DNA of 64,000 nt. Origin: Paenirhizobium cremeum. GTDB lineage: Bacteria; Pseudomonadota; Alphaproteobacteria; Rhizobiales; Rhizobiaceae. Position 1 is the stretch's first letter, and every line of letters begins with the position of its first letter. The notes under the pieces were generated by a model. The model was given only the letters and a program-made list of their open reading frames with translations. It searched no databases and was not told the origin of the DNA. Positions 1-64,000 of the stretch are shown one piece after another. The stretch lies in NCBI RefSeq assembly GCF_022884085.1, contig NZ_JAGGCS010000016.1, forward strand, positions 1 through 64,000, written 5' to 3'. The position numbers were made by a program, and so were the translations under genes.

Positions 1-80
1 CAGCATTTAGGGCCGCAGATCTGGAGCTGATCAGACGATGCGGCAGCGCTCCGCTCGGCATTCATGCAGCAGTCTTTGGT

Positions 81-1259
81 TCATGTCATGCTGTCAATCA
101 CAGCCATGACGGCCGCAGCGCCAGCCCCGACGTCGCAGGGCTTGCCCGACATCCGTGCAATTGCGCTGCCAAGGGCTGTTACGGCGATCAAGGCGTAGAT
201 GGGCCTCGCCGTTGGCCCCATGTGTCCGATACGCACCAGCCTGTTGAAAGTTGCGCCACGTCCTGCGGAGATCACAACGCCATAGACTTCCCGCATGGTC
301 TGGCGAAGGGCGGTTTCGTCGATCCCTTCCGGCAGACGGATGGCCGTTGTGGTCGGCGAGGCGAAGTCTTCGGATGCGGCCCAAAGCTCGAGGCCCATCG
401 CCTTTATCCCTGCGCGGCAGGCTCTTGCTGTCAGGGCATGACGAGCCCACACCGTCCCGGGACCTTCTGCGAGATAAAGGTCAAGGGCTGCTTCGAGAGC
501 ATTGATCTCGGCAACGGATGGAGTGAAAGGGAAAGGCTTTTCCCTTTTCCAGGCGTCTTCCCAATCGAGTATGCTGAGGATCGAACCGCGTGGCGCGTTT
601 GGATTGCGCTTCATCTTGGCCCAGCCTTTATCGCTGACAGCTAGCAGCGATAGCCCAGGCGGGCAGCCGAGGCATTTATTCGGCCCGGCGACGAATATGT
701 CGGCCTTGACGTCTTCGGGCATGATCTCCATGCCCCCAAAGGAAGAAACGGCGTCGATCACGAAGATCGCTTTGCTACTGGCGACGATCTCGCCGATCTC
801 TTTGACCGGATTGATGGTGCCGGAAGGTGTATCGTGATGGCAGACCGTGACCACAGCGATCTCGGGACGAGCAGCCAGCATTGCTGCGACCGATGCCGGG
901 TCGATGACCTCGTTGAAGGGAACGCGGATCTCGAGATATTCCCTGGCATGAGGCTCCAGCCAGGAGCGGTAACCGTCGCCATAGACGCCGGAGGCGAGGT
1001 TGAGGACGACATCCTCCTCGGACAAGGCTGAAGCCCCCACTGCTTCCAGGGCAAGGACCGGCTCTCCCTGCAGAATGACCGGAACATTGGCCGAAGCGAA
1101 TGCAGCCTGAGCCTTGAGGTTGACGCGTTCGTAAGTTTGCAGAAAAGTGGGATCCTGATCGTAGAGCACGGGTTTTCCGAGCGCCTGGAGGACTTCGGGA
1201 TAGCAGTTCACAGGGCCGGTGGTGAGAGTGAAGACGGGATCCGGAATTCTTGTGGTCAT
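81..1259 (-). CDS. ppaT: Pyridoxamine-pyruvate transaminase-like aminotransferase (class V, PLP)
   Basis: The 392-residue protein is a fold-type I, class V PLP aminotransferase. It closely resembles the Mesorhizobium loti pyridoxamine-pyruvate transaminase, which converts pyridoxamine and pyruvate to pyridoxal and alanine in vitamin B6 breakdown. Visible features are the N-terminal TLTTGPVN segment, LNLASGVYGDG, CHHDTPSGTINP, the Asp of VIDAVSSFGG near residue 169 and the Schiff-base lysine of GPNKCLG at residue 195. The length equals that of the M. loti enzyme. It diverges from the PhnD-like gene. None of the other known B6-degradation genes (pyridoxine oxidase, pyridoxolactonase, pyridoxal dehydrogenase) is nearby, so the amine substrate could differ. 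Family membership is secure; exact substrate is inferred. Confidence 0.8.
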   Translation of the reverse strand: MTTRIPDPVFTLTTGPVNCYPEVLQALGKPVLYDQDPTFLQTYERVNLKAQAAFASANVPVILQGEPVLALEAVGASALSEEDVVLNLASGVYGDGYRSWLEPHAREYLEIRVPFNEVIDPASVAAMLAARPEIAVVTVCHHDTPSGTINPVKEIGEIVASSKAIFVIDAVSSFGGMEIMPEDVKADIFVAGPNKCLGCPPGLSLLAVSDKGWAKMKRNPNAPRGSILSILDWEDAWKREKPFPFTPSVAEINALEAALDLYLAEGPGTVWARHALTARACRAGIKAMGLELWAASEDFASPTTTAIRLPEGIDETALRQTMREVYGVVISAGRGATFNRLVRIGHMGPTARPIYALIAVTALGSAIARMSGKPCDVGAGAAAVMAVIDSMT

Positions 1260-1458
1260 TGCACGCGGCCTCGTACGGTTTCGACGCGGGGAACATCCGG
1301 CACATTACCAAAGATAGTTTGTCTTCAGGGAGGCGGGTTTCAAGAAAGGACCAGTCGCCGCGATAAACTGCGAACACGCGGAGACAGGTTCGCTGGTGTG
1401 TTTCAAAACCCCGGAAATCTCAGGAAAACCGGAAATCCCGCTTTGCTACGATGGCAAG

Positions 1459-1482
1459 TTATGTCAGCTTGTATAGACATAA
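1459..1482. promoter_or_regulatory. Perfect inverted repeat, candidate operator
   Basis: TTATGTC and GACATAA form perfect 7-bp arms around a 10-base spacer. It lies between the divergent transaminase and PhnD-like genes, a normal position for an operator controlling one or both. If it is an operator, the PhnD-like gene must start downstream of it. The regulator is unknown and none is encoded next to it. Confidence 0.4.
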
Positions 1483-1513
1483 TGAGGGGCGATTATGGTG
1501 GAAAACGTCTGGC

Positions 1514-2368
1514 ATGCGAGATGAGCGGCATTTTTCGCCGACCGGGGACAATGGCGGCGCCGGGATTGCCAGTCTCGCGATGTATTCCGGCCCGGCTCAG
1601 ATCGCGGCGGCGAATGAGGCGCTTTGGCATTTCCTGCGTGACGGACTGCGGCAGGAAGGGATAAGTCCGGTCCCCGGCGGATTGGATGACCAACTGGCTT
1701 ATGACCGGGCATGGCTTCATCCTGCTCTCGTATTCGCCCAGACCTGCGGATATCCCTATCTCCACCGCTTGCGCAACCATGTACGTCTCGTAGCTACTCC
1801 GTGTTACGCCTATCCTGGCTGCGACGGCCCTAACTCCTGCAGTTTCATTGTGATCCGCGTCGACAGCACCGCATGTTCTTTGGACGAATTTTACGGTGCG
1901 ACCGCGGCGATCAATGGTCGTGACAGCAATTCCGGAATGAACCTGTTTCGGCGGGCTGTTGCGCCCTTTGCCCGGAATGGTCGTTTCTTCTCGGCAGTGG
2001 TTGAAACGGGCAGCCATATCGCGAGCGTCGACGCTGTTACCGCCGGGGTCGCCGATGTGGCCGCCATCGATTGTGTCACCTATGGCAACTTTCTTCGTTT
2101 CGATCCGGATCGTCTGGCAAATGTCCGTATTCTCGCCGCTACGCCGTCAGGTCCTGGTCTGCCGTTCATAGCGCGGAAAACCATGCCCGACGGTGACGTT
2201 GAGGTTCTTCGACATGTCCTGCGAGCGGCGCTTGCAGATCCTATGATGGGGGAGGTTCGGGACACTCTTTCGCTTTGCGATGTCGTGGAACTTTCCGACG
2301 ACGATTACGACCAGCTCCTTGTGCTCGAAAGGGAGGCCCTCGCGATGGGATATCCGACGCTTGCCTGA
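1514..2368 (+). CDS. PhnD-like periplasmic-binding-fold protein, no signal peptide
   Basis: This protein of about 284 residues has the fold typical of phosphate/phosphonate ABC transporter binding proteins: an IASLAMY opening strand, then ASPCYAYPGC-like and NGRDSNSGMNLFR segments and a C-terminal helical region. It has no signal peptide or lipobox, and no ABC permease or ATPase gene adjoins it, so an uptake role is doubtful. Cytoplasmic ligand sensing is possible. The conserved IASLAMY strand must be inside the protein, so the start lies upstream of it. ATG 1514 is chosen because an upstream in-frame ATG at 1451 would precede the inverted repeat at 1459-1482. The ribosome site is weak at both. 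Next genes: desaturase and HutH-like protein. Confidence 0.6.
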   Translation: MRDERHFSPTGDNGGAGIASLAMYSGPAQIAAANEALWHFLRDGLRQEGISPVPGGLDDQLAYDRAWLHPALVFAQTCGYPYLHRLRNHVRLVATPCYAYPGCDGPNSCSFIVIRVDSTACSLDEFYGATAAINGRDSNSGMNLFRRAVAPFARNGRFFSAVVETGSHIASVDAVTAGVADVAAIDCVTYGNFLRFDPDRLANVRILAATPSGPGLPFIARKTMPDGDVEVLRHVLRAALADPMMGEVRDTLSLCDVVELSDDDYDQLLVLEREALAMGYPTLA

Positions 2369-2452
2369 GGAGTGTCTTTGCTAGATTGTCTATATTTAAC
2401 ATGGAATATATGTAAAAAACTCTCCATGCGGCACGTTTTCTGGAGCCCGTTC

Positions 2453-3379
2453 ATGTCGGCCAATAGAAGATCACCCATTCAATCCCTCCCGCAGGTTCGT
2501 CGTATCGAGTGGCAAACGGTCGTGCTGGCGATCGTCATCTATGGCGGGTTCCTCGCCGTGACATGGTGGTGGGAAGCCTTGCCGATCCTTGTGGTTGCCG
2601 TCATCGGTGCTTGGCTGATCGCCTGGCACGGATCGTTGCAGCATGAGGTGATCCACGGGCATCCGACGCGCAATCAATGGATAAACGATGCGATCGGCTG
2701 GCCGCCTATTTCGCTTTGGCTTCCCTATGCGATCTACAAGGAAAGTCATCTCATCCATCATCGCGACGAGCACTTGACGGATCCTATCGAAGATCCGGAG
2801 TCCTACTATTTCACATGGGTCGCATGGAACGCGATGGGTTCGATTGGCCAGACGCTTTCGCGCTGGAACACGACGCTTCTCGGTCGTCTGACCATCGGTC
2901 CCGCCGTCATGCTGTTCGTCTTCTTAGGGCGGGAAGCGCTGACGATCCTGCGCGGCGACCGACGGCGCGCAATGATATGGGTTCGCCACGGTCTTGGGGT
3001 GGGGGTGTTGCTTTTTTGGGTGCTCTACATCTGTAGCATGCCCTTCTGGCTCTATTTTCTGGGTTTTGTCTATGCCGGTGCGGCCTTGAGCCGGCTGCGT
3101 TCCTATGCCGAGCATCGTTATGCCGACAGCTATGAGGAGCGTACCGCGATCGTGGAGAACAGCCCGCTGTTTGGATTGTTGTTCCTCCATAACAACCTGC
3201 ATGTTCTGCATCATGAACGCCCCGGCGTTCCCTGGTATCAGATTCCGGCTCTCTATCGCCGTGAGCGGGATGCGCTGGTCGCGCTCAATGGCGGGCTGCT
3301 TTATGATGGTTATCTCGACGTCGCTCGCCGTTATCTATTGAAACCACATCATGATCCGCGGCATCCGCAACATTCCTGA
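2453..3379 (+). CDS. Membrane fatty acid desaturase family protein
   Basis: This integral membrane di-iron protein of about 308 residues carries the three histidine clusters of the fatty acid desaturase/hydroxylase superfamily: HGSLQHEVIHGH, HLIHHRDEH and NNLHVLHHERP. Hydrophobic segments lie before the first cluster (two helices) and between the second and third clusters. The true substrate (acyl lipid, sterol, carotenoid or small molecule) cannot be read from sequence. ATG 2453 has GGAG seven bases upstream; an in-frame GTG at 2372 has no ribosome site and would add an AT-rich, promoter-like stretch. The gene lies 84 bases after the PhnD-like gene and 80 bases before the HutH-like gene, suggesting co-transcription. 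Confidence 0.75.
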   Translation: MSANRRSPIQSLPQVRRIEWQTVVLAIVIYGGFLAVTWWWEALPILVVAVIGAWLIAWHGSLQHEVIHGHPTRNQWINDAIGWPPISLWLPYAIYKESHLIHHRDEHLTDPIEDPESYYFTWVAWNAMGSIGQTLSRWNTTLLGRLTIGPAVMLFVFLGREALTILRGDRRRAMIWVRHGLGVGVLLFWVLYICSMPFWLYFLGFVYAGAALSRLRSYAEHRYADSYEERTAIVENSPLFGLLFLHNNLHVLHHERPGVPWYQIPALYRRERDALVALNGGLLYDGYLDVARRYLLKPHHDPRHPQHS

Positions 3380-3390
3380 AACTGCGCAAC

Positions 3391-3444
3391 GCCTGCTTCA
3401 TCCCGAGGGCCGCCGACCGGGATGCCTGTCATGCCCAAGCAGGC
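3391..3444 (+). promoter_or_regulatory. Nested stem structure in the leader of the HutH-like gene
   Basis: The outer arms GCCTGCTT (3391-3398) and AAGCAGGC (3437-3444) pair perfectly. Directly inside, CATCCCG (3399-3405) pairs with CGGGATG (3418-3424) around a 12-base loop, leaving a 12-base bulge on the right side only. The structure ends a few bases before the ribosome site of the HutH-like gene. It could be a cis-regulatory RNA or simply a processing hairpin; no T-tract follows, so it is not a classical terminator. Confidence 0.4.
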
Positions 3445-3459
3445 GAAAGGAAGATAGCC

Positions 3460-4962
3460 ATGAGTAACCCGGTCATTCTCGATGGTTCCCTGACATGGCC
3501 GGAGATCGCGGCCGTCGCCGGTGGCGCAAAATTGCAGCTGTCCGATGACGCCTGGTGCCGGATCGAGCGCGCACGCGAAATCACCGAAGCACTGGTTGCA
3601 AACGGCATTCGTGGCTACGGCATCAACACCGGTGTTGGCGCCCTCTGCGATGTCGTCATTGATGAGAGCCAGCAGAAGGCTCTGTCGCGTAATATCCTGC
3701 TCAGCCATGCATGCGGCGTTGGGGAACCGCTCGGTCGCGCCGAAACTCGCGCCGTCATGGCGGCGCAGATCGCCAATTTCGCCCATGGTTACTCCGGAGT
3801 TCGCCGAGAGACGGTTGAAGGTCTGCTGACCTTGTTGAATGCGGACCTCCTGCCGGTCATTCCGTCGAGAGGTTCGGTCGGCTACCTCACCCATGCCGCT
3901 GCAATCGGCACAGTGTTAATTGGCGAGGGGAAGGTTCGGCATGCCGGGACGACCATGTCCGGCAAGGACGCTCTCCATCGGATGGAATTGCAGCCCCTTG
4001 TACCGCTTGCCAAGGAGGGACTTAGCCTGGTCAACGGTACACCGTGTGCGACTGGGCTCGCATCTCTGGCGCTCGCCCGTATGGCGGGGCTGCTGGAATG
4101 GGCGGATGCGGCTGCGGCGCTGACGTATGAGAGCCTTGGCGCGCAGGCCGATCCATTCGCCGCAATGCCTCTCGCCCTTCGCAAATCATCCGGTCTGCAG
4201 ACGGTTGGCACAAATCTGCGGCGCTGGCTGGAAGGTAGCGAACGGTTGAAGCAATCGGCCGGCAGCCGCACCCAGGATCCCTTGAGCCTGCGCGCGGTGC
4301 CGCAGATACACGGTGCCGTGCGTGATGCCTTCACGCAGGTTGCTGAAGTCGTGGACCGCGAGCTCTCCAGTGTCACGGACAATCCGGTGGTCGCCGGAAC
4401 GGCGTCGGCTCCGGAGGTCCATTCTCAGGCCCATGCCGTGGGAGCCGCGCTCGGCCTCGCCATGGACTCGCTGGCTGTTGCGGCGGCCGAGCTTGCGGCC
4501 ATTTCCGAGCGACGGATAGATCGGTTGGTAAATCCCCTCGTCAGTGGCCTTCCGGCCTTTCTCGCTGCCGAAAACGGCGTTTGCTCCGGTTTCATGATCG
4601 TCCAGTACACAGCGGCCGCGCTTGTGGCGGAGAACCGACGGCTTGCTGCGCCTGCGAGCCTCGATGGTGGCATCACCTCTGCTCTTCAGGAGGACATCCT
4701 CACCCATGCAACGCCGGCGGCCGACAAGGCCCTCTCCATCATCGACAATCTCGCCACCGTGCTTGCGATAGAGCTTCTTGCCGCGGCGCAGGCCTTCGAC
4801 ATGCAGCCGCAAACGCTCCCGGCTGCCGCGGCGACGAGCGTTCTTCAGGACCGGATACGCTCCCGTGCTCCTTATTACAGGGACGATCGCCCCTTGAATG
4901 CTCTTGTGCTCGACGTGAAAGAACTGGTCAGCGCCGGCCTGCCCAGGCTCGATCTCGGTTGA
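3460..4962 (+). CDS. Histidine/aromatic ammonia-lyase family protein lacking the MIO tripeptide
   Basis: The 500-residue protein aligns along the whole histidine ammonia-lyase family: YGINTGVGAL (active-site Tyr), LSHACGVGEP (His), LVNGTP (Asn), QDPLSLR (Gln, Arg), SSVTDNPVV and QED near residue 410. The defining feature is absent. In normal members GSVG is followed by ASGDLAPLAH, whose Ala-Ser-Gly cyclises to the MIO electrophile. Here GSVG is followed directly by YLTHAAAIG near residue 137, three residues shorter, while the flanking PSRGSVG and VLIGEGK are intact. The DNA shows an in-frame codon loss, not a frameshift. The protein cannot use MIO chemistry in the usual way, so it is not called HutH. 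The start is preceded by AAGGAAG. Confidence 0.8.
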   Translation: MSNPVILDGSLTWPEIAAVAGGAKLQLSDDAWCRIERAREITEALVANGIRGYGINTGVGALCDVVIDESQQKALSRNILLSHACGVGEPLGRAETRAVMAAQIANFAHGYSGVRRETVEGLLTLLNADLLPVIPSRGSVGYLTHAAAIGTVLIGEGKVRHAGTTMSGKDALHRMELQPLVPLAKEGLSLVNGTPCATGLASLALARMAGLLEWADAAAALTYESLGAQADPFAAMPLALRKSSGLQTVGTNLRRWLEGSERLKQSAGSRTQDPLSLRAVPQIHGAVRDAFTQVAEVVDRELSSVTDNPVVAGTASAPEVHSQAHAVGAALGLAMDSLAVAAAELAAISERRIDRLVNPLVSGLPAFLAAENGVCSGFMIVQYTAAALVAENRRLAAPASLDGGITSALQEDILTHATPAADKALSIIDNLATVLAIELLAAAQAFDMQPQTLPAAAATSVLQDRIRSRAPYYRDDRPLNALVLDVKELVSAGLPRLDLG

Positions 4963-5365
4963 GCATGGGGTCCGGCGATCCGGCTGCATGGCGGATCTGC
5001 CAGTCAGCATACATGTCATTCCCTATTCCTGCCGGGCCGGCGGGGATGACGCGACCCTATCTGGAGATCTTCGCGAACGGGCGATGGCGCGCTTGAACGC
5101 CCGATAAACAAGGCGATTGATCGCAGCATCAAGCCGCTCTTTGGCAGGCTCGTGCACCCGACCAGGAGGGAAGAGCCGCACTTGCTCAATTTCCATAGGG
5201 GTGATTGACGCGCATTCCAAAAAATGGAATAAATAGTTTGCGAGATGGCAAATACGGTTTCTTTATTCCGTTTTTCTCATCGAACATTTGAGGATATGCG
5301 ACCGGTCGGGGAGGCCGGTTTCCGGCATGAACGAGTGGCGCCGGACACACTGGGAGGAGAAGATC
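4963..5365. promoter_or_regulatory. Intergenic region before ibpA with IolR-like boxes
   Basis: No convincing gene is present. At 5215-5229, TTCC-N7-GGAA forms an inverted repeat (ATTCC/GGAAT). At 5256-5269 GGTT-N6-TTCC partly matches the GGAA-N6-TTCC palindrome described for rhizobial IolR. Such boxes here fit control of inositol uptake by the IolR encoded at 17514-18326. The rest (4963-5200) shows nothing recognisable. Confidence 0.4.
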
Positions 5366-6298
5366 ATGATGAAGAAGCTCGTACTGGGCGCGGCCGTTTC
5401 CGTGCTCCTGAGCACTGCCGCGCATGCGGAAACCGTCGGTGTTTCCATGGCGTTGTTCGACGATAACTTCCTGACCGTCCTGCGCAACGGCATGCAGGAT
5501 TATGCCAAGGGCATGGACGGCGTTTCGCTGCAGGTCGAGGACGCACAGAACGACGTTGCAAAGCAGCAGAGCCAGATCCAGAATTTCATTGCTGCAGGCG
5601 TCGATGCCATTATCGTCAATCCGGTCGATACCGATGCCACGGTTGCAATGTCGAAACTCGCAGCAGACGCCGGCATTCCGCTGGTCTACGTCAATCGCGA
5701 GCCGGTCAACGTCAACGAACTGCCGGATAAGCAGTCCTTCGTCGCATCGGAAGAGATCGTTGCCGGCACCCTTGAAGCCAAGGAAGTCTGCCGTCTTCTC
5801 GGAGGCAAGGGCAAGGCCGTTGTGATGATGGGCGAACTCTCCAACCAGGGCGCTCGCATGCGCACCCAGGCCGTTCGCGAAGTCGTTGCGACCGATGAGT
5901 GCAAGGGCATCGAGATCGTCGAGGAGCAGACCGCCAACTGGCAGCGCACCCAGGGGGCCGACCTCGTGACCAACTGGCTGTCGAGCGGTCTCGAATTCAA
6001 TGCTGTCATCGCCAACAACGACGAAATGGCGATCGGCGCGATCCAGGCGCTGAAGGCTGCTGGCAAGGACATGAAGGATTATGTCGTGGCCGGTGTCGAT
6101 GCGACCCAGGACGCACTGGCTGCCATGGAAGCCGGCGATCTTGACGTCACCGTGTTCCAGAACGCTGCGGGTCAGGGCAAGGGGGCTTTCGATGCGGCCC
6201 TGAAGCTCGCCAAGGGTGAAGCCGTCGACAAGAAGGTCTACATTCCCTTCGAGCTCGTGACGCCGGCAAACCTCAAGGATTACCAGGCCAAGAACTGA
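5366..6298 (+). CDS. ibpA: Sugar ABC transporter substrate-binding protein, inositol type
   Basis: This periplasmic binding protein of about 310 residues belongs to the ribose/galactose-binding (periplasmic-binding type 1) family. It begins with a Sec signal peptide ([19 protein letters not shown], cleaved after AHA). Binding-fold hallmarks include [33 protein letters not shown] and [16 protein letters not shown] 5366 follows GGGAGGAGA; an in-frame ATG follows immediately at 5369. It heads ibpA-iatA-iatP-iolI, and the neighbouring iol genes make myo-inositol the likely ligand, as for the S. meliloti and Caulobacter IbpA proteins. Ligand is inferred from context. Confidence 0.85.
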
Positions 6299-6322
6299 TC
6301 TTTCCTTCAGGAAAGACCGAAA

Positions 6323-6348
6323 GGAATGCGGGCTTTGGCCCGCATTCC
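6323..6348 (+). other. Intercistronic hairpin after the binding-protein gene
   Basis: GGAATGCGGGC pairs perfectly over 11 bp with its complement around a TTTG loop, between ibpA and iatA, with no T-tract. A smaller TTTCCT/AGGAAA hairpin precedes it at 6301-6314. Such hairpins commonly stabilise the upstream binding-protein mRNA so that it is made in excess over the ATPase and permease. Confidence 0.6.
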
Positions 6349-6378
6349 ACCCCGCATGATGAGCGAGGAGACATCGAT

Positions 6379-7917
6379 ATGGTCAGCCCGACGACGATGG
6401 CTGCTGTCCGCAAGAGCGGCGCAATCCCGAATGCCGAATTTCTCCTGCTAGCAGAAGGTATCCGCAAGGAATTTCCAGGTGTTGTGGCGCTCGATGACGT
6501 CAGCTTCCAGCTAAAACGTGGCAGCGTGCACGCCCTGATGGGGGAGAACGGCGCCGGCAAATCCACGCTGATGAAGATCCTTGCCGGCATCTATCAGCCC
6601 GATCAGGGCAGCGTGCGGATGAAGGGTGTCGAAATCCGGCTTCAATCGCCTCTAGACGCGCTCGAAAACGGCATCGCCATGATCCATCAGGAACTCAACC
6701 TGATGTCCTATATGACGGTTGCGGAAAACATCTGGATACGCCGCGAGCCGCTGAACCGTCTCGGTCTCGTCGATCACAAGGAGATGAACCGGAAGACGGC
6801 TGCTCTCTTCAATCGTCTGAATATCGCGATTCACCCTGAAACAAAGGTCGGTGATCTCTCAGTCGCGAACCGGCAGATGGTCGAAATCGCCAAGGCGGTT
6901 TCCTATGAGTCCGACGTCCTCATCATGGATGAGCCAACCTCGGCGCTGACGGAGCGCGAGGTGGAGCATCTGTTCCGGATCATTCGCGATCTGCGCGACC
7001 AGGGTATCGGCATCGTCTACATCACCCACAAGATGAACGAATTATTCGAGATCGCCGACGAGTTCTCGGTTTTCCGCGACGGCAAGTACATCGGTACCCA
7101 TGCGTCGAGCGATGTCACCCGCGATGACATCATCCGCATGATGGTTGGCCGCGAGATCACCCAGATGTTTCCCAAGGAGGATGTTCCGCTGGGGGATGTC
7201 GTTCTTTCCGTGAAGAACCTGACGCTCGATGGTGTCTTCCACGATGTCTCCTTCGATGTACGGGCCGGTGAGATTCTCGGCGTGGCTGGTCTCGTCGGCT
7301 CAGGGCGTTCGAACGTGGCGGAAACCCTGTTCGGTGTCACGCCGGCGTCATCGGGTTCCATCGAGATCGATGGCAAGCCGGTTGCGATCGACAGCCCGAC
7401 CGAGGCGATCCGCAATCGCATGGCTTTCCTCACGGAGGACCGAAAGGATACCGGTTGTCTGCTGATCCTCTCGGTACTGGAAAACATGCAGCTTGCCGTG
7501 CTGCAGGATCGTTATGTCGACAAGGGCTTTGTCGAACAGAAGAGCCTCAACACGGCATGTGAGGACATGTGCCGCAAGCTACGTGTCAAGACGCCGAGCC
7601 TCAACGAACGCATCGAGAATCTTTCCGGCGGTAACCAGCAGAAAGTGCTGATCGGTCGCTGGATGCTGACCAATCCGAGGATACTCATTCTCGACGAACC
7701 AACCCGCGGCATCGATGTCGGCGCCAAGGCGGAAATTCATCGGCTGGTCACCGAAATGACCCGGAACGGCGTCGCCGTCATCATGATCTCGTCCGAAATG
7801 CCGGAAGTTCTCGGCATGAGCGATCGCGTCATGGTCATGCATGAAGGCCGCGTCACCGGCTTCCTCGACCGTTCGGAAGCCACACAGATCAAGGTCATGG
7901 ACCTGGCGTCGCGCTGA
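6379..7917 (+). CDS. iatA: Sugar ABC transporter ATP-binding protein (two nucleotide-binding domains)
   Basis: The 512-residue ATPase has the tandem-domain layout of the RbsA/MglA/IatA group. The first domain has Walker [10 protein letters not shown], the signature region near [10 protein letters not shown] and Walker [12 protein letters not shown]. The second has the group-typical altered P-loop GLVGSGRSN, signature LSGGNQQK and Walker [12 protein letters not shown]. The length is normal. The gene starts at ATG 6379 after GAGGAG and sits between the binding protein and permease genes, so it powers inositol (or a related sugar) uptake at the inner membrane. Confidence 0.88.
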
Positions 7918-7947
7918 CGCCGTCCCGATGACCTAAGGGAGGAGATG

Positions 7948-8979
7948 ATGAACCATCCAACTGCCACCAAGGCCGACGTCGATCTGAAGACAGGCCGGCC
8001 CAATAGCCATCGCATTCCGCCGGAAGCCAATATCCTGCTGGTGCTCATCGGCATTGCCCTGATATTCGAACTGCTCGGCTGGCTGTTCGTCGGCCAGAGC
8101 TTTTTGATGAACCCGCAGCGCCTGACGATCATGATCCTGCAGGTCGCGGTGATCGGCATCATCTCCGTCGGTGTGACACAGGTCATCATCACTGGCGGCA
8201 TCGATCTGTCTTCGGGTTCCGTCGTTGGCATGACGGCGATGATCTCGGCAAGTTTCGCCCAGTCTTCGACCTGGTCGCGCGCACTCTATCCGGGCCTCAC
8301 GGACATGCCGTTCTTCGTTCCGATCGCCATCGGCATTCTGATCGGTCTGCTCGCGGGCTATATCAACGGCCAGTTGATCGCCAGAACCAAGATCCCGCCT
8401 TTCATTGCCACATTGGGCATGATGGTGACGGCGCGCGGTATCTCCAAGTGGTACACCAAGGGTCAGCCCGTTTCCGGCCTGACCGAGCAGTTCACCTTCA
8501 TCGGTACCGGCATCTGGCCCGTGGTGGTGTTCCTCCTCGTCGCTGTGATCTTCCACATCGCACTGCGTTACACCCGCTACGGCAAGTTCACCTATGCGAT
8601 TGGCGCCAATGTGCAGGCGGCTCGGGTTTCCGGTATCAATGTCGAAAAGCACTTGGTCAAGGTCTATGCCATCGCCGGCATGCTGGCCGGCCTTGCAGGC
8701 ATCGTCACCGCAGCCCGCGCACAGACCGCACAGGCCGGCATGGGCGTGATGTACGAACTCGATGCGATCGCCGCAGCCGTCATCGGCGGTACATCGCTTT
8801 CGGGAGGTGCGGGCCGCATTACCGGCACAGTCATTGGCACGATCATTCTTGGCGTCATGACTTCGGGCTTCACCTTCCTGCGCGTCGATGCCTACTACCA
8901 GGAAATCATCAAGGGCATGATTATCGTGGCCGCCGTGGTTGCAGACGTCTACCGCCAGAAGAAGCGCGCGAAACGCTGA
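7948..8979 (+). CDS. iatP: Sugar ABC transporter permease, inositol type
   Basis: This inner-membrane permease of about 343 residues belongs to the RbsC/AraH family, with eight to ten hydrophobic helices. Family motifs include GGIDLSSGSVVGM, NGQLIARTKIPPFIATLG and the EAA-like loop near GANVQAARVSGINV. Two adjacent ATGs (7945, 7948) follow GGGAGG; 7948 gives the better spacing. It forms the channel for IbpA/IatA. A strong terminator follows, with iolI beyond it. Confidence 0.87.
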   Translation: MNHPTATKADVDLKTGRPNSHRIPPEANILLVLIGIALIFELLGWLFVGQSFLMNPQRLTIMILQVAVIGIISVGVTQVIITGGIDLSSGSVVGMTAMISASFAQSSTWSRALYPGLTDMPFFVPIAIGILIGLLAGYINGQLIARTKIPPFIATLGMMVTARGISKWYTKGQPVSGLTEQFTFIGTGIWPVVVFLLVAVIFHIALRYTRYGKFTYAIGANVQAARVSGINVEKHLVKVYAIAGMLAGLAGIVTAARAQTAQAGMGVMYELDAIAAAVIGGTSLSGGAGRITGTVIGTIILGVMTSGFTFLRVDAYYQEIIKGMIIVAAVVADVYRQKKRAKR

Positions 8980-8996
8980 TCTCCTCCTCAACCTCC

Positions 8997-9020
8997 GGGC
9001 CGGCTATGCCGGCCCTTTTT
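8997..9020 (+). terminator. Rho-independent terminator or attenuator after iatP
   Basis: GGGCCGGC and GCCGGCCC form a perfect 8-bp stem with loop TAT, followed by TTTTT. It lies 17 bases after iatP and 22 bases before iolI, so read-through would be needed to express iolI from the ibpA promoter. Confidence 0.85.
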
Positions 9021-9041
9021 CCATTCGGAGTAGGAATTTCC

Positions 9042-9854
9042 ATGGCCGATATCTCTTTCGCGCTGAACCATATGTCAGCGCCGCAACTGCTGCTGCCGGC
9101 CTTCTTCGACCTCGCGCGAAAGCTCGGAACAAGGGCAGTCGAGATCCGTAACGATCTTGAAGGCAACGCCATCCTCGACGGAACGCCGGCAGCCGATATC
9201 CGGAAGCTGGCGGAAGATCGGGGGCTCACGATCCTCTCGATCAACGCGCTGCAGCGGTTCAACGAATGGACACCGGAACGCGAGGAGGAAGCGAAGGCGC
9301 TCGCGGACTACGCTCGCGATTGCGGTGCGCGCGCCCTTGTTCTCGTACCTGTCAATGATGGCAGCGGTCGCGCCGATGGCGAACGGCAGGCGAATTTGCG
9401 CAAGGCGCTGAAAGGTCTGCAGCCCATTCTGGCCGATACCGGGATCGGTGGTCTTGTTGAGCCGCTGGGCTTTCCGATCTGTTCGCTCCGCTCCAAAAGG
9501 GAAGCCGTCGAAGCGATCAACGAACTCGGCTTCGGCGCAAGCTTTCGGCTTGTGCATGATACCTTCCATCACTATCTGGCCGGCGAACCCGAATTCTACC
9601 CGGCACAGACCGGCCTCGTGCATATTTCCGGCGTCACCGACAAGGCCGTTGGCGTCGATGACATGCTCGACGCCCATCGCGTGCTGGTCGATAGCGAAGA
9701 TCGGCTCGGCAATATCGGCCAGATTCGGACACTGCGCGAGCAAGGCTATTCCGGATTCTTCTCGTTTGAGCCTTTTGCCTCTTCGGTGCACGAATTGTCG
9801 GACCCGGCTGAGGCTGTGGCGCGGTCGATCGAGTTCATCAGAGCTGGAATTTAG
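9042..9854 (+). CDS. iolI: IolI-like TIM-barrel sugar isomerase/epimerase (2-keto-myo-inositol isomerase)
   Basis: The 270-residue protein belongs to the xylose isomerase-like TIM barrel (AP endonuclease 2) family and opens with the FALNHM segment typical of IolI. Likely metal-binding residues are the Glu of VEPLGF, Asp/His of LVHDTFHHY, His of LVHISGV and Glu of FSFEPF. IolI interconverts 2-keto-myo-inositol and 1-keto-D-chiro-inositol, letting D-chiro-inositol enter the iol pathway. ATG 9042 follows TAGGAA. It closes the inositol-transport cluster and is separated from iatP by a terminator. Assignment to IolI rather than another barrel isomerase leans partly on context. Confidence 0.8.
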   Translation: MADISFALNHMSAPQLLLPAFFDLARKLGTRAVEIRNDLEGNAILDGTPAADIRKLAEDRGLTILSINALQRFNEWTPEREEEAKALADYARDCGARALVLVPVNDGSGRADGERQANLRKALKGLQPILADTGIGGLVEPLGFPICSLRSKREAVEAINELGFGASFRLVHDTFHHYLAGEPEFYPAQTGLVHISGVTDKAVGVDDMLDAHRVLVDSEDRLGNIGQIRTLREQGYSGFFSFEPFASSVHELSDPAEAVARSIEFIRAGI

Positions 9855-9860
9855 ATGATA

Positions 9861-10148
9861 TTAGGTATCGTGCGGCGGCCACTGCTGGGCGCCGTGCAAT
9901 ACGCGCAGAATTGAGATGGTCGTCCTGTTCTCGGTGTAGACAACGATATAGTTGGCGTGAACAATCATTTCCCGCGTTCCGGAGACCCTCCCCGTCCGAT
10001 GGAGTTGGGGATACTCCGCCAGTCTCGACACCTTGGAAAGGATTTCGTCTTTGAGTCGTTGAGCGGCGCCGGGATTGTGATCCGCAATAAAGCCGATGAT
10101 GGCAAGAAGGTCCTCGCGGGCCGTCTGGCGCCATTCAATCCTGAGCAC
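9861..10148 (-). CDS. ParE/RelE-family toxin
   Basis: This 95-residue basic protein has the type II toxin fold of the ParE/RelE superfamily. Signs are the opening IEWRQTAREDLLAI, an N-terminal pair of helices with IADHNPGAAQRL, EYPQLHRTGRV-G-REMIV and the last strand YIVVYTENRTTISILRVLHGAQQWP. The WP ending is typical of ParE-like members. It overlaps the 3' end of the antitoxin gene by 14 bases, a translationally coupled antitoxin-first order. Whether it attacks gyrase (ParE) or ribosome-bound mRNA (RelE) is not readable from sequence. Confidence 0.85.
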   Translation of the reverse strand: MLRIEWRQTAREDLLAIIGFIADHNPGAAQRLKDEILSKVSRLAEYPQLHRTGRVSGTREMIVHANYIVVYTENRTTISILRVLHGAQQWPPHDT

Positions 10149-10431
10149 GGCGTTTCCTGTCGATCAATGCCTGAACTTCATCCATAACGACATCGTGCGA
10201 GGCCGGTGGTCGGTCATCAGCCAAGGCTTCGCGTACCTTTTCACGAAACCAGGCATCATGTGCCGCGGGATCGACAGTGAGGCCGGCTGGAAGCCCGCCT
10301 TCCCGCGTTATGCGGGTCAGAAGAATTCTCACGGCGTCGGAGACTGTGAGGCCCACGATAGCCAGGGTCTCGGAGGCTTCGCTCTTCAGTTTCTCGTCGA
10401 CACGTATATGAAGCATCGAGGTCTTGGACAT
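10135..10431 (-). CDS. RelB/DinJ-family antitoxin
   Basis: This 98-residue protein opens with the ribbon-helix-helix DNA-binding part of RelB/DinJ antitoxins: MLHIRVDEKLKSEA followed by VGLTVSDAVRILLTRI. The charged C-terminal half would wrap the toxin. ATG 10431 has AGGAG six bases upstream; an in-frame ATG seven codons earlier has no ribosome site. It pairs with the downstream ParE/RelE toxin and probably represses its own promoter. The pair sits between two inositol-gene groups. Confidence 0.87.
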   Translation of the reverse strand: MSKTSMLHIRVDEKLKSEASETLAIVGLTVSDAVRILLTRITREGGLPAGLTVDPAAHDAWFREKVREALADDRPPASHDVVMDEVQALIDRKRRAQD

Positions 10432-10518
10432 AGTTCGCTCCTGAGTATTCAAGAACGAATTATGTATCTCAAATGAGTGACGAGCAAGGGGTGATCCCGC
10501 GTTTTGTCTCCTCGACCG

Positions 10519-11640
10519 TCACGCTTCGCCGGTACTGATCCAGCGTTTTTCGGTAAAGGCCCGAGCCATGGCGTGCACGGAACGCTCGATCTTCAGCCCT
10601 TCCTCGAAATCGATGACATACGCTTCTTCACCGCCGATTGCGGCGATCAGTTCGCGGCATTCGATGATCTTCAGATCGTTGAAGCCGAGGCCGTGGCCGG
10701 GGGCGGGAATGAACCGGTCGTAGGGCTTGTGGTGCGGGGCGGCGAGGATCGTGCGGAAACCCAGCTCCTCCGGCCGGCCGGAGGCCTGATAGAGCTGGAA
10801 CTCGTTCATTCGCTCCTGATCGTAGAGGATGGAGCCTTTCGAGCCGAAGATCTGCACGGCAATGCGGCCCTTGCGCCCCCAGGCGGAGCGGTTTGCCATA
10901 AGCACGGCGGAAATTCCGCCTTCCAGCTTCATCAATACACTTGCGATGTCGTGGTTCTCGACCTCGCGGTCGCCACCATCCTTCAGCGGCCGGGTCGGAT
11001 AGGGTTTCACCATGTCAGTGACCACGCTTTCCACATGGCCGAAAAGCTTGAAGAGCAGGGAGAGCGGATGAACGGCGAAGTCGTCGAGCGCACCATAGCC
11101 GGAGGTGATCTCACTCTTCCAGTAGAATGGCGTTTCGGGATCGGCCATGAAGTCCTCGTCCATCTCGACACGGACGTGGTTGACGCTTCCGATCGCGCCT
11201 TCGTCGATCAGACGGCGGATGTGGCGGATCATCGGATTCTGGATGTAGTTGTAACCCATCACGGCGGCTCGGCCGGATTTCTTCGCCACATCGCGCATGC
11301 GTATTGCGTCCTGCAGGGCCGGCGCCATGGGCTTCTCGCACCAGACATGCTTGCCGGCCTCAAGAGCCGCGATTGCCATTTCGGGGTGGAAAGCATTGGG
11401 TGTTGTCACCGAGATGACGTCGATTTCCGGATCGGAAAGCAGGTCTTGCCAGTTGCCGGTTGACTGGGCGAACCCGAGTTCCGCTGCTTTCCTCGACGCC
11501 AGATCCGCATTCACTTCCGCGACCGTCACGAGGCGGGGCCGGGCCACGTCGCCGAAGACGCTGGCGACGCTGTTCCATGCCAGCGCATGGCATTTGCCCA
11601 TATAACCCGTGCCGATCAGGCCGATACCGAGACCGCTCAT
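10519..11640 (-). CDS. Gfo/Idh/MocA-family oxidoreductase, inositol-associated
   Basis: The 373-residue NAD(P)-dependent dehydrogenase has an N-terminal Rossmann fold (GLIGTGYMGKCHA), the family EKP motif (WCEKPMA near residue 100) and the catalytic Asp-x-x-x-His of DDFAVHPL. It is the last gene of the iolR-C-D-E-B direction, 48 bases after iolB, and so probably acts on an inositol isomer such as scyllo-inositol or on an inosose. It differs clearly from idhA at 18482. The stereoisomer handled cannot be read from sequence. Confidence 0.78.
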   Translation of the reverse strand: MSGLGIGLIGTGYMGKCHALAWNSVASVFGDVARPRLVTVAEVNADLASRKAAELGFAQSTGNWQDLLSDPEIDVISVTTPNAFHPEMAIAALEAGKHVWCEKPMAPALQDAIRMRDVAKKSGRAAVMGYNYIQNPMIRHIRRLIDEGAIGSVNHVRVEMDEDFMADPETPFYWKSEITSGYGALDDFAVHPLSLLFKLFGHVESVVTDMVKPYPTRPLKDGGDREVENHDIASVLMKLEGGISAVLMANRSAWGRKGRIAVQIFGSKGSILYDQERMNEFQLYQASGRPEELGFRTILAAPHHKPYDRFIPAPGHGLGFNDLKIIECRELIAAIGGEEAYVIDFEEGLKIERSVHAMARAFTEKRWISTGEA

Positions 11641-11688
11641 GTTCTCCTCCCGGGAGCTTCGTTGAAAGGATGGTGTTGGGTCAGCGCG

Positions 11689-12498
11689 TCAGGAATTGTC
11701 GCGCCGGAAGATCCAGTCGTGATCCGGATGGTTCTTGAAGCGCCACTTGCGCAGGGGGCCAGCCATGACGTTGAGGTAATACATCTCGTAGCCGTAGGGC
11801 GCGCCACAGGGGTGATGACCCTTTGGCACAAGCACGACATCGCCATCGGAGACGGCCATCGTCTCGTCCAGCGATCCGTCCTCGGTGAAGACCCGCTGGA
11901 AGCCGAAACCCTGCGCCGGGTTCAGCCGGTGGTAATAGGTCTCCTCGAGATAGGTCATGTCAGGATAATTGTCCTGGTCATGCCGGTGCGGCGGGTAGGA
12001 CGACCAGTTGCCCTGGGGAGTGAAGACCTCGGTCACCAGCAATGCCTCGGCGACGTCGCGGTCCTCCATGGCGATGGCATGGACGTAACGCGTATTGGCG
12101 CCCTTGCCGCGTTCGCTGAGCGAAATGCCTGCAGGGCCGATCACCTGCGCCTCGCGACCCGCTGTTGCGGGAGCAGTGCAGACGGCGAGCGTGCAGTCCG
12201 TCGTGGCGACCGCCGACCACTCATTCTCTGCAGGAACGTAGACACAGTGCGGCGGAGTGCGTTCGAAGACGCTCATACGGTCTCCGAGCTCCCCGAAAGC
12301 CTTGCCGCTGCCGGTGATTTCCGCCTTGCCTTCGACGAGCACGAGAATGACTTCCGTATCGCCGGTCTGTTCGGCGGCTCTTTCGCCGGCCTTCAGTAGA
12401 TAAAGGCCGAAGCCGACATAGCCCCAGCCGGCGCTGGTCGGGGTGATGTCATGAACCTTGCCGGACGTTCCCGACGGCTTGCGCAAGAGCGAACTCAT
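11689..12498 (-). CDS. iolB: 5-deoxy-glucuronate isomerase
   Basis: The 269-residue cupin-type protein belongs to the IolB family, which converts 5-deoxy-D-glucuronate to 2-deoxy-5-keto-D-gluconate, the step before IolC. Seen here are the N-terminal GWGYVGFGLYLL, GDRMSVFERTPPHCVYVP, the metal-site region SSYPPHRHDQDN and the C-terminal VPKGHHPCGAPYGYEMYYLN. It follows iolE by about 75 bases on the same strand. Confidence 0.9.
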   Translation of the reverse strand: MSSLLRKPSGTSGKVHDITPTSAGWGYVGFGLYLLKAGERAAEQTGDTEVILVLVEGKAEITGSGKAFGELGDRMSVFERTPPHCVYVPAENEWSAVATTDCTLAVCTAPATAGREAQVIGPAGISLSERGKGANTRYVHAIAMEDRDVAEALLVTEVFTPQGNWSSYPPHRHDQDNYPDMTYLEETYYHRLNPAQGFGFQRVFTEDGSLDETMAVSDGDVVLVPKGHHPCGAPYGYEMYYLNVMAGPLRKWRFKNHPDHDWIFRRDNS

Positions 12499-12573
12499 CT
12501 ATCATCTCCCTGCCGATCCATGATTTCCGGAATCGAGCGTGTCGTAGGGTTCATAAGGGGCGCGGTCGCTCTG

Positions 12574-13482
12574 TCAGGCTGCCGCTGCCTTGTCCAGCCC
12601 AGCCTCCCGAGCCATGGCTTTCAGCGATTTCAGGCCGAGGCTCTGGTACTGGAAGGGATTGCGGACATCCGGATCCTGTTCGGCCTCGATGACCAGCCAG
12701 CCCTGATAGCCGTGTGCTGCCGCAACGCCGAGGACTGACGGGAAATCGACGCCGCCCTCGGTATCGCCCGGTACGGTGAAGACGCCACGACGCACGCCTT
12801 CAAGGAAGGATAGGTTCTCCTCACGCACCTGTCTGGCGATGACCGGGCGGACGTTCTTTGCGTGGATATGGCCGACCCTGTTCATATACTTGCGGGCGAC
12901 CCGTTCCGGATCGCCGCCGCCGAACAGGCAATGGCCGGTATCGAGCAGCAGCTTGGCATGCGGTCCGGTATTTTTCATCAGTTGGTCGATCTCGTCCTCG
13001 CTCTCGACGATGGTCCCCATGTGATGATGATAGACGAGGGTAATTCCCTGCGCGGCCGCATATTCGGCGAGAGCTTCGACGCCTGCGCCGAACGTCGCCC
13101 AATCCCCTTCGGCAAGCTTCGGTCGTGCATTGACTGCGACGGCGTCGTTACCGTGAATAGCGTTTGAGGTTTCGCAGACGATGATGACCTTGGAGCCCAT
13201 GGCTTTCAGAAGATCGAGCGCCGGCTGCATGGCCATCTTTTCGTCCTCGATCGAATGGGTGAGCAGGTTCAGCGAATGCCAGCCGGATACGTAGCGCAAG
13301 CCGCGGGGTTCAAGAACGGCCTTGAGTCCGGCCGGATTTTCCGGGAACTTGTGGCCCTTCTCGATACCATCGAAACCGATCTTCGCTGTTTCGTCGAGGC
13401 ACTGGTCGAGGCTGATATGAGCGCCGAGCGTGCGGTCGTCGTCATTGGACCAGGCAATCGGGTTTGTGCCGTAGAGGATCAT
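12574..13482 (-). CDS. iolE: Myo-inosose-2 dehydratase
   Basis: The 302-residue TIM-barrel enzyme dehydrates 2-keto-myo-inositol to 3D-(3,5/4)-trihydroxycyclohexane-1,2-dione. It opens with the IolE-typical [14 protein letters not shown] segment; metal ligands probably sit in [25 protein letters not shown] and [10 protein letters not shown]. The start lies two bases after the iolD stop, showing tight coupling in the iol operon. Confidence 0.92.
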
Positions 13483-13484
13483 GG

Positions 13485-15305
13485 TCAGTATCTTTCCTTG
13501 AGTGCGGCCTCGTAACGGGCGCGGGCTTGGTTGACTTCGGCGCGGGGCGAAACTTCGGGAACCGCGACGTCCCAGAAATGACCGCCGGCCTCTGGCGTGG
13601 GATAAGGGTCAGTGTCGATCACGATCACCGTCGTCACGGTCGATTCACGGGCGGCCGCGAGAGCCGATTCCAGTTCCGCGATGCTGGCGACCTTGCTGGC
13701 GACCGCGCCCATCGATGCCGCATGGGCGGCAAAATCGATTGCGATCGGATTGACGTTGGTATGGGCGTAGAGATTGTTGAACTCGGCTCCCCCGGTGCCC
13801 ATCTGTAGCCGGTTGATGCATCCGTAACCGCGATTGTCGGTGATCACGAGGGTGATCTTCACACCCATTGCGACCGCGGTCGCAAGCTCTGAATTCATCA
13901 TCATGTAGGAGCCGTCGCCGACCATGACGATGACGTCGCGGTCGGGTTCCGCCATTTTGATGCCGAGCCCGCCCGCGACCTCGTAGCCCATGCAGGAAAA
14001 GCCGTATTCCATGTGATAGGAGAGCGGCAGTTTCGCCTTCCAGAGTTGGTGCAGTTCGCCCGGCATGGTGCCGGCAGCGCACATGACGACGGTGTTGTCA
14101 CGTGAGGACCGCTGAACGGCGCCGATCACCTGCATGTCGGTCGGCAGGCTGTTGCTGTCCTTGGGCGCGTTCGTCACCGCATCCGCCTTGGCGAACCAGC
14201 CGATCTTGATCGCCGGATCGGGTGCCTGGAACGTCTTGTCACCGAGGGCGGCTGAGAGCTGTTCAAGTCCAATTCTCGCATCTGCAGTCAGCGGGATCGC
14301 GTCGTGCTTGGCGCTGTCATAGGCCTGAACGTTGAGCGCGAGGATCTTGCGCGCCGGGTTCTTGAACAAAGCCCAGGAACCGGTGGTGAAATCCTGGAAG
14401 CGCGTACCGACACCGAATACGAGATCGGCTTTTTCGGAAACGATATTCGCGCATTCCGTTCCCGTGACGCCGACCGCGCCGAAGTTCAGCGGGTGATCCC
14501 ATGCCATGACGGATTTGCCGGCCTGCGTTTCGACGACGGGAATCCTGTGCTTTTCTGCAAAAGCTCTGAGCGTTTCGGCGGCGCCGGAGAAATGTACACC
14601 CCCGCCGGCGACGATGACCGGGTTCTTTGCGGCCTTCAATACCGCAACCGCAGCTTCGAATTCACCCCTGTCAGGTTCGGGACGACGCATGCGCCAGACC
14701 CGCCTTTCGAAGAAGCTTTCCGGATAGTCATAGGCTTCTGCCTGAACGTCCTGGCAGAAGGCGAGGGTCACAGGCCCGCAATCGGCGGGGTCCGTCATCG
14801 TACGCATGGCGCGGGGCAGGGCCGTCAGAAGATGCTCGGGCCGTATGATCCGGTCGAAATAGCGGCTGACAGGACGGAAGCAGTCGTTGACCGAAACCGT
14901 GCCGTCACTGAAATCCTCGATCTGCTGCAAAACCGGGTCGGGGCCGCGATTGGCAAAGACATCGCCGGGAATGAAGAGCACCGGCAGGCGGTTTACATGG
15001 GCAAGGGCGGCCGCCGTCACCATGTTGAGCGCGCCGGGGCCGATCGACGAGGTGACCGCCATCGCGCGGCGGCGGCGAAGTTGTTTCGTATAGGCGATTG
15101 CGGCATGAGCCATGGATTGCTCGTTCTGTCCGCGCAGTGTCGGCAGTTCATCGCGAATTCCGTAGAGAGCTTCGCCGATCCCGGCGACGTTGCCGTGGCC
15201 GAAGATGGCCCAGACGCCGGCGATGTAGGGTTCGCCGTGCTCGTTCATCTGGTTCGCCAGATAGCGCACCATTGCCTGGGCGGCTGTCAGTCTGATCGTT
15301 TTCAC
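13485..15305 (-). CDS. iolD: 3D-(3,5/4)-trihydroxycyclohexane-1,2-dione hydrolase (ThDP enzyme)
   Basis: This thiamine-diphosphate enzyme of about 606 residues opens the inositol-derived ring to give 5-deoxy-glucuronate. The acetolactate-synthase-like three-domain layout is clear: an N-terminal pyrimidine-binding domain with the [12 protein letters not shown] region, a central domain, and a C-terminal diphosphate-binding motif [11 protein letters not shown] followed by [16 protein letters not shown] 15305 is chosen because GGGAGGAG lies about seven bases upstream and [11 protein letters not shown] matches the family N-terminus; the open frame extends 49 codons further without support. Confidence 0.93.
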
Positions 15306-15355
15306 GCCGCTTCTCCTCCCGGTCGGTTCGATTCCGATGTTACGGATGAACCGCC

Positions 15356-17320
15356 TTATCTTCCCTGTACTGCTGCAATCGCGGATAAAATGCCGCTCCG
15401 GTCGGCCGCCGTCAGCGAACCGGAGGCACGTGCCTTGTCCCAGATGCGGCAAAGATTGCGAAAGCGCTGGGTCATTTCCTCCACCGCTTCGCTGTCATTG
15501 ATAGTCCCCGCGAGCCATTTGCGCGCGGCTTCCCCGAAGATGGTGCGGCCTACGGCAAAACCTTTCACCAGATCGAAACGGGCCGCCAGGCGGAAGCTTT
15601 CGGCAAGCTCCGCCTCCGGAGCGTCGAGACCGAGCACGACGATACCGCGCGTATAGGGATCGTGGCGGGCCACGGCGTCGCAGGCATTTTTCCACGATGC
15701 ATGGGATCGCATCGGTTCAAGCTTCCACCAGTCCGGGTAGACGCCGATCTCGTAGAAACGATCGATGATGCGGGCGACCGTCAGGTCGTCCGTCGGTGCG
15801 ACCTTGGAGGGAATGACCTCCAACAGCATTTCAAGACGGTTGCGGCGTGCGGCGTGGAAGAGGCGAATGACAGTCGCCTCCTGCTCCCTGCGCATCTCCG
15901 GCGGGTCATCCGGATGGTAGAAACAGAGAACCTTGACCACGTTTTCCAAGGGCCACTCGCAAAGCCCCCCATAGTCGGGACCTATTTCCGGTTCCAGTGT
16001 CAATGGTCGCGAACCGGGCCATTCGACCGGGCGGCCGATCCAGAGACCGGAACCGCTGGCCGCATGGAGCGCGTCTCGGCCTAATCGCCCGTCGCAAAGG
16101 ATGCCGTAGCCGGTCTCCTTGCCGGCGACGTCGAGCGCGGCTTTGAGGCAAAGCTTCTTGAAAGCACCGATCTTTCCGAGATCGGCTCCGGCCTCGGTTG
16201 CCATCGCCTCAAGCTGAATGCGGTGGTCAAAAGCGAAGACACGCATGGTCGACCGGTCGATTTTGCGGTTGGTCGACCAGTGCACCTGCTCCAGGGCCTC
16301 GTCCTTGCGCAAGGCCTTGTCGCGAATGCCGGTGCGGAAGAAATACTGCAATTCCTCCCAGCTCGGATAGGCCGGCGTGCAGCCATGGCGCGATACGGCA
16401 AAGGCGCCGCAGGCATTGGCGAATTTAAGCGACGTTGGCCAGTCCTCGCCAGTCAGCCAGCCCTTGAGCAGACCGGACATGAAGCCATCACCGGCTCCCA
16501 GCACGTTGAAGACCTCGATCGGGAAACCCTCGCCTGTCTGTCCATGGTCCAGACTGTCTGGAATTTTGCCGTCGAAGACGACCGCACCGAGCGGTCCGCG
16601 CTTGCATACGAGGGCTGCCTGCGAGATGCGGCGGACCGCCTTCAGCGCCTCGACCGTATCCGTGGAACCGCCGGCGATATGGAATTCTTCTTCCGTTCCG
16701 ACAATGAGATCGAACAGGTGCAGCGTTGATTGCAGCTTGGCCGTCACCTTGTCGGAGCCGATATAGCGGCTTTCCCCAGCGCCATGACCGGCGAGACCCC
16801 ACAAGTTCGGACGGTAGTCGATATCGAGCGCGGTTCTGGCGCCGCTTTCGCGGGCGAGTTTCAGCGCTTTCAGCATTGCGGCTTCCGTCCGTGGATGGGA
16901 AAGATGCGTTCCCGTCGCGCAGATGCATGCGGCTTCGGCGATGAAGGCCGGATCGATGTCTTCTTCCGACAGGGCCATGTCGGCGCAGTTTTCGCGATAG
17001 AAGATCAGCGGGAACTGATGTTCGTCGCGTATGCCAAGCAGCACAAGCGCGGTCAGCCTCTCCGGGTCGGTTTTTACGCCCCGGACATCGACTCCCTCGC
17101 GTGTCAATTCTTCGCGGATGAAGCGGCCCATATGTTCGTCGCCGACGCGGGTAATCAGCGCCGACTTCAGTCCCAGACGGGCGGTGCCGGCTGCGATGTT
17201 TGTCGGGGAACCGCCGATATATTTGTTGAAGGAGGCCATGTCTTCGAGCCTGCCTCCGACCTGGACGCCGTAGAGGTCGACAGACGATCGGCCGATCGTG
17301 ATGAGATCGAGTGTTTTCAC
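15356..17320 (-). CDS. iolC: 5-dehydro-2-deoxygluconokinase fused to a DUF2090 aldolase-like domain
   Basis: This two-domain protein has about 654 residues. The N-terminal PfkB/ribokinase-type kinase (roughly residues 1-325) carries TIGRSSVDLYG, the KYIGGSPTNIA sugar-binding segment and the catalytic signature NVLGAGDGFMSGLL; it phosphorylates 2-deoxy-5-keto-gluconate. The C-terminal domain (from about residue 335) is the DUF2090 TIM barrel found fused to IolC in many proteobacteria and thought to stand in for the IolJ aldolase; no separate iolJ is seen here. GTG 17320 follows GGAGGAGG. A candidate IolR box lies about 155 bases upstream. Confidence 0.92.
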   Translation of the reverse strand: MKTLDLITIGRSSVDLYGVQVGGRLEDMASFNKYIGGSPTNIAAGTARLGLKSALITRVGDEHMGRFIREELTREGVDVRGVKTDPERLTALVLLGIRDEHQFPLIFYRENCADMALSEEDIDPAFIAEAACICATGTHLSHPRTEAAMLKALKLARESGARTALDIDYRPNLWGLAGHGAGESRYIGSDKVTAKLQSTLHLFDLIVGTEEEFHIAGGSTDTVEALKAVRRISQAALVCKRGPLGAVVFDGKIPDSLDHGQTGEGFPIEVFNVLGAGDGFMSGLLKGWLTGEDWPTSLKFANACGAFAVSRHGCTPAYPSWEELQYFFRTGIRDKALRKDEALEQVHWSTNRKIDRSTMRVFAFDHRIQLEAMATEAGADLGKIGAFKKLCLKAALDVAGKETGYGILCDGRLGRDALHAASGSGLWIGRPVEWPGSRPLTLEPEIGPDYGGLCEWPLENVVKVLCFYHPDDPPEMRREQEATVIRLFHAARRNRLEMLLEVIPSKVAPTDDLTVARIIDRFYEIGVYPDWWKLEPMRSHASWKNACDAVARHDPYTRGIVVLGLDAPEAELAESFRLAARFDLVKGFAVGRTIFGEAARKWLAGTINDSEAVEEMTQRFRNLCRIWDKARASGSLTAADRSGILSAIAAVQGR

Positions 17321-17475
17321 GAGCCTCCTCCATGGCTTTAGCCCTTCCACACTATGCGGCGGGTTTTTTAATCGTGTCGCGCTTGCCGGCCCGCCGAAGC
17401 CCTCCTCAGGCCTTGCGGCGCAGTCGGCAATCTCGGACGGTCGCACTCCCAAGCGCCGTTTCATTCTCAATTTGG

Positions 17476-17489
17476 ATTTTAAATTCCAT
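17476..17489. promoter_or_regulatory. Candidate IolR operator before iolC
   Basis: GGAT-TTTAAA-TTCC matches the GGAA-N6-TTCC palindrome known for rhizobial IolR in all but one position. It lies in the 193-base gap between iolR and iolC, so iolC may have its own repressed promoter. Confidence 0.5.
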
Positions 17490-17513
17490 TTTTTGTATTT
17501 TCAACAAAAATAT

Positions 17514-18326
17514 TCAGTCTCGCTGGGTTCCGACCGCGACGGCCAGGGTGATCGCCACGCAGAGCGTTGCCGACAGAGAACGAAAGGCGCCGAAATCCAC
17601 TTCCGTGACAGAGATCAGCCTGGCTCCCGACTTACGGAGTGAACTGACGGCGGTATCGGTGAGAGCGACAACCGGGATGTCACGACTCCTCGCCGCAGTC
17701 ACGAGGTCGATTGTTTCCGCAGAATAGGGAGAAAAGGTGATGGCGAGGACGGCGTCTCCCGGTCTGATGGCGCTCTGGTTGTCGAGTTTGCCGACAGCGC
17801 TGTGGAGCATGGCCGGTACCTTCATCTTCTCGAAGGCATAGGCGAGATAGCTTGCGACCGGGAAGGAACGGCGAAGGCCGATAATATGGATGATGTCGGC
17901 CTTGGCAAGAATGGAGACGGCTTCGTCAAGTTCGTGCGGATCGACAGTTTTCAGCAGGCTTTCCAATGAGGCACGACCTGCTTCGACGAACTCGGCCAAG
18001 AGGCCGCCGCCGCTTTCTTTCCCCTTTTCGCGCAGATGGTCGAGACGGGTCGCATAGTCCGGCCATCCCCCAACATAGGAATCGCGAAACAGTCGCTGCA
18101 TCTCGGAGAAGCCGGAAAAACCCATGATCTGACAGAAGCGCATGAAGGCCGAGGGCTGAACGCCGGCCCCCTCCGCCATTTCCGCAACGGTGGAAACCGC
18201 TATGCGATCCTGGTTGGCGGCAACGTAGTCGGCGCATTGCCGAAGCCTTTTCGGCAGGCTGCCAGAAACTTCCAGCAGGCGCTCCTCGAAGGCTTTCACC
18301 GTGGTGGGCACTGCGCTTTCATTCAT
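17514..18326 (-). CDS. iolR: RpiR-family transcriptional repressor of inositol genes
   Basis: The 270-residue protein has an N-terminal RpiR/HexR helix-turn-helix (VSTVAEMAEGAGVQPSAFMRF) and a C-terminal SIS sugar-phosphate-binding domain (IHIIGLRRSFPVA, AITFSPYSAETI). In S. meliloti the homologous IolR represses inositol genes and is released by a phosphorylated pathway intermediate. The iolR-iolC-iolD-iolE-iolB order matches that organism. Its start is preceded by AAAGGAAAA. It diverges from idhA across a short gap containing a GAA-N6-TTCC box. Confidence 0.9.
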   Translation of the reverse strand: MNESAVPTTVKAFEERLLEVSGSLPKRLRQCADYVAANQDRIAVSTVAEMAEGAGVQPSAFMRFCQIMGFSGFSEMQRLFRDSYVGGWPDYATRLDHLREKGKESGGGLLAEFVEAGRASLESLLKTVDPHELDEAVSILAKADIIHIIGLRRSFPVASYLAYAFEKMKVPAMLHSAVGKLDNQSAIRPGDAVLAITFSPYSAETIDLVTAARSRDIPVVALTDTAVSSLRKSGARLISVTEVDFGAFRSLSATLCVAITLAVAVGTQRD

Positions 18327-18375
18327 GCGTTTTCCTTTCCCGCTTGACAGCCATCTGTCGGCACTCTAGCAAAAT

Positions 18376-18389
18376 AGAATATATATTCC
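18376..18389. promoter_or_regulatory. Candidate IolR operator between iolR and idhA
   Basis: AGAA-TATATA-TTCC matches GGAA-N6-TTCC with one mismatch and is symmetrical about its AT core. It lies between divergent iolR and idhA and could mediate autoregulation as well as control of idhA. Confidence 0.5.
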
Positions 18390-18481
18390 AAACGTGTTTT
18401 GTGCCGATATGGTTGCTCTTCCCGATAGGAGAAGAAGGGCGGGCCCGGTGCACAGCAGCAACACCCAAAGGAGGAGATATC

Positions 18482-19474
18482 ATGGTGACGAAGCTTGCGC
18501 TTCTGGGAGCAGGACGTATCGGCAAGGTTCATGCACAGGCAATCGCCAGCGACAGCCGGGCCAAACTGGTAGCGGTGGTAGACGCCGTCGCCGAAGCAGC
18601 GCAGGCCATTGCCGATCAGGCCGGCTGCAAGGTCAGCACGATCGATGCGGTTCTCGCCGATCCCGAGGTCGATGCCGTTGTCATCTGCACGCCGACCAAC
18701 ACCCATGCCGATCTTATCGAGCGTTTCGCCAAGGCCGGCAAGGCTATTTTCTGCGAGAAGCCGATCGATCTGGACGTAGCCCGTGCGAAAGCCTGCCTTG
18801 AGGTCGTTCGCCAGACCGGCGCACGCGTCATGCTCGGATTCAATCGTCGCTTCGACCCGCACTTCCGTGCGGTGCGCAAGGCGATTGATGACGGCGCGAT
18901 CGGCAAGGTCGAAATGGTGACGATCACAAGCCGCGATCCCGGCCCGCCGCCGGCGTCCTACATCAAGGTTTCGGGCGGCATTTTCCGCGACATGACCATT
19001 CATGATTTCGACATGGCCCGTTTCCTCCTCGGCGAGGAAATCGTCAGCGTCACCGCATTCGGCTCTGTGCTGGTCGATCCGGAAATCGGCAAGCTTGGCG
19101 ACTACGACAGCGCGAGCATCATCCTGACAACGGCAAGCGGTCGTCAGGCGATGATTTCCAATTCGCGCCGGGCGTCTTATGGCTACGATCAGCGTATCGA
19201 GGTTCATGGGTCGCTTGGTGCGGTTTCCGCTGAAAACCAGCGGCCGGTGTCGATCGAGATCGCGACCGGAAACGGCTATACCCGCCCGCCATTGCACGAC
19301 TTCTTCATGACGCGTTATACGGCTGCCTATGCGGCGGAAATCTCCGCCTTCATCGATTCAATCGTGGAGGGAACCCCGCCATCGCCTTCGGCGGAAGATG
19401 GGCTGATTGCCCTTCAGCTTGCCGACGCGGCGCTTAGATCTGCCTCGGAGCGCGTGACGGTCTCACTCGCCTGA
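18482..19474 (+). CDS. idhA: Myo-inositol 2-dehydrogenase
   Basis: This Gfo/Idh/MocA enzyme of about 330 residues oxidises myo-inositol to 2-keto-myo-inositol with NAD+, the first catabolic step. The Rossmann motif LGAGRIGKVHA, the EKP of CEKPIDLD and the catalytic Asp/His of RDMTIHDFDMARFLLG are all present and the length is typical of rhizobial Idh. ATG 18482 follows AGGAGGAG; the longer open frame upstream has no ribosome site and covers the IolR box. It is transcribed divergently from iolR. Confidence 0.92.
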   Translation: MVTKLALLGAGRIGKVHAQAIASDSRAKLVAVVDAVAEAAQAIADQAGCKVSTIDAVLADPEVDAVVICTPTNTHADLIERFAKAGKAIFCEKPIDLDVARAKACLEVVRQTGARVMLGFNRRFDPHFRAVRKAIDDGAIGKVEMVTITSRDPGPPPASYIKVSGGIFRDMTIHDFDMARFLLGEEIVSVTAFGSVLVDPEIGKLGDYDSASIILTTASGRQAMISNSRRASYGYDQRIEVHGSLGAVSAENQRPVSIEIATGNGYTRPPLHDFFMTRYTAAYAAEISAFIDSIVEGTPPSPSAEDGLIALQLADAALRSASERVTVSLA

Positions 19475-19520
19475 AGGCCAAAACCCGCAGCGGGGCGATT
19501 GTGAACGAAGGGCAGGGCCG

Positions 19521-20279
19521 TTGATCGAACATACGCCACTTATCCTGGCGATCGCTGTCGCCTCGGCCTTTCTGGTTGGCCTATCCAAGGGCGGGTTGCC
19601 TTCGGTTGGCACGCTGGCGGTGCCGCTCCTTGCCCTCGTGATTTCGCCGGTGACGGCAGCGGCGTTGCTGCTGCCGATCTTCGTCGCCAGCGACATGGTT
19701 GGCCTTTATCTCTACCGCCGCGACTATTCTGCAAGGAATCTTGTTATCCTCACCCCCGCCGCGATCGCGGGCGTTACCATCGGCTGGTATTTCAGTGCTT
19801 CGCTTTCCAGCGTCTTCATCGGCATGCTGGTCGGTGCCGTCGGTGTGCTTTTTTGCCTGAACGCATGGTTCGGCGAGCGTTATCGCGCGGCGCACGTGCG
19901 CTCCGCGGATGTTCCGGGCGGAGTGTTCTGGGGCGTACTGACGGGGCTTACGAGCTTCGTTTCCCATTCCGGCGCGCCGCCGTTCCAGATGTATGTGCTG
20001 CCGCAACGTCTGCAAAAGATGACCTTTGCCGGCACCTCGACGATCCTCTTTGCCATCATCAATGCGGTAAAGCTCGTTCCCTACTGGCAACTCAATCAGT
20101 TCGCGCATTTCGACGTGCCGCTCGTTCTCGGCCTCGCCGCACCCGCGATCATCGGCACCATCGCCGGTCGACAGCTCACCCGGATGATTCCGGATGGGCT
20201 GTTCTTCAGATTGGTCCAGATAACCCTGCTGCTTCTCTCTCTGAAGCTCATATGGGATTACGTCGCATCGCTGATCTGA
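19521..20279 (+). CDS. TauE/SafE-family membrane anion permease
   Basis: The 252-residue polytopic membrane protein has seven to eight hydrophobic helices and belongs to the TauE/SafE (DUF81) family, with the paired family motifs FLVGLSKGGLPSVG and GVLTGLTSFVSHSGAPP. Members export sulfite, sulfoacetate or other organic anions. No sulfur-metabolism gene is nearby. It starts at TTG 19521, the only workable in-frame start, with AGGGC just upstream, 46 bases after idhA; co-transcription with idhA is possible. Confidence 0.78.
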   Translation: MIEHTPLILAIAVASAFLVGLSKGGLPSVGTLAVPLLALVISPVTAAALLLPIFVASDMVGLYLYRRDYSARNLVILTPAAIAGVTIGWYFSASLSSVFIGMLVGAVGVLFCLNAWFGERYRAAHVRSADVPGGVFWGVLTGLTSFVSHSGAPPFQMYVLPQRLQKMTFAGTSTILFAIINAVKLVPYWQLNQFAHFDVPLVLGLAAPAIIGTIAGRQLTRMIPDGLFFRLVQITLLLLSLKLIWDYVASLI

Positions 20280-20307
20280 CCACCCAGCGTCAGAGAGTAC
20301 GGAATTG

Positions 20308-20874
20308 TCATCGGCCGTTGCGGGCGGATGTGACCACCTCGACGAAGCCCTCAAGGAAGATCTTGAGCTGTTCCTCGATCTTGGCGTCTGCGAGATTGCC
20401 ATCCCCATCGAAGACACCCGAGGCGCGCGACACCAGCAGACGGCCTTCCGACCAGAATTCCACCCCTAGCGTGCGCAGGATCGGCAGCCAGGCATTCTGA
20501 GAAAGGATCGTGCCGAAGCCGCCCGGCGAAGCTCCCATCAGCGCGACGGGTTTGCCGCCGAAGACCCGCTTGATGTCATTCGAAGGGCGCGTAAGCCAGT
20601 CGAGAGCGTTCTTGAAGACACCGGGAATGGAATTGTTGTATTCCGGCGTCACGAGGATCAGGCCGTCGGCTGTCGCAATTGCGTCCTTCAGGGTCTGCAC
20701 CGCTTCCGGAATGCCCTGTTCGGCTTCGAGATCGCCGTCATAAAGCGGAATTCCATGAATTGTCCCGATGGACAGCTCCGATCCCGCCGGTGCAAGTTTC
20801 GCGGCGGCGTGCAGCAAGGCGCTGTTGTAGGAGCCGCGTCTCAGGCTTCCCGAGATACCGATCAGCTTCGCCAT
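20308..20874 (-). CDS. NAD(P)H-dependent FMN reductase family flavoprotein
   Basis: This protein of about 188 residues has a flavodoxin-like fold. The phosphate-binding loop GSLRRGSYN and the flavin/dimer motif TPEYNNSIPGVFKNALDW identify the NADPH-dependent FMN reductase (azoreductase/quinone reductase, ArsH/ChrR-like) family. It is cytoplasmic and could reduce quinones, azo compounds or supply reduced flavin. ATG 20874 follows GAGGAT; the frame runs 61 codons further upstream without a ribosome site. It converges with the TauE/SafE gene. Confidence 0.85.
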   Translation of the reverse strand: MAKLIGISGSLRRGSYNSALLHAAAKLAPAGSELSIGTIHGIPLYDGDLEAEQGIPEAVQTLKDAIATADGLILVTPEYNNSIPGVFKNALDWLTRPSNDIKRVFGGKPVALMGASPGGFGTILSQNAWLPILRTLGVEFWSEGRLLVSRASGVFDGDGNLADAKIEEQLKIFLEGFVEVVTSARNGR

Positions 20875-21020
20875 ATCCTCATTCCCCTTGGTTCGGGCTT
20901 CATGGTTCCGGATTGCCAACGCGACATTCCGGAGAAGGACAAGAAGGGCAGCACGGCCCGACGTCAAGCTGTTATCTGCTGGCGGTAGGATAGGCGGGAA
21001 GATGTCCGATGCTGGAGGGT

Positions 21021-21050
21021 GAAAACAATCAGGCGGCTGAAGCCGCCTGA
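21021..21050 (-). terminator. Terminator of the Opp/Dpp-type transporter operon
   Basis: TCAGGCGGCT pairs perfectly with its complement over up to 10 bp. On the minus strand it is followed by TTGTTTT, which fits a Rho-independent terminator 32 bases after the ATPase gene that ends at 21082. Confidence 0.75.
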
Positions 21051-21081
21051 TATCCATATTCTTTTCCGTGTGTTGATGGGC

Positions 21082-22710
21082 TCAGCCTGCGGCCCGCGCC
21101 AGCTTGAGCCGTGCTTCGCGGCGCTCTGCCTGCACATCCGGATCGGGGTCGAGACCTGCGGCCAGCAACGCCTGAGTATAGGGCATTTTCGGAGCTTCGA
21201 AGATCTGACGCACCGTGCCGAGTTCCACCACCTTACCCTTTTGCATGACCATCACGTGATCGGCGAAATCGCGGACCACCGGCAGGTCGTGAGCAATGAA
21301 GATGAAGGCGATGCCCATCTCCTTTCGCAGCTTGTCGAGAAGGTCGATCACCTGCGCCTGAACCGAGACGTCGAGGGCGGAAACGGCCTCGTCACAGACG
21401 ATCAGTTGCGGCTCGAGCGCCAACGCCCGGGCAATGGCGATACGCTGGCGCTGCCCGCCGGAAAACTGATGCGGGTAACGCACCGCATGCTCAGGCCTCA
21501 GGCCAACCTGCACCAGCAGTTCGGTGACGCGACCGCGCCACTGTTTTCTCGGCAGGATCTCGGGATGAATGACCCAGGCTTCAGAAATCAAATCGTATAC
21601 CGTCATGCGCGGATTGAGTGACTGGGTCGGGTCCTGGAAGACCATCTGCAGCTCGCGGCGAAGCTTGAAAAGTTCGGCCGGCGAAAGGGTGAAGAGATCC
21701 CGGCCTTTCCAGAAGGCCTGTCCACCGCTCGGCTCGTCTAGGCGAAGCAGGATGCGGGCGAGCGTCGACTTGCCGGAGCCGCTTTCACCGACTACAGCCA
21801 GCGTCTCGCCCGGCATGAGATCAAAGGAAACGCCATCCAGCGCGTGGAAGGCGCTGTAGTATTTCTGCAGATCCCTGACCCTCAGTACAGGCTCGCGGGC
21901 TTCCAGCGGCGGATGCATCTCGCCGCGTCCGGGGGCAGCCCCGATCAGCTTGCGCGTATAGGGATGCTGCGGGTTCTTGTAGACCTCGCGAGTGCTGCCG
22001 GTTTCCACGATTTCGCCGGCATTCATCACCACGACCCGGTCGGCGATCTCGGCGACAACCCCCAGGTCGTGGGTGATGATGAGCACACCCATGCCGGTTT
22101 CCTGCTGTAACTCGTCGAGCAGGCGCAATACTTCGGCCTGCACGGTCACGTCGAGCGCCGTCGTCGGTTCGTCGGCGATGATGACATCGGGTTTCATGGC
22201 AAGCGCCATGGCGATCATCAGGCGCTGGCGCTGGCCGCCGGAAAACTGGTGCGGGTATTTTTTCAGGGCGTTTTCAGGCTCGGGAATACCCACGCGGGTC
22301 ACGAGCCTCAGCGCTTCGGCATGGGCGGACGCCCGGTCGACGCCGTGGGTGGTGAGCGCCTCGACGATCTGCCAGCCGACCGGATAGACCGGGTTCAGAT
22401 GGCTGAGCGGATCCTGGAAGATCATGGCGATCTTCCGGCCGTTGATGTCCCGGCGCTGGGAGGCGGAGTGCTTGAGGAGATCCTTGCCGTCGAACCGGAT
22501 CTCGCCGCTGGTGATGCGACCCGGCGGCATATCGATCAGGTCGAGGATCGCCGAGGCGGAGACCGACTTGCCCGATCCCGATTCACCGAGGATGGCAAGC
22601 GTTTCGCCGCGGTCGAGATACCAGGAGATGTCCTTGACCGCCTTTACCACGCCGGCTGCGGTGTGGAACTCGACCGAGAGATTCCTGACTTCGAGAAGAT
22701 GCTCAGCCAT
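21082..22710 (-). CDS. Opp/Dpp-type ABC transporter ATP-binding protein, two fused domains
   Basis: The 542-residue protein joins a DppD-like and a DppF-like ATPase. Domain 1 (about 1-260) has [24 protein letters not shown] and [11 protein letters not shown]; domain 2 (about 275-540) has [24 protein letters not shown] and IVCDEAVSALD, the last with Ala for the usual Pro. Both also carry the C-terminal P-x-x-x-Y-T-R/Q segment ([16 protein letters not shown]) common to oligopeptide-type ATPases. It overlaps the upstream permease gene by 8 bases and ends the operon before a terminator. Confidence 0.9.
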   Translation of the reverse strand: MAEHLLEVRNLSVEFHTAAGVVKAVKDISWYLDRGETLAILGESGSGKSVSASAILDLIDMPPGRITSGEIRFDGKDLLKHSASQRRDINGRKIAMIFQDPLSHLNPVYPVGWQIVEALTTHGVDRASAHAEALRLVTRVGIPEPENALKKYPHQFSGGQRQRLMIAMALAMKPDVIIADEPTTALDVTVQAEVLRLLDELQQETGMGVLIITHDLGVVAEIADRVVVMNAGEIVETGSTREVYKNPQHPYTRKLIGAAPGRGEMHPPLEAREPVLRVRDLQKYYSAFHALDGVSFDLMPGETLAVVGESGSGKSTLARILLRLDEPSGGQAFWKGRDLFTLSPAELFKLRRELQMVFQDPTQSLNPRMTVYDLISEAWVIHPEILPRKQWRGRVTELLVQVGLRPEHAVRYPHQFSGGQRQRIAIARALALEPQLIVCDEAVSALDVSVQAQVIDLLDKLRKEMGIAFIFIAHDLPVVRDFADHVMVMQKGKVVELGTVRQIFEAPKMPYTQALLAAGLDPDPDVQAERREARLKLARAAG

Positions 22711-23617
22711 TCTTGTGACCTCTCATTTCCAGGCGCCAACGCTGGACGGGATCGAGCGCGATACGCAGCCAATTCGAAAGAAGGTTCAGGGAAAGTGTCG
22801 TGAGAATGATGGCAAGACCCGGCCAGAAGGAGAGCCACCATGCATTCGTCAGATACTGCCTGCCTTGCGCGATCATCAGCCCCCAGGTGATTTCAGGCGG
22901 CTGGATGCCGATGCCGAGGAAGGAGAGCGAACTTTCCGCCAGCATGACATAGGCGAAGTCTAGGGTCGCGATGGTGGTCAGCGTCGGCAGGACGACCGGC
23001 AGGATGTGGCGGAAGATGATCCGTTTTTGCGACGCGCCCATCACCCGTGCGGCAGAGACGAACATACGTTCGCGTATTTCCAGCACTTCGGCCCGCGTCG
23101 TGCGCAGATAGACGGGGATGCGTGTGATCGAAAGGATGAGGATCAGATTGGTGACGGACGGACCGAACACATAGAGCACGATGACGGCGATCAACAGCGA
23201 AGGGAAGGACATGATGACGTCGGCGACCCGCATGATGACCTGGCTCACCTTGTCGCCGGCATAACCCGCGATCAGGCCGAGCATCGAGCCGGCAATGGCG
23301 GAAACCACCACGGCGCCGGCTGCGACCATCATGGTGTTCTGTGTGGCGACGATGATGCGGGCCAGAAGCGGTCGGCCGAGTGCGTCGGCGCCGAGGAACC
23401 AGAGCCAGCCGAAATCGAGCTGGAACGGCGGCGCGTTGCGTCCGCGCAGGTTCTGCTTCTGCGCTGCAGCGTCGAGCCAGGCGGGGCCGATCAGGGCCAT
23501 CACCAGAACGACAAGAAGAAAAATCGCGGCGGCTAGCGCGAACTTGTCCGCCCACAGCATGCGGGCGAAGCGGGTGATCGGTCCGGGCGTTTCGGGCATG
23601 GCCTCGTTGTGTGTCAT
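22703..23617 (-). CDS. Opp/Dpp-type ABC transporter permease (DppC-like)
   Basis: This inner-membrane permease of about 304 residues resembles DppC/OppC: an N-terminal helix, the FLGADALGRPLLARII segment and an EAA loop in AARVMGASQKRIIFRHILP. ATG 23617 follows GAGGGC and lies seven bases after the stop of the preceding permease; an upstream in-frame ATG would overlap that gene. With the DppB-like protein it forms the channel of the importer in this operon. Confidence 0.88.
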   Translation of the reverse strand: MTHNEAMPETPGPITRFARMLWADKFALAAAIFLLVVLVMALIGPAWLDAAAQKQNLRGRNAPPFQLDFGWLWFLGADALGRPLLARIIVATQNTMMVAAGAVVVSAIAGSMLGLIAGYAGDKVSQVIMRVADVIMSFPSLLIAVIVLYVFGPSVTNLILILSITRIPVYLRTTRAEVLEIRERMFVSAARVMGASQKRIIFRHILPVVLPTLTTIATLDFAYVMLAESSLSFLGIGIQPPEITWGLMIAQGRQYLTNAWWLSFWPGLAIILTTLSLNLLSNWLRIALDPVQRWRLEMRGHKNG

Positions 23618-23624
23618 GATGCCC

Positions 23625-24539
23625 TCAGTAGCGGATGCGGGGGTCGAGTACGGCATAGGCGATATCGATCAGAAGGTTCATGAGAAAGATTGCGAGTGCG
23701 GTCACGAGGATGGCGGCCAGCACCACGTTGAAGTCGCGCTGCAGGATCGAATCGATCATCAGCTTACCTACGCCGGGGAAGCCGAAAATCGTCTCGATCA
23801 CGACCGCGCCGTTGAGCAGAGAGGCGGCCTGATCGCCGATGACGGTAATCACCGGCAGCATGGCGTTGCGAAGGGCATGCACGAAGATAATCGGGCGGGC
23901 GCGTACGCCTTTTGCGCGGGCCGTCTTCACATAGGCGGAAGAGAGCGCGGAGATCATCGAACCCCGCACCACCTGAACGATCAGGCCAAAGGGGCGGATG
24001 AAGAGAACGGCGATTGGCAGGATCCAGTGCAGGACAGTGCCCGTGCCGGATGTGGGCACCCAGCCAAGACCGATCGAGAAGACGACGATCGCGACAATGG
24101 CGATCCAGAAGTCGGGTGCGGAAGCACCGATCAGCGAGACGAGCGAGGCGATGCGATCGAAGAAACCGCCGGCGCGGAATGCGGCAAGCGAGCCAACGAC
24201 GATGGCCGCGGCAGTCACCAGGACCATGGTGATGATGGCAAGCTGCAGCGTCCAGGTGAAGGCTTCGAGCACGACATCGATTGCCGGTCGGGCCTTGCGG
24301 ATCGAGTCCCCGAAGTCGAGGTGGAAGAGGTCCCAGACATAGCGGCCGAACTGCACGAGCACGGGATCGTTCAGGCCGTGGAGTTCACGGAACTGCACCC
24401 GCATCGCCTCTGTTGCATCTTCCGGGAGGAAAAGAGCCGCCGGGTCACCGGTCAGGCGCGACAGGAAGAAGACCAGCACGACGAGGCCGACCAGCGATAT
24501 CAGCGAGGCAAGCGCGCGTTTGCGGATAAAGGTTAGCAT
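23625..24539 (-). CDS. Opp/Dpp-type ABC transporter permease (DppB-like)
   Basis: The 304-residue permease has the DppB/OppB layout: an initial helix (LASLISLVGLVVLVFFLSRL), a short periplasmic loop and five further helices. The EAA loop is YVKTARAKGVRARPIIFVHALRN-like (about residues 200-225) and the end motif AYAVLDPRIRY is typical. It follows the binding-protein gene after a hairpin and precedes the DppC-like gene. Confidence 0.88.
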   Translation of the reverse strand: MLTFIRKRALASLISLVGLVVLVFFLSRLTGDPAALFLPEDATEAMRVQFRELHGLNDPVLVQFGRYVWDLFHLDFGDSIRKARPAIDVVLEAFTWTLQLAIITMVLVTAAAIVVGSLAAFRAGGFFDRIASLVSLIGASAPDFWIAIVAIVVFSIGLGWVPTSGTGTVLHWILPIAVLFIRPFGLIVQVVRGSMISALSSAYVKTARAKGVRARPIIFVHALRNAMLPVITVIGDQAASLLNGAVVIETIFGFPGVGKLMIDSILQRDFNVVLAAILVTALAIFLMNLLIDIAYAVLDPRIRY

Positions 24540-24568
24540 GGCAGTTCGCTTTCATTGCGAGGAGGTAA

Positions 24569-24590
24569 GGGCGGGGTGTTGTCCCCGCCC
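24569..24590 (-). other. Intercistronic hairpin after the binding-protein gene
   Basis: GGGCGGGG and CCCCGCCC form a perfect 8-bp stem around a 6-base loop, in the gap between the binding-protein gene and the DppB-like gene, without a T-tract. As after ibpA, it may protect the binding-protein mRNA. Confidence 0.55.
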
Positions 24591-24598
24591 GCCCGGTT

Positions 24599-26101
24599 TC
24601 ACTTGAAGCCGATTTCAGAGAGTTGGAGCTGCGAATTTGTTGCCATGGTCGGCTTGAAGTCGACCCGTTCGGAAACGCGGCTGTAGCCCACCATGTGGAA
24701 CAGCAGGACGTCTGCGGCCAGATCGTCGTGCAGATAGGCGACGAGTTCCGACCAGAGCTTTGCGCGGTCATCGCCCGTTGCGGCTGATGCGCGCTTGATC
24801 AGGTCGTCGACCTTGGGGTCGCTAATGCCCGACTGGCGGCCATCGCTCGCATATTTGAAGAACATCGAGAAGACCGGATCACCCTTCGAGTTGTCGTGCA
24901 TGGCCGTCACCAGCATCGGGCCGCGATCCGTCGGATAGGGCTTAGAATAGAGCTTCTCGAATTCCGCGACTTCGTAGAACTTCAGATCGACGTTGAAGCC
25001 GACTTCCTGCAGTTGCTGCTGGATCGCTTCCATGATCTCGGTAACGTTCGGGAAGTTGGCGGTGCGGGCAACGAGCGTCAACTTGGTGTCGACCGGAACG
25101 CCATCTGCCTTGGCTTCCTCGAGGAGCTTCTTGGCGCCGTCCGGGTCGTATGCCGGGACTTTCACGTCCTTGTTCCAGCCGAGCGTCGGCGGCGGAAAGA
25201 CGGAGGTCGCGAGCAGAGTACCCTTCGGTACCAGCGTGCCGACGAAAGCCTCGCGGTCGATCGCCATGTTCAGGGCCTTGCGGACGCGCAGATCGTTGAT
25301 CGGTGCCATGGAGTGGTCGAGGCGGATATAGACCGTCTCGGAATCGAGATAGGAGAAGTCGGTCGCCGGATTGGTCGCGTCGAGCTGCGAGATCGACGGA
25401 GCGATGTCGGCTTCGCCCGTCTGCACCATGGCGGCACGAACGGCCGGATCGGAACGGAAGAGATAGGTGGCCTTCGTGACCGCCGGCTTCGCACCCCAGT
25501 AGTCGTCGCGGCGTTCGAGAACGATCTGTTGGCCGGGCGTCCAGTCGGTAAGCTTGTAGGGGCCGGTGCCGACCGGCTCGCGGATGAAGGAGACCGGCGT
25601 GCCTTCCGGCACGATCGTCACAAGCGAAATCAGGAGCGGCAGGATTGGCTGGACCGGATCGGCGGAGAAGTCGATCGTCTGGTCGTCGACCACTTTCGCC
25701 GTGACCGTCATGCCGCCGAAATAGCGCGGCGTTTCGCAGGTGATCGACTTGTCCATGGCGCGGTCGAAGGAGAACTTCACGTCCTTGGCATCGAAATCCG
25801 AGCCGTCGGAGAATTTCACGGCCTTGCGGAGCGTGAAGCGCCAGCTGCCGTCAGGCTGCTGTGCCCAGCTTTCGGCGAGACGTGGCTGCAGGCCCTTGCC
25901 GCCGCGCACGTCGAGTTCCGTCAACGTCTCGCTGATGTTTTCGAGAATGATGCGGCCGATATTGGAGCGTGTCGCCATGCAGGGCTCGAGCAGATCGGCT
26001 TCTTCGTTAAGCACGATCTTCACGTCGGTATCGGCGGCGAAGACCGGTGCGACGCTGGCGGCGAGCAGCAGCCCACCGGCGAGCAATGTCTTTCTAATCA
26101 T
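24599..26101 (-). CDS. Family 5 extracellular solute-binding protein
   Basis: This periplasmic protein of about 500 residues belongs to the DppA/OppA-type (SBP_bac_5) family. It starts with a Sec signal peptide (RKTLLAGGLLLAASVAPVFA, cut after VFA). Family motifs include RPRLAESW-like and GSWRFTLRKAVKFSDGSDFDAKDVKFS, then RKALNMAIDRE. ATG 26101 follows GGGAGGA; the open frame begins 12 codons earlier without support. Family 5 proteins bind peptides but also oligosaccharides, nickel or opines. The neighbouring catabolic genes favour a carbohydrate-like acidic ligand, which is an inference. Confidence 0.9.
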   Translation of the reverse strand: MIRKTLLAGGLLLAASVAPVFAADTDVKIVLNEEADLLEPCMATRSNIGRIILENISETLTELDVRGGKGLQPRLAESWAQQPDGSWRFTLRKAVKFSDGSDFDAKDVKFSFDRAMDKSITCETPRYFGGMTVTAKVVDDQTIDFSADPVQPILPLLISLVTIVPEGTPVSFIREPVGTGPYKLTDWTPGQQIVLERRDDYWGAKPAVTKATYLFRSDPAVRAAMVQTGEADIAPSISQLDATNPATDFSYLDSETVYIRLDHSMAPINDLRVRKALNMAIDREAFVGTLVPKGTLLATSVFPPPTLGWNKDVKVPAYDPDGAKKLLEEAKADGVPVDTKLTLVARTANFPNVTEIMEAIQQQLQEVGFNVDLKFYEVAEFEKLYSKPYPTDRGPMLVTAMHDNSKGDPVFSMFFKYASDGRQSGISDPKVDDLIKRASAATGDDRAKLWSELVAYLHDDLAADVLLFHMVGYSRVSERVDFKPTMATNSQLQLSEIGFK

Positions 26102-26133
26102 TTCTTTCCTCCCAGAATACGGCCACGAACCAT

Positions 26134-27015
26134 TCATGGCTGCTTAGTTGTCCGCCGGAGCGGACGTGCGGCAAGTAGCACCGCGAAACAGATCATTGTG
26201 CCGCCGATCCAAGTGGCGATGCCGGCCACTTCCCCGAACAGGGCATAGGCGAAAGCCGCGACCATCGGCAGCCGGGCAAAATCGACGGGCGCCACGACCG
26301 AGGCATCCGCCAGGCTGAAGGCGTGCGTCATGGCGGACATGCAGATGGCGCCAAGCACCCCCTGAAGGGTGAGTAGGCCGAACTGGTGCCAGGTGGGCGT
26401 CGTCCAGAACATTGCTGCGAGCACGGCGGCCATCGGAACGGTCAAAAGCAGGTTCAAGCAGACGAGTGTGTCGGTGCGATCGCCCGAGGACATTGATTTC
26501 AGCATGAGCTGGATCAGCGCCTGCAGCAGTGCGCCGGCAAAGGCGAAACCGATCGCAAGGGACAGGCCGGAACCGACGGGGCTGACCACCAGCATGGCGC
26601 CGGCGAAACCGAACAGCAATGCCGCAATCCGCGTGGAGCCGAGTTTTTCACCGAACGCCAGCGCGGCGCCTACCAGGACGAAGATCGGCGAGGTAAAGGC
26701 GACGGCAGTGACGTCTGTCAGTGGACCTTTGGCAAAGGCTGCAAAAAAGGCCGCCAAAGCCAAAAGCTTGAGACCAGCCCGCACCGTGTGCTGATGCAGC
26801 GGATAGACCGAAACCAGAACGTGAGGATTTCTCACAACGATCGGCAGGATGGTGAGCGCGCCGAAAGCCGCACGAAAGAAGGCAATGACAAAAGGGTGAA
26901 CCTCGCCATTGAGGCTGCGCACCAGCACGGCATCCACAGCCGACAGGCATGCGCCTGTTGCGGCCAGCGTCACGGCAAGGCCAGTGGACCGTTTTCTGGC
27001 AGCGGGGTCGCTCAT
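26134..27015 (-). CDS. EamA/DMT-family transporter
   Basis: The 293-residue protein has ten predicted membrane helices in two EamA repeats (first repeat about residues 12-140, second about 150-290), typical of drug/metabolite transporters. The ligand is unknown. ATG 27015 follows GGAGGAG; an in-frame ATG 11 codons earlier lacks a ribosome site. It is the first gene of the minus-strand operon that also encodes the binding protein and importer, and diverges from the sialidase-like gene. It could export a pathway side product. Confidence 0.85.
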   Translation of the reverse strand: MSDPAARKRSTGLAVTLAATGACLSAVDAVLVRSLNGEVHPFVIAFFRAAFGALTILPIVVRNPHVLVSVYPLHQHTVRAGLKLLALAAFFAAFAKGPLTDVTAVAFTSPIFVLVGAALAFGEKLGSTRIAALLFGFAGAMLVVSPVGSGLSLAIGFAFAGALLQALIQLMLKSMSSGDRTDTLVCLNLLLTVPMAAVLAAMFWTTPTWHQFGLLTLQGVLGAICMSAMTHAFSLADASVVAPVDFARLPMVAAFAYALFGEVAGIATWIGGTMICFAVLLAARPLRRTTKQP

Positions 27016-27255
27016 GCTCTCCTCCGTCAAGGACATCCTCCATGTCACCCCTAAACCATGATGGGCGATATCATTTTTGTCAATATTTCTCGCAAACCTG
27101 GCTGAAAGAATTTTTTAGCATTTTTTTATCTATATGATTTTACATATTTAATTGTTTATTATCGTGCTGTTTCTGGTTGTTTTCGAATACCAATCAACTT
27201 GACAACAGATGATTTGAGGTCGATTTTCACCACAGTATCGATCCGGGAGGAGACT
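27016..27255. promoter_or_regulatory. Divergent promoter region of the catabolic island
   Basis: This AT-rich gap separates the two divergent operons. TTGACA occurs once in each direction: on the plus strand at 27199-27204 with GATTTT 17 bases later, and on the minus strand at 27083-27078 with CATGGT 17 bases later. Between them ATATG-ATTTTA-CATAT (27132-27147) is an inverted repeat and a candidate site for the GntR-type regulator encoded at 31528-32244. Promoter assignments are by eye. Confidence 0.4.
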
Positions 27256-28449
27256 ATGCAGCCGGAAACCATTGCCGCGGCCATGACGGGTGTGCTGTCG
27301 TCGACAGCTCCCGGTCGGGAGGAGGCGTTTCTGCCATCGCCAAAAATCCAGAACCACGCCGCCTTTCTTTCAAGGCTGCCGGATGGCGCACTGATCTGCG
27401 CATGGTTCGGTGGTACTCTGGAAGGTAAGTCGGACATTTCCATTCATGCCTCGATCTTGCCGCCGGGTGCTTCGGTCTGGGGCCCCGCGCGAGCGCTCAG
27501 CGGCGATCCCGCACATTCGGAGCAGAACCCGGTGATCTTCACCGCGCCGGATGGCCAGCTCTGGCTGTTTCACACGGCCCAGCCATCCGGCAATCAGGAC
27601 GAATGCCGGATCCGCATGGCGCCGCTCTCCAGGGATGCGGCCGATCCCACGATGATATCGAGCGGGGACGGGCGGTTTCTCGATCTGCCGCGCGGCTGCT
27701 TCATTCGCGCACCCCTTGTCGTTCGGGACGACGGGGCATGGGTTCTGCCGATCTTTCGCTGCATTCAGCGGCCGGGCCAGAAGTGGAACGGCAGCCACGA
27801 CGTCGCCGCGATAGGCGTTTCAACGGATGCAGGCGCGACATGGCGGCTGGAAGAAGTGCCGGGTTCTATCGGATCGGTGCATATGAGCCCCGTCTTCCTC
27901 GGCGACAATCGTCTCGCAGCCTTCTATCGCCGTCGCCAGGCCGATTTCGTCCATCGTTCGGAAAGCGTCGATGGCGGCCGCTCATGGTCGGCGCCGCAGG
28001 CGACGGATGTTCCCAACAACAATTCCTCGATTGCGGCTATCCGCCTTGTCGATGGTCGGGTAGCCATGATCGCCAATCCGGTGAATGCCGCCATGTCCAG
28101 CGACCGACGCGCATCCCTCTATGACGAACTCGGTGAGGATGATGCCCGTCCGGACGCCGATCCCTCCGGTGGTTGCGTGCCTGTCTGGGGCGTTCCGCGG
28201 GCGCCCGTCGCCGTCTGCTTCTCCAGGGACGGCGGGTTGACCTTCCCGAAGCGGATCGTCATCGAGGATGGTCCCGGCACCTGCACGTCGAACGATTCCA
28301 CCGACGGTCGCAACAAGGAAATGTCTTATCCGTGGATACTTCAGGACGCGGATGGAACCCTGCATATCGCCTACACCTATCATCGTCGGGCGATCAAATA
28401 TGTCCGGCTTGCCCCCGAGGCGCTGGCGAAACTCGAAGCGGAGAATTGA
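27256..28449 (+). CDS. Sialidase-like (BNR/Asp-box) protein, cytoplasmic
   Basis: This beta-propeller protein of about 397 residues belongs to the sialidase superfamily (BNR_2/GH33-like). Three Asp boxes are visible: STDAGATW (near 195), SVDGGRSW (near 245) and SRDGGLTF (near 325). Other family-type strands are [14 protein letters not shown] and [23 protein letters not shown]-like. There is no signal peptide, unlike most secreted sialidases, so it should act on an imported substrate or be a lactonase- or mutarotase-like propeller. ATG 27256 follows GGGAGGAG. It heads the sialidase-pdxA2-aldolase-dehydrogenase operon, where a 2-keto-3-deoxy sugar acid glycoside would be a consistent substrate. 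Confidence 0.78.
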
Positions 28450-28451
28450 GG

Positions 28452-29402
28452 ATGAGCGACATCATCGGCATTACCATGGGCGATCCGGCGGGCGTCGGCC
28501 CGGAGATCAGCCTCAAGGCGCTGGCGGAGATGAGCGAGGCCGACCGTAGCTGCACGCTGATCTATGGCAACCTTGCGACGCTTGAGGCGGCGAAGGCTGC
28601 CATCGGTATCGACGTGGACCTTACGGACCGCGTGGTCGATCTTCCGATCGAAGGCGCTCCGCTTCCCTTTGGCAAACTGTCGGCGGTCGCAGGCGACGCG
28701 GCATTCAGTTTCATCGAAAAGGCCGTCCGCGATGCCGAAGCTGGCAAGATCGGCTGCATCGTCACCGCGCCGATCAACAAGGAAGCCCTGAACGCCGCCG
28801 GGCACCATTATGACGGTCATACCGGCATGCTGCGTCATCTCACCGGTTCCAAGGCCGCCTACATGCTGCTCGCGTCTGATCGGCTGAAGGTCATCCATGT
28901 CTCGACCCATGTCGCGCTCCAGGAGGCGATCCGTCGGTCCACGACGGAACGGGTGCTTGCGACAATTCGTGCCGGCGACGCTCATCTGAAACGCATCGGC
29001 ATCGAAAAGCCACGCATTGCGGTGGCCGGCCTTAACCCTCATTGCGGAGAAAACGGACTGTTCGGCAGCGAAGACGACGAGCAGATCGCACCGGCAGTCG
29101 CTGCCGCCCGCGCCGAGGGCATCGATGCCTATGGCCCGATCTCGGCCGATACCGTGTTCTACAGGGCCTATAGCGGCGCGTTCGATCTCGTGGTCGCCCA
29201 ATATCACGACCAGGGTCACATCCCGATCAAGCTGGTGGCCTTCGACACGGCGGTCAACGTTTCCGTCGAGTTGCCGATTGACCGCACGTCCGTTGACCAC
29301 GGAACGGCTTTCGACATCGCCGGCAAGGGTATCGCCAATCACGGCAACATGAATGCGGCTATCGCCTATGCGCGCAAGCTGGTCGCGGGAGGACGCAAAT
29401 GA
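28452..29402 (+). CDS. pdxA2: PdxA2-type 4-phospho-tetronate 3-dehydrogenase
   Basis: The 316-residue enzyme is of the PdxA family, with [14 protein letters not shown] at the N-terminus and metal/substrate motifs [30 protein letters not shown] and [13 protein letters not shown]. Family members oxidise and decarboxylate 4-phosphorylated four-carbon acids. PdxA proper acts in vitamin B6 synthesis; PdxA2 members acting with a four-carbon acid sugar kinase convert 4-phospho-D-threonate or D-erythronate to dihydroxyacetone phosphate and CO2. The kinase gene at 32254 makes the PdxA2 role far more likely. It starts two bases after the sialidase-like gene and overlaps the aldolase gene by 4 bases. 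Confidence 0.85.
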
Positions 29403-30307
29403 GTTTTTCTATCGAGGGTGTCTATTGTGCTGCGGCGACCCCGCTGAAGCCTGACGGAACACCCGATCTCGAATTGTTCGGTGCGCATGCTCGCGCGTTG
29501 CTCGACGAAGGTTGCCATGGCGTTGCCATGCTCGGTTCGACCGGTGAAGCAAACAGCTTCGGCGTGCGGGAGCGCATGGATCTGGTCGAGGCTGCCCTGA
29601 AGGCAGGCGTGCCTGCCGATGGCCTCTTGCCTGGGACGTCCTCCTGCGCGGTGACGGATGCCGTGGAAATGACGCGCCATGCGGTTCAGGCCGGGGTGCG
29701 CGGCGTCGTCCTGCTGCCACCGTTCTATTATACGGCGTTTTCCGACGAGAGCCTGTTCCGCTTCTATGCCAGTATCATCGAACGGGTGGCGGACGACCGG
29801 CTGAAGGTCATCCTCTACCACATCCCAATGCTGACGGGCGTTCCGATCTCCCACACGCTGATCGCCATGTTGCGCGAAGCCTTCCCCGATACCGTCGTCG
29901 GTATCAAGGACAGCGACGGCAAGATCGAGAACATGCATGCGATCTCGGAGAAATTCCCCGGTTTCGGCGTTTTGGCGGGGGCGGACCCTTTGCTTCTGCC
30001 GGTTCTTGAGCGCGGCGGCGCCGGCTGCATCACGGCGTCCTCCAATCTGGTCGCGAAGGAATTGCGTATCGTCTACGACCACTGGAACGATCCGACCAAG
30101 GCTGACGAGGTGAAGGCAGCGCAGAACGTCATCGTCGCCTGGCGCACACTTACCAATGCCTACGTCCAGCTTCCCACGGTGAAGACCATGCTTGCCCGCC
30201 GGCGCAACGATCTGGGCTGGCTGAATGTCCATCCGCCCTTCTCGCCGCTCTCCGAAGACGAGCAGCAGAAGGTCTGGGCCGAAATGGCTCGCCTCGAAGC
30301 GCTCTGA
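29399..30307 (+). CDS. DapA/NanA-family class I aldolase
   Basis: The 302-residue TIM barrel belongs to the dihydrodipicolinate synthase/N-acetylneuraminate lyase family. Hallmarks are the pyruvate-binding GSTGEANSF, the Tyr of [10 protein letters not shown] and the Schiff-base lysine of [10 protein letters not shown] near residue 165. Non-DapA members in catabolic operons cleave or dehydrate 2-keto-3-deoxy acids, usually releasing pyruvate. The ATGA overlap with pdxA2 and the downstream dehydrogenase show a single operon. The proposed role is cleaving a 2-keto-3-deoxy sugar acid into pyruvate and an aldehyde; the substrate is inferred. Confidence 0.87.
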
Positions 30308-30321
30308 GGGAGGAGGCGGCC

Positions 30322-31443
30322 ATGACGGCAAACCGGATCATTACACTGCACCAGCCGCGCCGGCTGGAAATCGGCGCGGGATCTGCTGCCCGCGTTGGCA
30401 CCTGGGCGAGCGATGCCGGCCGCATCTTCGTGCTTGCGACGCCGTATACGGCGGGTTTTGTCAATCGTCTCGGCCTCAATGGCACGATCACCATTTTCGA
30501 TGCCATTCCCGGCGAACCTGATACTGCGACCTTCGATGCGGCAATGGAGGCGGCTCGCCGCGCCAATCCCGATCTGGTCATCGGTCTTGGCGGCGGCTCC
30601 GTCATGGACGTGGCCAAGCTGGTGGCAGCGCTTTGGGATGGAAGCCAGACGCTTGCCGATGTCGCCGGACCGGACAAGGTCGACGGGCGGCGCACCCGCC
30701 TCGTGCAGATCGCCACGACCGCCGGAACCGGTTCGGAAGCAGGCATTCGCGCATTGATTACCGACCCGGGCAAGGGCAACAAGATTGCGGTCGAAAGCCC
30801 GCACCTGATCGCCGATCTCGCTGTCCTCGATCCGGAACTGACCTACAGTGTGCCGGCGGCGGTCACGGCCGCGACCGGTGTAGACGCCATGGCGCATTGC
30901 GTCGAGGCTTTCACCAACCGCAAGGCTCATCCGGTGATCGACTACTACGCAAGGATCGGTATCGATCTCGTTGGTCGTTATCTGGCCCGCGCCGTCAAGG
31001 ATGGCTCGGATACGGAAGCGCGGGAAGGCATGATGATCGCGTCCTTCTACGGTGGCATCTGCCTCGGGCCGGTCAATACAGCGGCAGGCCATGCGCTCGC
31101 CTATCCTCTTGGCACGCTGCTGCATCTGCCGCACGGACTTGCCAACGCCATCATCTTTCCGCATGTGCTTGCCTATAACGAGCAGGTGGCGCCGGCAAAG
31201 ACGGCCGAAGTCGTATTGGCGCTCGGCATTGCCGATCGGGCGCGGGAGGAAGGTCTTCTGACCGCTGCGCGTGGCTTCTGCGCGGATCTCGGCCTTGAGA
31301 TGCAGCTTTCCCGGCATGGTGCCGGTGAAGAGGATCTGCGGCGATTTGCCGAAGATGCCCATGCCATCCGTCGCCTGATGGACAACAATCCGCGGGACAT
31401 GAGCGTCGAAGACGTGCTCGCAATCTATCGTGCCGCTTTCTGA
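30322..31443 (+). CDS. Iron-containing alcohol dehydrogenase
   Basis: The 373-residue protein is a group III, iron-dependent dehydrogenase. It has the NAD-binding GLGGGSVMDVAKL, the TTAGTGSEAG segment, and metal ligands expected in DLAVLDPE, DAMAHCVEAF, NTAAGHALAYPLG and LPHGLANAIIFPHV. Such enzymes often reduce short sugar aldehydes or acid semialdehydes. It follows the aldolase by 14 bases (ribosome site GGGAGGAGG) and is the last gene before a strong terminator. In this operon it would fit reduction of the aldehyde released by the aldolase. Confidence 0.88.
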   Translation: MTANRIITLHQPRRLEIGAGSAARVGTWASDAGRIFVLATPYTAGFVNRLGLNGTITIFDAIPGEPDTATFDAAMEAARRANPDLVIGLGGGSVMDVAKLVAALWDGSQTLADVAGPDKVDGRRTRLVQIATTAGTGSEAGIRALITDPGKGNKIAVESPHLIADLAVLDPELTYSVPAAVTAATGVDAMAHCVEAFTNRKAHPVIDYYARIGIDLVGRYLARAVKDGSDTEAREGMMIASFYGGICLGPVNTAAGHALAYPLGTLLHLPHGLANAIIFPHVLAYNEQVAPAKTAEVVLALGIADRAREEGLLTAARGFCADLGLEMQLSRHGAGEEDLRRFAEDAHAIRRLMDNNPRDMSVEDVLAIYRAAF

Positions 31444-31477
31444 AACGATGTAGCGGACTTCTCCTCCACCCCAGCCT

Positions 31478-31507
31478 CCGGCGTTCCGAACGGGACGCCG
31501 GTTTTTT
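31478..31507 (+). terminator. Rho-independent terminator of the sialidase-pdxA2 operon
   Basis: CCGGCGTTCC pairs with GGGACGCCGG (ten pairs with one T-G wobble) around a GAAC loop, followed by TTTTTT, 34 bases after the iron alcohol dehydrogenase gene. Confidence 0.9.
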
Positions 31508-31527
31508 CATTTCGAAGAAGGGTGGTC

Positions 31528-32244
31528 TTAGGCCACGCTTTCCTGATCGGGGCGACGACGTTCGAACAGGCGTTCGCGGGAGCCGAGAAGGTGATGGCGC
31601 ATCAGGTCGCGCGCCTTGTCGGTGTCGCGATTGCGGATCGCTTCGAAAATGGCGGCATGCTCGCCGAAGACCCGAGTGAGGCCGGAGGCCTCGCGTTTCA
31701 CAGAAACGCCGTGGAAGCGCATGCCCGCCGCGATGTGGTCCTTGAGCGCTTCCATTGCGGTGGAAAAATACGGGTTCTCGGATGCCTTGGCGATCGCGAG
31801 GTGAAACTGGAAGTCCGCGTCTTCGCGGTGCGACAGGCGATTGGTGGCGTCCCGCATCAGTTCCAGTGCGTTGGCAATGGCACCAAGCGTTTCCGGTCCG
31901 TGACGCTCGGCGGCGCAGGCGGCTGCCTCAGGTTCCATAGTCAGGCGGAATTCGTAGCAATTGAGTAGATCCGACACGTTCTGCAACTGGCCGAAGCCAA
32001 GAGGCTCCTTCAGCCCGATGGAGCGTACGAAGCTTCCGGCTCCCTGGCGTGAATAGATCAGGCCCTGATCGCGCAGCCGCCGGAGCGCTTCGCGCACTAC
32101 GGGGCGTGAAACCTCAAATTCAGCAGCAAGATCGTGTTCCGTCGGCAGACGTTCATCGGGGCGATAGGCGCCAGATTTGATCGCCTTCTGCATGCGTTCG
32201 AAGACAACATCCGCAAGGCTCTTACGTCCTGTTTCTCCAGCCAT
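31528..32244 (-). CDS. FadR/FCD-type GntR transcriptional regulator
   Basis: The 238-residue protein has a GntR winged helix at the N-terminus (ERLPTEHDLAAEFEVSRPVVREALRRL) and an all-helical FCD ligand-binding domain with the metal-site histidines expected around FQFHLAIAKASEN and RHHLLGSRERL. FCD regulators commonly sense sugar acids or short carboxylates and repress adjacent catabolic genes. It follows the kinase gene by nine bases, and probably controls the divergent operons at 27.0-27.3 kb and its own promoter. The ligand is unknown. Confidence 0.88.
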   Translation of the reverse strand: MAGETGRKSLADVVFERMQKAIKSGAYRPDERLPTEHDLAAEFEVSRPVVREALRRLRDQGLIYSRQGAGSFVRSIGLKEPLGFGQLQNVSDLLNCYEFRLTMEPEAAACAAERHGPETLGAIANALELMRDATNRLSHREDADFQFHLAIAKASENPYFSTAMEALKDHIAAGMRFHGVSVKREASGLTRVFGEHAAIFEAIRNRDTDKARDLMRHHLLGSRERLFERRRPDQESVA

Positions 32245-32253
32245 CGCTGTCCC

Positions 32254-33300
32254 TCAAGCTGCTCTTTTCGCGGTCAGTTCCGCCAGGACCGCCAGCGTGT
32301 TCCTGTCTCCGAATCCGCCCGATTTGGCAATGATCGTCAAGTGTCCTGCGCGTGCAAGCGGCAACCCGGGAAGACATTCCCCCAAGAGCGTGGCCGACCG
32401 GATGCCCATATGCGCAAGAATGGCCTCGGCCGTCGCACCGCCGGTCATGAACAGCAGATCACAGCCGGAGGTCAGATCGGGATGGATGCCGCGGGCAAGA
32501 TTCACAGACACGTCCGCGCCGGAAAGCTCGGTTTCTCCCGGCAGCGCCTGCACCAGCGTCAATCCGGCGCTCCCGCCGGTTTCCGAGAGGATGCCGTTTG
32601 GCGCATCGTAGCACAAAACTTCCCTCTTTCGTTTCAAGGCGTCAACCTGAGCCAGCGTGATCGGGTCGCGGGAACCGACGACGAAAACAACACGATTTCC
32701 GGAAGGCTTTGGCGCTGCTGCCTCCCTGCGACCGGTCATCATCTCGGCTATTGCCTCCGCGAGCCCTCGGGCGCCAACGGGCAGGGCGTCGGGAGCCGTT
32801 TGAAGCGCCTGCCGTAGATCGTCCAGGCTGTCCGTATCAGGAATGACGGCGCGGTCCGCAAGCGCGCCAAGGCGAGGCCGGATTGCGATCGGCTCCGCTA
32901 CGCCGAAGCCGGTTACCATGCCCAGCCGGACGTTGCGGCGGAATTCGGGGATAGCTGGTGCGACAAGCATGAGCGCCGGATTGAGGGCGGCGAGTTCCTC
33001 AGCAACATGGCCTTTCAGCCGGGAGTCGATCTTCTTGAAAAGGCGCGTACCCTTTGGCAACTGTTTCAGCACCGCGCCGACCGCTGCGACAGCCTTTTCA
33101 GACGCGACCTCGCGCGAACGGGTACTGACTGCTATGATTTCTGCGCCGGTTGCGAGCGCTTCGTCCACGGCTTCCGGTTCGAAGGCCACTGCCGTCTGCA
33201 TGCCACGACCGGCGAATGGGGCGGCACTGTCGAGAGCCCCCGTCAGGTCGTCGGCAATAATGCAGAGCTTCGGCGCTCCCACCGGCTTGGATGAAGGCAT
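32254..33300 (-). CDS. Four-carbon acid sugar kinase family protein (DUF1537)
   Basis: The 348-residue protein has the N-terminal substrate domain of the DUF1537 family (CIIADDLTGALDSAAPFAGRG, FKKIDSRLKGHVAEEL) and the C-terminal nucleotide-binding domain (VFVVGSRDPIT, LLFMTGGATAEAIL, LPGLPLARAG, KSGGFGD). Characterised members phosphorylate D-threonate, L-threonate, D-erythronate or 2-oxo-tetronates at C4. It is somewhat shorter than typical 400-440-residue members. Together with PdxA2 it would send a tetronate to dihydroxyacetone phosphate. It heads a two-gene operon with the GntR regulator. Confidence 0.85.
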   Translation of the reverse strand: MPSSKPVGAPKLCIIADDLTGALDSAAPFAGRGMQTAVAFEPEAVDEALATGAEIIAVSTRSREVASEKAVAAVGAVLKQLPKGTRLFKKIDSRLKGHVAEELAALNPALMLVAPAIPEFRRNVRLGMVTGFGVAEPIAIRPRLGALADRAVIPDTDSLDDLRQALQTAPDALPVGARGLAEAIAEMMTGRREAAAPKPSGNRVVFVVGSRDPITLAQVDALKRKREVLCYDAPNGILSETGGSAGLTLVQALPGETELSGADVSVNLARGIHPDLTSGCDLLFMTGGATAEAILAHMGIRSATLLGECLPGLPLARAGHLTIIAKSGGFGDRNTLAVLAELTAKRAA

Positions 33301-33521
33301 GTCGTAAACTTATTCTCCCATTTAATATGTTATTCTGAATTATATATTTTGAGTTGGCAAACAAATTTTCTGGAGATTTTACACGTTCCGTATGTCGTCA
33401 GCGGTCGCTGATCGAAATTGTGCCGTTATGCGCGGCCACTATCGATCTCCATATGGCGAGACAAAGCCCCATGCCGTCGGGCTTGGAGTTGGCAAAGGCC
33501 TTAAATACGGCTTCTTCCAGC

Positions 33522-33626
33522 GGCCTCGCGCCCTGGAAGATCGGCCGCCTTAAGGCTGATATCGTTGCAGGCATCGCCCATTCGATCTGCCTGGGGGAGC
33601 TTGCCCGGCTGTTCAGATCTTCCGGT
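33522..33626 (+). pseudogene. Remnant of an AraC-family regulator
   Basis: The frame encodes GLAPWKIGRLKADIVAG followed by ICLGELARLFRSSG. This matches the first helix and start of the first helix-turn-helix of AraC-type regulators that open their DNA-binding domain with GLAPW. The match stops there; no second helix-turn-helix follows and the frame runs into the end of the convergent methyltransferase gene. It lies in an otherwise empty 312-base gap (33301-33612) whose left part is AT-rich and probably holds the kinase promoter. Confidence 0.45.
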
Positions 33627-34092
33627 ATAAGTAATAGCGCCCCGGTTCGAGATGATCCGGTATAGGCAGCATTTCGAGTTGGGGATGATCGAGCGCAAGT
33701 CCACTGACGGCATAGCCACCGCTGCGCAGCATTCCCGCCGCCAGTTCCGGCAGCCAGGACATCACGATGGCATCCTTCTCCGGATAGCCGGTACCGATAT
33801 CGGCATGCACCAGCGCGGCCTCGCTGCCGATATAGGCCCGTGCGGTTTCGCGGATCTCGCCGATAACGAGGTCTTCTTCTGGCGGAATGGATGTCTTGTG
33901 CGCGGCGACATGCCGGTCGAACACGATGAAGCGACGATCAGGAAAGGTCTCGATCAGGTGACTATAGGTGCGCCCGTTACCAAGCCCCACCTCCATGATG
34001 GGACCTTCCGGCAGAAGGTTCCGGTCGCGCAACAGATTGAGCAGATCGCGCTGGGCGGTCATGCGATTGATGAAGATGTCGAGACGGCTCAT
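33613..34092 (-). CDS. Small SAM-dependent methyltransferase-like protein
   Basis: This protein of about 159 residues has a class I methyltransferase core: motif I EVGLGNGRTYSHL, an acidic end of strand 2 (RRFIVFDRHVA), and VHADIGTGYPEKDAIVMSWLPELA. It is shorter than most of the superfamily and lacks an obvious substrate-binding cap. ATG 34092 lies two bases after the stop of the nucleotide-sugar dehydrogenase gene, so the two are coupled. Modification of a surface sugar is plausible but not shown. Confidence 0.7.
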   Translation of the reverse strand: MSRLDIFINRMTAQRDLLNLLRDRNLLPEGPIMEVGLGNGRTYSHLIETFPDRRFIVFDRHVAAHKTSIPPEEDLVIGEIRETARAYIGSEAALVHADIGTGYPEKDAIVMSWLPELAAGMLRSGGYAVSGLALDHPQLEMLPIPDHLEPGRYYLYRKI

Positions 34093-34094
34093 GC

Positions 34095-35435
34095 TCAGGC
34101 CTTTACGATGACGCCGCCTTCGACCTTTCGGCGGGCGAGCGCGTTGCGTGTATCGACAATCAGCGGGCACCAGTCAGCCAAAGCCTGATAGTCGAGAGAA
34201 TCATGGTCGGTGGAGATCAGTACAACGTCGAAGCCCTCGATCGTTTCCCGGTTCCATGCAACGCTGCGGCGGCCCATCAGATGAGCGTATTCCCGCGTTT
34301 TCGGCACTTCCGGAATAAAGGGATCATGGTAGGCCACGTCCGCGCCGCGTTCGACCAGCAGTTCCATCAGCCGAAGCGAAGGGCTTTCACGAATATCCGG
34401 AACGTTTTTCTTATAGGCGAGACCGATGACGAGAACGCGCGAGCGGCTGAGCGCCTTGCCGGCCTTACGGTCGAGCGCTTCGGCGACCTTTTCCACGACA
34501 TGATGGGGCATGGCCGTATTGACCTCACCGGCAAGTTCGATGAAGCGGGTCGGCGTGTCGTATTCTCGTGACTTCCAGGTGAGGTAGAACGGGTCGATCG
34601 GAATGCAATGGCCACCGAGCCCGGGTCCCGGGTAAAAGGGCATGTAGCCGAAGGGTTTCGTCTTTGCCGCGTCGATGACTTCCCAGACGTCGATGCCCAT
34701 GGCGTCGTAAACCAGCTTCAACTCATTGACGAGAGCGATGTTGACGGCGCGGAAGATGTTTTCGGTGAGCTTCACCGCCTCGGCCGTTGCCGTTGTCGAG
34801 ACCGGTACGATCGTCTTGACCACGGCACCGTAAAAAGCCGTCATCAGTTCGCGTGCATCTTCGCCGTCGCCTGCTACCACTTTCGGAATGGTCGATGTGT
34901 CGAAGTCGCGATTACCCGGATCTTCCCGCTCGGGCGAAAACCCGAGAAAGAAATCAGCTCCGGCCTTGAGGCCGGTTGCCTCGAGAATGGGTTTCACGAC
35001 CTCCTCGGTGGTGCCGGGATAGGTGGTCGATTCCAGCGAGATCAACTGGCCGGGCCTGAGCGCGGCGGCGATCTGCCGGCAGGTATTCTCAATGAAGGAG
35101 AGATCGGGGTCGCGATGGCGGGTAAGCGGCGTTGGTACGCAGATCGCGATCACGTCGCATTCGGCAAGGCGGGAAAACTCACAGGTCGCGGAAAACCGGC
35201 CTTCGGCACATTCCTTCTGCAGGATATGATCCGGCACGGCCTCGATGTAGCTCTTGCCGGCTTCGATCGCTATCATTTTGCCCGGATCGATGTCGAAGCC
35301 CGTGACCGAAAAGCCTGCTCGCGCCATGCTCATCGCAAGCGGCAGGCCGACATAGCCGAGACCGATGACGGCGGCTCTGGCGCGTCTCGACTGGATGGCC
35401 TGGAGGAGTTCGGCCGCAACGGGAGAGGTGGACAT
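34095..35435 (-). CDS. UDP-glucose/GDP-mannose dehydrogenase family protein (UDP-HexNAc 6-dehydrogenase type)
   Basis: The 446-residue enzyme has the N-terminal Rossmann fold GLGYVGLPLAMSMARAG, the family SLESTTYPGTTEE segment, the catalytic cysteine in PGLGGHCIPIDPFYL and the C-terminal UDP-binding domain (VLVIGLAYKKNVPDIRESPS). The motif pattern is that of the WbpA/TviB/WecC branch, which makes UDP-N-acetyl-hexosaminuronic acids, rather than plain UDP-glucose dehydrogenase. It diverges from a glycosyltransferase gene and would supply an acidic sugar for the polysaccharide encoded here. Confidence 0.85.
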   Translation of the reverse strand: MSTSPVAAELLQAIQSRRARAAVIGLGYVGLPLAMSMARAGFSVTGFDIDPGKMIAIEAGKSYIEAVPDHILQKECAEGRFSATCEFSRLAECDVIAICVPTPLTRHRDPDLSFIENTCRQIAAALRPGQLISLESTTYPGTTEEVVKPILEATGLKAGADFFLGFSPEREDPGNRDFDTSTIPKVVAGDGEDARELMTAFYGAVVKTIVPVSTTATAEAVKLTENIFRAVNIALVNELKLVYDAMGIDVWEVIDAAKTKPFGYMPFYPGPGLGGHCIPIDPFYLTWKSREYDTPTRFIELAGEVNTAMPHHVVEKVAEALDRKAGKALSRSRVLVIGLAYKKNVPDIRESPSLRLMELLVERGADVAYHDPFIPEVPKTREYAHLMGRRSVAWNRETIEGFDVVLISTDHDSLDYQALADWCPLIVDTRNALARRKVEGGVIVKA

Positions 35436-35611
35436 CGGTGGGAGATCTCCGTGGAAGGAAAGTCAGCCAGTCACTTGCGTTCCCGCTGTCCCCCTGTCAA
35501 GGGCGCGCCCTCTTCACCGGTGTTCGCAATCATGTGATGCGACGGTCTGACGCCGGAAAGCAATGCTGCTTCTCGCCATTGCCTCTTGCATCGGGCGTTC
35601 GGTCAGGCTCT

Positions 35612-36712
35612 ATGACAGGCATGAGGATTGCCTTTTATGCCCCCCTGAAATCGCCCGACCACCCCGTTCCCTCGGGCGATAGGCTGATGGCGCGCCAACT
35701 CCTGCGTGCGCTGGAGGAGGGCGGAAACGAGGTTACTTTGGCCTCCGGTCTGCGTAGCTTCCATGCCACGCCGGAAACGGTACTCCCGGGGCTGGAGGAA
35801 ACGGCGCAGGCGGAGAGAAAGCGGCTTTCCAGGCTGTGGGAGCAGGATGGCCCGCCGGATCTTTGGTTTTGTTATCATCCCTATTACAAGGCACCGGATC
35901 TCATCGGTCCCGATCTCTGCCGGCGCTTCCGCCTGCCGTATGTCACCGCCGAGGCCTCTTATTCCCATCGCCGAAACCTTGGTTGCTGGACACGCCATCA
36001 GGAGCTGTTGAAGGAAATGGTCAATCTGGCCGGGGTCAACCTTTGTTTCACGGAACGCGATCGGTTGGGCCTTGCGCAAGCGGTACCGGGTGCAAGGCTG
36101 GCGCGCATCGCTCCCTTCATCGATGCTTCGCCCTTTCTTGAGCGGCCTTCCGTTCCGCGACAAAGCCGGCTGGTGACCGTCGCTATGATGCGTCCCGGCG
36201 ACAAGACGGGCAGTTATGTGGCACTCGCCGAAGCGCTGGCCCTGATCGCGGACCTCGACTGGAGCCTCGCAATCGTTGGGGACGGTCCCGAACGGACATC
36301 CGTGGAAGCTCTCTTCTCTGGTTTTGCGCCCGGACGGGTCGAATGGTTCGGTCAGCTCTCACGCGAAGAGGTGGCCGAGGTCCTGTCGGGCGGTTCTATC
36401 TTTGTCTGGCCGGGTCACGGCGAGGCCTATGGGCTTGCCTATCTCGAAGCCCAGGCAGCGGGTCTTCCGGTGGTCGCAGAACGGGTTGCCGGCGTGCCGG
36501 AGGTCGTGGAGCACGGTCGCACCGGCCTGCTCGTACCAGCCGGTGAACCGCAAGCTTTTGCCGATGCGGTCGCTTCGCTGCTTGCCGATGAACCTCGACG
36601 CCGGCTTTTGGCTGAAGCCGCGCGCCGTTTCGTGTCTGAGGAGCGTTCTGTGACGGTCATGGCCGGCCGTCTGTCGGAAGCACTCGTTCCGGCGCTGGAG
36701 TATCCGCTATGA
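35612..36712 (+). CDS. Glycosyltransferase, GT4-like
   Basis: This GT-B glycosyltransferase of about 366 residues has an N-terminal RIAFYAPLKSPDHPVPSGD segment, a linker, and a C-terminal donor-binding part with LAIVGDGPER, VEWFGQLSREEV and the E-x7-E-like HGEAYGLAYLEAQAAGLPVVA. The start is uncertain between ATG 35612 and ATG 35621; neither has a strong ribosome site. It overlaps the deacetylase gene by 4 bases. Donor and acceptor are unknown. Confidence 0.82.
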   Translation: MTGMRIAFYAPLKSPDHPVPSGDRLMARQLLRALEEGGNEVTLASGLRSFHATPETVLPGLEETAQAERKRLSRLWEQDGPPDLWFCYHPYYKAPDLIGPDLCRRFRLPYVTAEASYSHRRNLGCWTRHQELLKEMVNLAGVNLCFTERDRLGLAQAVPGARLARIAPFIDASPFLERPSVPRQSRLVTVAMMRPGDKTGSYVALAEALALIADLDWSLAIVGDGPERTSVEALFSGFAPGRVEWFGQLSREEVAEVLSGGSIFVWPGHGEAYGLAYLEAQAAGLPVVAERVAGVPEVVEHGRTGLLVPAGEPQAFADAVASLLADEPRRRLLAEAARRFVSEERSVTVMAGRLSEALVPALEYPL

Positions 36713-37437
36713 CGAAATCCCGCTTGCTCGAAGCGTTGGATAAGGCAGCGACCGCAGGAAACCGGGTGCAGTTCTGGCTGCGCGACGACGATGCCGTCGA
36801 GCCGACACCCGCGCTCGATAACCTGCTTGCCCTGACGAAGGCATATTCCGTGCCGGTGATGCTTGCCGTCATCCCGGAGGACACCGGAACCTCATTGTCC
36901 GAACGGCTTGCAGATGAGCCGCATGCCAGGGTGGCGGTTCATGGCTGGTCGCATCGCAACTACGCTCCGGCGGGCGAGAAGAAGCAGGAACTCGGACGCC
37001 ATCGTCCCGCAGAGACGGTGCTCGGAGAGTTGCAGGCTGGATTCGCCAAGCTGTCCGCGCTGCATGGGTCGCGCTTCAGGCCGATGCTCGTGCCGCCGTG
37101 GAACCGCATCAACGATGACCTCTTGCCCTCCCTCGGGTCCCTCGGGTTCGCGTCGCTGTCGGTCTTCGGCTTGGAGCGTTCGGCTTCTCCGATTCATCTG
37201 GTCAACACGCATGTCGATCTCATGGACTGGCGCGGGACGCGGGGCTGTCGGCCGGCAGAAGTTCTGTTCGGTGAGCTCGCCGACTGGATCATTCGGGACG
37301 ACCGGCCACCGGTCATCGGGGTGCTCACCCATCATCTCGCGCATGACGAGGCAGTGTGGTCGTTTCTCGACCAGCTTTTCGAGGCAACGAGCCGGCATCC
37401 GGGCTGTGCCTGGATCGATCCCGCTGCTGCCAGTTAA
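36709..37437 (+). CDS. Polysaccharide deacetylase-like (NodB-fold) protein
   Basis: The 242-residue protein shows NodB-fold signs: the metal-binding Asp cluster in WLRDDDAVEPTP near residue 26, the HGWSHRNY histidines near residue 80, VPPWNRINDDLL, and a late THH in GVLTHHLAHDE. There is no signal peptide, so it would act in the cytoplasm, for example on a lipid-linked or nucleotide-linked N-acetyl sugar. The ATGA overlap with the glycosyltransferase gene indicates joint action. Confidence 0.75.
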   Translation: MTKSRLLEALDKAATAGNRVQFWLRDDDAVEPTPALDNLLALTKAYSVPVMLAVIPEDTGTSLSERLADEPHARVAVHGWSHRNYAPAGEKKQELGRHRPAETVLGELQAGFAKLSALHGSRFRPMLVPPWNRINDDLLPSLGSLGFASLSVFGLERSASPIHLVNTHVDLMDWRGTRGCRPAEVLFGELADWIIRDDRPPVIGVLTHHLAHDEAVWSFLDQLFEATSRHPGCAWIDPAAAS

Positions 37438-37440
37438 CGT

Positions 37441-38424
37441 CTACCAGGATTTCCAGGCAATCAGCAGGCCGCCATCCCGGTCGGATGCACTTCGACGGGC
37501 CATCTCCACCGTTTCGAGGGGAGCCTGTCGTGGCAGGCTGGCGGCTACGAAACCGGCTTCCGCAACGCAGACGCTGGTGCCGCGGCAGGCCAGCGAAAAA
37601 ATCAGTGGACCTGTCGACCACCAGGCCGGCGCCTTGGGAAGTCGTTCCATGACGGACGGTATTGTATCGACGATCCGTGAAAAAACCGGGTGTCCTGCCG
37701 GCGCTGCGATGAAGGAATTGGCCAGAAGCAGGCTGCCTGTGCTCGTCTTGCGCGGGATATCCTCGGCCAGCACGGAGATGCCCAAAAGCGGCAGGTAGTC
37801 GCCAAAACTCAGATCGTCACGGGCGGGATACCAGTCGCAGTCGAGATAGATGCCGCCGATTTTCTCCAGGATCATGTAGCGTGCGACATCGACGGCGCCG
37901 GGATAGTCGCCCTGTTTCAGCATGGCGTGAAAGCTCGGATGTTCATCGAAGCCCGCCGCGGCAAGATCGGCTTCCCGCCACAGGCGATATTCCATGCCGT
38001 GAGTCTCGCAGTGCCGCCGCCAGGCCTCCGTTGCGGGCGGTACGGGCAGGGTGCCGAGCCATATCTGATGCAGGACGAGTGGTGTCTTCTCGCCGCCAAG
38101 CCGCGTCATCTTACGGCGCTGGTCGCCGTCGAAGGCGAAGAGGTCTGCGAGCAGGTCCGTCGGCGGCGCCAGCATCGCTTGCAGGCCGGCAATGCGCACA
38201 GGGTCTTTCGCGATCTTGGCAAGCTTAAGATAAGCGGAATGCAGCTTGCGCGGCAGGCCGATCATGGTGGCCGGGCCGAGTTCCGCTGCCTCCAGCAGCG
38301 TTGGGTTGCTTGAAAGCGCATCGAGCGCAAGGCGGGCGCGTTCCAATTCGCCGCTGCGGGCCAGTTCCAGGCTCTCGATGATGGTCTCGCGGGCAAGGCT
38401 TCTGGCGTCGCTTTTGCTGTTCAC
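37441..38424 (-). CDS. GT32-like glycosyltransferase with DXD motif
   Basis: In this 327-residue protein, residues from about 115 on resemble the glycosyltransferase sugar-binding DXD family: PLVLHQIWLGTLPVPP, WREADL, DVARYMILEKIGGIYLDCDWYP (DCD is the DXD motif) and a final ACRGTS region. The N-terminal 110 residues are helical and not recognised. It converges with the deacetylase gene. Donor and acceptor are unknown. Confidence 0.75.
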   Translation of the reverse strand: MNSKSDARSLARETIIESLELARSGELERARLALDALSSNPTLLEAAELGPATMIGLPRKLHSAYLKLAKIAKDPVRIAGLQAMLAPPTDLLADLFAFDGDQRRKMTRLGGEKTPLVLHQIWLGTLPVPPATEAWRRHCETHGMEYRLWREADLAAAGFDEHPSFHAMLKQGDYPGAVDVARYMILEKIGGIYLDCDWYPARDDLSFGDYLPLLGISVLAEDIPRKTSTGSLLLANSFIAAPAGHPVFSRIVDTIPSVMERLPKAPAWWSTGPLIFSLACRGTSVCVAEAGFVAASLPRQAPLETVEMARRSASDRDGGLLIAWKSW

Positions 38425-38618
38425 TGATTGTCTCCGGACGATCTTTCCCGTCCCTGATGTATCGGCAAAGCGGATCGGGCCGCAAGCCTTTGAAACCCGT
38501 CACAATACCGGTATCTTCCCGATAGACAGGGACCGGGCCCGTGGGCTACGGTAACTTCAATAATATCAATCTGCGTCAGCTTGTGATGGGTAGCGTATCC
38601 GGGGGCTCTATAAATCGC

Positions 38619-40508
38619 ATGGTCGTCGGCGCTGATCTGCTTTCAGTGGAAAAGCTCAGTGTGTCCTTCCCGCTGCTTCGTGGCAGCGTGGAGGCCGTTC
38701 GTTCCTTGTCGATGACCATTCGGCCGGGCCGGGTGACGGCGCTTGTCGGCGAGTCCGGTTCCGGGAAATCGGCACTCGGTCGGGCAATCATGGGCATCGA
38801 GACGCCCAGCGCGCGCGTATCCGGCCGCGCGGTTTTTCACGATCCGGCAGGCGATGGACCGGTCGACCTCATAGCGCTGCCGCGTGATGGTCGTCAGATC
38901 CGCAACATTCGCGGCAATCGCATCGGCATGATCTTCCAGGAGCCGATGACCTCGTTTTCGGCCGTGCACACGATCGGTAACCAGATCGAGGAGGTGCTGC
39001 GTATCCATACCGTTCTATCGCCGAGAGAGCGACGTGAACGATCGGAGGAAATGCTCGGTCTCGTAGGATTCGACAAGCCGGATCACGTTTTCAACATGTA
39101 TCCCTTCGAGTTGTCGGGCGGAATGCGTCAGCGCGCGATGATCGCCATGGCGCTGGTGGGACGACCGTCGCTCCTCATCGCGGACGAACCGACGACGGCG
39201 CTCGATGTCACGATCCAGGCGCAGATCCTTAAGCTGCTCAAGGACATGCAGGCCCGGCTCGGTATGGCGGTTCTGTTGATTACCCACGATCTCGGCGTTG
39301 TCGCTAGCATGGCGGACGAGGTGGTGGTGATGTATCGCGGCGAGGTTATGGAGGCGGGAAGCGTCGGGGATATTTTCCTCAATGCGCAGCATCCCTATAC
39401 CAAGGGTTTGATGGCTGCGGTGCCGACCTTTGAGATGGCGCGTCACGAACGTCTCAAGCCCCTGCGTGAAATCCGTGTCGATACAGCGGGACTGCTCGGC
39501 AGTTGCGCAAGACCGGTGGTTGAAGAAGACGATGTTCTCCTTTCCGTCCGCAATGTCAGCAAGATCTTCCGGCCGAAGCACTCGTCGGGTTTCTTTGCCA
39601 AGTCCTCGCCGCCGATCCGCGCAGTAAACGATGTCTCCTTTGACATAAGGCGCGGGGAAACGCTTGGCCTTGTCGGCGAAAGCGGTTGCGGCAAGACCAC
39701 GCTCAGCAAGATCCTGATGCGTGGTGTAAGGGCTGATGCTGGTACGGTCGTCTACAACGGCGCAGACGAACCGATCGATGTACTTTCCGCTGAAGGGGAG
39801 GAACTGCGGCATCTGCGGTCCTCCATCCAGATGGTCTTTCAGGATCCGGTATCCTCGCTTTCCCCCCGCATGACAGTGCGTGGCATCATCAGCGAACCCC
39901 TGGAAATCCACGATAAGGGCGATTCCGCTGAACGGATCGAACTCGTCAGGCGTCTCCTTCACGCGGTCGGTCTGCCCTCATCGGCCGGAGGGCGGTATCC
40001 CCATAGTTTCTCGGGCGGACAGCGGCAGCGTATCGGCATTGCGCGTGCGCTGGCGCTGGGCCCAGGCCTCGTCATCTGCGATGAGCCCGTCTCCGCTCTC
40101 GATGTCTCGGTGCAGGCGCAGGTCCTCAATCTCATGAAGGATTTGAAGGCCGAACTCTGTCTCACCTACCTCTTCATTTCCCACAATCTTGCTGTCGTGA
40201 ACTACATGGCCGACCGTGTGGCGGTCATGTATGCGGGCCGGATTGTGGAAATCGCGCCATGCGACATCATCATGAACCAGGCGGTTCATCCCTATACGCG
40301 CAAGCTCATTGCCGCGGTTCCCGCGCCGGATCTCGATTGCCGCATCGATTTCAACCTTGCAGGAGAATCCTCCACAATAGCCCGACGCGCGTGGAAGCGT
40401 CATTTCCTTGACGAGGGCGATCCCGACAATCTGGCGCATGTCGATCTTGGTAACGGCCATTGGGTACTGGCCCGGCGAGGCGTCGATGCGAAGGATCTGC
40501 GGGTATGA
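38619..40508 (+). CDS. Oligopeptide/Yej-type ABC transporter ATP-binding protein, two fused domains
   Basis: The protein of about 629 residues joins two ATPase domains: [24 protein letters not shown] and [11 protein letters not shown] in the first; [24 protein letters not shown] and [11 protein letters not shown] in the second. Domain 2 is preceded by an insert of about 30 residues after the Cys-containing GSCARPV segment. ATG 38619 directly precedes the conserved [15 protein letters not shown]; a ribosome site is poor at this and at upstream starts. The stop overlaps the binding-protein start by 4 bases. It would energise the importer formed by the next three genes. Confidence 0.87.
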
Positions 40509-42415
40509 TCACGCGGCGTACGCTTCTAGCATTGATGGGCTCTACCATGTTGCCGCGGATTTCAGCGGTGGCAGCAGAAGTCGTCGATCCGGACCCGTTG
40601 AAGACCAGGGTCGCCGAAGGTGTCTTGCCGCCCTTGGCCGAGCGACTGCCGAAAGTACCGCGTGTGGTGCCCCTCGACGGTACGGACGGCGGTGTTGCGG
40701 GACGTCATGGCGGCACGGTCAAGATGCTGATCGCCAGTCAACGCGATATCCGTTACATGCCGATCAATGGCTACAGCCGCCTCATCGGGTTTGACCGTCA
40801 CTTCAATTTCCATCCTGACCTGCTTGAGCGCTATGAGGTTGAAGGAGAGCGGATCTTCACCTTTCACCTGCGCCCCGGTCATCGCTGGTCGGACGGCAGT
40901 CCCTTTACGACGGAGGATTTCCGCTACGTCTGGGAAGATATGTTCCATGACAAGGAACTTCACAAGGGTGGGATTCCGACCGTTCTGAGGGTGAAGGGAA
41001 AGGAGCCCGTCTTCGAGGTCATCGACGAGGTTACGGTCCGCTACAGTTGGGAAGATCCGAACCCGGACTTCCTCGCGGAACTGGCTTCGCCGGTTGCGAC
41101 CCGCCTGATGCTGCCGGCGGCGTATCTCAAGCAGTTTCATCACAAGTATCAGACACCGGAACGGCTTGCCGCGCTGATCGAACAGCAGCGGGTGGATGAT
41201 TGGGTGTCCCTGCATCAGAAGATGTCGCGCACTGCCCGCCCCGAAAATCCGGATCTGCCGACGCTCGATCCCTGGCGGGCCACGACTGTTCCGCCTGCCG
41301 GCCAGTTCGTCTTCGAGCGGAACGCCTATTTCCATCGAGTCGACGGCAACGGATTGCAATTGCCTTATATCGACCGGGTGGTGCTGAATGTCGGGTCCGG
41401 CGATCTCGTCGCGGCAAAGGCGGCATCCGGCGAAAGCGATCTGCAATTCACCAATATCGATTTCGCCGACTATACCTTTCTGAAGAGCGCGGAAAAACGC
41501 GGCGCCATCAAGGTCAGCCTGTGGAAGCGTATCCAGGGCTCGCGGGTTGCGCTAATTCCCAATCTCAATTGCACGGATTTGATCTGGCGGCAGACGATGC
41601 GGGATGTCCGCGTTCGTCGGGCTTTGTCCCTTGCAATCAACCGTGACGAGATCAACAAGGCGGTATTCTTCGGTCTTGGCAGTCCCAGCGCCAACGCGGT
41701 GCTACCGGACAGTCCGCTTTTCCGGCCTGAGTACCGGGATGCGTGGGCTGAGTTCGATCCCGACCGAGCCAATGCCCTGCTCGACGAGGCAGGTCTTCTG
41801 CGGGACGGCAAATATGGACTTCGGTACTTGTCCGACGGGCGACCCTGCAAGCTCATCATCGAGACAACAGCGGAAACAACGTTCGACACCGATGTGCTGG
41901 AACTTGTGACCGATCATTGGCGCCGTATCGGTTTCCGCATCTTCACGCACGTATCGCACCGCGAGCTTTTTCGGCAACGCATCACCAGCGGTGAAACGGT
42001 TCTGGCGCTTTCCCCGGGCCTCGACAATGGCGTACCGACCGCCGACATGTCGCCGCGCGAACTGGCTCCGACCAACAATGACCAGATCCAGTGGCCGCTT
42101 TGGGGGTTGCATCAGCTGTCGGGGGGAGGCGAGGGGCGTCCGCCGGAAATTCCGGAGGCGCAGGAACTGCTCGACCTTTTCCACCAGTGGCGGGAGGCCG
42201 ATACGCTTGAGGAGCGCGAGGTGATCTGGCACCGGATGCTGTCGATCTTCACCCAGCAGGTTTTTACCATAGGGATAGTCAATGCCGTGCCGCAGCCGAT
42301 CGTGCGGGCAAACCGGCTGCGCAACCTGCCGAGCGAAGGCCTCTATGGCTTCGATCCAACCTCTTATCTCGGGGTCTATATGCCGGATACTTTCTGGCTA
42401 GAGGGAGGCGCATGA
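40505..42415 (+). CDS. Large family 5 solute-binding protein, possible Tat signal
   Basis: The 636-residue protein is longer than DppA/OppA and similar in size to YejA-type binding proteins. Its N-terminus [15 protein letters not shown] has a twin-arginine pair and a hydrophobic stretch ending near AVAAE, so Tat or Sec export is possible. Family motifs include FTFHLRPGHRWSDGSPFTTEDFRYV-like (about residues 115-140) and VRRALSLAINRDEIN near 380. It follows the ATPase gene with an ATGA overlap. Its position inside a polysaccharide region suggests an oligosaccharide or glycopeptide ligand, an inference from context. Confidence 0.85.
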   Translation: MITRRTLLALMGSTMLPRISAVAAEVVDPDPLKTRVAEGVLPPLAERLPKVPRVVPLDGTDGGVAGRHGGTVKMLIASQRDIRYMPINGYSRLIGFDRHFNFHPDLLERYEVEGERIFTFHLRPGHRWSDGSPFTTEDFRYVWEDMFHDKELHKGGIPTVLRVKGKEPVFEVIDEVTVRYSWEDPNPDFLAELASPVATRLMLPAAYLKQFHHKYQTPERLAALIEQQRVDDWVSLHQKMSRTARPENPDLPTLDPWRATTVPPAGQFVFERNAYFHRVDGNGLQLPYIDRVVLNVGSGDLVAAKAASGESDLQFTNIDFADYTFLKSAEKRGAIKVSLWKRIQGSRVALIPNLNCTDLIWRQTMRDVRVRRALSLAINRDEINKAVFFGLGSPSANAVLPDSPLFRPEYRDAWAEFDPDRANALLDEAGLLRDGKYGLRYLSDGRPCKLIIETTAETTFDTDVLELVTDHWRRIGFRIFTHVSHRELFRQRITSGETVLALSPGLDNGVPTADMSPRELAPTNNDQIQWPLWGLHQLSGGGEGRPPEIPEAQELLDLFHQWREADTLEEREVIWHRMLSIFTQQVFTIGIVNAVPQPIVRANRLRNLPSEGLYGFDPTSYLGVYMPDTFWLEGGA

Positions 42416-42416
42416 G

Positions 42417-43415
42417 ATGATCCGCTATATTCTCTGGCGTGTCGCCATGATGATTCCGACGCTAATCATGATCTCCATGCTGGTCTTCACGATCATCGAA
42501 CTGCCGCCCGGCGATTTCTTCGAAAGCTATGTCGAGGAACTTAAGGCCATGGGCGAGAAGGCCGATATGCAGGAGATCGAGGATCTCAAGGCGCGTTACG
42601 GCTTCGACCAGCCCGCACCCTTGCGCTATCTGGATTGGGTTGCCGGCTTCGTCCAAGGCGATTTCGGCTATTCCTTCGAATACCGCATGCCTGTCGCCGA
42701 TGTCGTGGGGGACAGGGTCTGGCTTACTGTTCTCGTCTCAACGGTTACCATCATTGTGACCTGGCTCATCGCCTTTCCGATCGGCATCTATTCCGCTACC
42801 CACAAGTATAGCTGGGGCGACTATGGGTTGACGCTGCTCGGCCTTATCGGCATTGCGGTGCCGAATTTCATTCTCGCGCTTATCATGATGTATTTTGCCA
42901 ATATCTGGTTCGGCATTTCGATTGGCCACCTTATGGACCAGGATTTTCTCGGCCAACCCATGAGTTGGGCCAAGGCGAAATCCATTCTCGAGCATATCTG
43001 GATTCCCGTCATCATCATCGGAACGGCCGGAACCGCCGGGATGGTCCGTCGGGTCAGGGCAAACCTGCTCGATGAACTGCACAAGCAATATGTGATGACG
43101 GCGCGGGCCAAGGGCCTTCATCCTTTCCGCCTGCTCATCAAGTATCCGCTGCGTATGTCGCTGAATTTCTTCATTTCGGACATCGGCTCCATCCTGCCGA
43201 CCATCATTTCCGGAGCTGAAATCACTGCCGTTGTCCTGTCCCTGGAAACGACGGGCCCGATGTTGATTAGGGCGCTTCAGAATCAGGACATGTATCTGGC
43301 AGGCTCCTTCCTGATGTTTCTCGCTATCCTGACTGTCATTGGCGTGCTGGTGTCCGACATCGCGCTGGCCATCCTCGATCCGCGCATCCGGTTGCAGGGA
43401 GGGCACACGAAATGA
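42417..43415 (+). CDS. Yej/Dpp-type ABC transporter permease (B-type)
   Basis: The 332-residue inner-membrane permease has an N-terminal helix, a long first periplasmic loop (about residues 30-95) and five more helices. The EAA loop occurs at YVMTARAKGLHPFRLLIKYPLR, within residues 222-245, and the end motif is ALAILDPRIRL. It starts one base after the binding-protein stop and overlaps the next permease gene by 4 bases. Confidence 0.87.
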   Translation: MIRYILWRVAMMIPTLIMISMLVFTIIELPPGDFFESYVEELKAMGEKADMQEIEDLKARYGFDQPAPLRYLDWVAGFVQGDFGYSFEYRMPVADVVGDRVWLTVLVSTVTIIVTWLIAFPIGIYSATHKYSWGDYGLTLLGLIGIAVPNFILALIMMYFANIWFGISIGHLMDQDFLGQPMSWAKAKSILEHIWIPVIIIGTAGTAGMVRRVRANLLDELHKQYVMTARAKGLHPFRLLIKYPLRMSLNFFISDIGSILPTIISGAEITAVVLSLETTGPMLIRALQNQDMYLAGSFLMFLAILTVIGVLVSDIALAILDPRIRLQGGHTK

Positions 43416-44578
43416 GTGAGGATGTGGCAAGCCTGCCGCCGCCGGTGCACTATGTCTCAAAGGCTCCGTTCGATCCCTATGCCGTGGAAGCCGACGCCGA
43501 TCCGACGGTTGGCCATGCCTCTCAATTGAAGCTCACATGGTGGCGGTTTCGCCGCCACCGCCTTGCGCTTGTTTCCGGCATCCTGTTGCTGATCGCTTAT
43601 TGCACGATCGCTATCGTGGAATTCCTGGCGCCCTATAATGTCCATACGCGGAACGTGGACCGAATCTATGCGCCGCCACAGCAGGTGCATTTCTTTCATG
43701 AGGGTTCTTTTGTTGGCCCGTTCGTTTATGGCCGGACCATGGAACTGGATATGGAAACGCTGCGCCGGGTCTATAGCGAGAACAAAAACGAGGTTCAGCG
43801 ACTGCGCTTTTTCTGCCGGGGCGACAGTTATCGCTTCTGGGGCTTCATCGACGGCAATGTGCATCTGGCTTGCCCGGCTGAGGGTGGTGACATGTTCCTG
43901 CTCGGCACGGACCGTCTCGGCCGGGATGTGCTGTCGCGCATTCTCTACGGTGCGCGTGTCTCGCTCACGATCGGTCTTCTTGGCGTGATGACAAGTTTCG
44001 TGCTCGGCATCGTCATCGGTGGTCTCGCGGGATACTGGGGCGGCTGGTTTGATCTTGCGGTCCAGCGGATCACGGAAGTCCTGCATTCGATCCCCAGCAT
44101 ACCGCTGTGGCTGGCCATGGCAGCCATCATGCCGGCAGATTGGTCGCCGCTTTTCGTCTATCTCGGGATTACGTTCATTCTCGGGCTTCTGGACTGGACC
44201 GGGCTTGCTCGCGCGGTGCGTTCCAAGCTTCTGGCGCTTCGCGAAGAGGATTATGTGCTTGCCGCGCAGATGATGGGCGCGGGTAGCGCCCGGATCATCG
44301 GACGGCATCTCATCCCTGGCTTCATGTCTCACCTGATCGCAAGCGCCACGCTGACCATCCCCGGCATGATCCTCGGAGAGACGACGCTGAGCTTCCTGGG
44401 ACTCGGGTTGCGCCCGCCAATCACGAGTTGGGGTGTGTTGCTGACGGAAGCACGCACCGTCAACGTCATCGCCCTCTATCCGTGGCTTCTCTTCCCGGTG
44501 GTTCCGGTTATTGTGATCATTCTTGCCTTCAATTTTCTCGGCGATGGTCTTAGAGATGCCGCAGACCCCTACAACTGA
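43412..44578 (+). CDS. Yej/Dpp-type ABC transporter permease (C-type) with large periplasmic insert
   Basis: The 388-residue permease has a first helix at about 50-70, then a periplasmic insert of about 90 residues before the FLLGTDRLGRDVLSRILYG segment. Such an insert is seen in YejE-like permeases and not in DppC. The EAA loop is in AAQMMGAGSARIIGRHLIPGF-like residues 283-303. The end is typical (GDGLRDAADPYN). It completes the four-gene importer 38619-44578. Confidence 0.87.
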   Translation: MSEDVASLPPPVHYVSKAPFDPYAVEADADPTVGHASQLKLTWWRFRRHRLALVSGILLLIAYCTIAIVEFLAPYNVHTRNVDRIYAPPQQVHFFHEGSFVGPFVYGRTMELDMETLRRVYSENKNEVQRLRFFCRGDSYRFWGFIDGNVHLACPAEGGDMFLLGTDRLGRDVLSRILYGARVSLTIGLLGVMTSFVLGIVIGGLAGYWGGWFDLAVQRITEVLHSIPSIPLWLAMAAIMPADWSPLFVYLGITFILGLLDWTGLARAVRSKLLALREEDYVLAAQMMGAGSARIIGRHLIPGFMSHLIASATLTIPGMILGETTLSFLGLGLRPPITSWGVLLTEARTVNVIALYPWLLFPVVPVIVIILAFNFLGDGLRDAADPYN

Positions 44579-44643
44579 CCCCCTCAAGATCAACATGCGA
44601 CTTGCCGCGGATCAATGCTTCTGACCCATAGGAGAACAACTGC

Positions 44644-45843
44644 ATGACTGGACAGTCGCGCAAGGCACGAATTCTCATGTACAGTCATGATACATTCGGC
44701 CTTGGGCACCTGCGGCGCTGCCGTACGATTGCCCATTCGCTTGTCGAAGACTATCGCGGCCTGCAGGTGCTGATTATTTCCGGCGCCACGATCGCCGGTG
44801 CCTTCGATTATCGCGCCCGCGTGGATTTCGTGAAGATTCCGAGCGTCATCAAGCTGCGCAACGGCGAATATACGTCGATGGACCAGCACATTGACGTCAA
44901 GGCGACCATCAGGATGCGGCAATCGATCATCCTGCATACCGCCGAGACGTTTCAGCCGGACATCTTCATTATCGACAAGGAGCCTCTTGGGCTGCGTGGC
45001 GAGGTAGAGGAAACGCTGCGCTTTCTGAAGGAACGCGGTACCACGCTGATCCTCGGCCTCCGTGAGGTCATGGATGCCCCGCATCTGCTGGACGCGGAAT
45101 GGAAGCGTAATGACGTGATGCACAAGATCGGCTCGCTCTATGACAACATCTGGGTCTATGGTCCACCGGATTTCTACGATCCACTGACCGGCCTCGATGT
45201 GCCGTCGAGCGTTCGGGAGAAAATGAGCTTTGTTGGTTTTCTGCAACGCAAGGCGTCGGTTGAACGTGAGGAACCTGCCGAGGACTATCTGCTCGTAACG
45301 ACCGGCGGTGGTGGTGACGGGGCCGATTTGGTGCGGGACGTGATCGCGGCCTACCAGGCCGATTCGACGCTCACCCACAAGGCGGTGATTGTGCTCGGTC
45401 CCTATATGCCGGCTGAACAGCGACAGCACTTCGTGGAGCAGGCGGGCAATAACCCTCACCTGGAAATGATCGAATTCGACAACCGGATGGAAGACCGGAT
45501 TGCGGGTGCGAAGGCGGTTGTCGCCATGGGTGGTTACAACACCTACTGCGAAATCCTGTCCTTCGATAAACCGGCTCTGGTGGTTCCGCGTACCCAGCCG
45601 CGGCTGGAACAGTTGATCCGTGCCCGCAGGGCCTCCGAACTCGGCCTCGTCAGCATGCTCTCCGGCCAGGAGGCCTCCGATAGCCTGCGTTTCGCGCAGG
45701 CGATCAAGGACGTGCTGAAACGAGATCCTCCCTCTGCCAGCGCCGCCGGCCTCCACCTTGAGGGATTGCAAACCATCTCGCAGATCGTTGGCGGGTATCT
45801 GAGCGAAGACGCCAGGTCGCCGCGTTTTGCCGCCCAGGGATAA
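44644..45843 (+). CDS. MurG-like GT-B glycosyltransferase
   Basis: The 399-residue protein has the MurG/GT28-like N-terminal motif MYSHDTFGLGHLRRC, an acceptor-side PDIFIIDKEPLGL, and a C-terminal donor domain with VTTGGGGDGADLV and AVVAMGGYNTYCEILSFDKPALVVPR. It is homologous in layout to the protein at 47094-48266. ATG 44644 opens the second half of the + strand run, 65 bases after the importer. Donor and acceptor are unknown; an N-acetyl-hexosamine or uronic acid transfer is plausible. Confidence 0.8.
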   Translation: MTGQSRKARILMYSHDTFGLGHLRRCRTIAHSLVEDYRGLQVLIISGATIAGAFDYRARVDFVKIPSVIKLRNGEYTSMDQHIDVKATIRMRQSIILHTAETFQPDIFIIDKEPLGLRGEVEETLRFLKERGTTLILGLREVMDAPHLLDAEWKRNDVMHKIGSLYDNIWVYGPPDFYDPLTGLDVPSSVREKMSFVGFLQRKASVEREEPAEDYLLVTTGGGGDGADLVRDVIAAYQADSTLTHKAVIVLGPYMPAEQRQHFVEQAGNNPHLEMIEFDNRMEDRIAGAKAVVAMGGYNTYCEILSFDKPALVVPRTQPRLEQLIRARRASELGLVSMLSGQEASDSLRFAQAIKDVLKRDPPSASAAGLHLEGLQTISQIVGGYLSEDARSPRFAAQG

Positions 45844-45846
45844 TTA

Positions 45847-47097
45847 ATGGACAGGACCGGAAAGATTGTCGTCCTCCTGAAGGGCTATCCGCGCCTCTCG
45901 GAGACTTTCATCGCACAGGAACTGCTGGGTCTGGAACGTGCCGGCTTCGAGCTAGAAATCGTCGCCATGCGTCGCCCGACGGACAAGAAGCGTCACCCGG
46001 TGCATGACGAGATCCGCGCCCGCGTCAGCTATCTGCCGGAATACCTGCATGAGGAGCCGCTTCGCGTCCTGAGAGCGTTACGGAAGACGTGCCTTCTGCC
46101 GGGGTTCGGCAAAGCGCTTTCGTCCTTCTGGAAGGATTTGAAACGGGATTTTTCGCGCAACCGGTTTCGCCGCTTCGGTCAGGCGGCGGTGCTCGTTGCG
46201 GAATGGCCGCAGGGAGGCAAATGGCTGCATGCGCATTTCATCCATACGCCCGCGTCGGTCGCGCGCTACGCCAGCGAGATCAGCGGTATCCCGTGGTCGA
46301 TTTCCGCTCACGCCAAGGACATCTGGACTTCCGAGGACTGGGATCTGGCAGAAAAGCTCCAGAGCGCCGACTGGGGCGTGACCTGCACGCGGGTGGGCTA
46401 TGAAAAGCTGTCATCGCTTTCAGGTGGACGCGATGTCATGCATCTCAGCTATCACGGTCTCGACCTCGAGCGGTTCCCGCACTTCGACGGTCAGCGGCCT
46501 CGCCGTGACGGATCCGATCCAACTGATCCTCTCCGTGTGTTGAGCGTTGGCCGCGCCGTCAAGAAGAAGGGTTATGACGTGCTGCTGAAGGCGTTCGCCA
46601 GGCTTCCGGCGAACCTTCACTGGCAGTTTATTCACATTGGCGGTGGCGATGAACTGGACAGTCTGAAGACGCTCGCCGGCGAACTTGGCATTTCCGACCG
46701 GATTGTCTGGAAGGGCTCGATGGACCAGCGCGATGTGCTCGCTCATTATCGCGATAGCGATCTCTTCGCGCTCGCCTGCCGGATTACAGCGGATGGTGAC
46801 CGCGACGGTCTGCCGAACGTCCTCGTCGAGGCGGCAAGCCAGCGGCTCGTGGCCGTCTCCACGACCGTTTCAGGCATCTCGGAACTGTTTGTCGACGGCG
46901 AAAACGCATTGCTGGTCGAGCCCGAAGACGCGGAGGCTCTCGCGATCGCACTGCAGCGCGTGATGACCGATCCCGATCTGCGGGAGAGGCTCGGAGCCGC
47001 TGCTGAGGCGAGGGTGCGGAAGGACTTCGACCACCATAACAGTATTCACGATCTTGACCGGCTCTTTACAGAAGCGTGGGAGAGGAGAGGGATTTGA
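45847..47097 (+). CDS. Group 4 glycosyltransferase
   Basis: The 416-residue GT-B protein opens with VVLLKGYPRLSETFIAQEL, a pattern typical of colanic-acid-type GT4 enzymes. It continues with ISAHAKDIWTSEDW and a C-terminal donor domain with LSVGRAVKKKGYDVLLKAF, WKGSMDQRDVLAHY and DGLPNVLVEAASQ. It lies three bases after the MurG-like gene and its stop overlaps the probable TTG start of the next gene. Confidence 0.86.
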   Translation: MDRTGKIVVLLKGYPRLSETFIAQELLGLERAGFELEIVAMRRPTDKKRHPVHDEIRARVSYLPEYLHEEPLRVLRALRKTCLLPGFGKALSSFWKDLKRDFSRNRFRRFGQAAVLVAEWPQGGKWLHAHFIHTPASVARYASEISGIPWSISAHAKDIWTSEDWDLAEKLQSADWGVTCTRVGYEKLSSLSGGRDVMHLSYHGLDLERFPHFDGQRPRRDGSDPTDPLRVLSVGRAVKKKGYDVLLKAFARLPANLHWQFIHIGGGDELDSLKTLAGELGISDRIVWKGSMDQRDVLAHYRDSDLFALACRITADGDRDGLPNVLVEAASQRLVAVSTTVSGISELFVDGENALLVEPEDAEALAIALQRVMTDPDLRERLGAAAEARVRKDFDHHNSIHDLDRLFTEAWERRGI

Positions 47098-48266
47098 GTA
47101 CGCCGCAAGCGTCCCCCTCGAAGAGAAGGGTTCTTTTCTATGTCCAGCACCTGCTCGGTATCGGGCATCTGGCGCGTGCCAGCCGGATCGCTGAGGCTCT
47201 GGTCGAGGCCGGATTCTCGGTGACGCTGGTGACAGGCGGGGCGACTGTGAACGGTTTTCCGGGAAAGGGCGTCGAACACGTCCAGCTTCCGGCCGTCGTT
47301 GCGGCCAAGAGCGGATTCTCAAGCCTTGCCGATATTGAGGGTAATCCTGTCGATACGGACTTCGAGCAGAGACGGACGGCTATTCTTCTTGAGACTTTTG
47401 CGAGAGTCGAACCGCATGTCGTCATCATAGAGGCTTTCCCCTTCGGCCGACGTCAGATGCGCTTCGAGCTTCTGCCCTTGCTCGAGGCCATCGAGAATGC
47501 CAACAACCGTCCGCTGCTCTTCAGCTCGATCAGGGACATCCTGCAGGAGAACCGCAAGCCTGGGCGAGACCGCGAGACTGCCGATCTCGTCGCCCGTTAT
47601 TTCGACGGTATCCTCGTGCATGGTGATCCGCATTTCGTGCGGCTCGAAGAGACGTTCCCGCTCGCAGGTGAGCTTGCGGACAAGATTCATTACACCGGCC
47701 TTGTTGCGCCGGTTGAAGCTCCGCCATCCGCTGATCGTTTTGGCGTGGTGATTTCCGCCGGCGGTGGTGCCGTGGGTGGAGCGCTGATCGAGGCTGCACT
47801 CGACGCCCGCGATATTCTCGATGATCGCGAGGAATGGTGTGTGATTACCGGTCCCAACTTGGCGCAGGCGGATTACGATCGTTTCGCGGCCCGCGTTTCG
47901 AGCGGTGTTTCCCTCTTTCGCTTTCGTCCGGACTTCCCGAGCCTCTTGCCGCAGGCCGGCCTGTCGATTTCCCAAGCGGGCTACAACACGGTCTGCGATC
48001 TCTTGCGGGCGCGTTGCCGCGCCCTGTTCGTACCCTTTGCTGCCGGTGGTGAGACAGAGCAATCGGTGAGGGCCGAAAAGCTGGTCGCGCTGGGCCTGGC
48101 GAAGGTCGTCACCGAGCAAGGTCTGACTGGGACGGCGATGGCCGAGGCAATCACCGCCGCACGCGAGCTCAGTTTCCCGCCGGAGCTTCCGATTTCACTT
48201 GACGGCGCCGCCGGAACGGCCCGGGTGATTGCGGGAATGCTTGGCGCTCAGCCCTATCGGGGCTGA
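47094..48266 (+). CDS. MurG-like GT-B glycosyltransferase, second copy
   Basis: This protein of about 390 residues shares its layout with 44644-45843: FYVQHLLGIGHLARASRIAEAL at the N-terminus, VVIIEAFPFGRRQ in the middle and SISQAGYNTVCDLLRARCRALFVP in the donor domain. The likely start is TTG 47094, overlapping the upstream TGA (TTGA) with AGGAG about six bases before; a GTG at 47076 is the alternative. The pair flanking a GT4 enzyme suggests successive sugar additions in one repeat unit. Confidence 0.8.
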   Translation: MSTPQASPSKRRVLFYVQHLLGIGHLARASRIAEALVEAGFSVTLVTGGATVNGFPGKGVEHVQLPAVVAAKSGFSSLADIEGNPVDTDFEQRRTAILLETFARVEPHVVIIEAFPFGRRQMRFELLPLLEAIENANNRPLLFSSIRDILQENRKPGRDRETADLVARYFDGILVHGDPHFVRLEETFPLAGELADKIHYTGLVAPVEAPPSADRFGVVISAGGGAVGGALIEAALDARDILDDREEWCVITGPNLAQADYDRFAARVSSGVSLFRFRPDFPSLLPQAGLSISQAGYNTVCDLLRARCRALFVPFAAGGETEQSVRAEKLVALGLAKVVTEQGLTGTAMAEAITAARELSFPPELPISLDGAAGTARVIAGMLGAQPYRG

Positions 48267-48277
48267 GACCTCGCGAC

Positions 48278-49246
48278 TTACTGCAGGACAGAACAGGCCT
48301 TCGAGTCTTCCAGCACATCGATGCAATCGGGAGAGCGCCGGAAATCGTCATAATAGACGGTCCATATATCCTCAGCTCCGGCCCGGTAGGGGCCGAATTT
48401 GAAATACTGATTCTTTCCGAGGCCGGTATCGCCGTGGCCCACGTGTCCCTTCACAGTGGCGACCCAGACGCGGTTGGCGAAGATTTCGATTCGGCCGTCT
48501 CCATTAGGGTCCGGACGGGAGAAAATCGCAAAGTCGATCCAGTCCGTTGATGCTTTGGGTAGCGGATTGTGCTGCACGACGGAAATCTTGTCCGTGCAGG
48601 ATGGGAATGTAGCAGCATCCTCGGCGCTCCAGTCGGGGCCTGAAGCGGCAAGGGCGCGCATCTGGTTGACTTCAGGGCGAAACCAGACGGGTGTGCTGCC
48701 TTCCGGGCAACGACCGGCAACGCCATCGATCGGCTGAGGGCCACCTTCGACATAATTGGTTTCCACCGAGAAGAACATCTTGCCACGGTCGAGCCGGAGC
48801 GCGAGGAAGGGGCTGAAATCCCCCTCGGCCTCAGGCCCGATTTCCCGTTTCCACTGGGCCATCAGGTAGCGATGGTCGTCCTGTGGAACGGGATCGGCAA
48901 GTTTCATGGCGAAACCGAACCAGACCGGTTCGTCATAGGGGACGCGCAGCGGGGTCTTTTCCCAGATCTCGGCGCGTTCACTGCACAGATCGTCGGTGGC
49001 CGGACATTGGCTCCGCACGCTGAGTTTCAGCGCGCCTGCGCCGTTACGTTTAACCTCGCTCTGAAACACATAGCTGCCAGCTTTCTGCTCCTCGTTCATG
49101 CGGTAGTAAAGTCCGCCTTCGGGGGAAAAGTCCTGGCCGTCGAAACCGTCGAACAATTTCTGGCTGGTCGGCCTATTGCCGAGCGCCGGTGCTGCAATAA
49201 AACAGCCGGCAAGAAGAGCAATGCCCAAAAGACGATAGGGTTTCAA
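48278..49246 (-). CDS. Secreted polysaccharide lyase-like protein
   Basis: This protein of about 322 residues begins with a signal peptide (LLGIALLAGCFIAAPALG). The mature part resembles the heparin-lyase-like jelly-roll family of bacterial polysaccharide lyases (PF14099 type): SERAEIWEK, PVWFGFAMKLAD, RYLMAQWKRE, a WIDFAIFSRPDPNGDGRIEI strand and KGHVGHG followed by YFKFGPYRAG. Likely start is TTG 49246, with GGGAGGA six bases upstream; the frame extends further without a ribosome site. It converges with the glycosyltransferase operon and may trim or recycle the polysaccharide made here. Confidence 0.75.
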   Translation of the reverse strand: MKPYRLLGIALLAGCFIAAPALGNRPTSQKLFDGFDGQDFSPEGGLYYRMNEEQKAGSYVFQSEVKRNGAGALKLSVRSQCPATDDLCSERAEIWEKTPLRVPYDEPVWFGFAMKLADPVPQDDHRYLMAQWKREIGPEAEGDFSPFLALRLDRGKMFFSVETNYVEGGPQPIDGVAGRCPEGSTPVWFRPEVNQMRALAASGPDWSAEDAATFPSCTDKISVVQHNPLPKASTDWIDFAIFSRPDPNGDGRIEIFANRVWVATVKGHVGHGDTGLGKNQYFKFGPYRAGAEDIWTVYYDDFRRSPDCIDVLEDSKACSVLQ

Positions 49247-49414
49247 CGATATCCTCCCGTTGCATATGCGAATGGCTGGTGACGGCTTTCTGCAGTCTAG
49301 ATTTACCTTCACAGAATGTCGCAGGCTAGTAGGCAGAAGACGGAGCGGGTCAATTCCTCGCGAGGAGATCCCTGCCGTTTTCCGGTTCCTCGGAAAGAGA
49401 GGCGCGCGTCGAGA

Positions 49415-51118
49415 TCAAGCGTAGCGTCTGGCGTCCTCTGTCGAGAGCAGATAGACACGCATGTCCGTCCGGCGCCCCTTCAGCGAGACGGAGCGGTTGG
49501 AAAGCCCGTCATAGGGCAGGTGAGCAAGCAGCATGATGGGTTCGGACGCGGCAATCGCGACGTTGAACTGCTTTGCGACCGCCTCGAGCCGGCTTGCCAC
49601 GTTGACGGTGTCGCCGATCGCGGTGAGGCCCGACACCTTGCCGTAACCGATCACGCCGACGATCGCAGGGCCGAAGTGAATGCCGATTGCGATCCTGAGG
49701 TCGACACCGAATTCCTGCATCATTTCCTGGTTGAGCTTCTCTGTCTCCGCGACGATCGTTGCTGCAGCTTTCAGCGCCTGTCGGCACGCCTCGCTCGGTT
49801 CGGTGGCATCGATACCGAAGAGCGCCATCACGCCGTCGCCGATGAACTTGTCCACCTGTCCCTTGGCTTCTTCTACCGCTCGACCGACGACCGCGAAATA
49901 ACGGTTCAGAAGGAAGACGATGTCATAGGGCAGCCTGCTTTCCGAGATGGTGGTGAAATTGCGGATATCGCAGAAAAGCACGACGATTTCCTTTTCCCGG
50001 CCGGCTTGTCTAAGCGGCCTGGCGGAATAGACATCGCCGCCGGCCGGCGGCTCCAGCAATAGTGCGACGGTCAGGTCGTAATCAGGCCGGGTCTGGCAGC
50101 TCAGCCGCGTATCGGGGGCCGCTCGGATTCGCGATAACGTCGCCTGTTCCATGGCGGTTGCGGGTGGCAGCGGACCGGCACTGTCGACGATGCGTACACG
50201 ACAGGTCGAACAGCGTCCTTTGCCGCCGCAGATCGAATAGTGATCGATCCGGCCGATCCGGCTGGCTTCAAGGATCGAGGTTCCCCGCGGCACGCGGACC
50301 TGTGCACCATGTGCGTAGGTAATGCTGATTTCGGGGACGTTGCGACGCAATGAACGGACGGAGCGCAGCATCACGACAAGTCCCAGCCCCAGACCGAAGA
50401 CGACATAGATGCGTTGTTCGATCTCAGCGAGGTCGAGTTGGGGTCTCGCGGCCTGCAGTCGCAACATCTCGGTGCCCGGGCCGGATGATTGAACAGATCC
50501 CCTGGTCGTGGCCGAAGCCTCCATCTGTCGGCCGCTGGTCAGTATGCCAATGAGCGCAAGCGTCGGCAGCAGGATCGCGAATGCGAAGAGCCACTGCGAC
50601 ACACGCGGAAACCACTCCCTGAAGCGAAGGGCGGCATAGAGGCCGATGCAGCCGTGCACCCAGACCACGATGACGGCCACAGCCATTTTCAGTCCGAACA
50701 GACCGCTGCCGTTCCATATGGCTCTTATGACGCTCTCATAGGTGCTGTCGAAGCCCCCATAGAGGGCGGGTACCCGCGCGGAGACGACATGTTGGGCGAT
50801 GAGTACGGGGATGGAAAGGCCAAAGATGACCTGGATCATCATGCGGGCGGGCAGGCGCATGTGCCGACGCAGGTAAAGTGTTCGAAGCGCGAGCAGGAAA
50901 TGGACCAGAAACGAGCCGTACAGGAGGAGGGTTCCGAGCGGATTGCGCCAGAGGATCTTGAAGATCTTCAGGACCTCGTCAGCAAAGGCAATCGATACCA
51001 GTGTCAGCGCGTGATTGAGAAGATGCGTTGAAATGAACGCAAAGAGGATCACTCCGGATGCGATACCCAGTTGATGTGCGGCCTTGTCTGGCAAGAAAGG
51101 GCGTGCAGGCTGCAGCAT
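49415..51118 (-). CDS. Membrane [2Fe-2S] ferredoxin-adenylate/guanylate cyclase fusion
   Basis: This three-part protein has about 567 residues. Residues about 15-255 hold five to six membrane helices. Next comes a [2Fe-2S] domain with CGGKGRCSTC (CX5CX2C) and a distant SCQ cysteine. The C-terminal class III nucleotide cyclase domain (about 385 on) has VVLFCDIRNFT, KFIGDGVMALFG and AIGDTVNVASRLEA, so the metal-binding aspartates and transition-state residues are present. It should make a cyclic nucleotide in response to redox state. ATG 51118 is chosen because the homologous part begins just after it; upstream ATGs at 51166 and 51250 are open and no ribosome site is strong. Confidence 0.83.
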   Translation of the reverse strand: MLQPARPFLPDKAAHQLGIASGVILFAFISTHLLNHALTLVSIAFADEVLKIFKILWRNPLGTLLLYGSFLVHFLLALRTLYLRRHMRLPARMMIQVIFGLSIPVLIAQHVVSARVPALYGGFDSTYESVIRAIWNGSGLFGLKMAVAVIVVWVHGCIGLYAALRFREWFPRVSQWLFAFAILLPTLALIGILTSGRQMEASATTRGSVQSSGPGTEMLRLQAARPQLDLAEIEQRIYVVFGLGLGLVVMLRSVRSLRRNVPEISITYAHGAQVRVPRGTSILEASRIGRIDHYSICGGKGRCSTCRVRIVDSAGPLPPATAMEQATLSRIRAAPDTRLSCQTRPDYDLTVALLLEPPAGGDVYSARPLRQAGREKEIVVLFCDIRNFTTISESRLPYDIVFLLNRYFAVVGRAVEEAKGQVDKFIGDGVMALFGIDATEPSEACRQALKAAATIVAETEKLNQEMMQEFGVDLRIAIGIHFGPAIVGVIGYGKVSGLTAIGDTVNVASRLEAVAKQFNVAIAASEPIMLLAHLPYDGLSNRSVSLKGRRTDMRVYLLSTEDARRYA

Positions 51119-51402
51119 CAAGAGCGACCCTGTGGGAATGAACGCGGCGCAGTGCCTCTGGGGCATGAAAGCGGCCAAAAAGAGGCCCCACCATTCTGCA
51201 GCGTCGGCGTTAAAATTCCACCTTTGTTTGGATGTCGTCGCATGGACCAACCGGAAAACGAATGGTCGCGCGGGGCGTCCCGTCAGTGGTCCGGTTCATA
51301 GAGGGAATTATGGATCAAGGAAATCGACAATCGCCAAAGTATGCGACTCGATCGTCACCTGAGACACATTTACGGCGCGAGTGTAGCTCGGAACCGCTGG
51401 CT
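51119..51402. other. Gap between the cyclase and cyclic-nucleotide-binding genes
   Basis: About 280 bases without a supported gene; part may encode an N-terminal extension of the cyclase if it starts upstream. No clear promoter, hairpin or repeat was recognised. Confidence 0.4.
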
Positions 51403-51861
51403 TCAGGCGTATTCCTCGTGGCTCTTCTGGGCCGCAAGCTCTGATGTCGTTGTCTGGAGACGGGTGGCGAGCACACGCATCACGCCAAGCATCATCGACG
51501 GGCAATCGGCCATCAGCTTGCGGAAAGCCTCCTTGCTGATGCGCAAGGTGTCCATTGGCGTGCTTGCCCGGACGGTAGCAGTGCGGTAGCCGTCGCAGAG
51601 TATAGCGATTTCGCCGACGATGGAGTTCTTTCCGGCCTCTGCAACCTTGATCTCGCCGGCCGGAGTATCCACGACTATATCCGCGGTACCCCCGAGGATA
51701 ACAAAGGCGGAATCGCCTACATCGCCCTCATGGAACAATTCCTGACCCGGCGCGAATTTCATACGGTCGGATGTAAAAGCCAGCAACTTCAGCTTGGCCG
51801 GATCCGCAGACGCGAAGAACGGCAGGGCACGCAGGCATTGAACCTCATCCATAAGGACCAT
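51403..51861 (-). CDS. Single-domain cyclic-nucleotide-binding protein
   Basis: The 152-residue protein is a lone cNMP-binding (CAP-family) domain without the DNA-binding helix-turn-helix. The phosphate-binding cassette is intact: VGEIAILCDGYRTATVRA, with the Glu and Arg that hold the ribose and cyclic phosphate. GQELFHEGDVGDSAFVILGG is the preceding barrel. Lying between a cyclase gene and an ABC exporter-like gene on the same strand (41 bases after the latter), it is probably the receiver of the cyclase signal, acting by protein contact rather than on DNA. Confidence 0.85.
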   Translation of the reverse strand: MVLMDEVQCLRALPFFASADPAKLKLLAFTSDRMKFAPGQELFHEGDVGDSAFVILGGTADIVVDTPAGEIKVAEAGKNSIVGEIAILCDGYRTATVRASTPMDTLRISKEAFRKLMADCPSMMLGVMRVLATRLQTTTSELAAQKSHEEYA

Positions 51862-51902
51862 CGCATACCTCCAAACTGAGCCGGAGAGGGTCTCTCCTGA
51901 AA

Positions 51903-54626
51903 CTACCTCGTTACCAGCTCTTTCACCATACCGTTTTCTTCCACCAGAGTCTCGTAGGTTCCATCAGCGACCAGCCCGCCTTTGTCGAATACCATGATCC
52001 GTTCGAAGAGCTTGCACAGCCGCGGATTGGATAGAACCCATATAATAGTGCACTTTTCGGACTTGCTGCGCAAGAAGGAGATGACATTCTTCACCAACTG
52101 GGTCTGCAGGCGCGGATTAAGGCCGGGCAGCGGCTGGTTGAGGATGCAATATTCCGTACCGCGGATCAGCGCGCGCGCAACGTTGAGCTTCTGGCGCTGC
52201 AGCAGCGTCAGCCGCTTGCCGCCCGGACCAAGATCGTAATCGAGGCCGATTGCCAGCATTTCCGTATACACTCCCTCCTTCTCGGCCAGTTGCCTGATCA
52301 ATGGGGCGATGCGGTTTTGGGCATCCGCATGGCCGCGGCTGATCTTGCCGAATAGAATGTTCTCGATCAACGAGGACGATGGCTGGAACTTGTCGGATTC
52401 GTAACGCGCAATGAGACCTCCGAGTTCCGCCGGAAGATTGGCATGGAACTTCTGGCGCGCGGCCACGATCTTGTGCATGATTTCATCGGTCAGCAGGCCG
52501 AAGCGATAGCGGCTTTCAACGTAGGCGAAGGCGGTCAGGAAGATGACACGACGCTGCTCGTCGTTCGTTTCGTCGATGCCCCGCCCCTCGATCTCTTTCA
52601 GGATGCGGGCGTAATCGGGGATTTCATGACCTTCCATGAAGGGAAGTTCGGGCAATAGCGGGTTGTTCTGCTGCATGTCGCCGAACAGTTCAACGATTGT
52701 GCTCGCGACCGAACGCCCCATTTCAAACAGTAGATCGGCCAATCCGTCCTGCCGGATAACCGACCGGAAGTAGTTGCTGGCAATGATCCGCTGGGCCGCG
52801 GTTTCTCCGCCGACAAGAGACCCGAACAGCAGGTTTTCGGCTACGGTCGCCTCGGTATTGTAAGCCTCGAAATCGAAGGGTACGACGAGTTCCGGCAGGT
52901 TGAGGCTGGCCAGTTCGTCGCGCAATGTCTGTCGGGCAGCGATGGCGAAGCGGGCTATATCCTCGTTCGTTTGCGGATCGACCGGGCTGCGCAAGGCGAG
53001 GTCGAGAACGTCTTCGGTGAGCAACACGGTGTCGAGAACGCCGAGCATCCAGGCGTCGAGCGTTTCCCTAGTTATGGCATTGTCTGGCGCCGCCCCGGTG
53101 CTGATCCACTCGCCTTCAATATCGAAATCGACGTTTCCGGCCAGCCGGGCTTCCTTGATTTCCCATTTTCGTCGGATAGCCGCGTTGCCTTCCCTCTCCA
53201 TAGGCTGCAGCGGGGCGTGTTTCAGGCCGTAAAGCAGGTTGTCTTTCAGGCTCCCATGGAAAAAATAGGTTTCCGCCGAGACATAGCTGATGCGGCGACC
53301 AGTGATGGATTCCGGCAGGTCGCGAATGTCGATATCGCCTGCGGCGACCCTGCCGGCGCTCGGCCAGACCGCGCGACCTATGGCATCGGCGATGAGGCTG
53401 CCGGCGCTGCCGTTTGCATCGAGGAACGCAATGGTCTGGCCAGGCTCGACATGCAGGGAGACGTGGTCGACCATACGGCCGCCGCTGTCGTCGTCTATCG
53501 CGAGATTGACGGCGGCGAGGGGGCCGGGCAGCGGTGCGGGTACGCCGGTGTAGATAGACTGGATTTCCGGCTGAAGTATGCTGTCGGACTGGAACTGCTC
53601 GACCACCTGCTCGAACTTTACCTGCACATCCTGCCGCGCCTGATCCCAGTCGATCAGATCCTTGAGCGGGCTCGGCAACTCCTTGTAAGCGTTGATGACG
53701 GCGACCAGCTGGCCAACGTCGAGATTGCCGCGCAGGGTCAAATAGCCGCCGATACTGTAGAAGAGGAACGGCGTGACCTGGGCCAGGAAGTTGTTGATGA
53801 ACTTCACCATGAACTTCCATTGGTAGAGATCGTAGCGGATCGCGAAGATCTCCCCCAGCCGACGGGCCATGTCGGCGCGCTCGTAGTTTGAAGTATCATA
53901 GGCATGGATCGTCGGCATGCCCTCGACCATTTCGCTTACCCGACCTGCAAGCCGACGTGCGGTGATCTGCCGTTCCCGACCGAGACGGATCAGTCGTCGA
54001 CGCATTCTGGGAATGATCCCTATCTGCAGAAGCGCCATGAAGGCTGCTATCAGACCGAGCCAGAAGTTCTGCGCCAGGATGAACGACAGCGCTGCGATCA
54101 CCTGACCGCCAAGCAATGCCGGCTGAACGAAGGAATCGCCGGCAAAGCCGCCCAGCGGCTCCACCTCGTCTTTAATCATGCTGGCGATTTCCGCGCCCTT
54201 GGTTCGTTTGAAGTAGGCCGGCGGGAAACGGAGAAGGTGGTCGATGAGCTGGAAACGGATGCGACGCAGCAACCGCTCGCCCAGGCGGCCTTTGTAGGTA
54301 TTGATGACATATTTGAAGGCGTTGTTGATAACAACCAGCGCCAGGAACTCGACACTGAGCGCCATCAGCATGGACAGGCGATCGAGCGGATATCCCGCGT
54401 AGATCTGCACATAGCCGACGAGCGGCATGTCGAAGCCGAGTTCGAAAAAAGGCTGCAAGGCTTCCGGCGTCGAAAAACCCTCACCCTGGATGGGGCCGTT
54501 GATGATCTGCTTGGGCAGATCCAGCGATATGAAATACGGGATCATCGACAAAGCGACGATCATGAGAATGATGACTTGCTGACGCCAGGTGTGCTTCCAG
54601 ATGTAGCGGGAAAGACTTTTTTCCAT
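51903..54626 (-). CDS. Very large ABC exporter-like protein with degenerate ATPase motifs
   Basis: The protein has about 907 residues. Residues 15-330 are an exporter-type six-helix membrane domain (LGERLLRRIRFQLIDHLL, RRLAGRVSEMVEGMPTI). The nucleotide-binding part (about 370-907) is twice normal size and altered: Walker A reads LDANGSAGS near 403 without Lys, the signature reads LGPGGKRLTLLQRQ near 800, Walker B reads CILNQP near 828 without Asp/Glu, and the switch His is lost (WVLSNPR). The motif N-L/I-L-Y/F-G that normally follows the Q-loop occurs three times, at about 463, 598 and 756. ATP hydrolysis is doubtful. ATG 54626 precedes the conserved EKSLSRYIWKHTWRQQ. Confidence 0.82.
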   Translation of the reverse strand: MEKSLSRYIWKHTWRQQVIILMIVALSMIPYFISLDLPKQIINGPIQGEGFSTPEALQPFFELGFDMPLVGYVQIYAGYPLDRLSMLMALSVEFLALVVINNAFKYVINTYKGRLGERLLRRIRFQLIDHLLRFPPAYFKRTKGAEIASMIKDEVEPLGGFAGDSFVQPALLGGQVIAALSFILAQNFWLGLIAAFMALLQIGIIPRMRRRLIRLGRERQITARRLAGRVSEMVEGMPTIHAYDTSNYERADMARRLGEIFAIRYDLYQWKFMVKFINNFLAQVTPFLFYSIGGYLTLRGNLDVGQLVAVINAYKELPSPLKDLIDWDQARQDVQVKFEQVVEQFQSDSILQPEIQSIYTGVPAPLPGPLAAVNLAIDDDSGGRMVDHVSLHVEPGQTIAFLDANGSAGSLIADAIGRAVWPSAGRVAAGDIDIRDLPESITGRRISYVSAETYFFHGSLKDNLLYGLKHAPLQPMEREGNAAIRRKWEIKEARLAGNVDFDIEGEWISTGAAPDNAITRETLDAWMLGVLDTVLLTEDVLDLALRSPVDPQTNEDIARFAIAARQTLRDELASLNLPELVVPFDFEAYNTEATVAENLLFGSLVGGETAAQRIIASNYFRSVIRQDGLADLLFEMGRSVASTIVELFGDMQQNNPLLPELPFMEGHEIPDYARILKEIEGRGIDETNDEQRRVIFLTAFAYVESRYRFGLLTDEIMHKIVAARQKFHANLPAELGGLIARYESDKFQPSSSLIENILFGKISRGHADAQNRIAPLIRQLAEKEGVYTEMLAIGLDYDLGPGGKRLTLLQRQKLNVARALIRGTEYCILNQPLPGLNPRLQTQLVKNVISFLRSKSEKCTIIWVLSNPRLCKLFERIMVFDKGGLVADGTYETLVEENGMVKELVTR

Positions 54627-54727
54627 GGGGCGGGACTGGCCTGATCGAGCACAAATCGGATTTTTAGCCCCGTACTTATGTATTGTCAAAAGCCGCTGCA
54701 AGCGGCTCGCCGGCATATGTCGGGGGA

Positions 54728-55774
54728 TCAGGAGACTGCGCTAGTGACGAGTTTTTGCGGCGCCTCTTCCCGTTTCCACGTCTTGTACCATTCGACGAAT
54801 TCGAGAACGCCGCGTTCGACGGGCATCTGCGGTACGAAGCCCGTCAGCGCCTGAAGGAGATCGGGAAGTGCGTAGGTGCGCGGCACGTCGCCCTTCTGCA
54901 TCGGCAACATGCGACGAATGGCCGGTTGTCCGATAGCGGCCTCGACCGTTTCCACGAAGCGGATCAGTTCCACCGGCTGGCCGCCGCCGATGTTGACGAT
55001 GCGGAAAGGGGCATGCCGGGAAAGTGTATCTTCCACTCCGGGCGCCGCGACACGGTTTTCCTCATCCGGAACGACAGCGATCAACCGTATGATAGCTTCC
55101 ACCAGATCGTCGATATAGGTGAAGTCGCGGCTCATCTTCCCTTCGCCGTAAATATCCACGGGACGGCCGTTGAGTATGGCGTCGGTGAATTTGAAAAGGG
55201 CCATGTCGGGGCGTCCCCATGGACCGTACACGGTGAAGAAACGGAAAGCGGTGGTCGGTATCTTGTAAAGATGGGCATAGGAATGGCCCATGGCCTCCAT
55301 CGCCTTCTTGGTCGCGGCATAAAGCGTGAGCGGCTCGTCGGCATGGTCGGTTTCGGCGAATGGCACCTTCTCGTTCGCGCCATAGATCGAGGAACTGGAG
55401 GCGAGCAGGAGATGCTTCGGCCCGATGCGTTTCGCCAGTTCCAGCACGGTCCAGGAGCCGGTGAGATTGGAGGTTACATAGGCCTGCGGATTTTCGAGGC
55501 TGTAGCGCACGCCGGCCTGGGCCGCGAGATGAACGATCGCGTCGGGTTGTTCTATGGCGGCTGCGCGGTCGAGCGCTGCCGTATCCTCGAGCATGCCGAT
55601 GATCGGATCGAAATTCGGATAGCTTTCGAGGATTCCATGACGCCGACGTTTCAGGGAGACGTCGTAATAAGGTGTCATGCCGTCGAAGCCGGTCACGCTG
55701 TGGCCGGCCTCCAGAAGCCTTCGGGCCAGATGAAAGCCGATGAAGCCTGCCGTCCCGGTAATCAGATAACGCAT
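54728..55774 (-). CDS. NAD-dependent epimerase, UDP-glucuronate 4-epimerase type
   Basis: The 348-residue short-chain dehydrogenase has [19 protein letters not shown] at the N-terminus, the [17 protein letters not shown] segment characteristic of UDP-glucuronate epimerases, [11 protein letters not shown], the catalytic Ser region ([15 protein letters not shown]) and YAATKKAME (Tyr-x3-Lys). It would turn UDP-GlcA into UDP-GalA for the polysaccharide. It lies about 100 bases upstream of the large ABC protein gene on the same strand. Confidence 0.87.
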
Positions 55775-55884
55775 GGTCTGCCTTCGTTCCGCGTCGTTAC
55801 TTCGATGTTCGAAGTCTCCTGGGCGCGGCTCGTTGCCGTCGCCATGTCGCGGTCCTAGAGCTTCCAGCGAAGGACGACAACCGG

Positions 55885-55919
55885 ATTCTCTCGTAAATTC
55901 CGGTCAATTCCGTGAGAAT
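55885..55919. repeat. Imperfect inverted repeat in the gap before the epimerase gene
   Basis: ATTCTCTCG and CGTGAGAAT pair in eight of nine positions around a 17-base loop that itself holds two AATTCCG copies. It lies in a gene-free gap (55775-56053) upstream of the epimerase gene and beyond the end of the AidB-like gene. It could be an operator or a hairpin; nothing else is recognised in the gap. Confidence 0.3.
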
Positions 55920-56053
55920 AGACATGAATTGGCGTGATCGGAGAGTGATGGGCACCGGTGCAGTTCGGATCTGCGGTCAGGATGTCGGGCCTCCCGGATA
56001 GCTTCCCTAACCCGAGGTCTTCGGCGATGGCATTGTCTGGGAGGATTTCATGT

Positions 56054-57718
56054 TCAGGAAATCGGTGCGGCTAAGGTCTTCACCATTGCACGCTCGATGA
56101 GCGTAGCGACCGGGGCATCGGGGCCAAGTGTGCCGAAGGCGAGCCCGTGTTCCTTTGCGAGACGGGAGCGGCAGAAACATGCTGCGATGGCCTGGTCCGC
56201 CGATTTCAGAAGAAGGGAAGCCTGCAGCAGGAGTGCGACGCGTTCCACGACCGCGCGGCTGCGATATTCGAGTGTTTCCGCATCGGCGAAAGAGCCGGCG
56301 AGCGCATCGAACTCGGCATCGTAGCTACGGTCGAGACCTTTTGCGCCGGCAAGTTCGCCGAAGAGGGCGTCGCGCGACGCGGGTTCCTTGCGCAAGGCTC
56401 TCAGCACGTCGAGGCACTGGACATTGCCGCTGCCTTCCCAGATCGAGTTGAGCGGAGCCTGCCGGTAAAGACGTGGCATCATTGTCTCTTCCACGTAACC
56501 GATGCCACCGAGGCATTCCTGCGCTTCATTGATGTGTGGAGGAGCGCGCTTGCAGATCCAGTATTTGCCGATCGCCGTGGCGATGCGGGCAAAGACGGCC
56601 TCGCTTTCGTCGCGTTCTGCGGCGTCTATGGCGCGGGCGACGCGCATCGTCAGGGTGACTGCCGCCTCGCTTTCAAGAGCCAGATCGGCGAGCACGTTGC
56701 GCATCAACGGTTGGTCCACCAGGTATTTTCCGAACGCCCTGCGTTGCCGAGTGTGATGAAGGGCTTGCACCGTCGCTTGCCGCATCTGGCTCGCGGAGCC
56801 GGTCATGCAGTCGAGGCGGGTGAGCGCCACCATATCGAGAATGGTCACGACACCCCGGCCTTCTTCACCGACGAGTTCTCCAAACGCTCCGCGAAACTCC
56901 ACCTCCGACGAGGCGTTCGACCAGTCACCGAGCTTGTCCTTCAGTCGCTGGATCTCGACTGCATTGCGACTGCCGTCCGGGCGAAAGCGCGGCACAAGAA
57001 AGCAGCTCAAACCACCCTCTGCCTGCGCAAGCACCAGATGGGCATCGCACATCGGAGCGGAGAAGAACCATTTGTGCCCGACCAGTTCATAGGTGCCGTC
57101 AGGTTGGCGGATTGCCCGCGTTGTGTTTGAGCGGATGTCGGAACCGCCCTGTTTTTCTGTCATACCCATGCCGATGGTGCAGCCGGCCTTCCGGTCCATC
57201 GGAAGGCTGCGCGGGTCGTACTCGGTGGAGATGAGCTTGGGAATCCATTTCTCCGCGACTGTTGATGTGTGTCTGAGGGCGGGAATAGCCGCGTAGGTCA
57301 TCGACATGGGGCAGCCCACGCCCGCATCCGCTTGCGAGCCTATATACATCACAGCGGCGCGCGCCACATGTGCGCCGGCCCGGTTGGCATTGCGCCAGGC
57401 AAAGCCATTCATGCCGTATTTCATCGCCTCCGTCATCAGCCGATGATAGGCGGGGTGGAATTCCACCTCGTCAATGCGGCGGCCATACCGGTCGAACGGC
57501 CGCAATCGCGGGCGGTTTTCATTCGCTTCATAACCCGCCTGGATAAGCTCGCCGCCGGCCAGTGCGCCGTATTCGCTTAAGTGGTCACTTGCCCAGGAGG
57601 CGCCGTCGCGCTCGACCGCCTCACGCAGCGCAGTGTCCGTCTCCCAGACATTATAATCCATGAGCGCTTCCGGCTGATTTTGCACTTCGTGCGTCAGGAA
57701 TTGGCTGGTAAGTGACAT
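56054..57718 (-). CDS. AidB-like acyl-CoA dehydrogenase family flavoprotein
   Basis: The protein of about 554 residues has the acyl-CoA dehydrogenase fold with the extra AidB C-terminal region. Motifs include GCPMSMTYAAIPALR, GMGMTEKQGGSDIRSNTT (FAD-binding), HKWFFSAPMCDAHLVLA, HHTRQRRAFGKYLVDQPLMRN and ECLGGIGYVEE. AidB proteins bind FAD and DNA and belong to alkylation-damage responses in E. coli; other relatives act in branched acyl metabolism. ATG 57718 follows GAGGAGGA. It diverges from the PaaX-like gene, which probably regulates it. Confidence 0.83.
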   Translation of the reverse strand: MSLTSQFLTHEVQNQPEALMDYNVWETDTALREAVERDGASWASDHLSEYGALAGGELIQAGYEANENRPRLRPFDRYGRRIDEVEFHPAYHRLMTEAMKYGMNGFAWRNANRAGAHVARAAVMYIGSQADAGVGCPMSMTYAAIPALRHTSTVAEKWIPKLISTEYDPRSLPMDRKAGCTIGMGMTEKQGGSDIRSNTTRAIRQPDGTYELVGHKWFFSAPMCDAHLVLAQAEGGLSCFLVPRFRPDGSRNAVEIQRLKDKLGDWSNASSEVEFRGAFGELVGEEGRGVVTILDMVALTRLDCMTGSASQMRQATVQALHHTRQRRAFGKYLVDQPLMRNVLADLALESEAAVTLTMRVARAIDAAERDESEAVFARIATAIGKYWICKRAPPHINEAQECLGGIGYVEETMMPRLYRQAPLNSIWEGSGNVQCLDVLRALRKEPASRDALFGELAGAKGLDRSYDAEFDALAGSFADAETLEYRSRAVVERVALLLQASLLLKSADQAIAACFCRSRLAKEHGLAFGTLGPDAPVATLIERAMVKTLAAPIS

Positions 57719-57766
57719 GTTTTCCTCCTCGTGCCCTTCAGCACGCATGAAAGAAAATTACGACCA

Positions 57767-58585
57767 ATGACAGATAGTGTCAAACATAGTAATTTTGAGG
57801 TCCCGAACGCGCGGCGTCTGATCCTCAATCTTCTTGGTGTCGCCGCTGGCGGTGTGTTGAGCGTGGCCGACGCCTTGAGAGCCGGTGCACTCTTCGATAT
57901 TTCCGAAAACAGCGTGCGGGTGACGCTAGCCCGTCTTGCCCGGTCGGGGCTTGTCGAGCTTGTCGAGCGAGGCGTTTATCGCCTGGGGTCCGAGAGGCGA
58001 AAGATCCGTGACGATGTCGCCGGTTGGCGGACGGTCGAGGAGCGTCTCGTCAGATGGAATGGCGACTGGATCGCGGCATCGACCGGAGGGCTTTCCCGCA
58101 GCGACCGCAAGGTGCTCAGGGCACGGGAGCGGGCACTCTCCATGCTGGGCATGCGCGAACTCGGCAACGGCCTTTTTATTCGTCCCGATAATCTGGCGGG
58201 CGGAGCTGGCATGGTGCGTCAGCGCCTGATCGCGCTGGGACTTGGAGAGGAGGCTGCCGTATTCCGGGCTGCGGACTTCGATCCCGAGCGACAGGAACAG
58301 GCTCTTGGTCTTTGGGAACGCGACACATCAGTCGCGGCCTACAGGGAAGGCGTGCGGCGTCTGGAGGTGTGGCTTGAGGGCGTGGCGAGATTGCGGCCAG
58401 AGATCGCCGCGCGGGATAGCTTCCTTCTGGGTGATGATGCCATTCGCCAGATCGTCTTCGATCCCATGCTGCCCGCGCCGTTGGCGGACGAAGCCGCCCG
58501 CCACGACTTTATCGAGGCGGTAAAGCGGTTCGACGATCAGGGTCGGCGGATATGGATGGAATTCTTCGGCACATCCGCTTCATGA
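57767..58585 (+). CDS. PaaX-family transcriptional regulator
   Basis: The 272-residue protein has the PaaX layout: N-terminal winged helix (RRLILNLLGVAAGGVLSVADAL, then ISENSVRVTLARLARSGLVEL), a central domain and the C-terminal PaaX domain with RDSFLLGDDAIRQIVFDPMLP. PaaX regulators respond to CoA thioesters and repress aromatic or fatty acid catabolism. ATG 57767 is followed by TDSVKHSN; an upstream in-frame ATG would overlap the divergent gene's promoter. It is the only regulator near the AidB-like gene. Confidence 0.82.
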   Translation: MTDSVKHSNFEVPNARRLILNLLGVAAGGVLSVADALRAGALFDISENSVRVTLARLARSGLVELVERGVYRLGSERRKIRDDVAGWRTVEERLVRWNGDWIAASTGGLSRSDRKVLRARERALSMLGMRELGNGLFIRPDNLAGGAGMVRQRLIALGLGEEAAVFRAADFDPERQEQALGLWERDTSVAAYREGVRRLEVWLEGVARLRPEIAARDSFLLGDDAIRQIVFDPMLPAPLADEAARHDFIEAVKRFDDQGRRIWMEFFGTSAS

Positions 58586-58611
58586 GCGGTCCGGCCAGTT
58601 CCTGAGAGGCG

Positions 58612-58779
58612 TAATCGCTTCATCCGGTTTTCGATCGGGGGCAGGTGACCGCAGCCGCGGAAGACGTGAAGCTGCGGAGCTGGCGCGGCCTTGTTGAAGG
58701 TCCAGCGAACGCTCGTAAGGTGTGACCATGTCCTGATTGCGGACATCGAGCAGAGTTGGAACGGTGATCGTTGGCTCGC
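58612..58779 (-). pseudogene. Remnant of an alpha/beta-hydrolase gene
   Basis: Two minus-strand frames together read like the C-terminal part of an MhpC-type alpha/beta hydrolase. EPTITVPTLLDVRNQDMV-TPYERSLDL (58779 to about 58698) has the strand and loop around the catalytic Asp. In a second frame, PQLHVFRGCGHLPPIENRM (about 58680 to 58612) has the catalytic His region. A frameshift separates them and no N-terminal part is found upstream. The surrounding 58586-58995 gap holds nothing else recognisable. Confidence 0.6.
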
Positions 58780-58995
58780 CGCGCGGCGGGGTTCGAACTC
58801 TGACGTGCGGCGCCTTGCTGCCGGTAGAGGCTGATCTGCTGCGTCCACTCGTGCTTGTCTTCTCGTTTATATAATTTGATTATTTTATCGTCCGGCGAGC
58901 CCAATCGAAAGCCTATGCGCTCGTGGCTACCTTCTTGTCTACCGGTTCCGCGACATTCTGCGGTGCGACCGGAAACAAAAGAAGGAGACATGTGC

Positions 58996-59178
58996 ATGTA
59001 CGGTCGTTTGGGAAGTTTCTTTCTGGCGCAATATCTCGCGGATATCGACGCGCAGAGCAGTAACAAGCGTTGGCCCGATCATGGGTCGGTCGATCAGAAT
59101 GCAGGCATTCTGTTGAAGTGGTTCATGGTGGCGGGCATCGCATGCTCCACCCTGATCGTTCTCGCCCTGATTTTCTGA
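58996..59178 (+). CDS. Small single-helix membrane protein upstream of kdp
   Basis: This 60-residue protein has a polar N-terminal half (ADIDAQSSNKRWPDHGS) and one C-terminal membrane helix (LLKWFMVAGIACSTLIVLALIF). ATG 58996 has GAAGGAG eight bases upstream; ATG 58990 is the alternative. It is 11 bases before the next small gene and in line with the kdp genes, so it may be co-transcribed with them. Function unknown. Confidence 0.6.
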   Translation: MYGRLGSFFLAQYLADIDAQSSNKRWPDHGSVDQNAGILLKWFMVAGIACSTLIVLALIF

Positions 59179-59189
59179 GGAGGCTTCTC

Positions 59190-59462
59190 ATGGGTAGAGC
59201 GAATTTGGAAGCCGCCGCATCGGCGTCCGGCGTGCGATTTACCGTGGGGCGCGACGCTCAAGGCCGCTGGGTCGTTGCCGACCGTGACGGTCTAGTGGGA
59301 GGTGTTTTCATCGATCGCGCCTCTGCTGTGCACTTCGCCATGTTCGAGAGTGATCATAGGCCGGGCGCGGTCTGGTGTGTTCCCGATCATGTCACGCTGA
59401 AGCTCGGCAGGCTTTTCGACAAGCGCCCCGCAAGGCAGGCCAGAGCCGCCGCGAGGGCTTGA
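59190..59462 (+). CDS. Small soluble protein of unknown function upstream of kdp
   Basis: This 90-residue protein starts at ATG 59190 after GAGGAGG. The sequence suggests a small alpha/beta domain (VRFTVGRDAQGRWVVADRDG, then GGVFIDRASAVHFAMFES) and ends in a basic tail (KRPARQARAAARA). No membrane segment. The family is not recognised. It lies between two small membrane-protein genes preceding kdpF. Confidence 0.6.
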   Translation: MGRANLEAAASASGVRFTVGRDAQGRWVVADRDGLVGGVFIDRASAVHFAMFESDHRPGAVWCVPDHVTLKLGRLFDKRPARQARAAARA

Positions 59463-59465
59463 GGC

Positions 59466-59642
59466 GTGTCCCGCCTTTCCGGCTGCCGGCGCAGAAACGG
59501 CTACGCGTACATATGGGGTGGAGGAGACAGGCGAAGGGATCACCTCTACGCCTCGAATGTCATTCTCGGCGTGCTGGTCGTCATGCTGCTTGCCTTGCTG
59601 GCGACTTACGGACTGGCACTCGCAACCACCTTTCAAGCTTAG
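59466..59642 (+). CDS. Small single-helix membrane protein with GTG start
   Basis: This 58-residue open frame starts at GTG 59466, with GAGGG seven bases upstream, three bases after the preceding stop. It has a basic N-terminus (SRLSGCRRRNG) and one strong helix (VILGVLVVMLLALLATYGLALA). Too short for routine gene finders; support is the tight spacing, ribosome site and helix. Function unknown. Confidence 0.5.
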   Translation: MSRLSGCRRRNGYAYIWGGGDRRRDHLYASNVILGVLVVMLLALLATYGLALATTFQA

Positions 59643-59761
59643 CCGAAATTCCTATAGGAATCCTATATCTTTGCCGGGCTCCCGATCTCGAATCTATATG
59701 CACCCGCGCCGCATATTCATGCTCGAGAGATCGAAACGATTTTCTCCTGGCCAGAAAGCGT

Positions 59762-59791
59762 AAAGGTGCCGTCCTTCGGGCGGCGCCCTTT
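59762..59791 (+). promoter_or_regulatory. UUCG-capped hairpin upstream of the kdp genes
   Basis: GGTGCCG-T-CC pairs with GGCGGCGCC around a TTCG tetraloop (one bulged T, one T-G wobble). Flanking AAA/TTT can extend it past an unpaired C. It lies 40 bases before the small gene at 59832. No long T-tract follows, so it is more likely a stable leader hairpin or weak terminator than a full stop. The palindrome TTCCTATAGGAA lies upstream at about 59650. Confidence 0.5.
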
Positions 59792-59831
59792 GGCTTGTCT
59801 GACTCCAGTCATTGAAAAGGAGTCAAGATCA

Positions 59832-59915
59832 ATGATGGATGTAACTCTACTCGCAATGGCGATCATATTCTTTGCACTATGCTTCGCGTATGCGCGTGCC
59901 TGCGATGGACTTTAA
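59832..59915 (+). CDS. 27-residue membrane peptide upstream of kdpF
   Basis: This small frame encodes a single hydrophobic helix (VTLLAMAIIFFALCFAYA) ending RACDGL. ATG 59832 (or the adjacent 59835) has AGGAG nine bases upstream. Similar tiny proteins ending in R-A-C-D are, as far as I recall, found before kdpF in other rhizobia. A role as an extra Kdp accessory peptide is inferred from position and size only. Confidence 0.6.
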   Translation: MMDVTLLAMAIIFFALCFAYARACDGL

Positions 59916-59927
59916 GGAATTACGCCG

Positions 59928-60017
59928 ATGGTTCTCGATTACGTCTTGAGCGGTGCGGTGACTGTGCTTCTTGCCGTCTATCTCACCTACGCTCTCATCC
60001 GCCCCGAGCGCTTCTGA
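59928..60017 (+). CDS. kdpF: KdpF, small stabilising subunit of the Kdp potassium ATPase
   Basis: This 29-residue peptide has one helix (YVLSGAVTVLLAVYLTYALI) and the KdpF-typical ending RPERF. KdpF sits between KdpA and lipid and stabilises the KdpFABC complex. It starts 12 bases after the previous small gene and lies 35 bases before kdpA. Confidence 0.88.
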   Translation: MVLDYVLSGAVTVLLAVYLTYALIRPERF

Positions 60018-60052
60018 CAACGAAGCAGCCGGGCTATTGAAAGTTTTCACCC

Positions 60053-61756
60053 ATGACCCTCAACGGATGGCTTCAGATCCTGCTATACTGCGGGATCACT
60101 CTTGCGCTGGTCAAACCGCTCGGCGGTTACATGACTCGCGTCTTTTCTGGCGAGCGCACTCTCCTTTCACCGGTTCTCGTTCCGATCGAACGGGGACTTT
60201 ACGCCCTTGCCGGCACCAGTGAGCGTGAAGAACAGCATTGGACCACCTATGCCTTTGCCATGCTGATGTTCAATCTGCTCGGCGTCCTGTTTCTCTACGC
60301 GCTGATGCGTCTGCAGGCGGGATTGCCGTACAACCCGGCCGGCATGGGCGCGGTGCCGGAGGAACTTGCCTTCAACACCGCTGTCAGCTTCGTGACCAAC
60401 ACCAACTGGCAGAACTACGGTGGCGAAAGCACCATGTCGTATCTGGTGCAGATGGCCGGGCTCGCCGTGCAGAATTTCCTTTCGGCGGCCACTGGCATGG
60501 CAATCGCCATTGCCCTCATCCGCGCCTTTTCGCGGGCATCGGGCAAGGTGATCGGCAACTTCTGGGTCGATATGATCCGTAGCACCCTCTACGTTTTGCT
60601 GCCGATCTGCATCGTGCTGACGTTGATCTATGTCTGGCTCGGAGTACCCCAGACATTCGGTCCCTATGTTAACGCCACGACGCTTGAAGGTGCGCAGCAG
60701 ACCATCGCGGTTGGCCCCGTCGCTTCACAGCTTGCCATCAAGATGCTCGGTACCAATGGCGGCGGCTTCTTCAATGCCAACTCGGCCCACCCCTTCGAAA
60801 ACCCCGATGCGATCTCCAACCTTATTCAGATGGTGTCTATCTTCGCCATCGGCGCGGCCCTGACCAACGTATTCGGCCGCATGGTCGGCAATCAGCGCCA
60901 GGGCTGGGCGATCCTGGCCGCGATGGGCATGCTGTTCATCGGCGGTGTCGCGGTCACCTACTGGGCCGAAGCCGCAGGCAATCCGCTGATGCAGTCCCTC
61001 GGCCTTGCGGGCGGCAACATGGAGGGCAAGGAAGTGCGCTTCGGCATCGTCCTGTCCTCGCTGTTTGCCGTCATCACCACGGCGGCATCCTGCGGCGCGG
61101 TCAATGCTATGCATGGCAGCTTCACCGCACTGGGTGGCCTGATCCCGCTTATCAACATGCAACTCGGCGAAATCATCGTTGGCGGCGTCGGCGCGGGCTT
61201 CTATGGCATCGTGCTGTTCATCGTCGTCGCCGTCTTCGTGGCTGGCCTCATGGTTGGCCGCACGCCGGAATATCTCGGCAAGAAGATCGAGGCGAAGGAA
61301 ATGAAGATGGCCGTTCTCGCCATTCTTTGCTTGCCGCTGGCGATGCTTGTCTTCACCGCGATCGCGTCGGTGCTACCTTCGGCGGTCGCCTCGATCGGCA
61401 CAGCCGGGCCGCACGGCTTCTCCGAGATTCTCTATGCCTACACCTCGGCCGCTGCCAACAACGGCTCGGCTTTCGGCGGTCTCACCGGCAATACCCCCTG
61501 GTACAACCTGACGCTGGGCATCGGCATGCTGGCCGGTCGTTTCCTGGTTATCATTCCCGCTCTCGCAATCGCGGGATCGCTGGTCGCCAAGAAGACGGTT
61601 CCGGCCTCGGCGGGCACTTTCCCGACCGATGGTCCGCTCTTCGTCGGCCTGCTCGTCGGCACAATCCTGATCGTCGGCGGTTTGACCTTCCTGCCGGCGC
61701 TAGCACTCGGACCGGTGGTCGAGCACTTGGCCATGATTGCCGGACAGGTCTTCTGA
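60053..61756 (+). CDS. kdpA: Potassium-transporting ATPase A subunit
   Basis: The 567-residue, ten-helix potassium channel-like subunit has four recognisable pore-loop regions: [46 protein letters not shown] and [17 protein letters not shown]. The length is normal. It binds and selects K+ and passes it to KdpB, at the inner membrane. The operon order kdpF-kdpA-(small gene)-kdpB is conventional apart from the inserted small gene. Confidence 0.95.
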
Positions 61757-61766
61757 GGTGCAAGCC

Positions 61767-61919
61767 GTGACCCTGCGCAAAAGGTCTTTGAACGCTTCCC
61801 TTCATGCTCCGGTTCGCCGGGGCGTGGAAGGCCCGAAATGGCGGGCTTCCACTGTCATCCTACTGATGACGGTCGGGATCCTGATCCTCGCGGCCACAAT
61901 CCAAATCGTGCACGACTGA
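61767..61919 (+). CDS. Small single-helix membrane protein between kdpA and kdpB
   Basis: This frame of about 50 residues has a basic N-terminal part (TLRKRSLNASLHAPVRRG) and one membrane helix (STVILLMTVGILILAATIQ). GTG 61767 has GAGG about nine bases upstream; GTG 61758 is an alternative. It sits in the 208-base kdpA-kdpB gap, which is unusually long for this operon unless a gene is present. Possibly an extra accessory peptide of the pump; function unproven. Confidence 0.55.
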   Translation: MTLRKRSLNASLHAPVRRGVEGPKWRASTVILLMTVGILILAATIQIVHD

Positions 61920-61964
61920 CCGGTTGGCCGGTCCACCATTCTCGTTTCAACGCTGGAGTCTCTT

Positions 61965-64000
61965 ATGAGCCAGGCAAAATCCGCGAGCATCGTCGATTCT
62001 CGCATTCTCATTCCGGCTATCGGGGCCGCTTTCAGGAAGCTCAACCCGAAGACGCTTGCCCGCAACCCGGTCATGTTCGTCGTGGCCGTGGTCTCGATGC
62101 TGACCACCGTTCTCTTCCTCCGCGATCTTGCGACCGGTGGCGGCAATCTCGGCTTTTCCTTCCAGATCAACCTCTGGCTCTGGTTCACCGTGCTCTTTGC
62201 CAATTTCGCCGAGGCGGTCGCCGAGGGTCGAGGCAAGGCGCAGGCGGATTCGCTGCGCAAGGCACGCACGGAAACCCAGGCCAAGCTGCTGACGGGCAGC
62301 GACCGCGCCAGCTATCGCATGGTGCCGGGCACCAGCCTCAAGGTGGGCGATATCGTTCTCGTCGAGGCTGGCGATATCATTCCGTCCGACGGCGAGGTGA
62401 TCGAGGGTGTCGCTTCGGTCAATGAAGCTGCGATCACCGGCGAATCCGCCCCGGTTATCCGTGAATCCGGCGGTGACCGTTCGGCTGTCACCGGCGGTAC
62501 GCAGGTTCTTTCCGACTGGATTCGCGTCCGCATCACGGCTGCTGCCGGTTCAACCTTCCTCGACCGCATGATCTCGCTCGTCGAAGGCGCCGAGCGCCAG
62601 AAGACGCCGAACGAGATTGCGCTCAACATCCTGCTCGCCGGTATGACGCTTATCTTCGTTCTCGCCACCGCCACCATCCCGAGCTTTGCAGCCTATGCTG
62701 GTGGCTCGATACCGATCATCGTGCTCGTCGCCCTTTTCGTGACGCTGATCCCCACCACCATCGGCGCGCTTCTTTCGGCAATCGGGATTGCCGGCATGGA
62801 TCGCCTGGTGCGTTTTAATGTGCTTGCCATGTCGGGCCGTGCGGTTGAGGCTGCCGGTGACGTCGATACGCTGCTGCTCGACAAGACCGGTACGATAACG
62901 CTCGGTAACCGTCAGGCCACAGCTTTTCATCCGGTTCGCGGCGTATCCGAGCGGGATTTGGCCGATGCAGCCCAACTCGCCTCGCTCGCGGACGAAACAC
63001 CCGAGGGACGTTCTATAGTCGTTCTCGCCAAGGAGAAGTACGGTATCCGCGCCCGCGACATGGCCAGCCTGAAGGCGACCTTCGTCCCGTTTACCGCCCA
63101 GACGCGCATGAGCGGCGTCGATCTCGACGGTTCCAGCATCCGCAAGGGCGCCGTCGATGCGGTTCTTTCCTACCTCGGTTCCGCTGCGTTGGGGGCCGCC
63201 GCGGTGAGTGAGTTGCAGGCGATAGCAGACGAGATCGCAAAAACCGGCGGTACGCCGCTTGCCGTTGTCCGCGACGGGAAGCTGCTCGGCGTTGTGCAGC
63301 TCAAGGACATCGTCAAGGGCGGCATTCGCGAACGTTTCGCCGAGCTGCGCCGCATGGGCATCCGCACGGTCATGATTACCGGTGACAACCCGATGACCGC
63401 CGCTGCGATTGCCGCAGAAGCCGGCGTGGACGATTTCCTCGCCCAGGCGACACCGGAAAACAAGCTGCAGCTCATCCGTGAGGAGCAGGGCAAGGGCAAG
63501 CTGGTTGCCATGTGCGGCGACGGCACGAATGATGCTCCGGCGCTGGCACAGGCGGATGTCGGCGTGGCCATGAACACCGGCACGGTCGCCGCGCGCGAGG
63601 CCGGCAACATGGTGGACCTCGACAGCGACCCGACGAAGCTCATCGAGATCGTCGAAATCGGCAAGCAGCTTCTCATGACCCGCGGCGCGTTGACGACGTT
63701 TTCGATCGCCAACGATATCGCCAAGTATTTCGCCATCATCCCCGCGATGTTCCTGGCCTTTTATCCGCAGCTCGGCGTGCTCAACGTCATGGGCCTTGCA
63801 ACGCCTGAGAGCGCCATTCTCTCGGCGATCATCTTCAACGCTCTTATCATTATCGCGCTGATCCCGCTCGCGCTGAAAGGCGTGCGCTACCGTCCGGTCG
63901 GCGCCGGTGCGCTGCTTTCCCGCAATCTGCTCATCTACGGTGGTGGCGGCATCATCGTCCCCTTCATCGGCATCAAGGTGATCGACGTCGTCATCACGGC
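61965..64000 (+). CDS. kdpB: Potassium-transporting ATPase B subunit (runs off the window)
   Basis: The first 678 codons are present, only about 15-20 short of the family length. P-type ATPase motifs are complete: TGES in [10 protein letters not shown], the phosphorylated Asp in [13 protein letters not shown] (near residue 307), the KdpB-typical [18 protein letters not shown], and the hinge [18 protein letters not shown]. It couples ATP hydrolysis to K+ uptake with KdpA. ATG 61965 follows GGAG. The reading frame is open to the window edge; kdpC and kdpDE would be expected beyond it. Confidence 0.95.

Follow-up and report, generated by a model that had tools for sequence, protein, structure and literature searches.

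An Exporter-Shaped Protein with a Cyclic-Nucleotide-Binding Partner in Alphaproteobacteria Suggests a Transporter Under cAMP Control and Not Driven by ATP

Analyses of the window (the whole stretch of DNA studied here, 64,000 nucleotides) and of related loci in alphaproteobacteria identified an exporter-shaped ABC protein whose ATPase motifs have been lost (pseudo-ABC) and which is accompanied by a small cNMP-binding protein (CNB). The best-supported interpretation of these data is that CNB would be a dedicated subunit of the ATP-dead ABC protein, and the pair suggests a transporter that is under cAMP control and not ATP-driven. This interpretation draws on features legible in the sequences themselves: the anatomy of the proteins, the loss of the ATPase motifs, the constant linkage and repeated fusion of CNB, an enrichment of cyclases nearby and a neighborhood of glycosyltransferases. 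We lean, with some reserve, toward the view that the pair acts as a cAMP-controlled membrane module of a cell-surface polysaccharide machine.

The Three Genes of the Window

The genome to which the window belongs is 5.33 Mb in 34 contigs, with the window on contig 8. Of the named organisms, Ciceribacter sichuanensis and Rhizobium daejeonense are the closest to it, with 88% identity between their ABC proteins and that of the window. The genes for the ABC protein, CNB and a membrane cyclase are all open reading frames on the minus strand at 49415-54716 (Table 1). The first-pass annotation had described an ABC exporter-like protein, a lone cNMP-binding protein and a [2Fe-2S] membrane cyclase encoded on one strand; its coordinates were confirmed and the Pfam domains agree with it. 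The likely start of pseudo-ABC is Met31 (54626), which is the start in most aligned relatives, and the conserved start of the cyclase is probably Met45 (51118), as in the related locus L004. Scans for promoters and terminators gave numbers at the level of shuffled sequence (2 versus 2.5 and 5 versus 6.0, respectively).

Table 1. Features of the cassette and its immediate neighbors in the window.
Feature	Coordinates	Strand	Basis
Pseudo-ABC exporter gene, 937 aa longest frame	51903..54716	-	PF00664 and part of PF00005; type IV exporter fold
Pseudo-ABC transmembrane domain (TMD), residues 34-375	53592..54617	-	PF00664 at 120-341; helices in model
Former Walker A DANGSAGS, residues 433-440, without Lys or following Ser/Thr	53397..53420	-	Motif alignment
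Three-copy Q-loop/ENLLFG/helical segment, residues 470-600, 600-760, 760-835	52212..53309	-	hhalign
Former Walker B end, residues 860-861, Asn-Gln replacing Asp-Glu	52134..52139	-	Alignment, 161 relatives
Lone cyclic-nucleotide-binding protein CNB, 152 aa	51403..51861	-	PF00027 only
CNB phosphate-binding cassette, residues 83-97	51571..51615	-	Conserved Gly, Glu, Arg
Short gap, site of MBL-fold gene in close relatives	51251..51402	-	Comparison with L004, L008
CyaC-like membrane cyclase	49415..51250	-	PF00111 and PF00211
Cyclase six-helix membrane anchor, five invariant His	50345..51088	-	Model; 27/27 CyaC-type proteins
Cyclase [2Fe-2S] ferredoxin domain, four Cys	50084..50305	-	PF00111; Cys in 27/27
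Class III adenylate cyclase catalytic domain	49442..50002	-	PF00211; S. platensis CyaC structural match
Polysaccharide lyase, downstream neighbor	48278..49312	-	PF14099
NAD-dependent sugar epimerase/dehydratase, upstream neighbor	54728..55774	-	PF01370
Three glycosyltransferase genes: GT28-like, GT4-like, GT28-like	44644..48266	+	Domain matches; recur beside cassette

Linkage of CNB to the ABC Gene

ABC matches of at least 400 bits were present in 92 of the 297 genomes of the order, the window genome counted, and from the 91 others 67 genomes were picked, giving an order set of 74 loci (73 stretches and the window). Seven of 80 stretches (L176-L182) were left out as scoring below 650 bits to the ABC profile, as were L001-L003 and L084-L103, 16 of the latter group repeating the window or later stretches. 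The close set was the best 80 of 197 relatives, some of whose loci stop at contig ends, and the set from outside the order comprised all 12 loci of nine genomes of the same class. Neighboring genes were identified by profile searches. In a scan of the phylum, 21 of 299 genomes had an ABC match at E<=1e-50, all of them the window's own or from the same family, order or class.

Pfam searches identified only PF00027 (cNMP_binding) in the 152 residues of CNB. The absence of a C-terminal HTH ruled out that CNB is an ordinary transcription regulator of the CRP/FNR type. The binding cassette is intact in the window (G83-E84 ... R93-T94-A95), and in an alignment of 153 of 154 CNB relatives (the CNB of L135 was not entered) the Gly was conserved in 152, the Glu in 148 and the Arg in 150.

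CNB accompanied the ABC gene at all 74 loci of the order, all 80 close relatives and all 12 loci from outside the order. By a strict rule it lay directly after the ABC gene at 64 of the order loci and was fused to it at eight, and it was visible in the gene strings of the remaining two; outside the order, six of the 12 loci had CNB and ABC in one ORF. CNB also adjoined ABC in uncounted short stretches from other genomes (L086, L090, L091 and L092), and no strong CNB match was present beside the ABC match in the low-scoring L176-L182 (best 71 bits, L177). On a TMD tree of 93 rows, built by a quick method and with some long branches, the fused state needed four changes, two of them forced by branches with at least 95% support. 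The constant presence of CNB and its repeated fusion into one ORF make direct coupling between CNB and the ABC protein likely, and in this respect the earlier proposal of a link between the receiver and the ABC protein was strongly supported.

The two proteins also occurred together across the 297 genomes, of which 88 had both, four had ABC only, five had CNB only and 200 had neither, at cut-offs of 400 bits (ABC) and 88 bits (CNB) that were set after the match lists had been inspected. This co-occurrence ruled out a chance neighborhood of ABC and CNB. Among the genomes scored as ABC only, the proteins of G032 and G072 were fused and matched CNB less strongly, and G287 had a weak CNB match, the fourth genome being G279. 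The CNB-only genome G114 had a partial ABC match adjoining CNB at a contig end, and G117, G174, G196 and G272 had a CNB relative with no ABC gene within about 8 kb.

Cyclases Near the ABC Gene

Within the order, a class III cyclase of any type was in the flank of 51 of the 74 loci and absent from that of 23; the cyclase was of the CyaC type at 17 loci, and at 40 a class III cyclase was on the same strand at most 3.5 kb downstream. The corresponding numbers for the close set were 48 of 80 with any class III cyclase, 32 with none, ten of the CyaC type and four on the same strand at most 3.5 kb downstream. In 42 of the 67 genomes, which held 555 cyclases in 204.5 Mb, a class III cyclase was near ABC in 30 versus 1.8 expected, with a naive P of 4e-34 that uses rounded genome sizes and ignores kinship, making an accidental neighborhood within the order unlikely. 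In addition, among the 15 genomes whose cyclases number at most six, 12 have retained one near ABC. Outside the order a cyclase was near ABC at only one of 12 loci (L192). As both the presence and the type of the cyclase vary, ABC-CNB is the core, to which a cyclase is often added within the order as a partner that can be exchanged. A fixed trio with CyaC was ruled out, other class III cyclases replacing the CyaC type; thus, of the trio whose conservation the first-pass annotation had put forward for checking, the ABC-CNB pair was constant and CyaC was present at 17 of 74 and ten of 80 loci.

A further gene, of the metallo-beta-lactamase (MBL) fold, was found at 36 of 74 order loci and 72 of 80 close loci, mostly adjoining CNB. 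Between CNB and the cyclase it is intact in L004 (13340-14224) and broken by stops in L008, and an MBL-fold query that matched six of six control genomes had no match in the window genome. The MBL protein resembles both RNase Z and MBL-fold cyclic-nucleotide phosphodiesterase (presumably of the Rv1339 type) in that it matched both models and HxHxDH was kept in 108 of 108 MBL-fold proteins, but its scores were far under the curated cut-offs of both (47.4 versus 400 bits for NF041851; 79.9 versus 293 bits for TIGR02651). The window genome retains the trio and has lost this putative eraser gene, judged by its phosphodiesterase likeness, so that the trio seen as a unit lacks its usual fourth gene.

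The cyclase of the window gave Pfam matches to Fer2 (PF00111) and Guanylate_cyc (PF00211). Its anchor appears as six long helices in a model of middling quality (pLDDT 74.7, pTM 0.48). In a fold search directed at the anchor, with succinate dehydrogenase anchors as a candidate match, the matches listed were catalytic domains of cyclases; with a Z of 26.2, S. platensis CyaC resembles the catalytic domain of the window protein. All 27 CyaC-type proteins of these loci had the same five His, four Cys and two metal-binding Asp. The window cyclase carries D384, K424, D428, T499, N506 and R510 (numbered from Met45); among the 27 proteins K424 was kept in 20, T499 in 21, N506 in 20 and R510 in 25, and adenine or transition-state residues were changed in seven. 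One clade (L135, L137-L140, L145 and L147) had altered cyclase residues with invariant His and Cys, and its members may be redox-type anchors with dead catalytic domains. The RTA motif of CNB was also altered at six loci of this clade, all those where CNB could be read, whereas 19 of the 20 intact CyaC-type cyclases were beside a CNB with RTA and one beside a CNB with RNS. The joint alteration comes from one clade and may reflect a single event.

The ligand of CNB would likely be cAMP, often made next door. We regard it as unlikely that the CNB-ABC pair is real and has another ligand, such as ppGpp, with the nearby cyclases serving other receivers. The precedent for such a ligand is HetC of Nostoc PCC 7120, whose CNB domain bound ppGpp while cAMP was without effect, as given in the available part of the report (PMC10986499), and because of it the ligand of CNB should not be taken for granted. 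A flank with no cyclase at 23 of 74, 32 of 80 and 11 of 12 loci and the variable cyclase type would also fit. Against this reading are the cyclase enrichment, the retention of the cassette Glu and Arg, and the clade in which cyclase and CNB motifs were altered together.

Loss of ATPase Motifs in a Whole Exporter Fold

Analyses of the ABC protein by Pfam identified ABC_membrane and a piece of ABC_tran. The window protein has DANGSAGS at the site of Walker A and ILNQ at the end of Walker B, and the sequence of its H-loop region, WVLSNP, contains no His. The canonical Walker A GxxxxGK[ST] was lost in 160 of 161 aligned relatives and kept in place in one (L169), and the Walker B end was Asn-Arg in 99 and Asn-Gln in six of the 161. 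The decay of the motifs is graded, since an LSGGQ-like signature was kept in ten of the 161, some of them distant members, and an acidic Walker-B-like pattern was present somewhere in the protein in 23. Sequencing error as the cause of the dead nucleotide-binding domain (NBD) was ruled out, the changes being common to many genomes. The NBD of pseudo-ABC thus seems incapable of the usual ATP hydrolysis; "catalytically altered", as the protein had been described, was an understatement, as the Walker A, Walker B and H-loop residues are all lost.

The fold of the protein is whole in the predicted structure (modeled with 31 sequences; pLDDT 76.3, pTM 0.68), which fold comparison identified as a type IV exporter with both TMD and NBD present. 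Model residues 394-936 could be aligned to the ComA NBD over its full 239 residues (Z 28.2, rmsd 2.2), indicating that the NBD has a complete fold, interrupted by an insert of about 300 residues. Comparison of profiles with hhalign indicated that the insert consists of two extra copies of the protein's own helical segment, with E values of 1.5e-14 (copies 2 and 3), 4.3e-8 (1 and 3) and 4.6e-6 (1 and 2).

Two relatives, L169 and L199, are fused ABC-CNB proteins with an intact Walker A, together with an Asp-Glu Walker B in L199; they are possible intermediates with a working ATPase and make the loss of the ATPase motifs testable. The ABC-like proteins of L176-L180 are divergent, with matches mostly to the insert region in the middle, and likewise lack the Walker A Lys.

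More doubtful than a different ligand is that pseudo-ABC pairs, as a heterodimer, with an intact ABC half whose gene lies elsewhere, in which case CNB would tune an exporter that is otherwise ATP-driven. Heterodimeric exporters of which one site is degenerate are common, and their fold is the same; the LSGGQ-like signature of some distant members is compatible with such pairing. However, no intact exporter half was noticed recurring in the gene neighborhoods, and the fused members are likewise mostly without Walker A.

Glycan-Related Neighbors

Both GT28 genes were present at 45 of 74 order loci and 69 of 80 close loci. Two GT4 genes, a UDP-sugar dehydrogenase, a lyase and a protein with a borderline match to polysaccharide deacetylase also recurred. 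These glycosyltransferase and sugar-gene neighbors point to a cassette tied to a cell-surface glycan. The setting among polysaccharide genes that the first-pass annotation had described recurs in that glycosyltransferases are frequent neighbors; the polysaccharide machine is a candidate effector by virtue of the same neighbors.

Several further genes were observed. In the window, 36709-37437 is a conserved neighbor of about 240 aa with the borderline deacetylase match, 37441-38424 encodes a small glycosyltransferase with a DXD sugar-binding region (PF04488) that adjoins the second GT4, and 29366-31362 contains two genes (321 and 400 aa) near polysaccharide genes and without a Pfam match. In Mesorhizobium loci (e.g., L044:16153-17391) the cassette is repeatedly accompanied by a DUF3095 gene, which was present at 41 of 80 close loci; fold search with it gave no solved relative.

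Least probable of the readings considered is a reverse flow of information, with pseudo-ABC as a sensor or scaffold in the membrane (for a lipid-linked glycan or the glycosyltransferases) and CNB as a reporter or buffer of cAMP. In its favor, the protein retains no ATP motor, a motorless conserved exporter shape could serve as receptor or scaffold and glycosyltransferases recur beside it, but sensing by the ABC part found no support here and CNB domains usually receive signals.

A Model for the Cassette

In the cAMP-controlled module that we favor, a CyaC-like cyclase with a diheme-type anchor, a [2Fe-2S] domain and a class III domain would convert the respiratory redox state to cAMP. CNB would bind the cyclic nucleotide and act directly on the ABC protein as a bound subunit. 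Because the NBD apparently cannot carry out the usual hydrolysis of ATP, the liganded CNB, and not ATP, would set the conformation of the ABC protein, and pseudo-ABC would serve a machine for cell-surface polysaccharide as a gated or a regulatory component. We infer the binding of cAMP, the contact of CNB with ABC in the unfused state, the redox input and the output. Bacterial cAMP is known mainly via DNA-binding receptors. As CNB is a receptor free of a DNA-binding part and is linked and fused to a membrane protein, cAMP would here act directly on membrane machinery.

A bolder and more tentative speculation is that these proteins represent an exporter lineage with a swapped input, in which the NBD lost hydrolysis, copied its helical subdomain and came to be gated by a cAMP receptor with a dedicated respiration-sensing cyclase. 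If this speculation is correct, cyclic nucleotides would gate these proteins, whether as exporters or as channels, and bacteria would in principle have an analogue of CFTR or SUR. The cassette also raises the question of what role an exporter has that is conserved but lacks an ATP motor.

Comparison with Known Systems

The type IV heterodimers with a degenerate site, TM287/288 and TmrAB, share their overall fold with pseudo-ABC. They differ from it in that pseudo-ABC has lost Walker A and has an NBD insert of about 300 residues derived from its own helical segment; to our knowledge, the degenerate halves of known heterodimeric ABC exporters keep Walker A.

CyaC of Sinorhizobium meliloti contains a [2Fe-2S] cluster, and its biochemistry was reportedly the subject of a 2019 study. 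In the part of the published report available, this protein (SMc01818) was two-heme and redox- and quinone-responsive, and variants were made with K410, T484, N491 and R495 changed (Klein et al. 2023, PMC10463352). Like the window cyclase, it has six-helix membrane and class III catalytic domains, and the spacing of K424/T499/N506/R510 in the window (75, 7, 4) is close to that of K410/T484/N491/R495 (74, 7, 4), a likeness judged from the residues and spacing published for S. meliloti CyaC and not implying orthology. By this homology the role of redox sensor proposed for the window cyclase is supported, with the published redox and quinone response as its model. According to the same partial source, S. 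meliloti CyaC is encoded next to the TetR regulator CycR and acts together with the CRP-like, DNA-binding Clr, whereas the window cyclase adjoins pseudo-ABC and a CNB without a DNA-binding part. The source also gives 28 adenylate cyclases in S. meliloti, feeding largely undefined chains (PMC10463352), and the cassette gives some cyclases in the relatives of this bacterium a defined output.

HetC, as described in the accessible part of its report, resembles the pseudo-ABC/CNB pair in being an ABC exporter with a CNB domain, which is needed for function in HetC; this CNB domain is N-terminal, and HetC also has a C39 peptidase domain, an essential ATPase residue (E970) and ppGpp as ligand (PMC10986499). 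In contrast, CNB in the window is encoded by a separate gene (a C-terminal fusion in relatives), the ATPase motifs are lost and Pfam identified no peptidase domain in the ABC protein. The cassette was not described in the literature searched, in which subscription journals were thinly covered. HetC and CyaC are the closest precedents: the parts are known, and their combination appears to be new.
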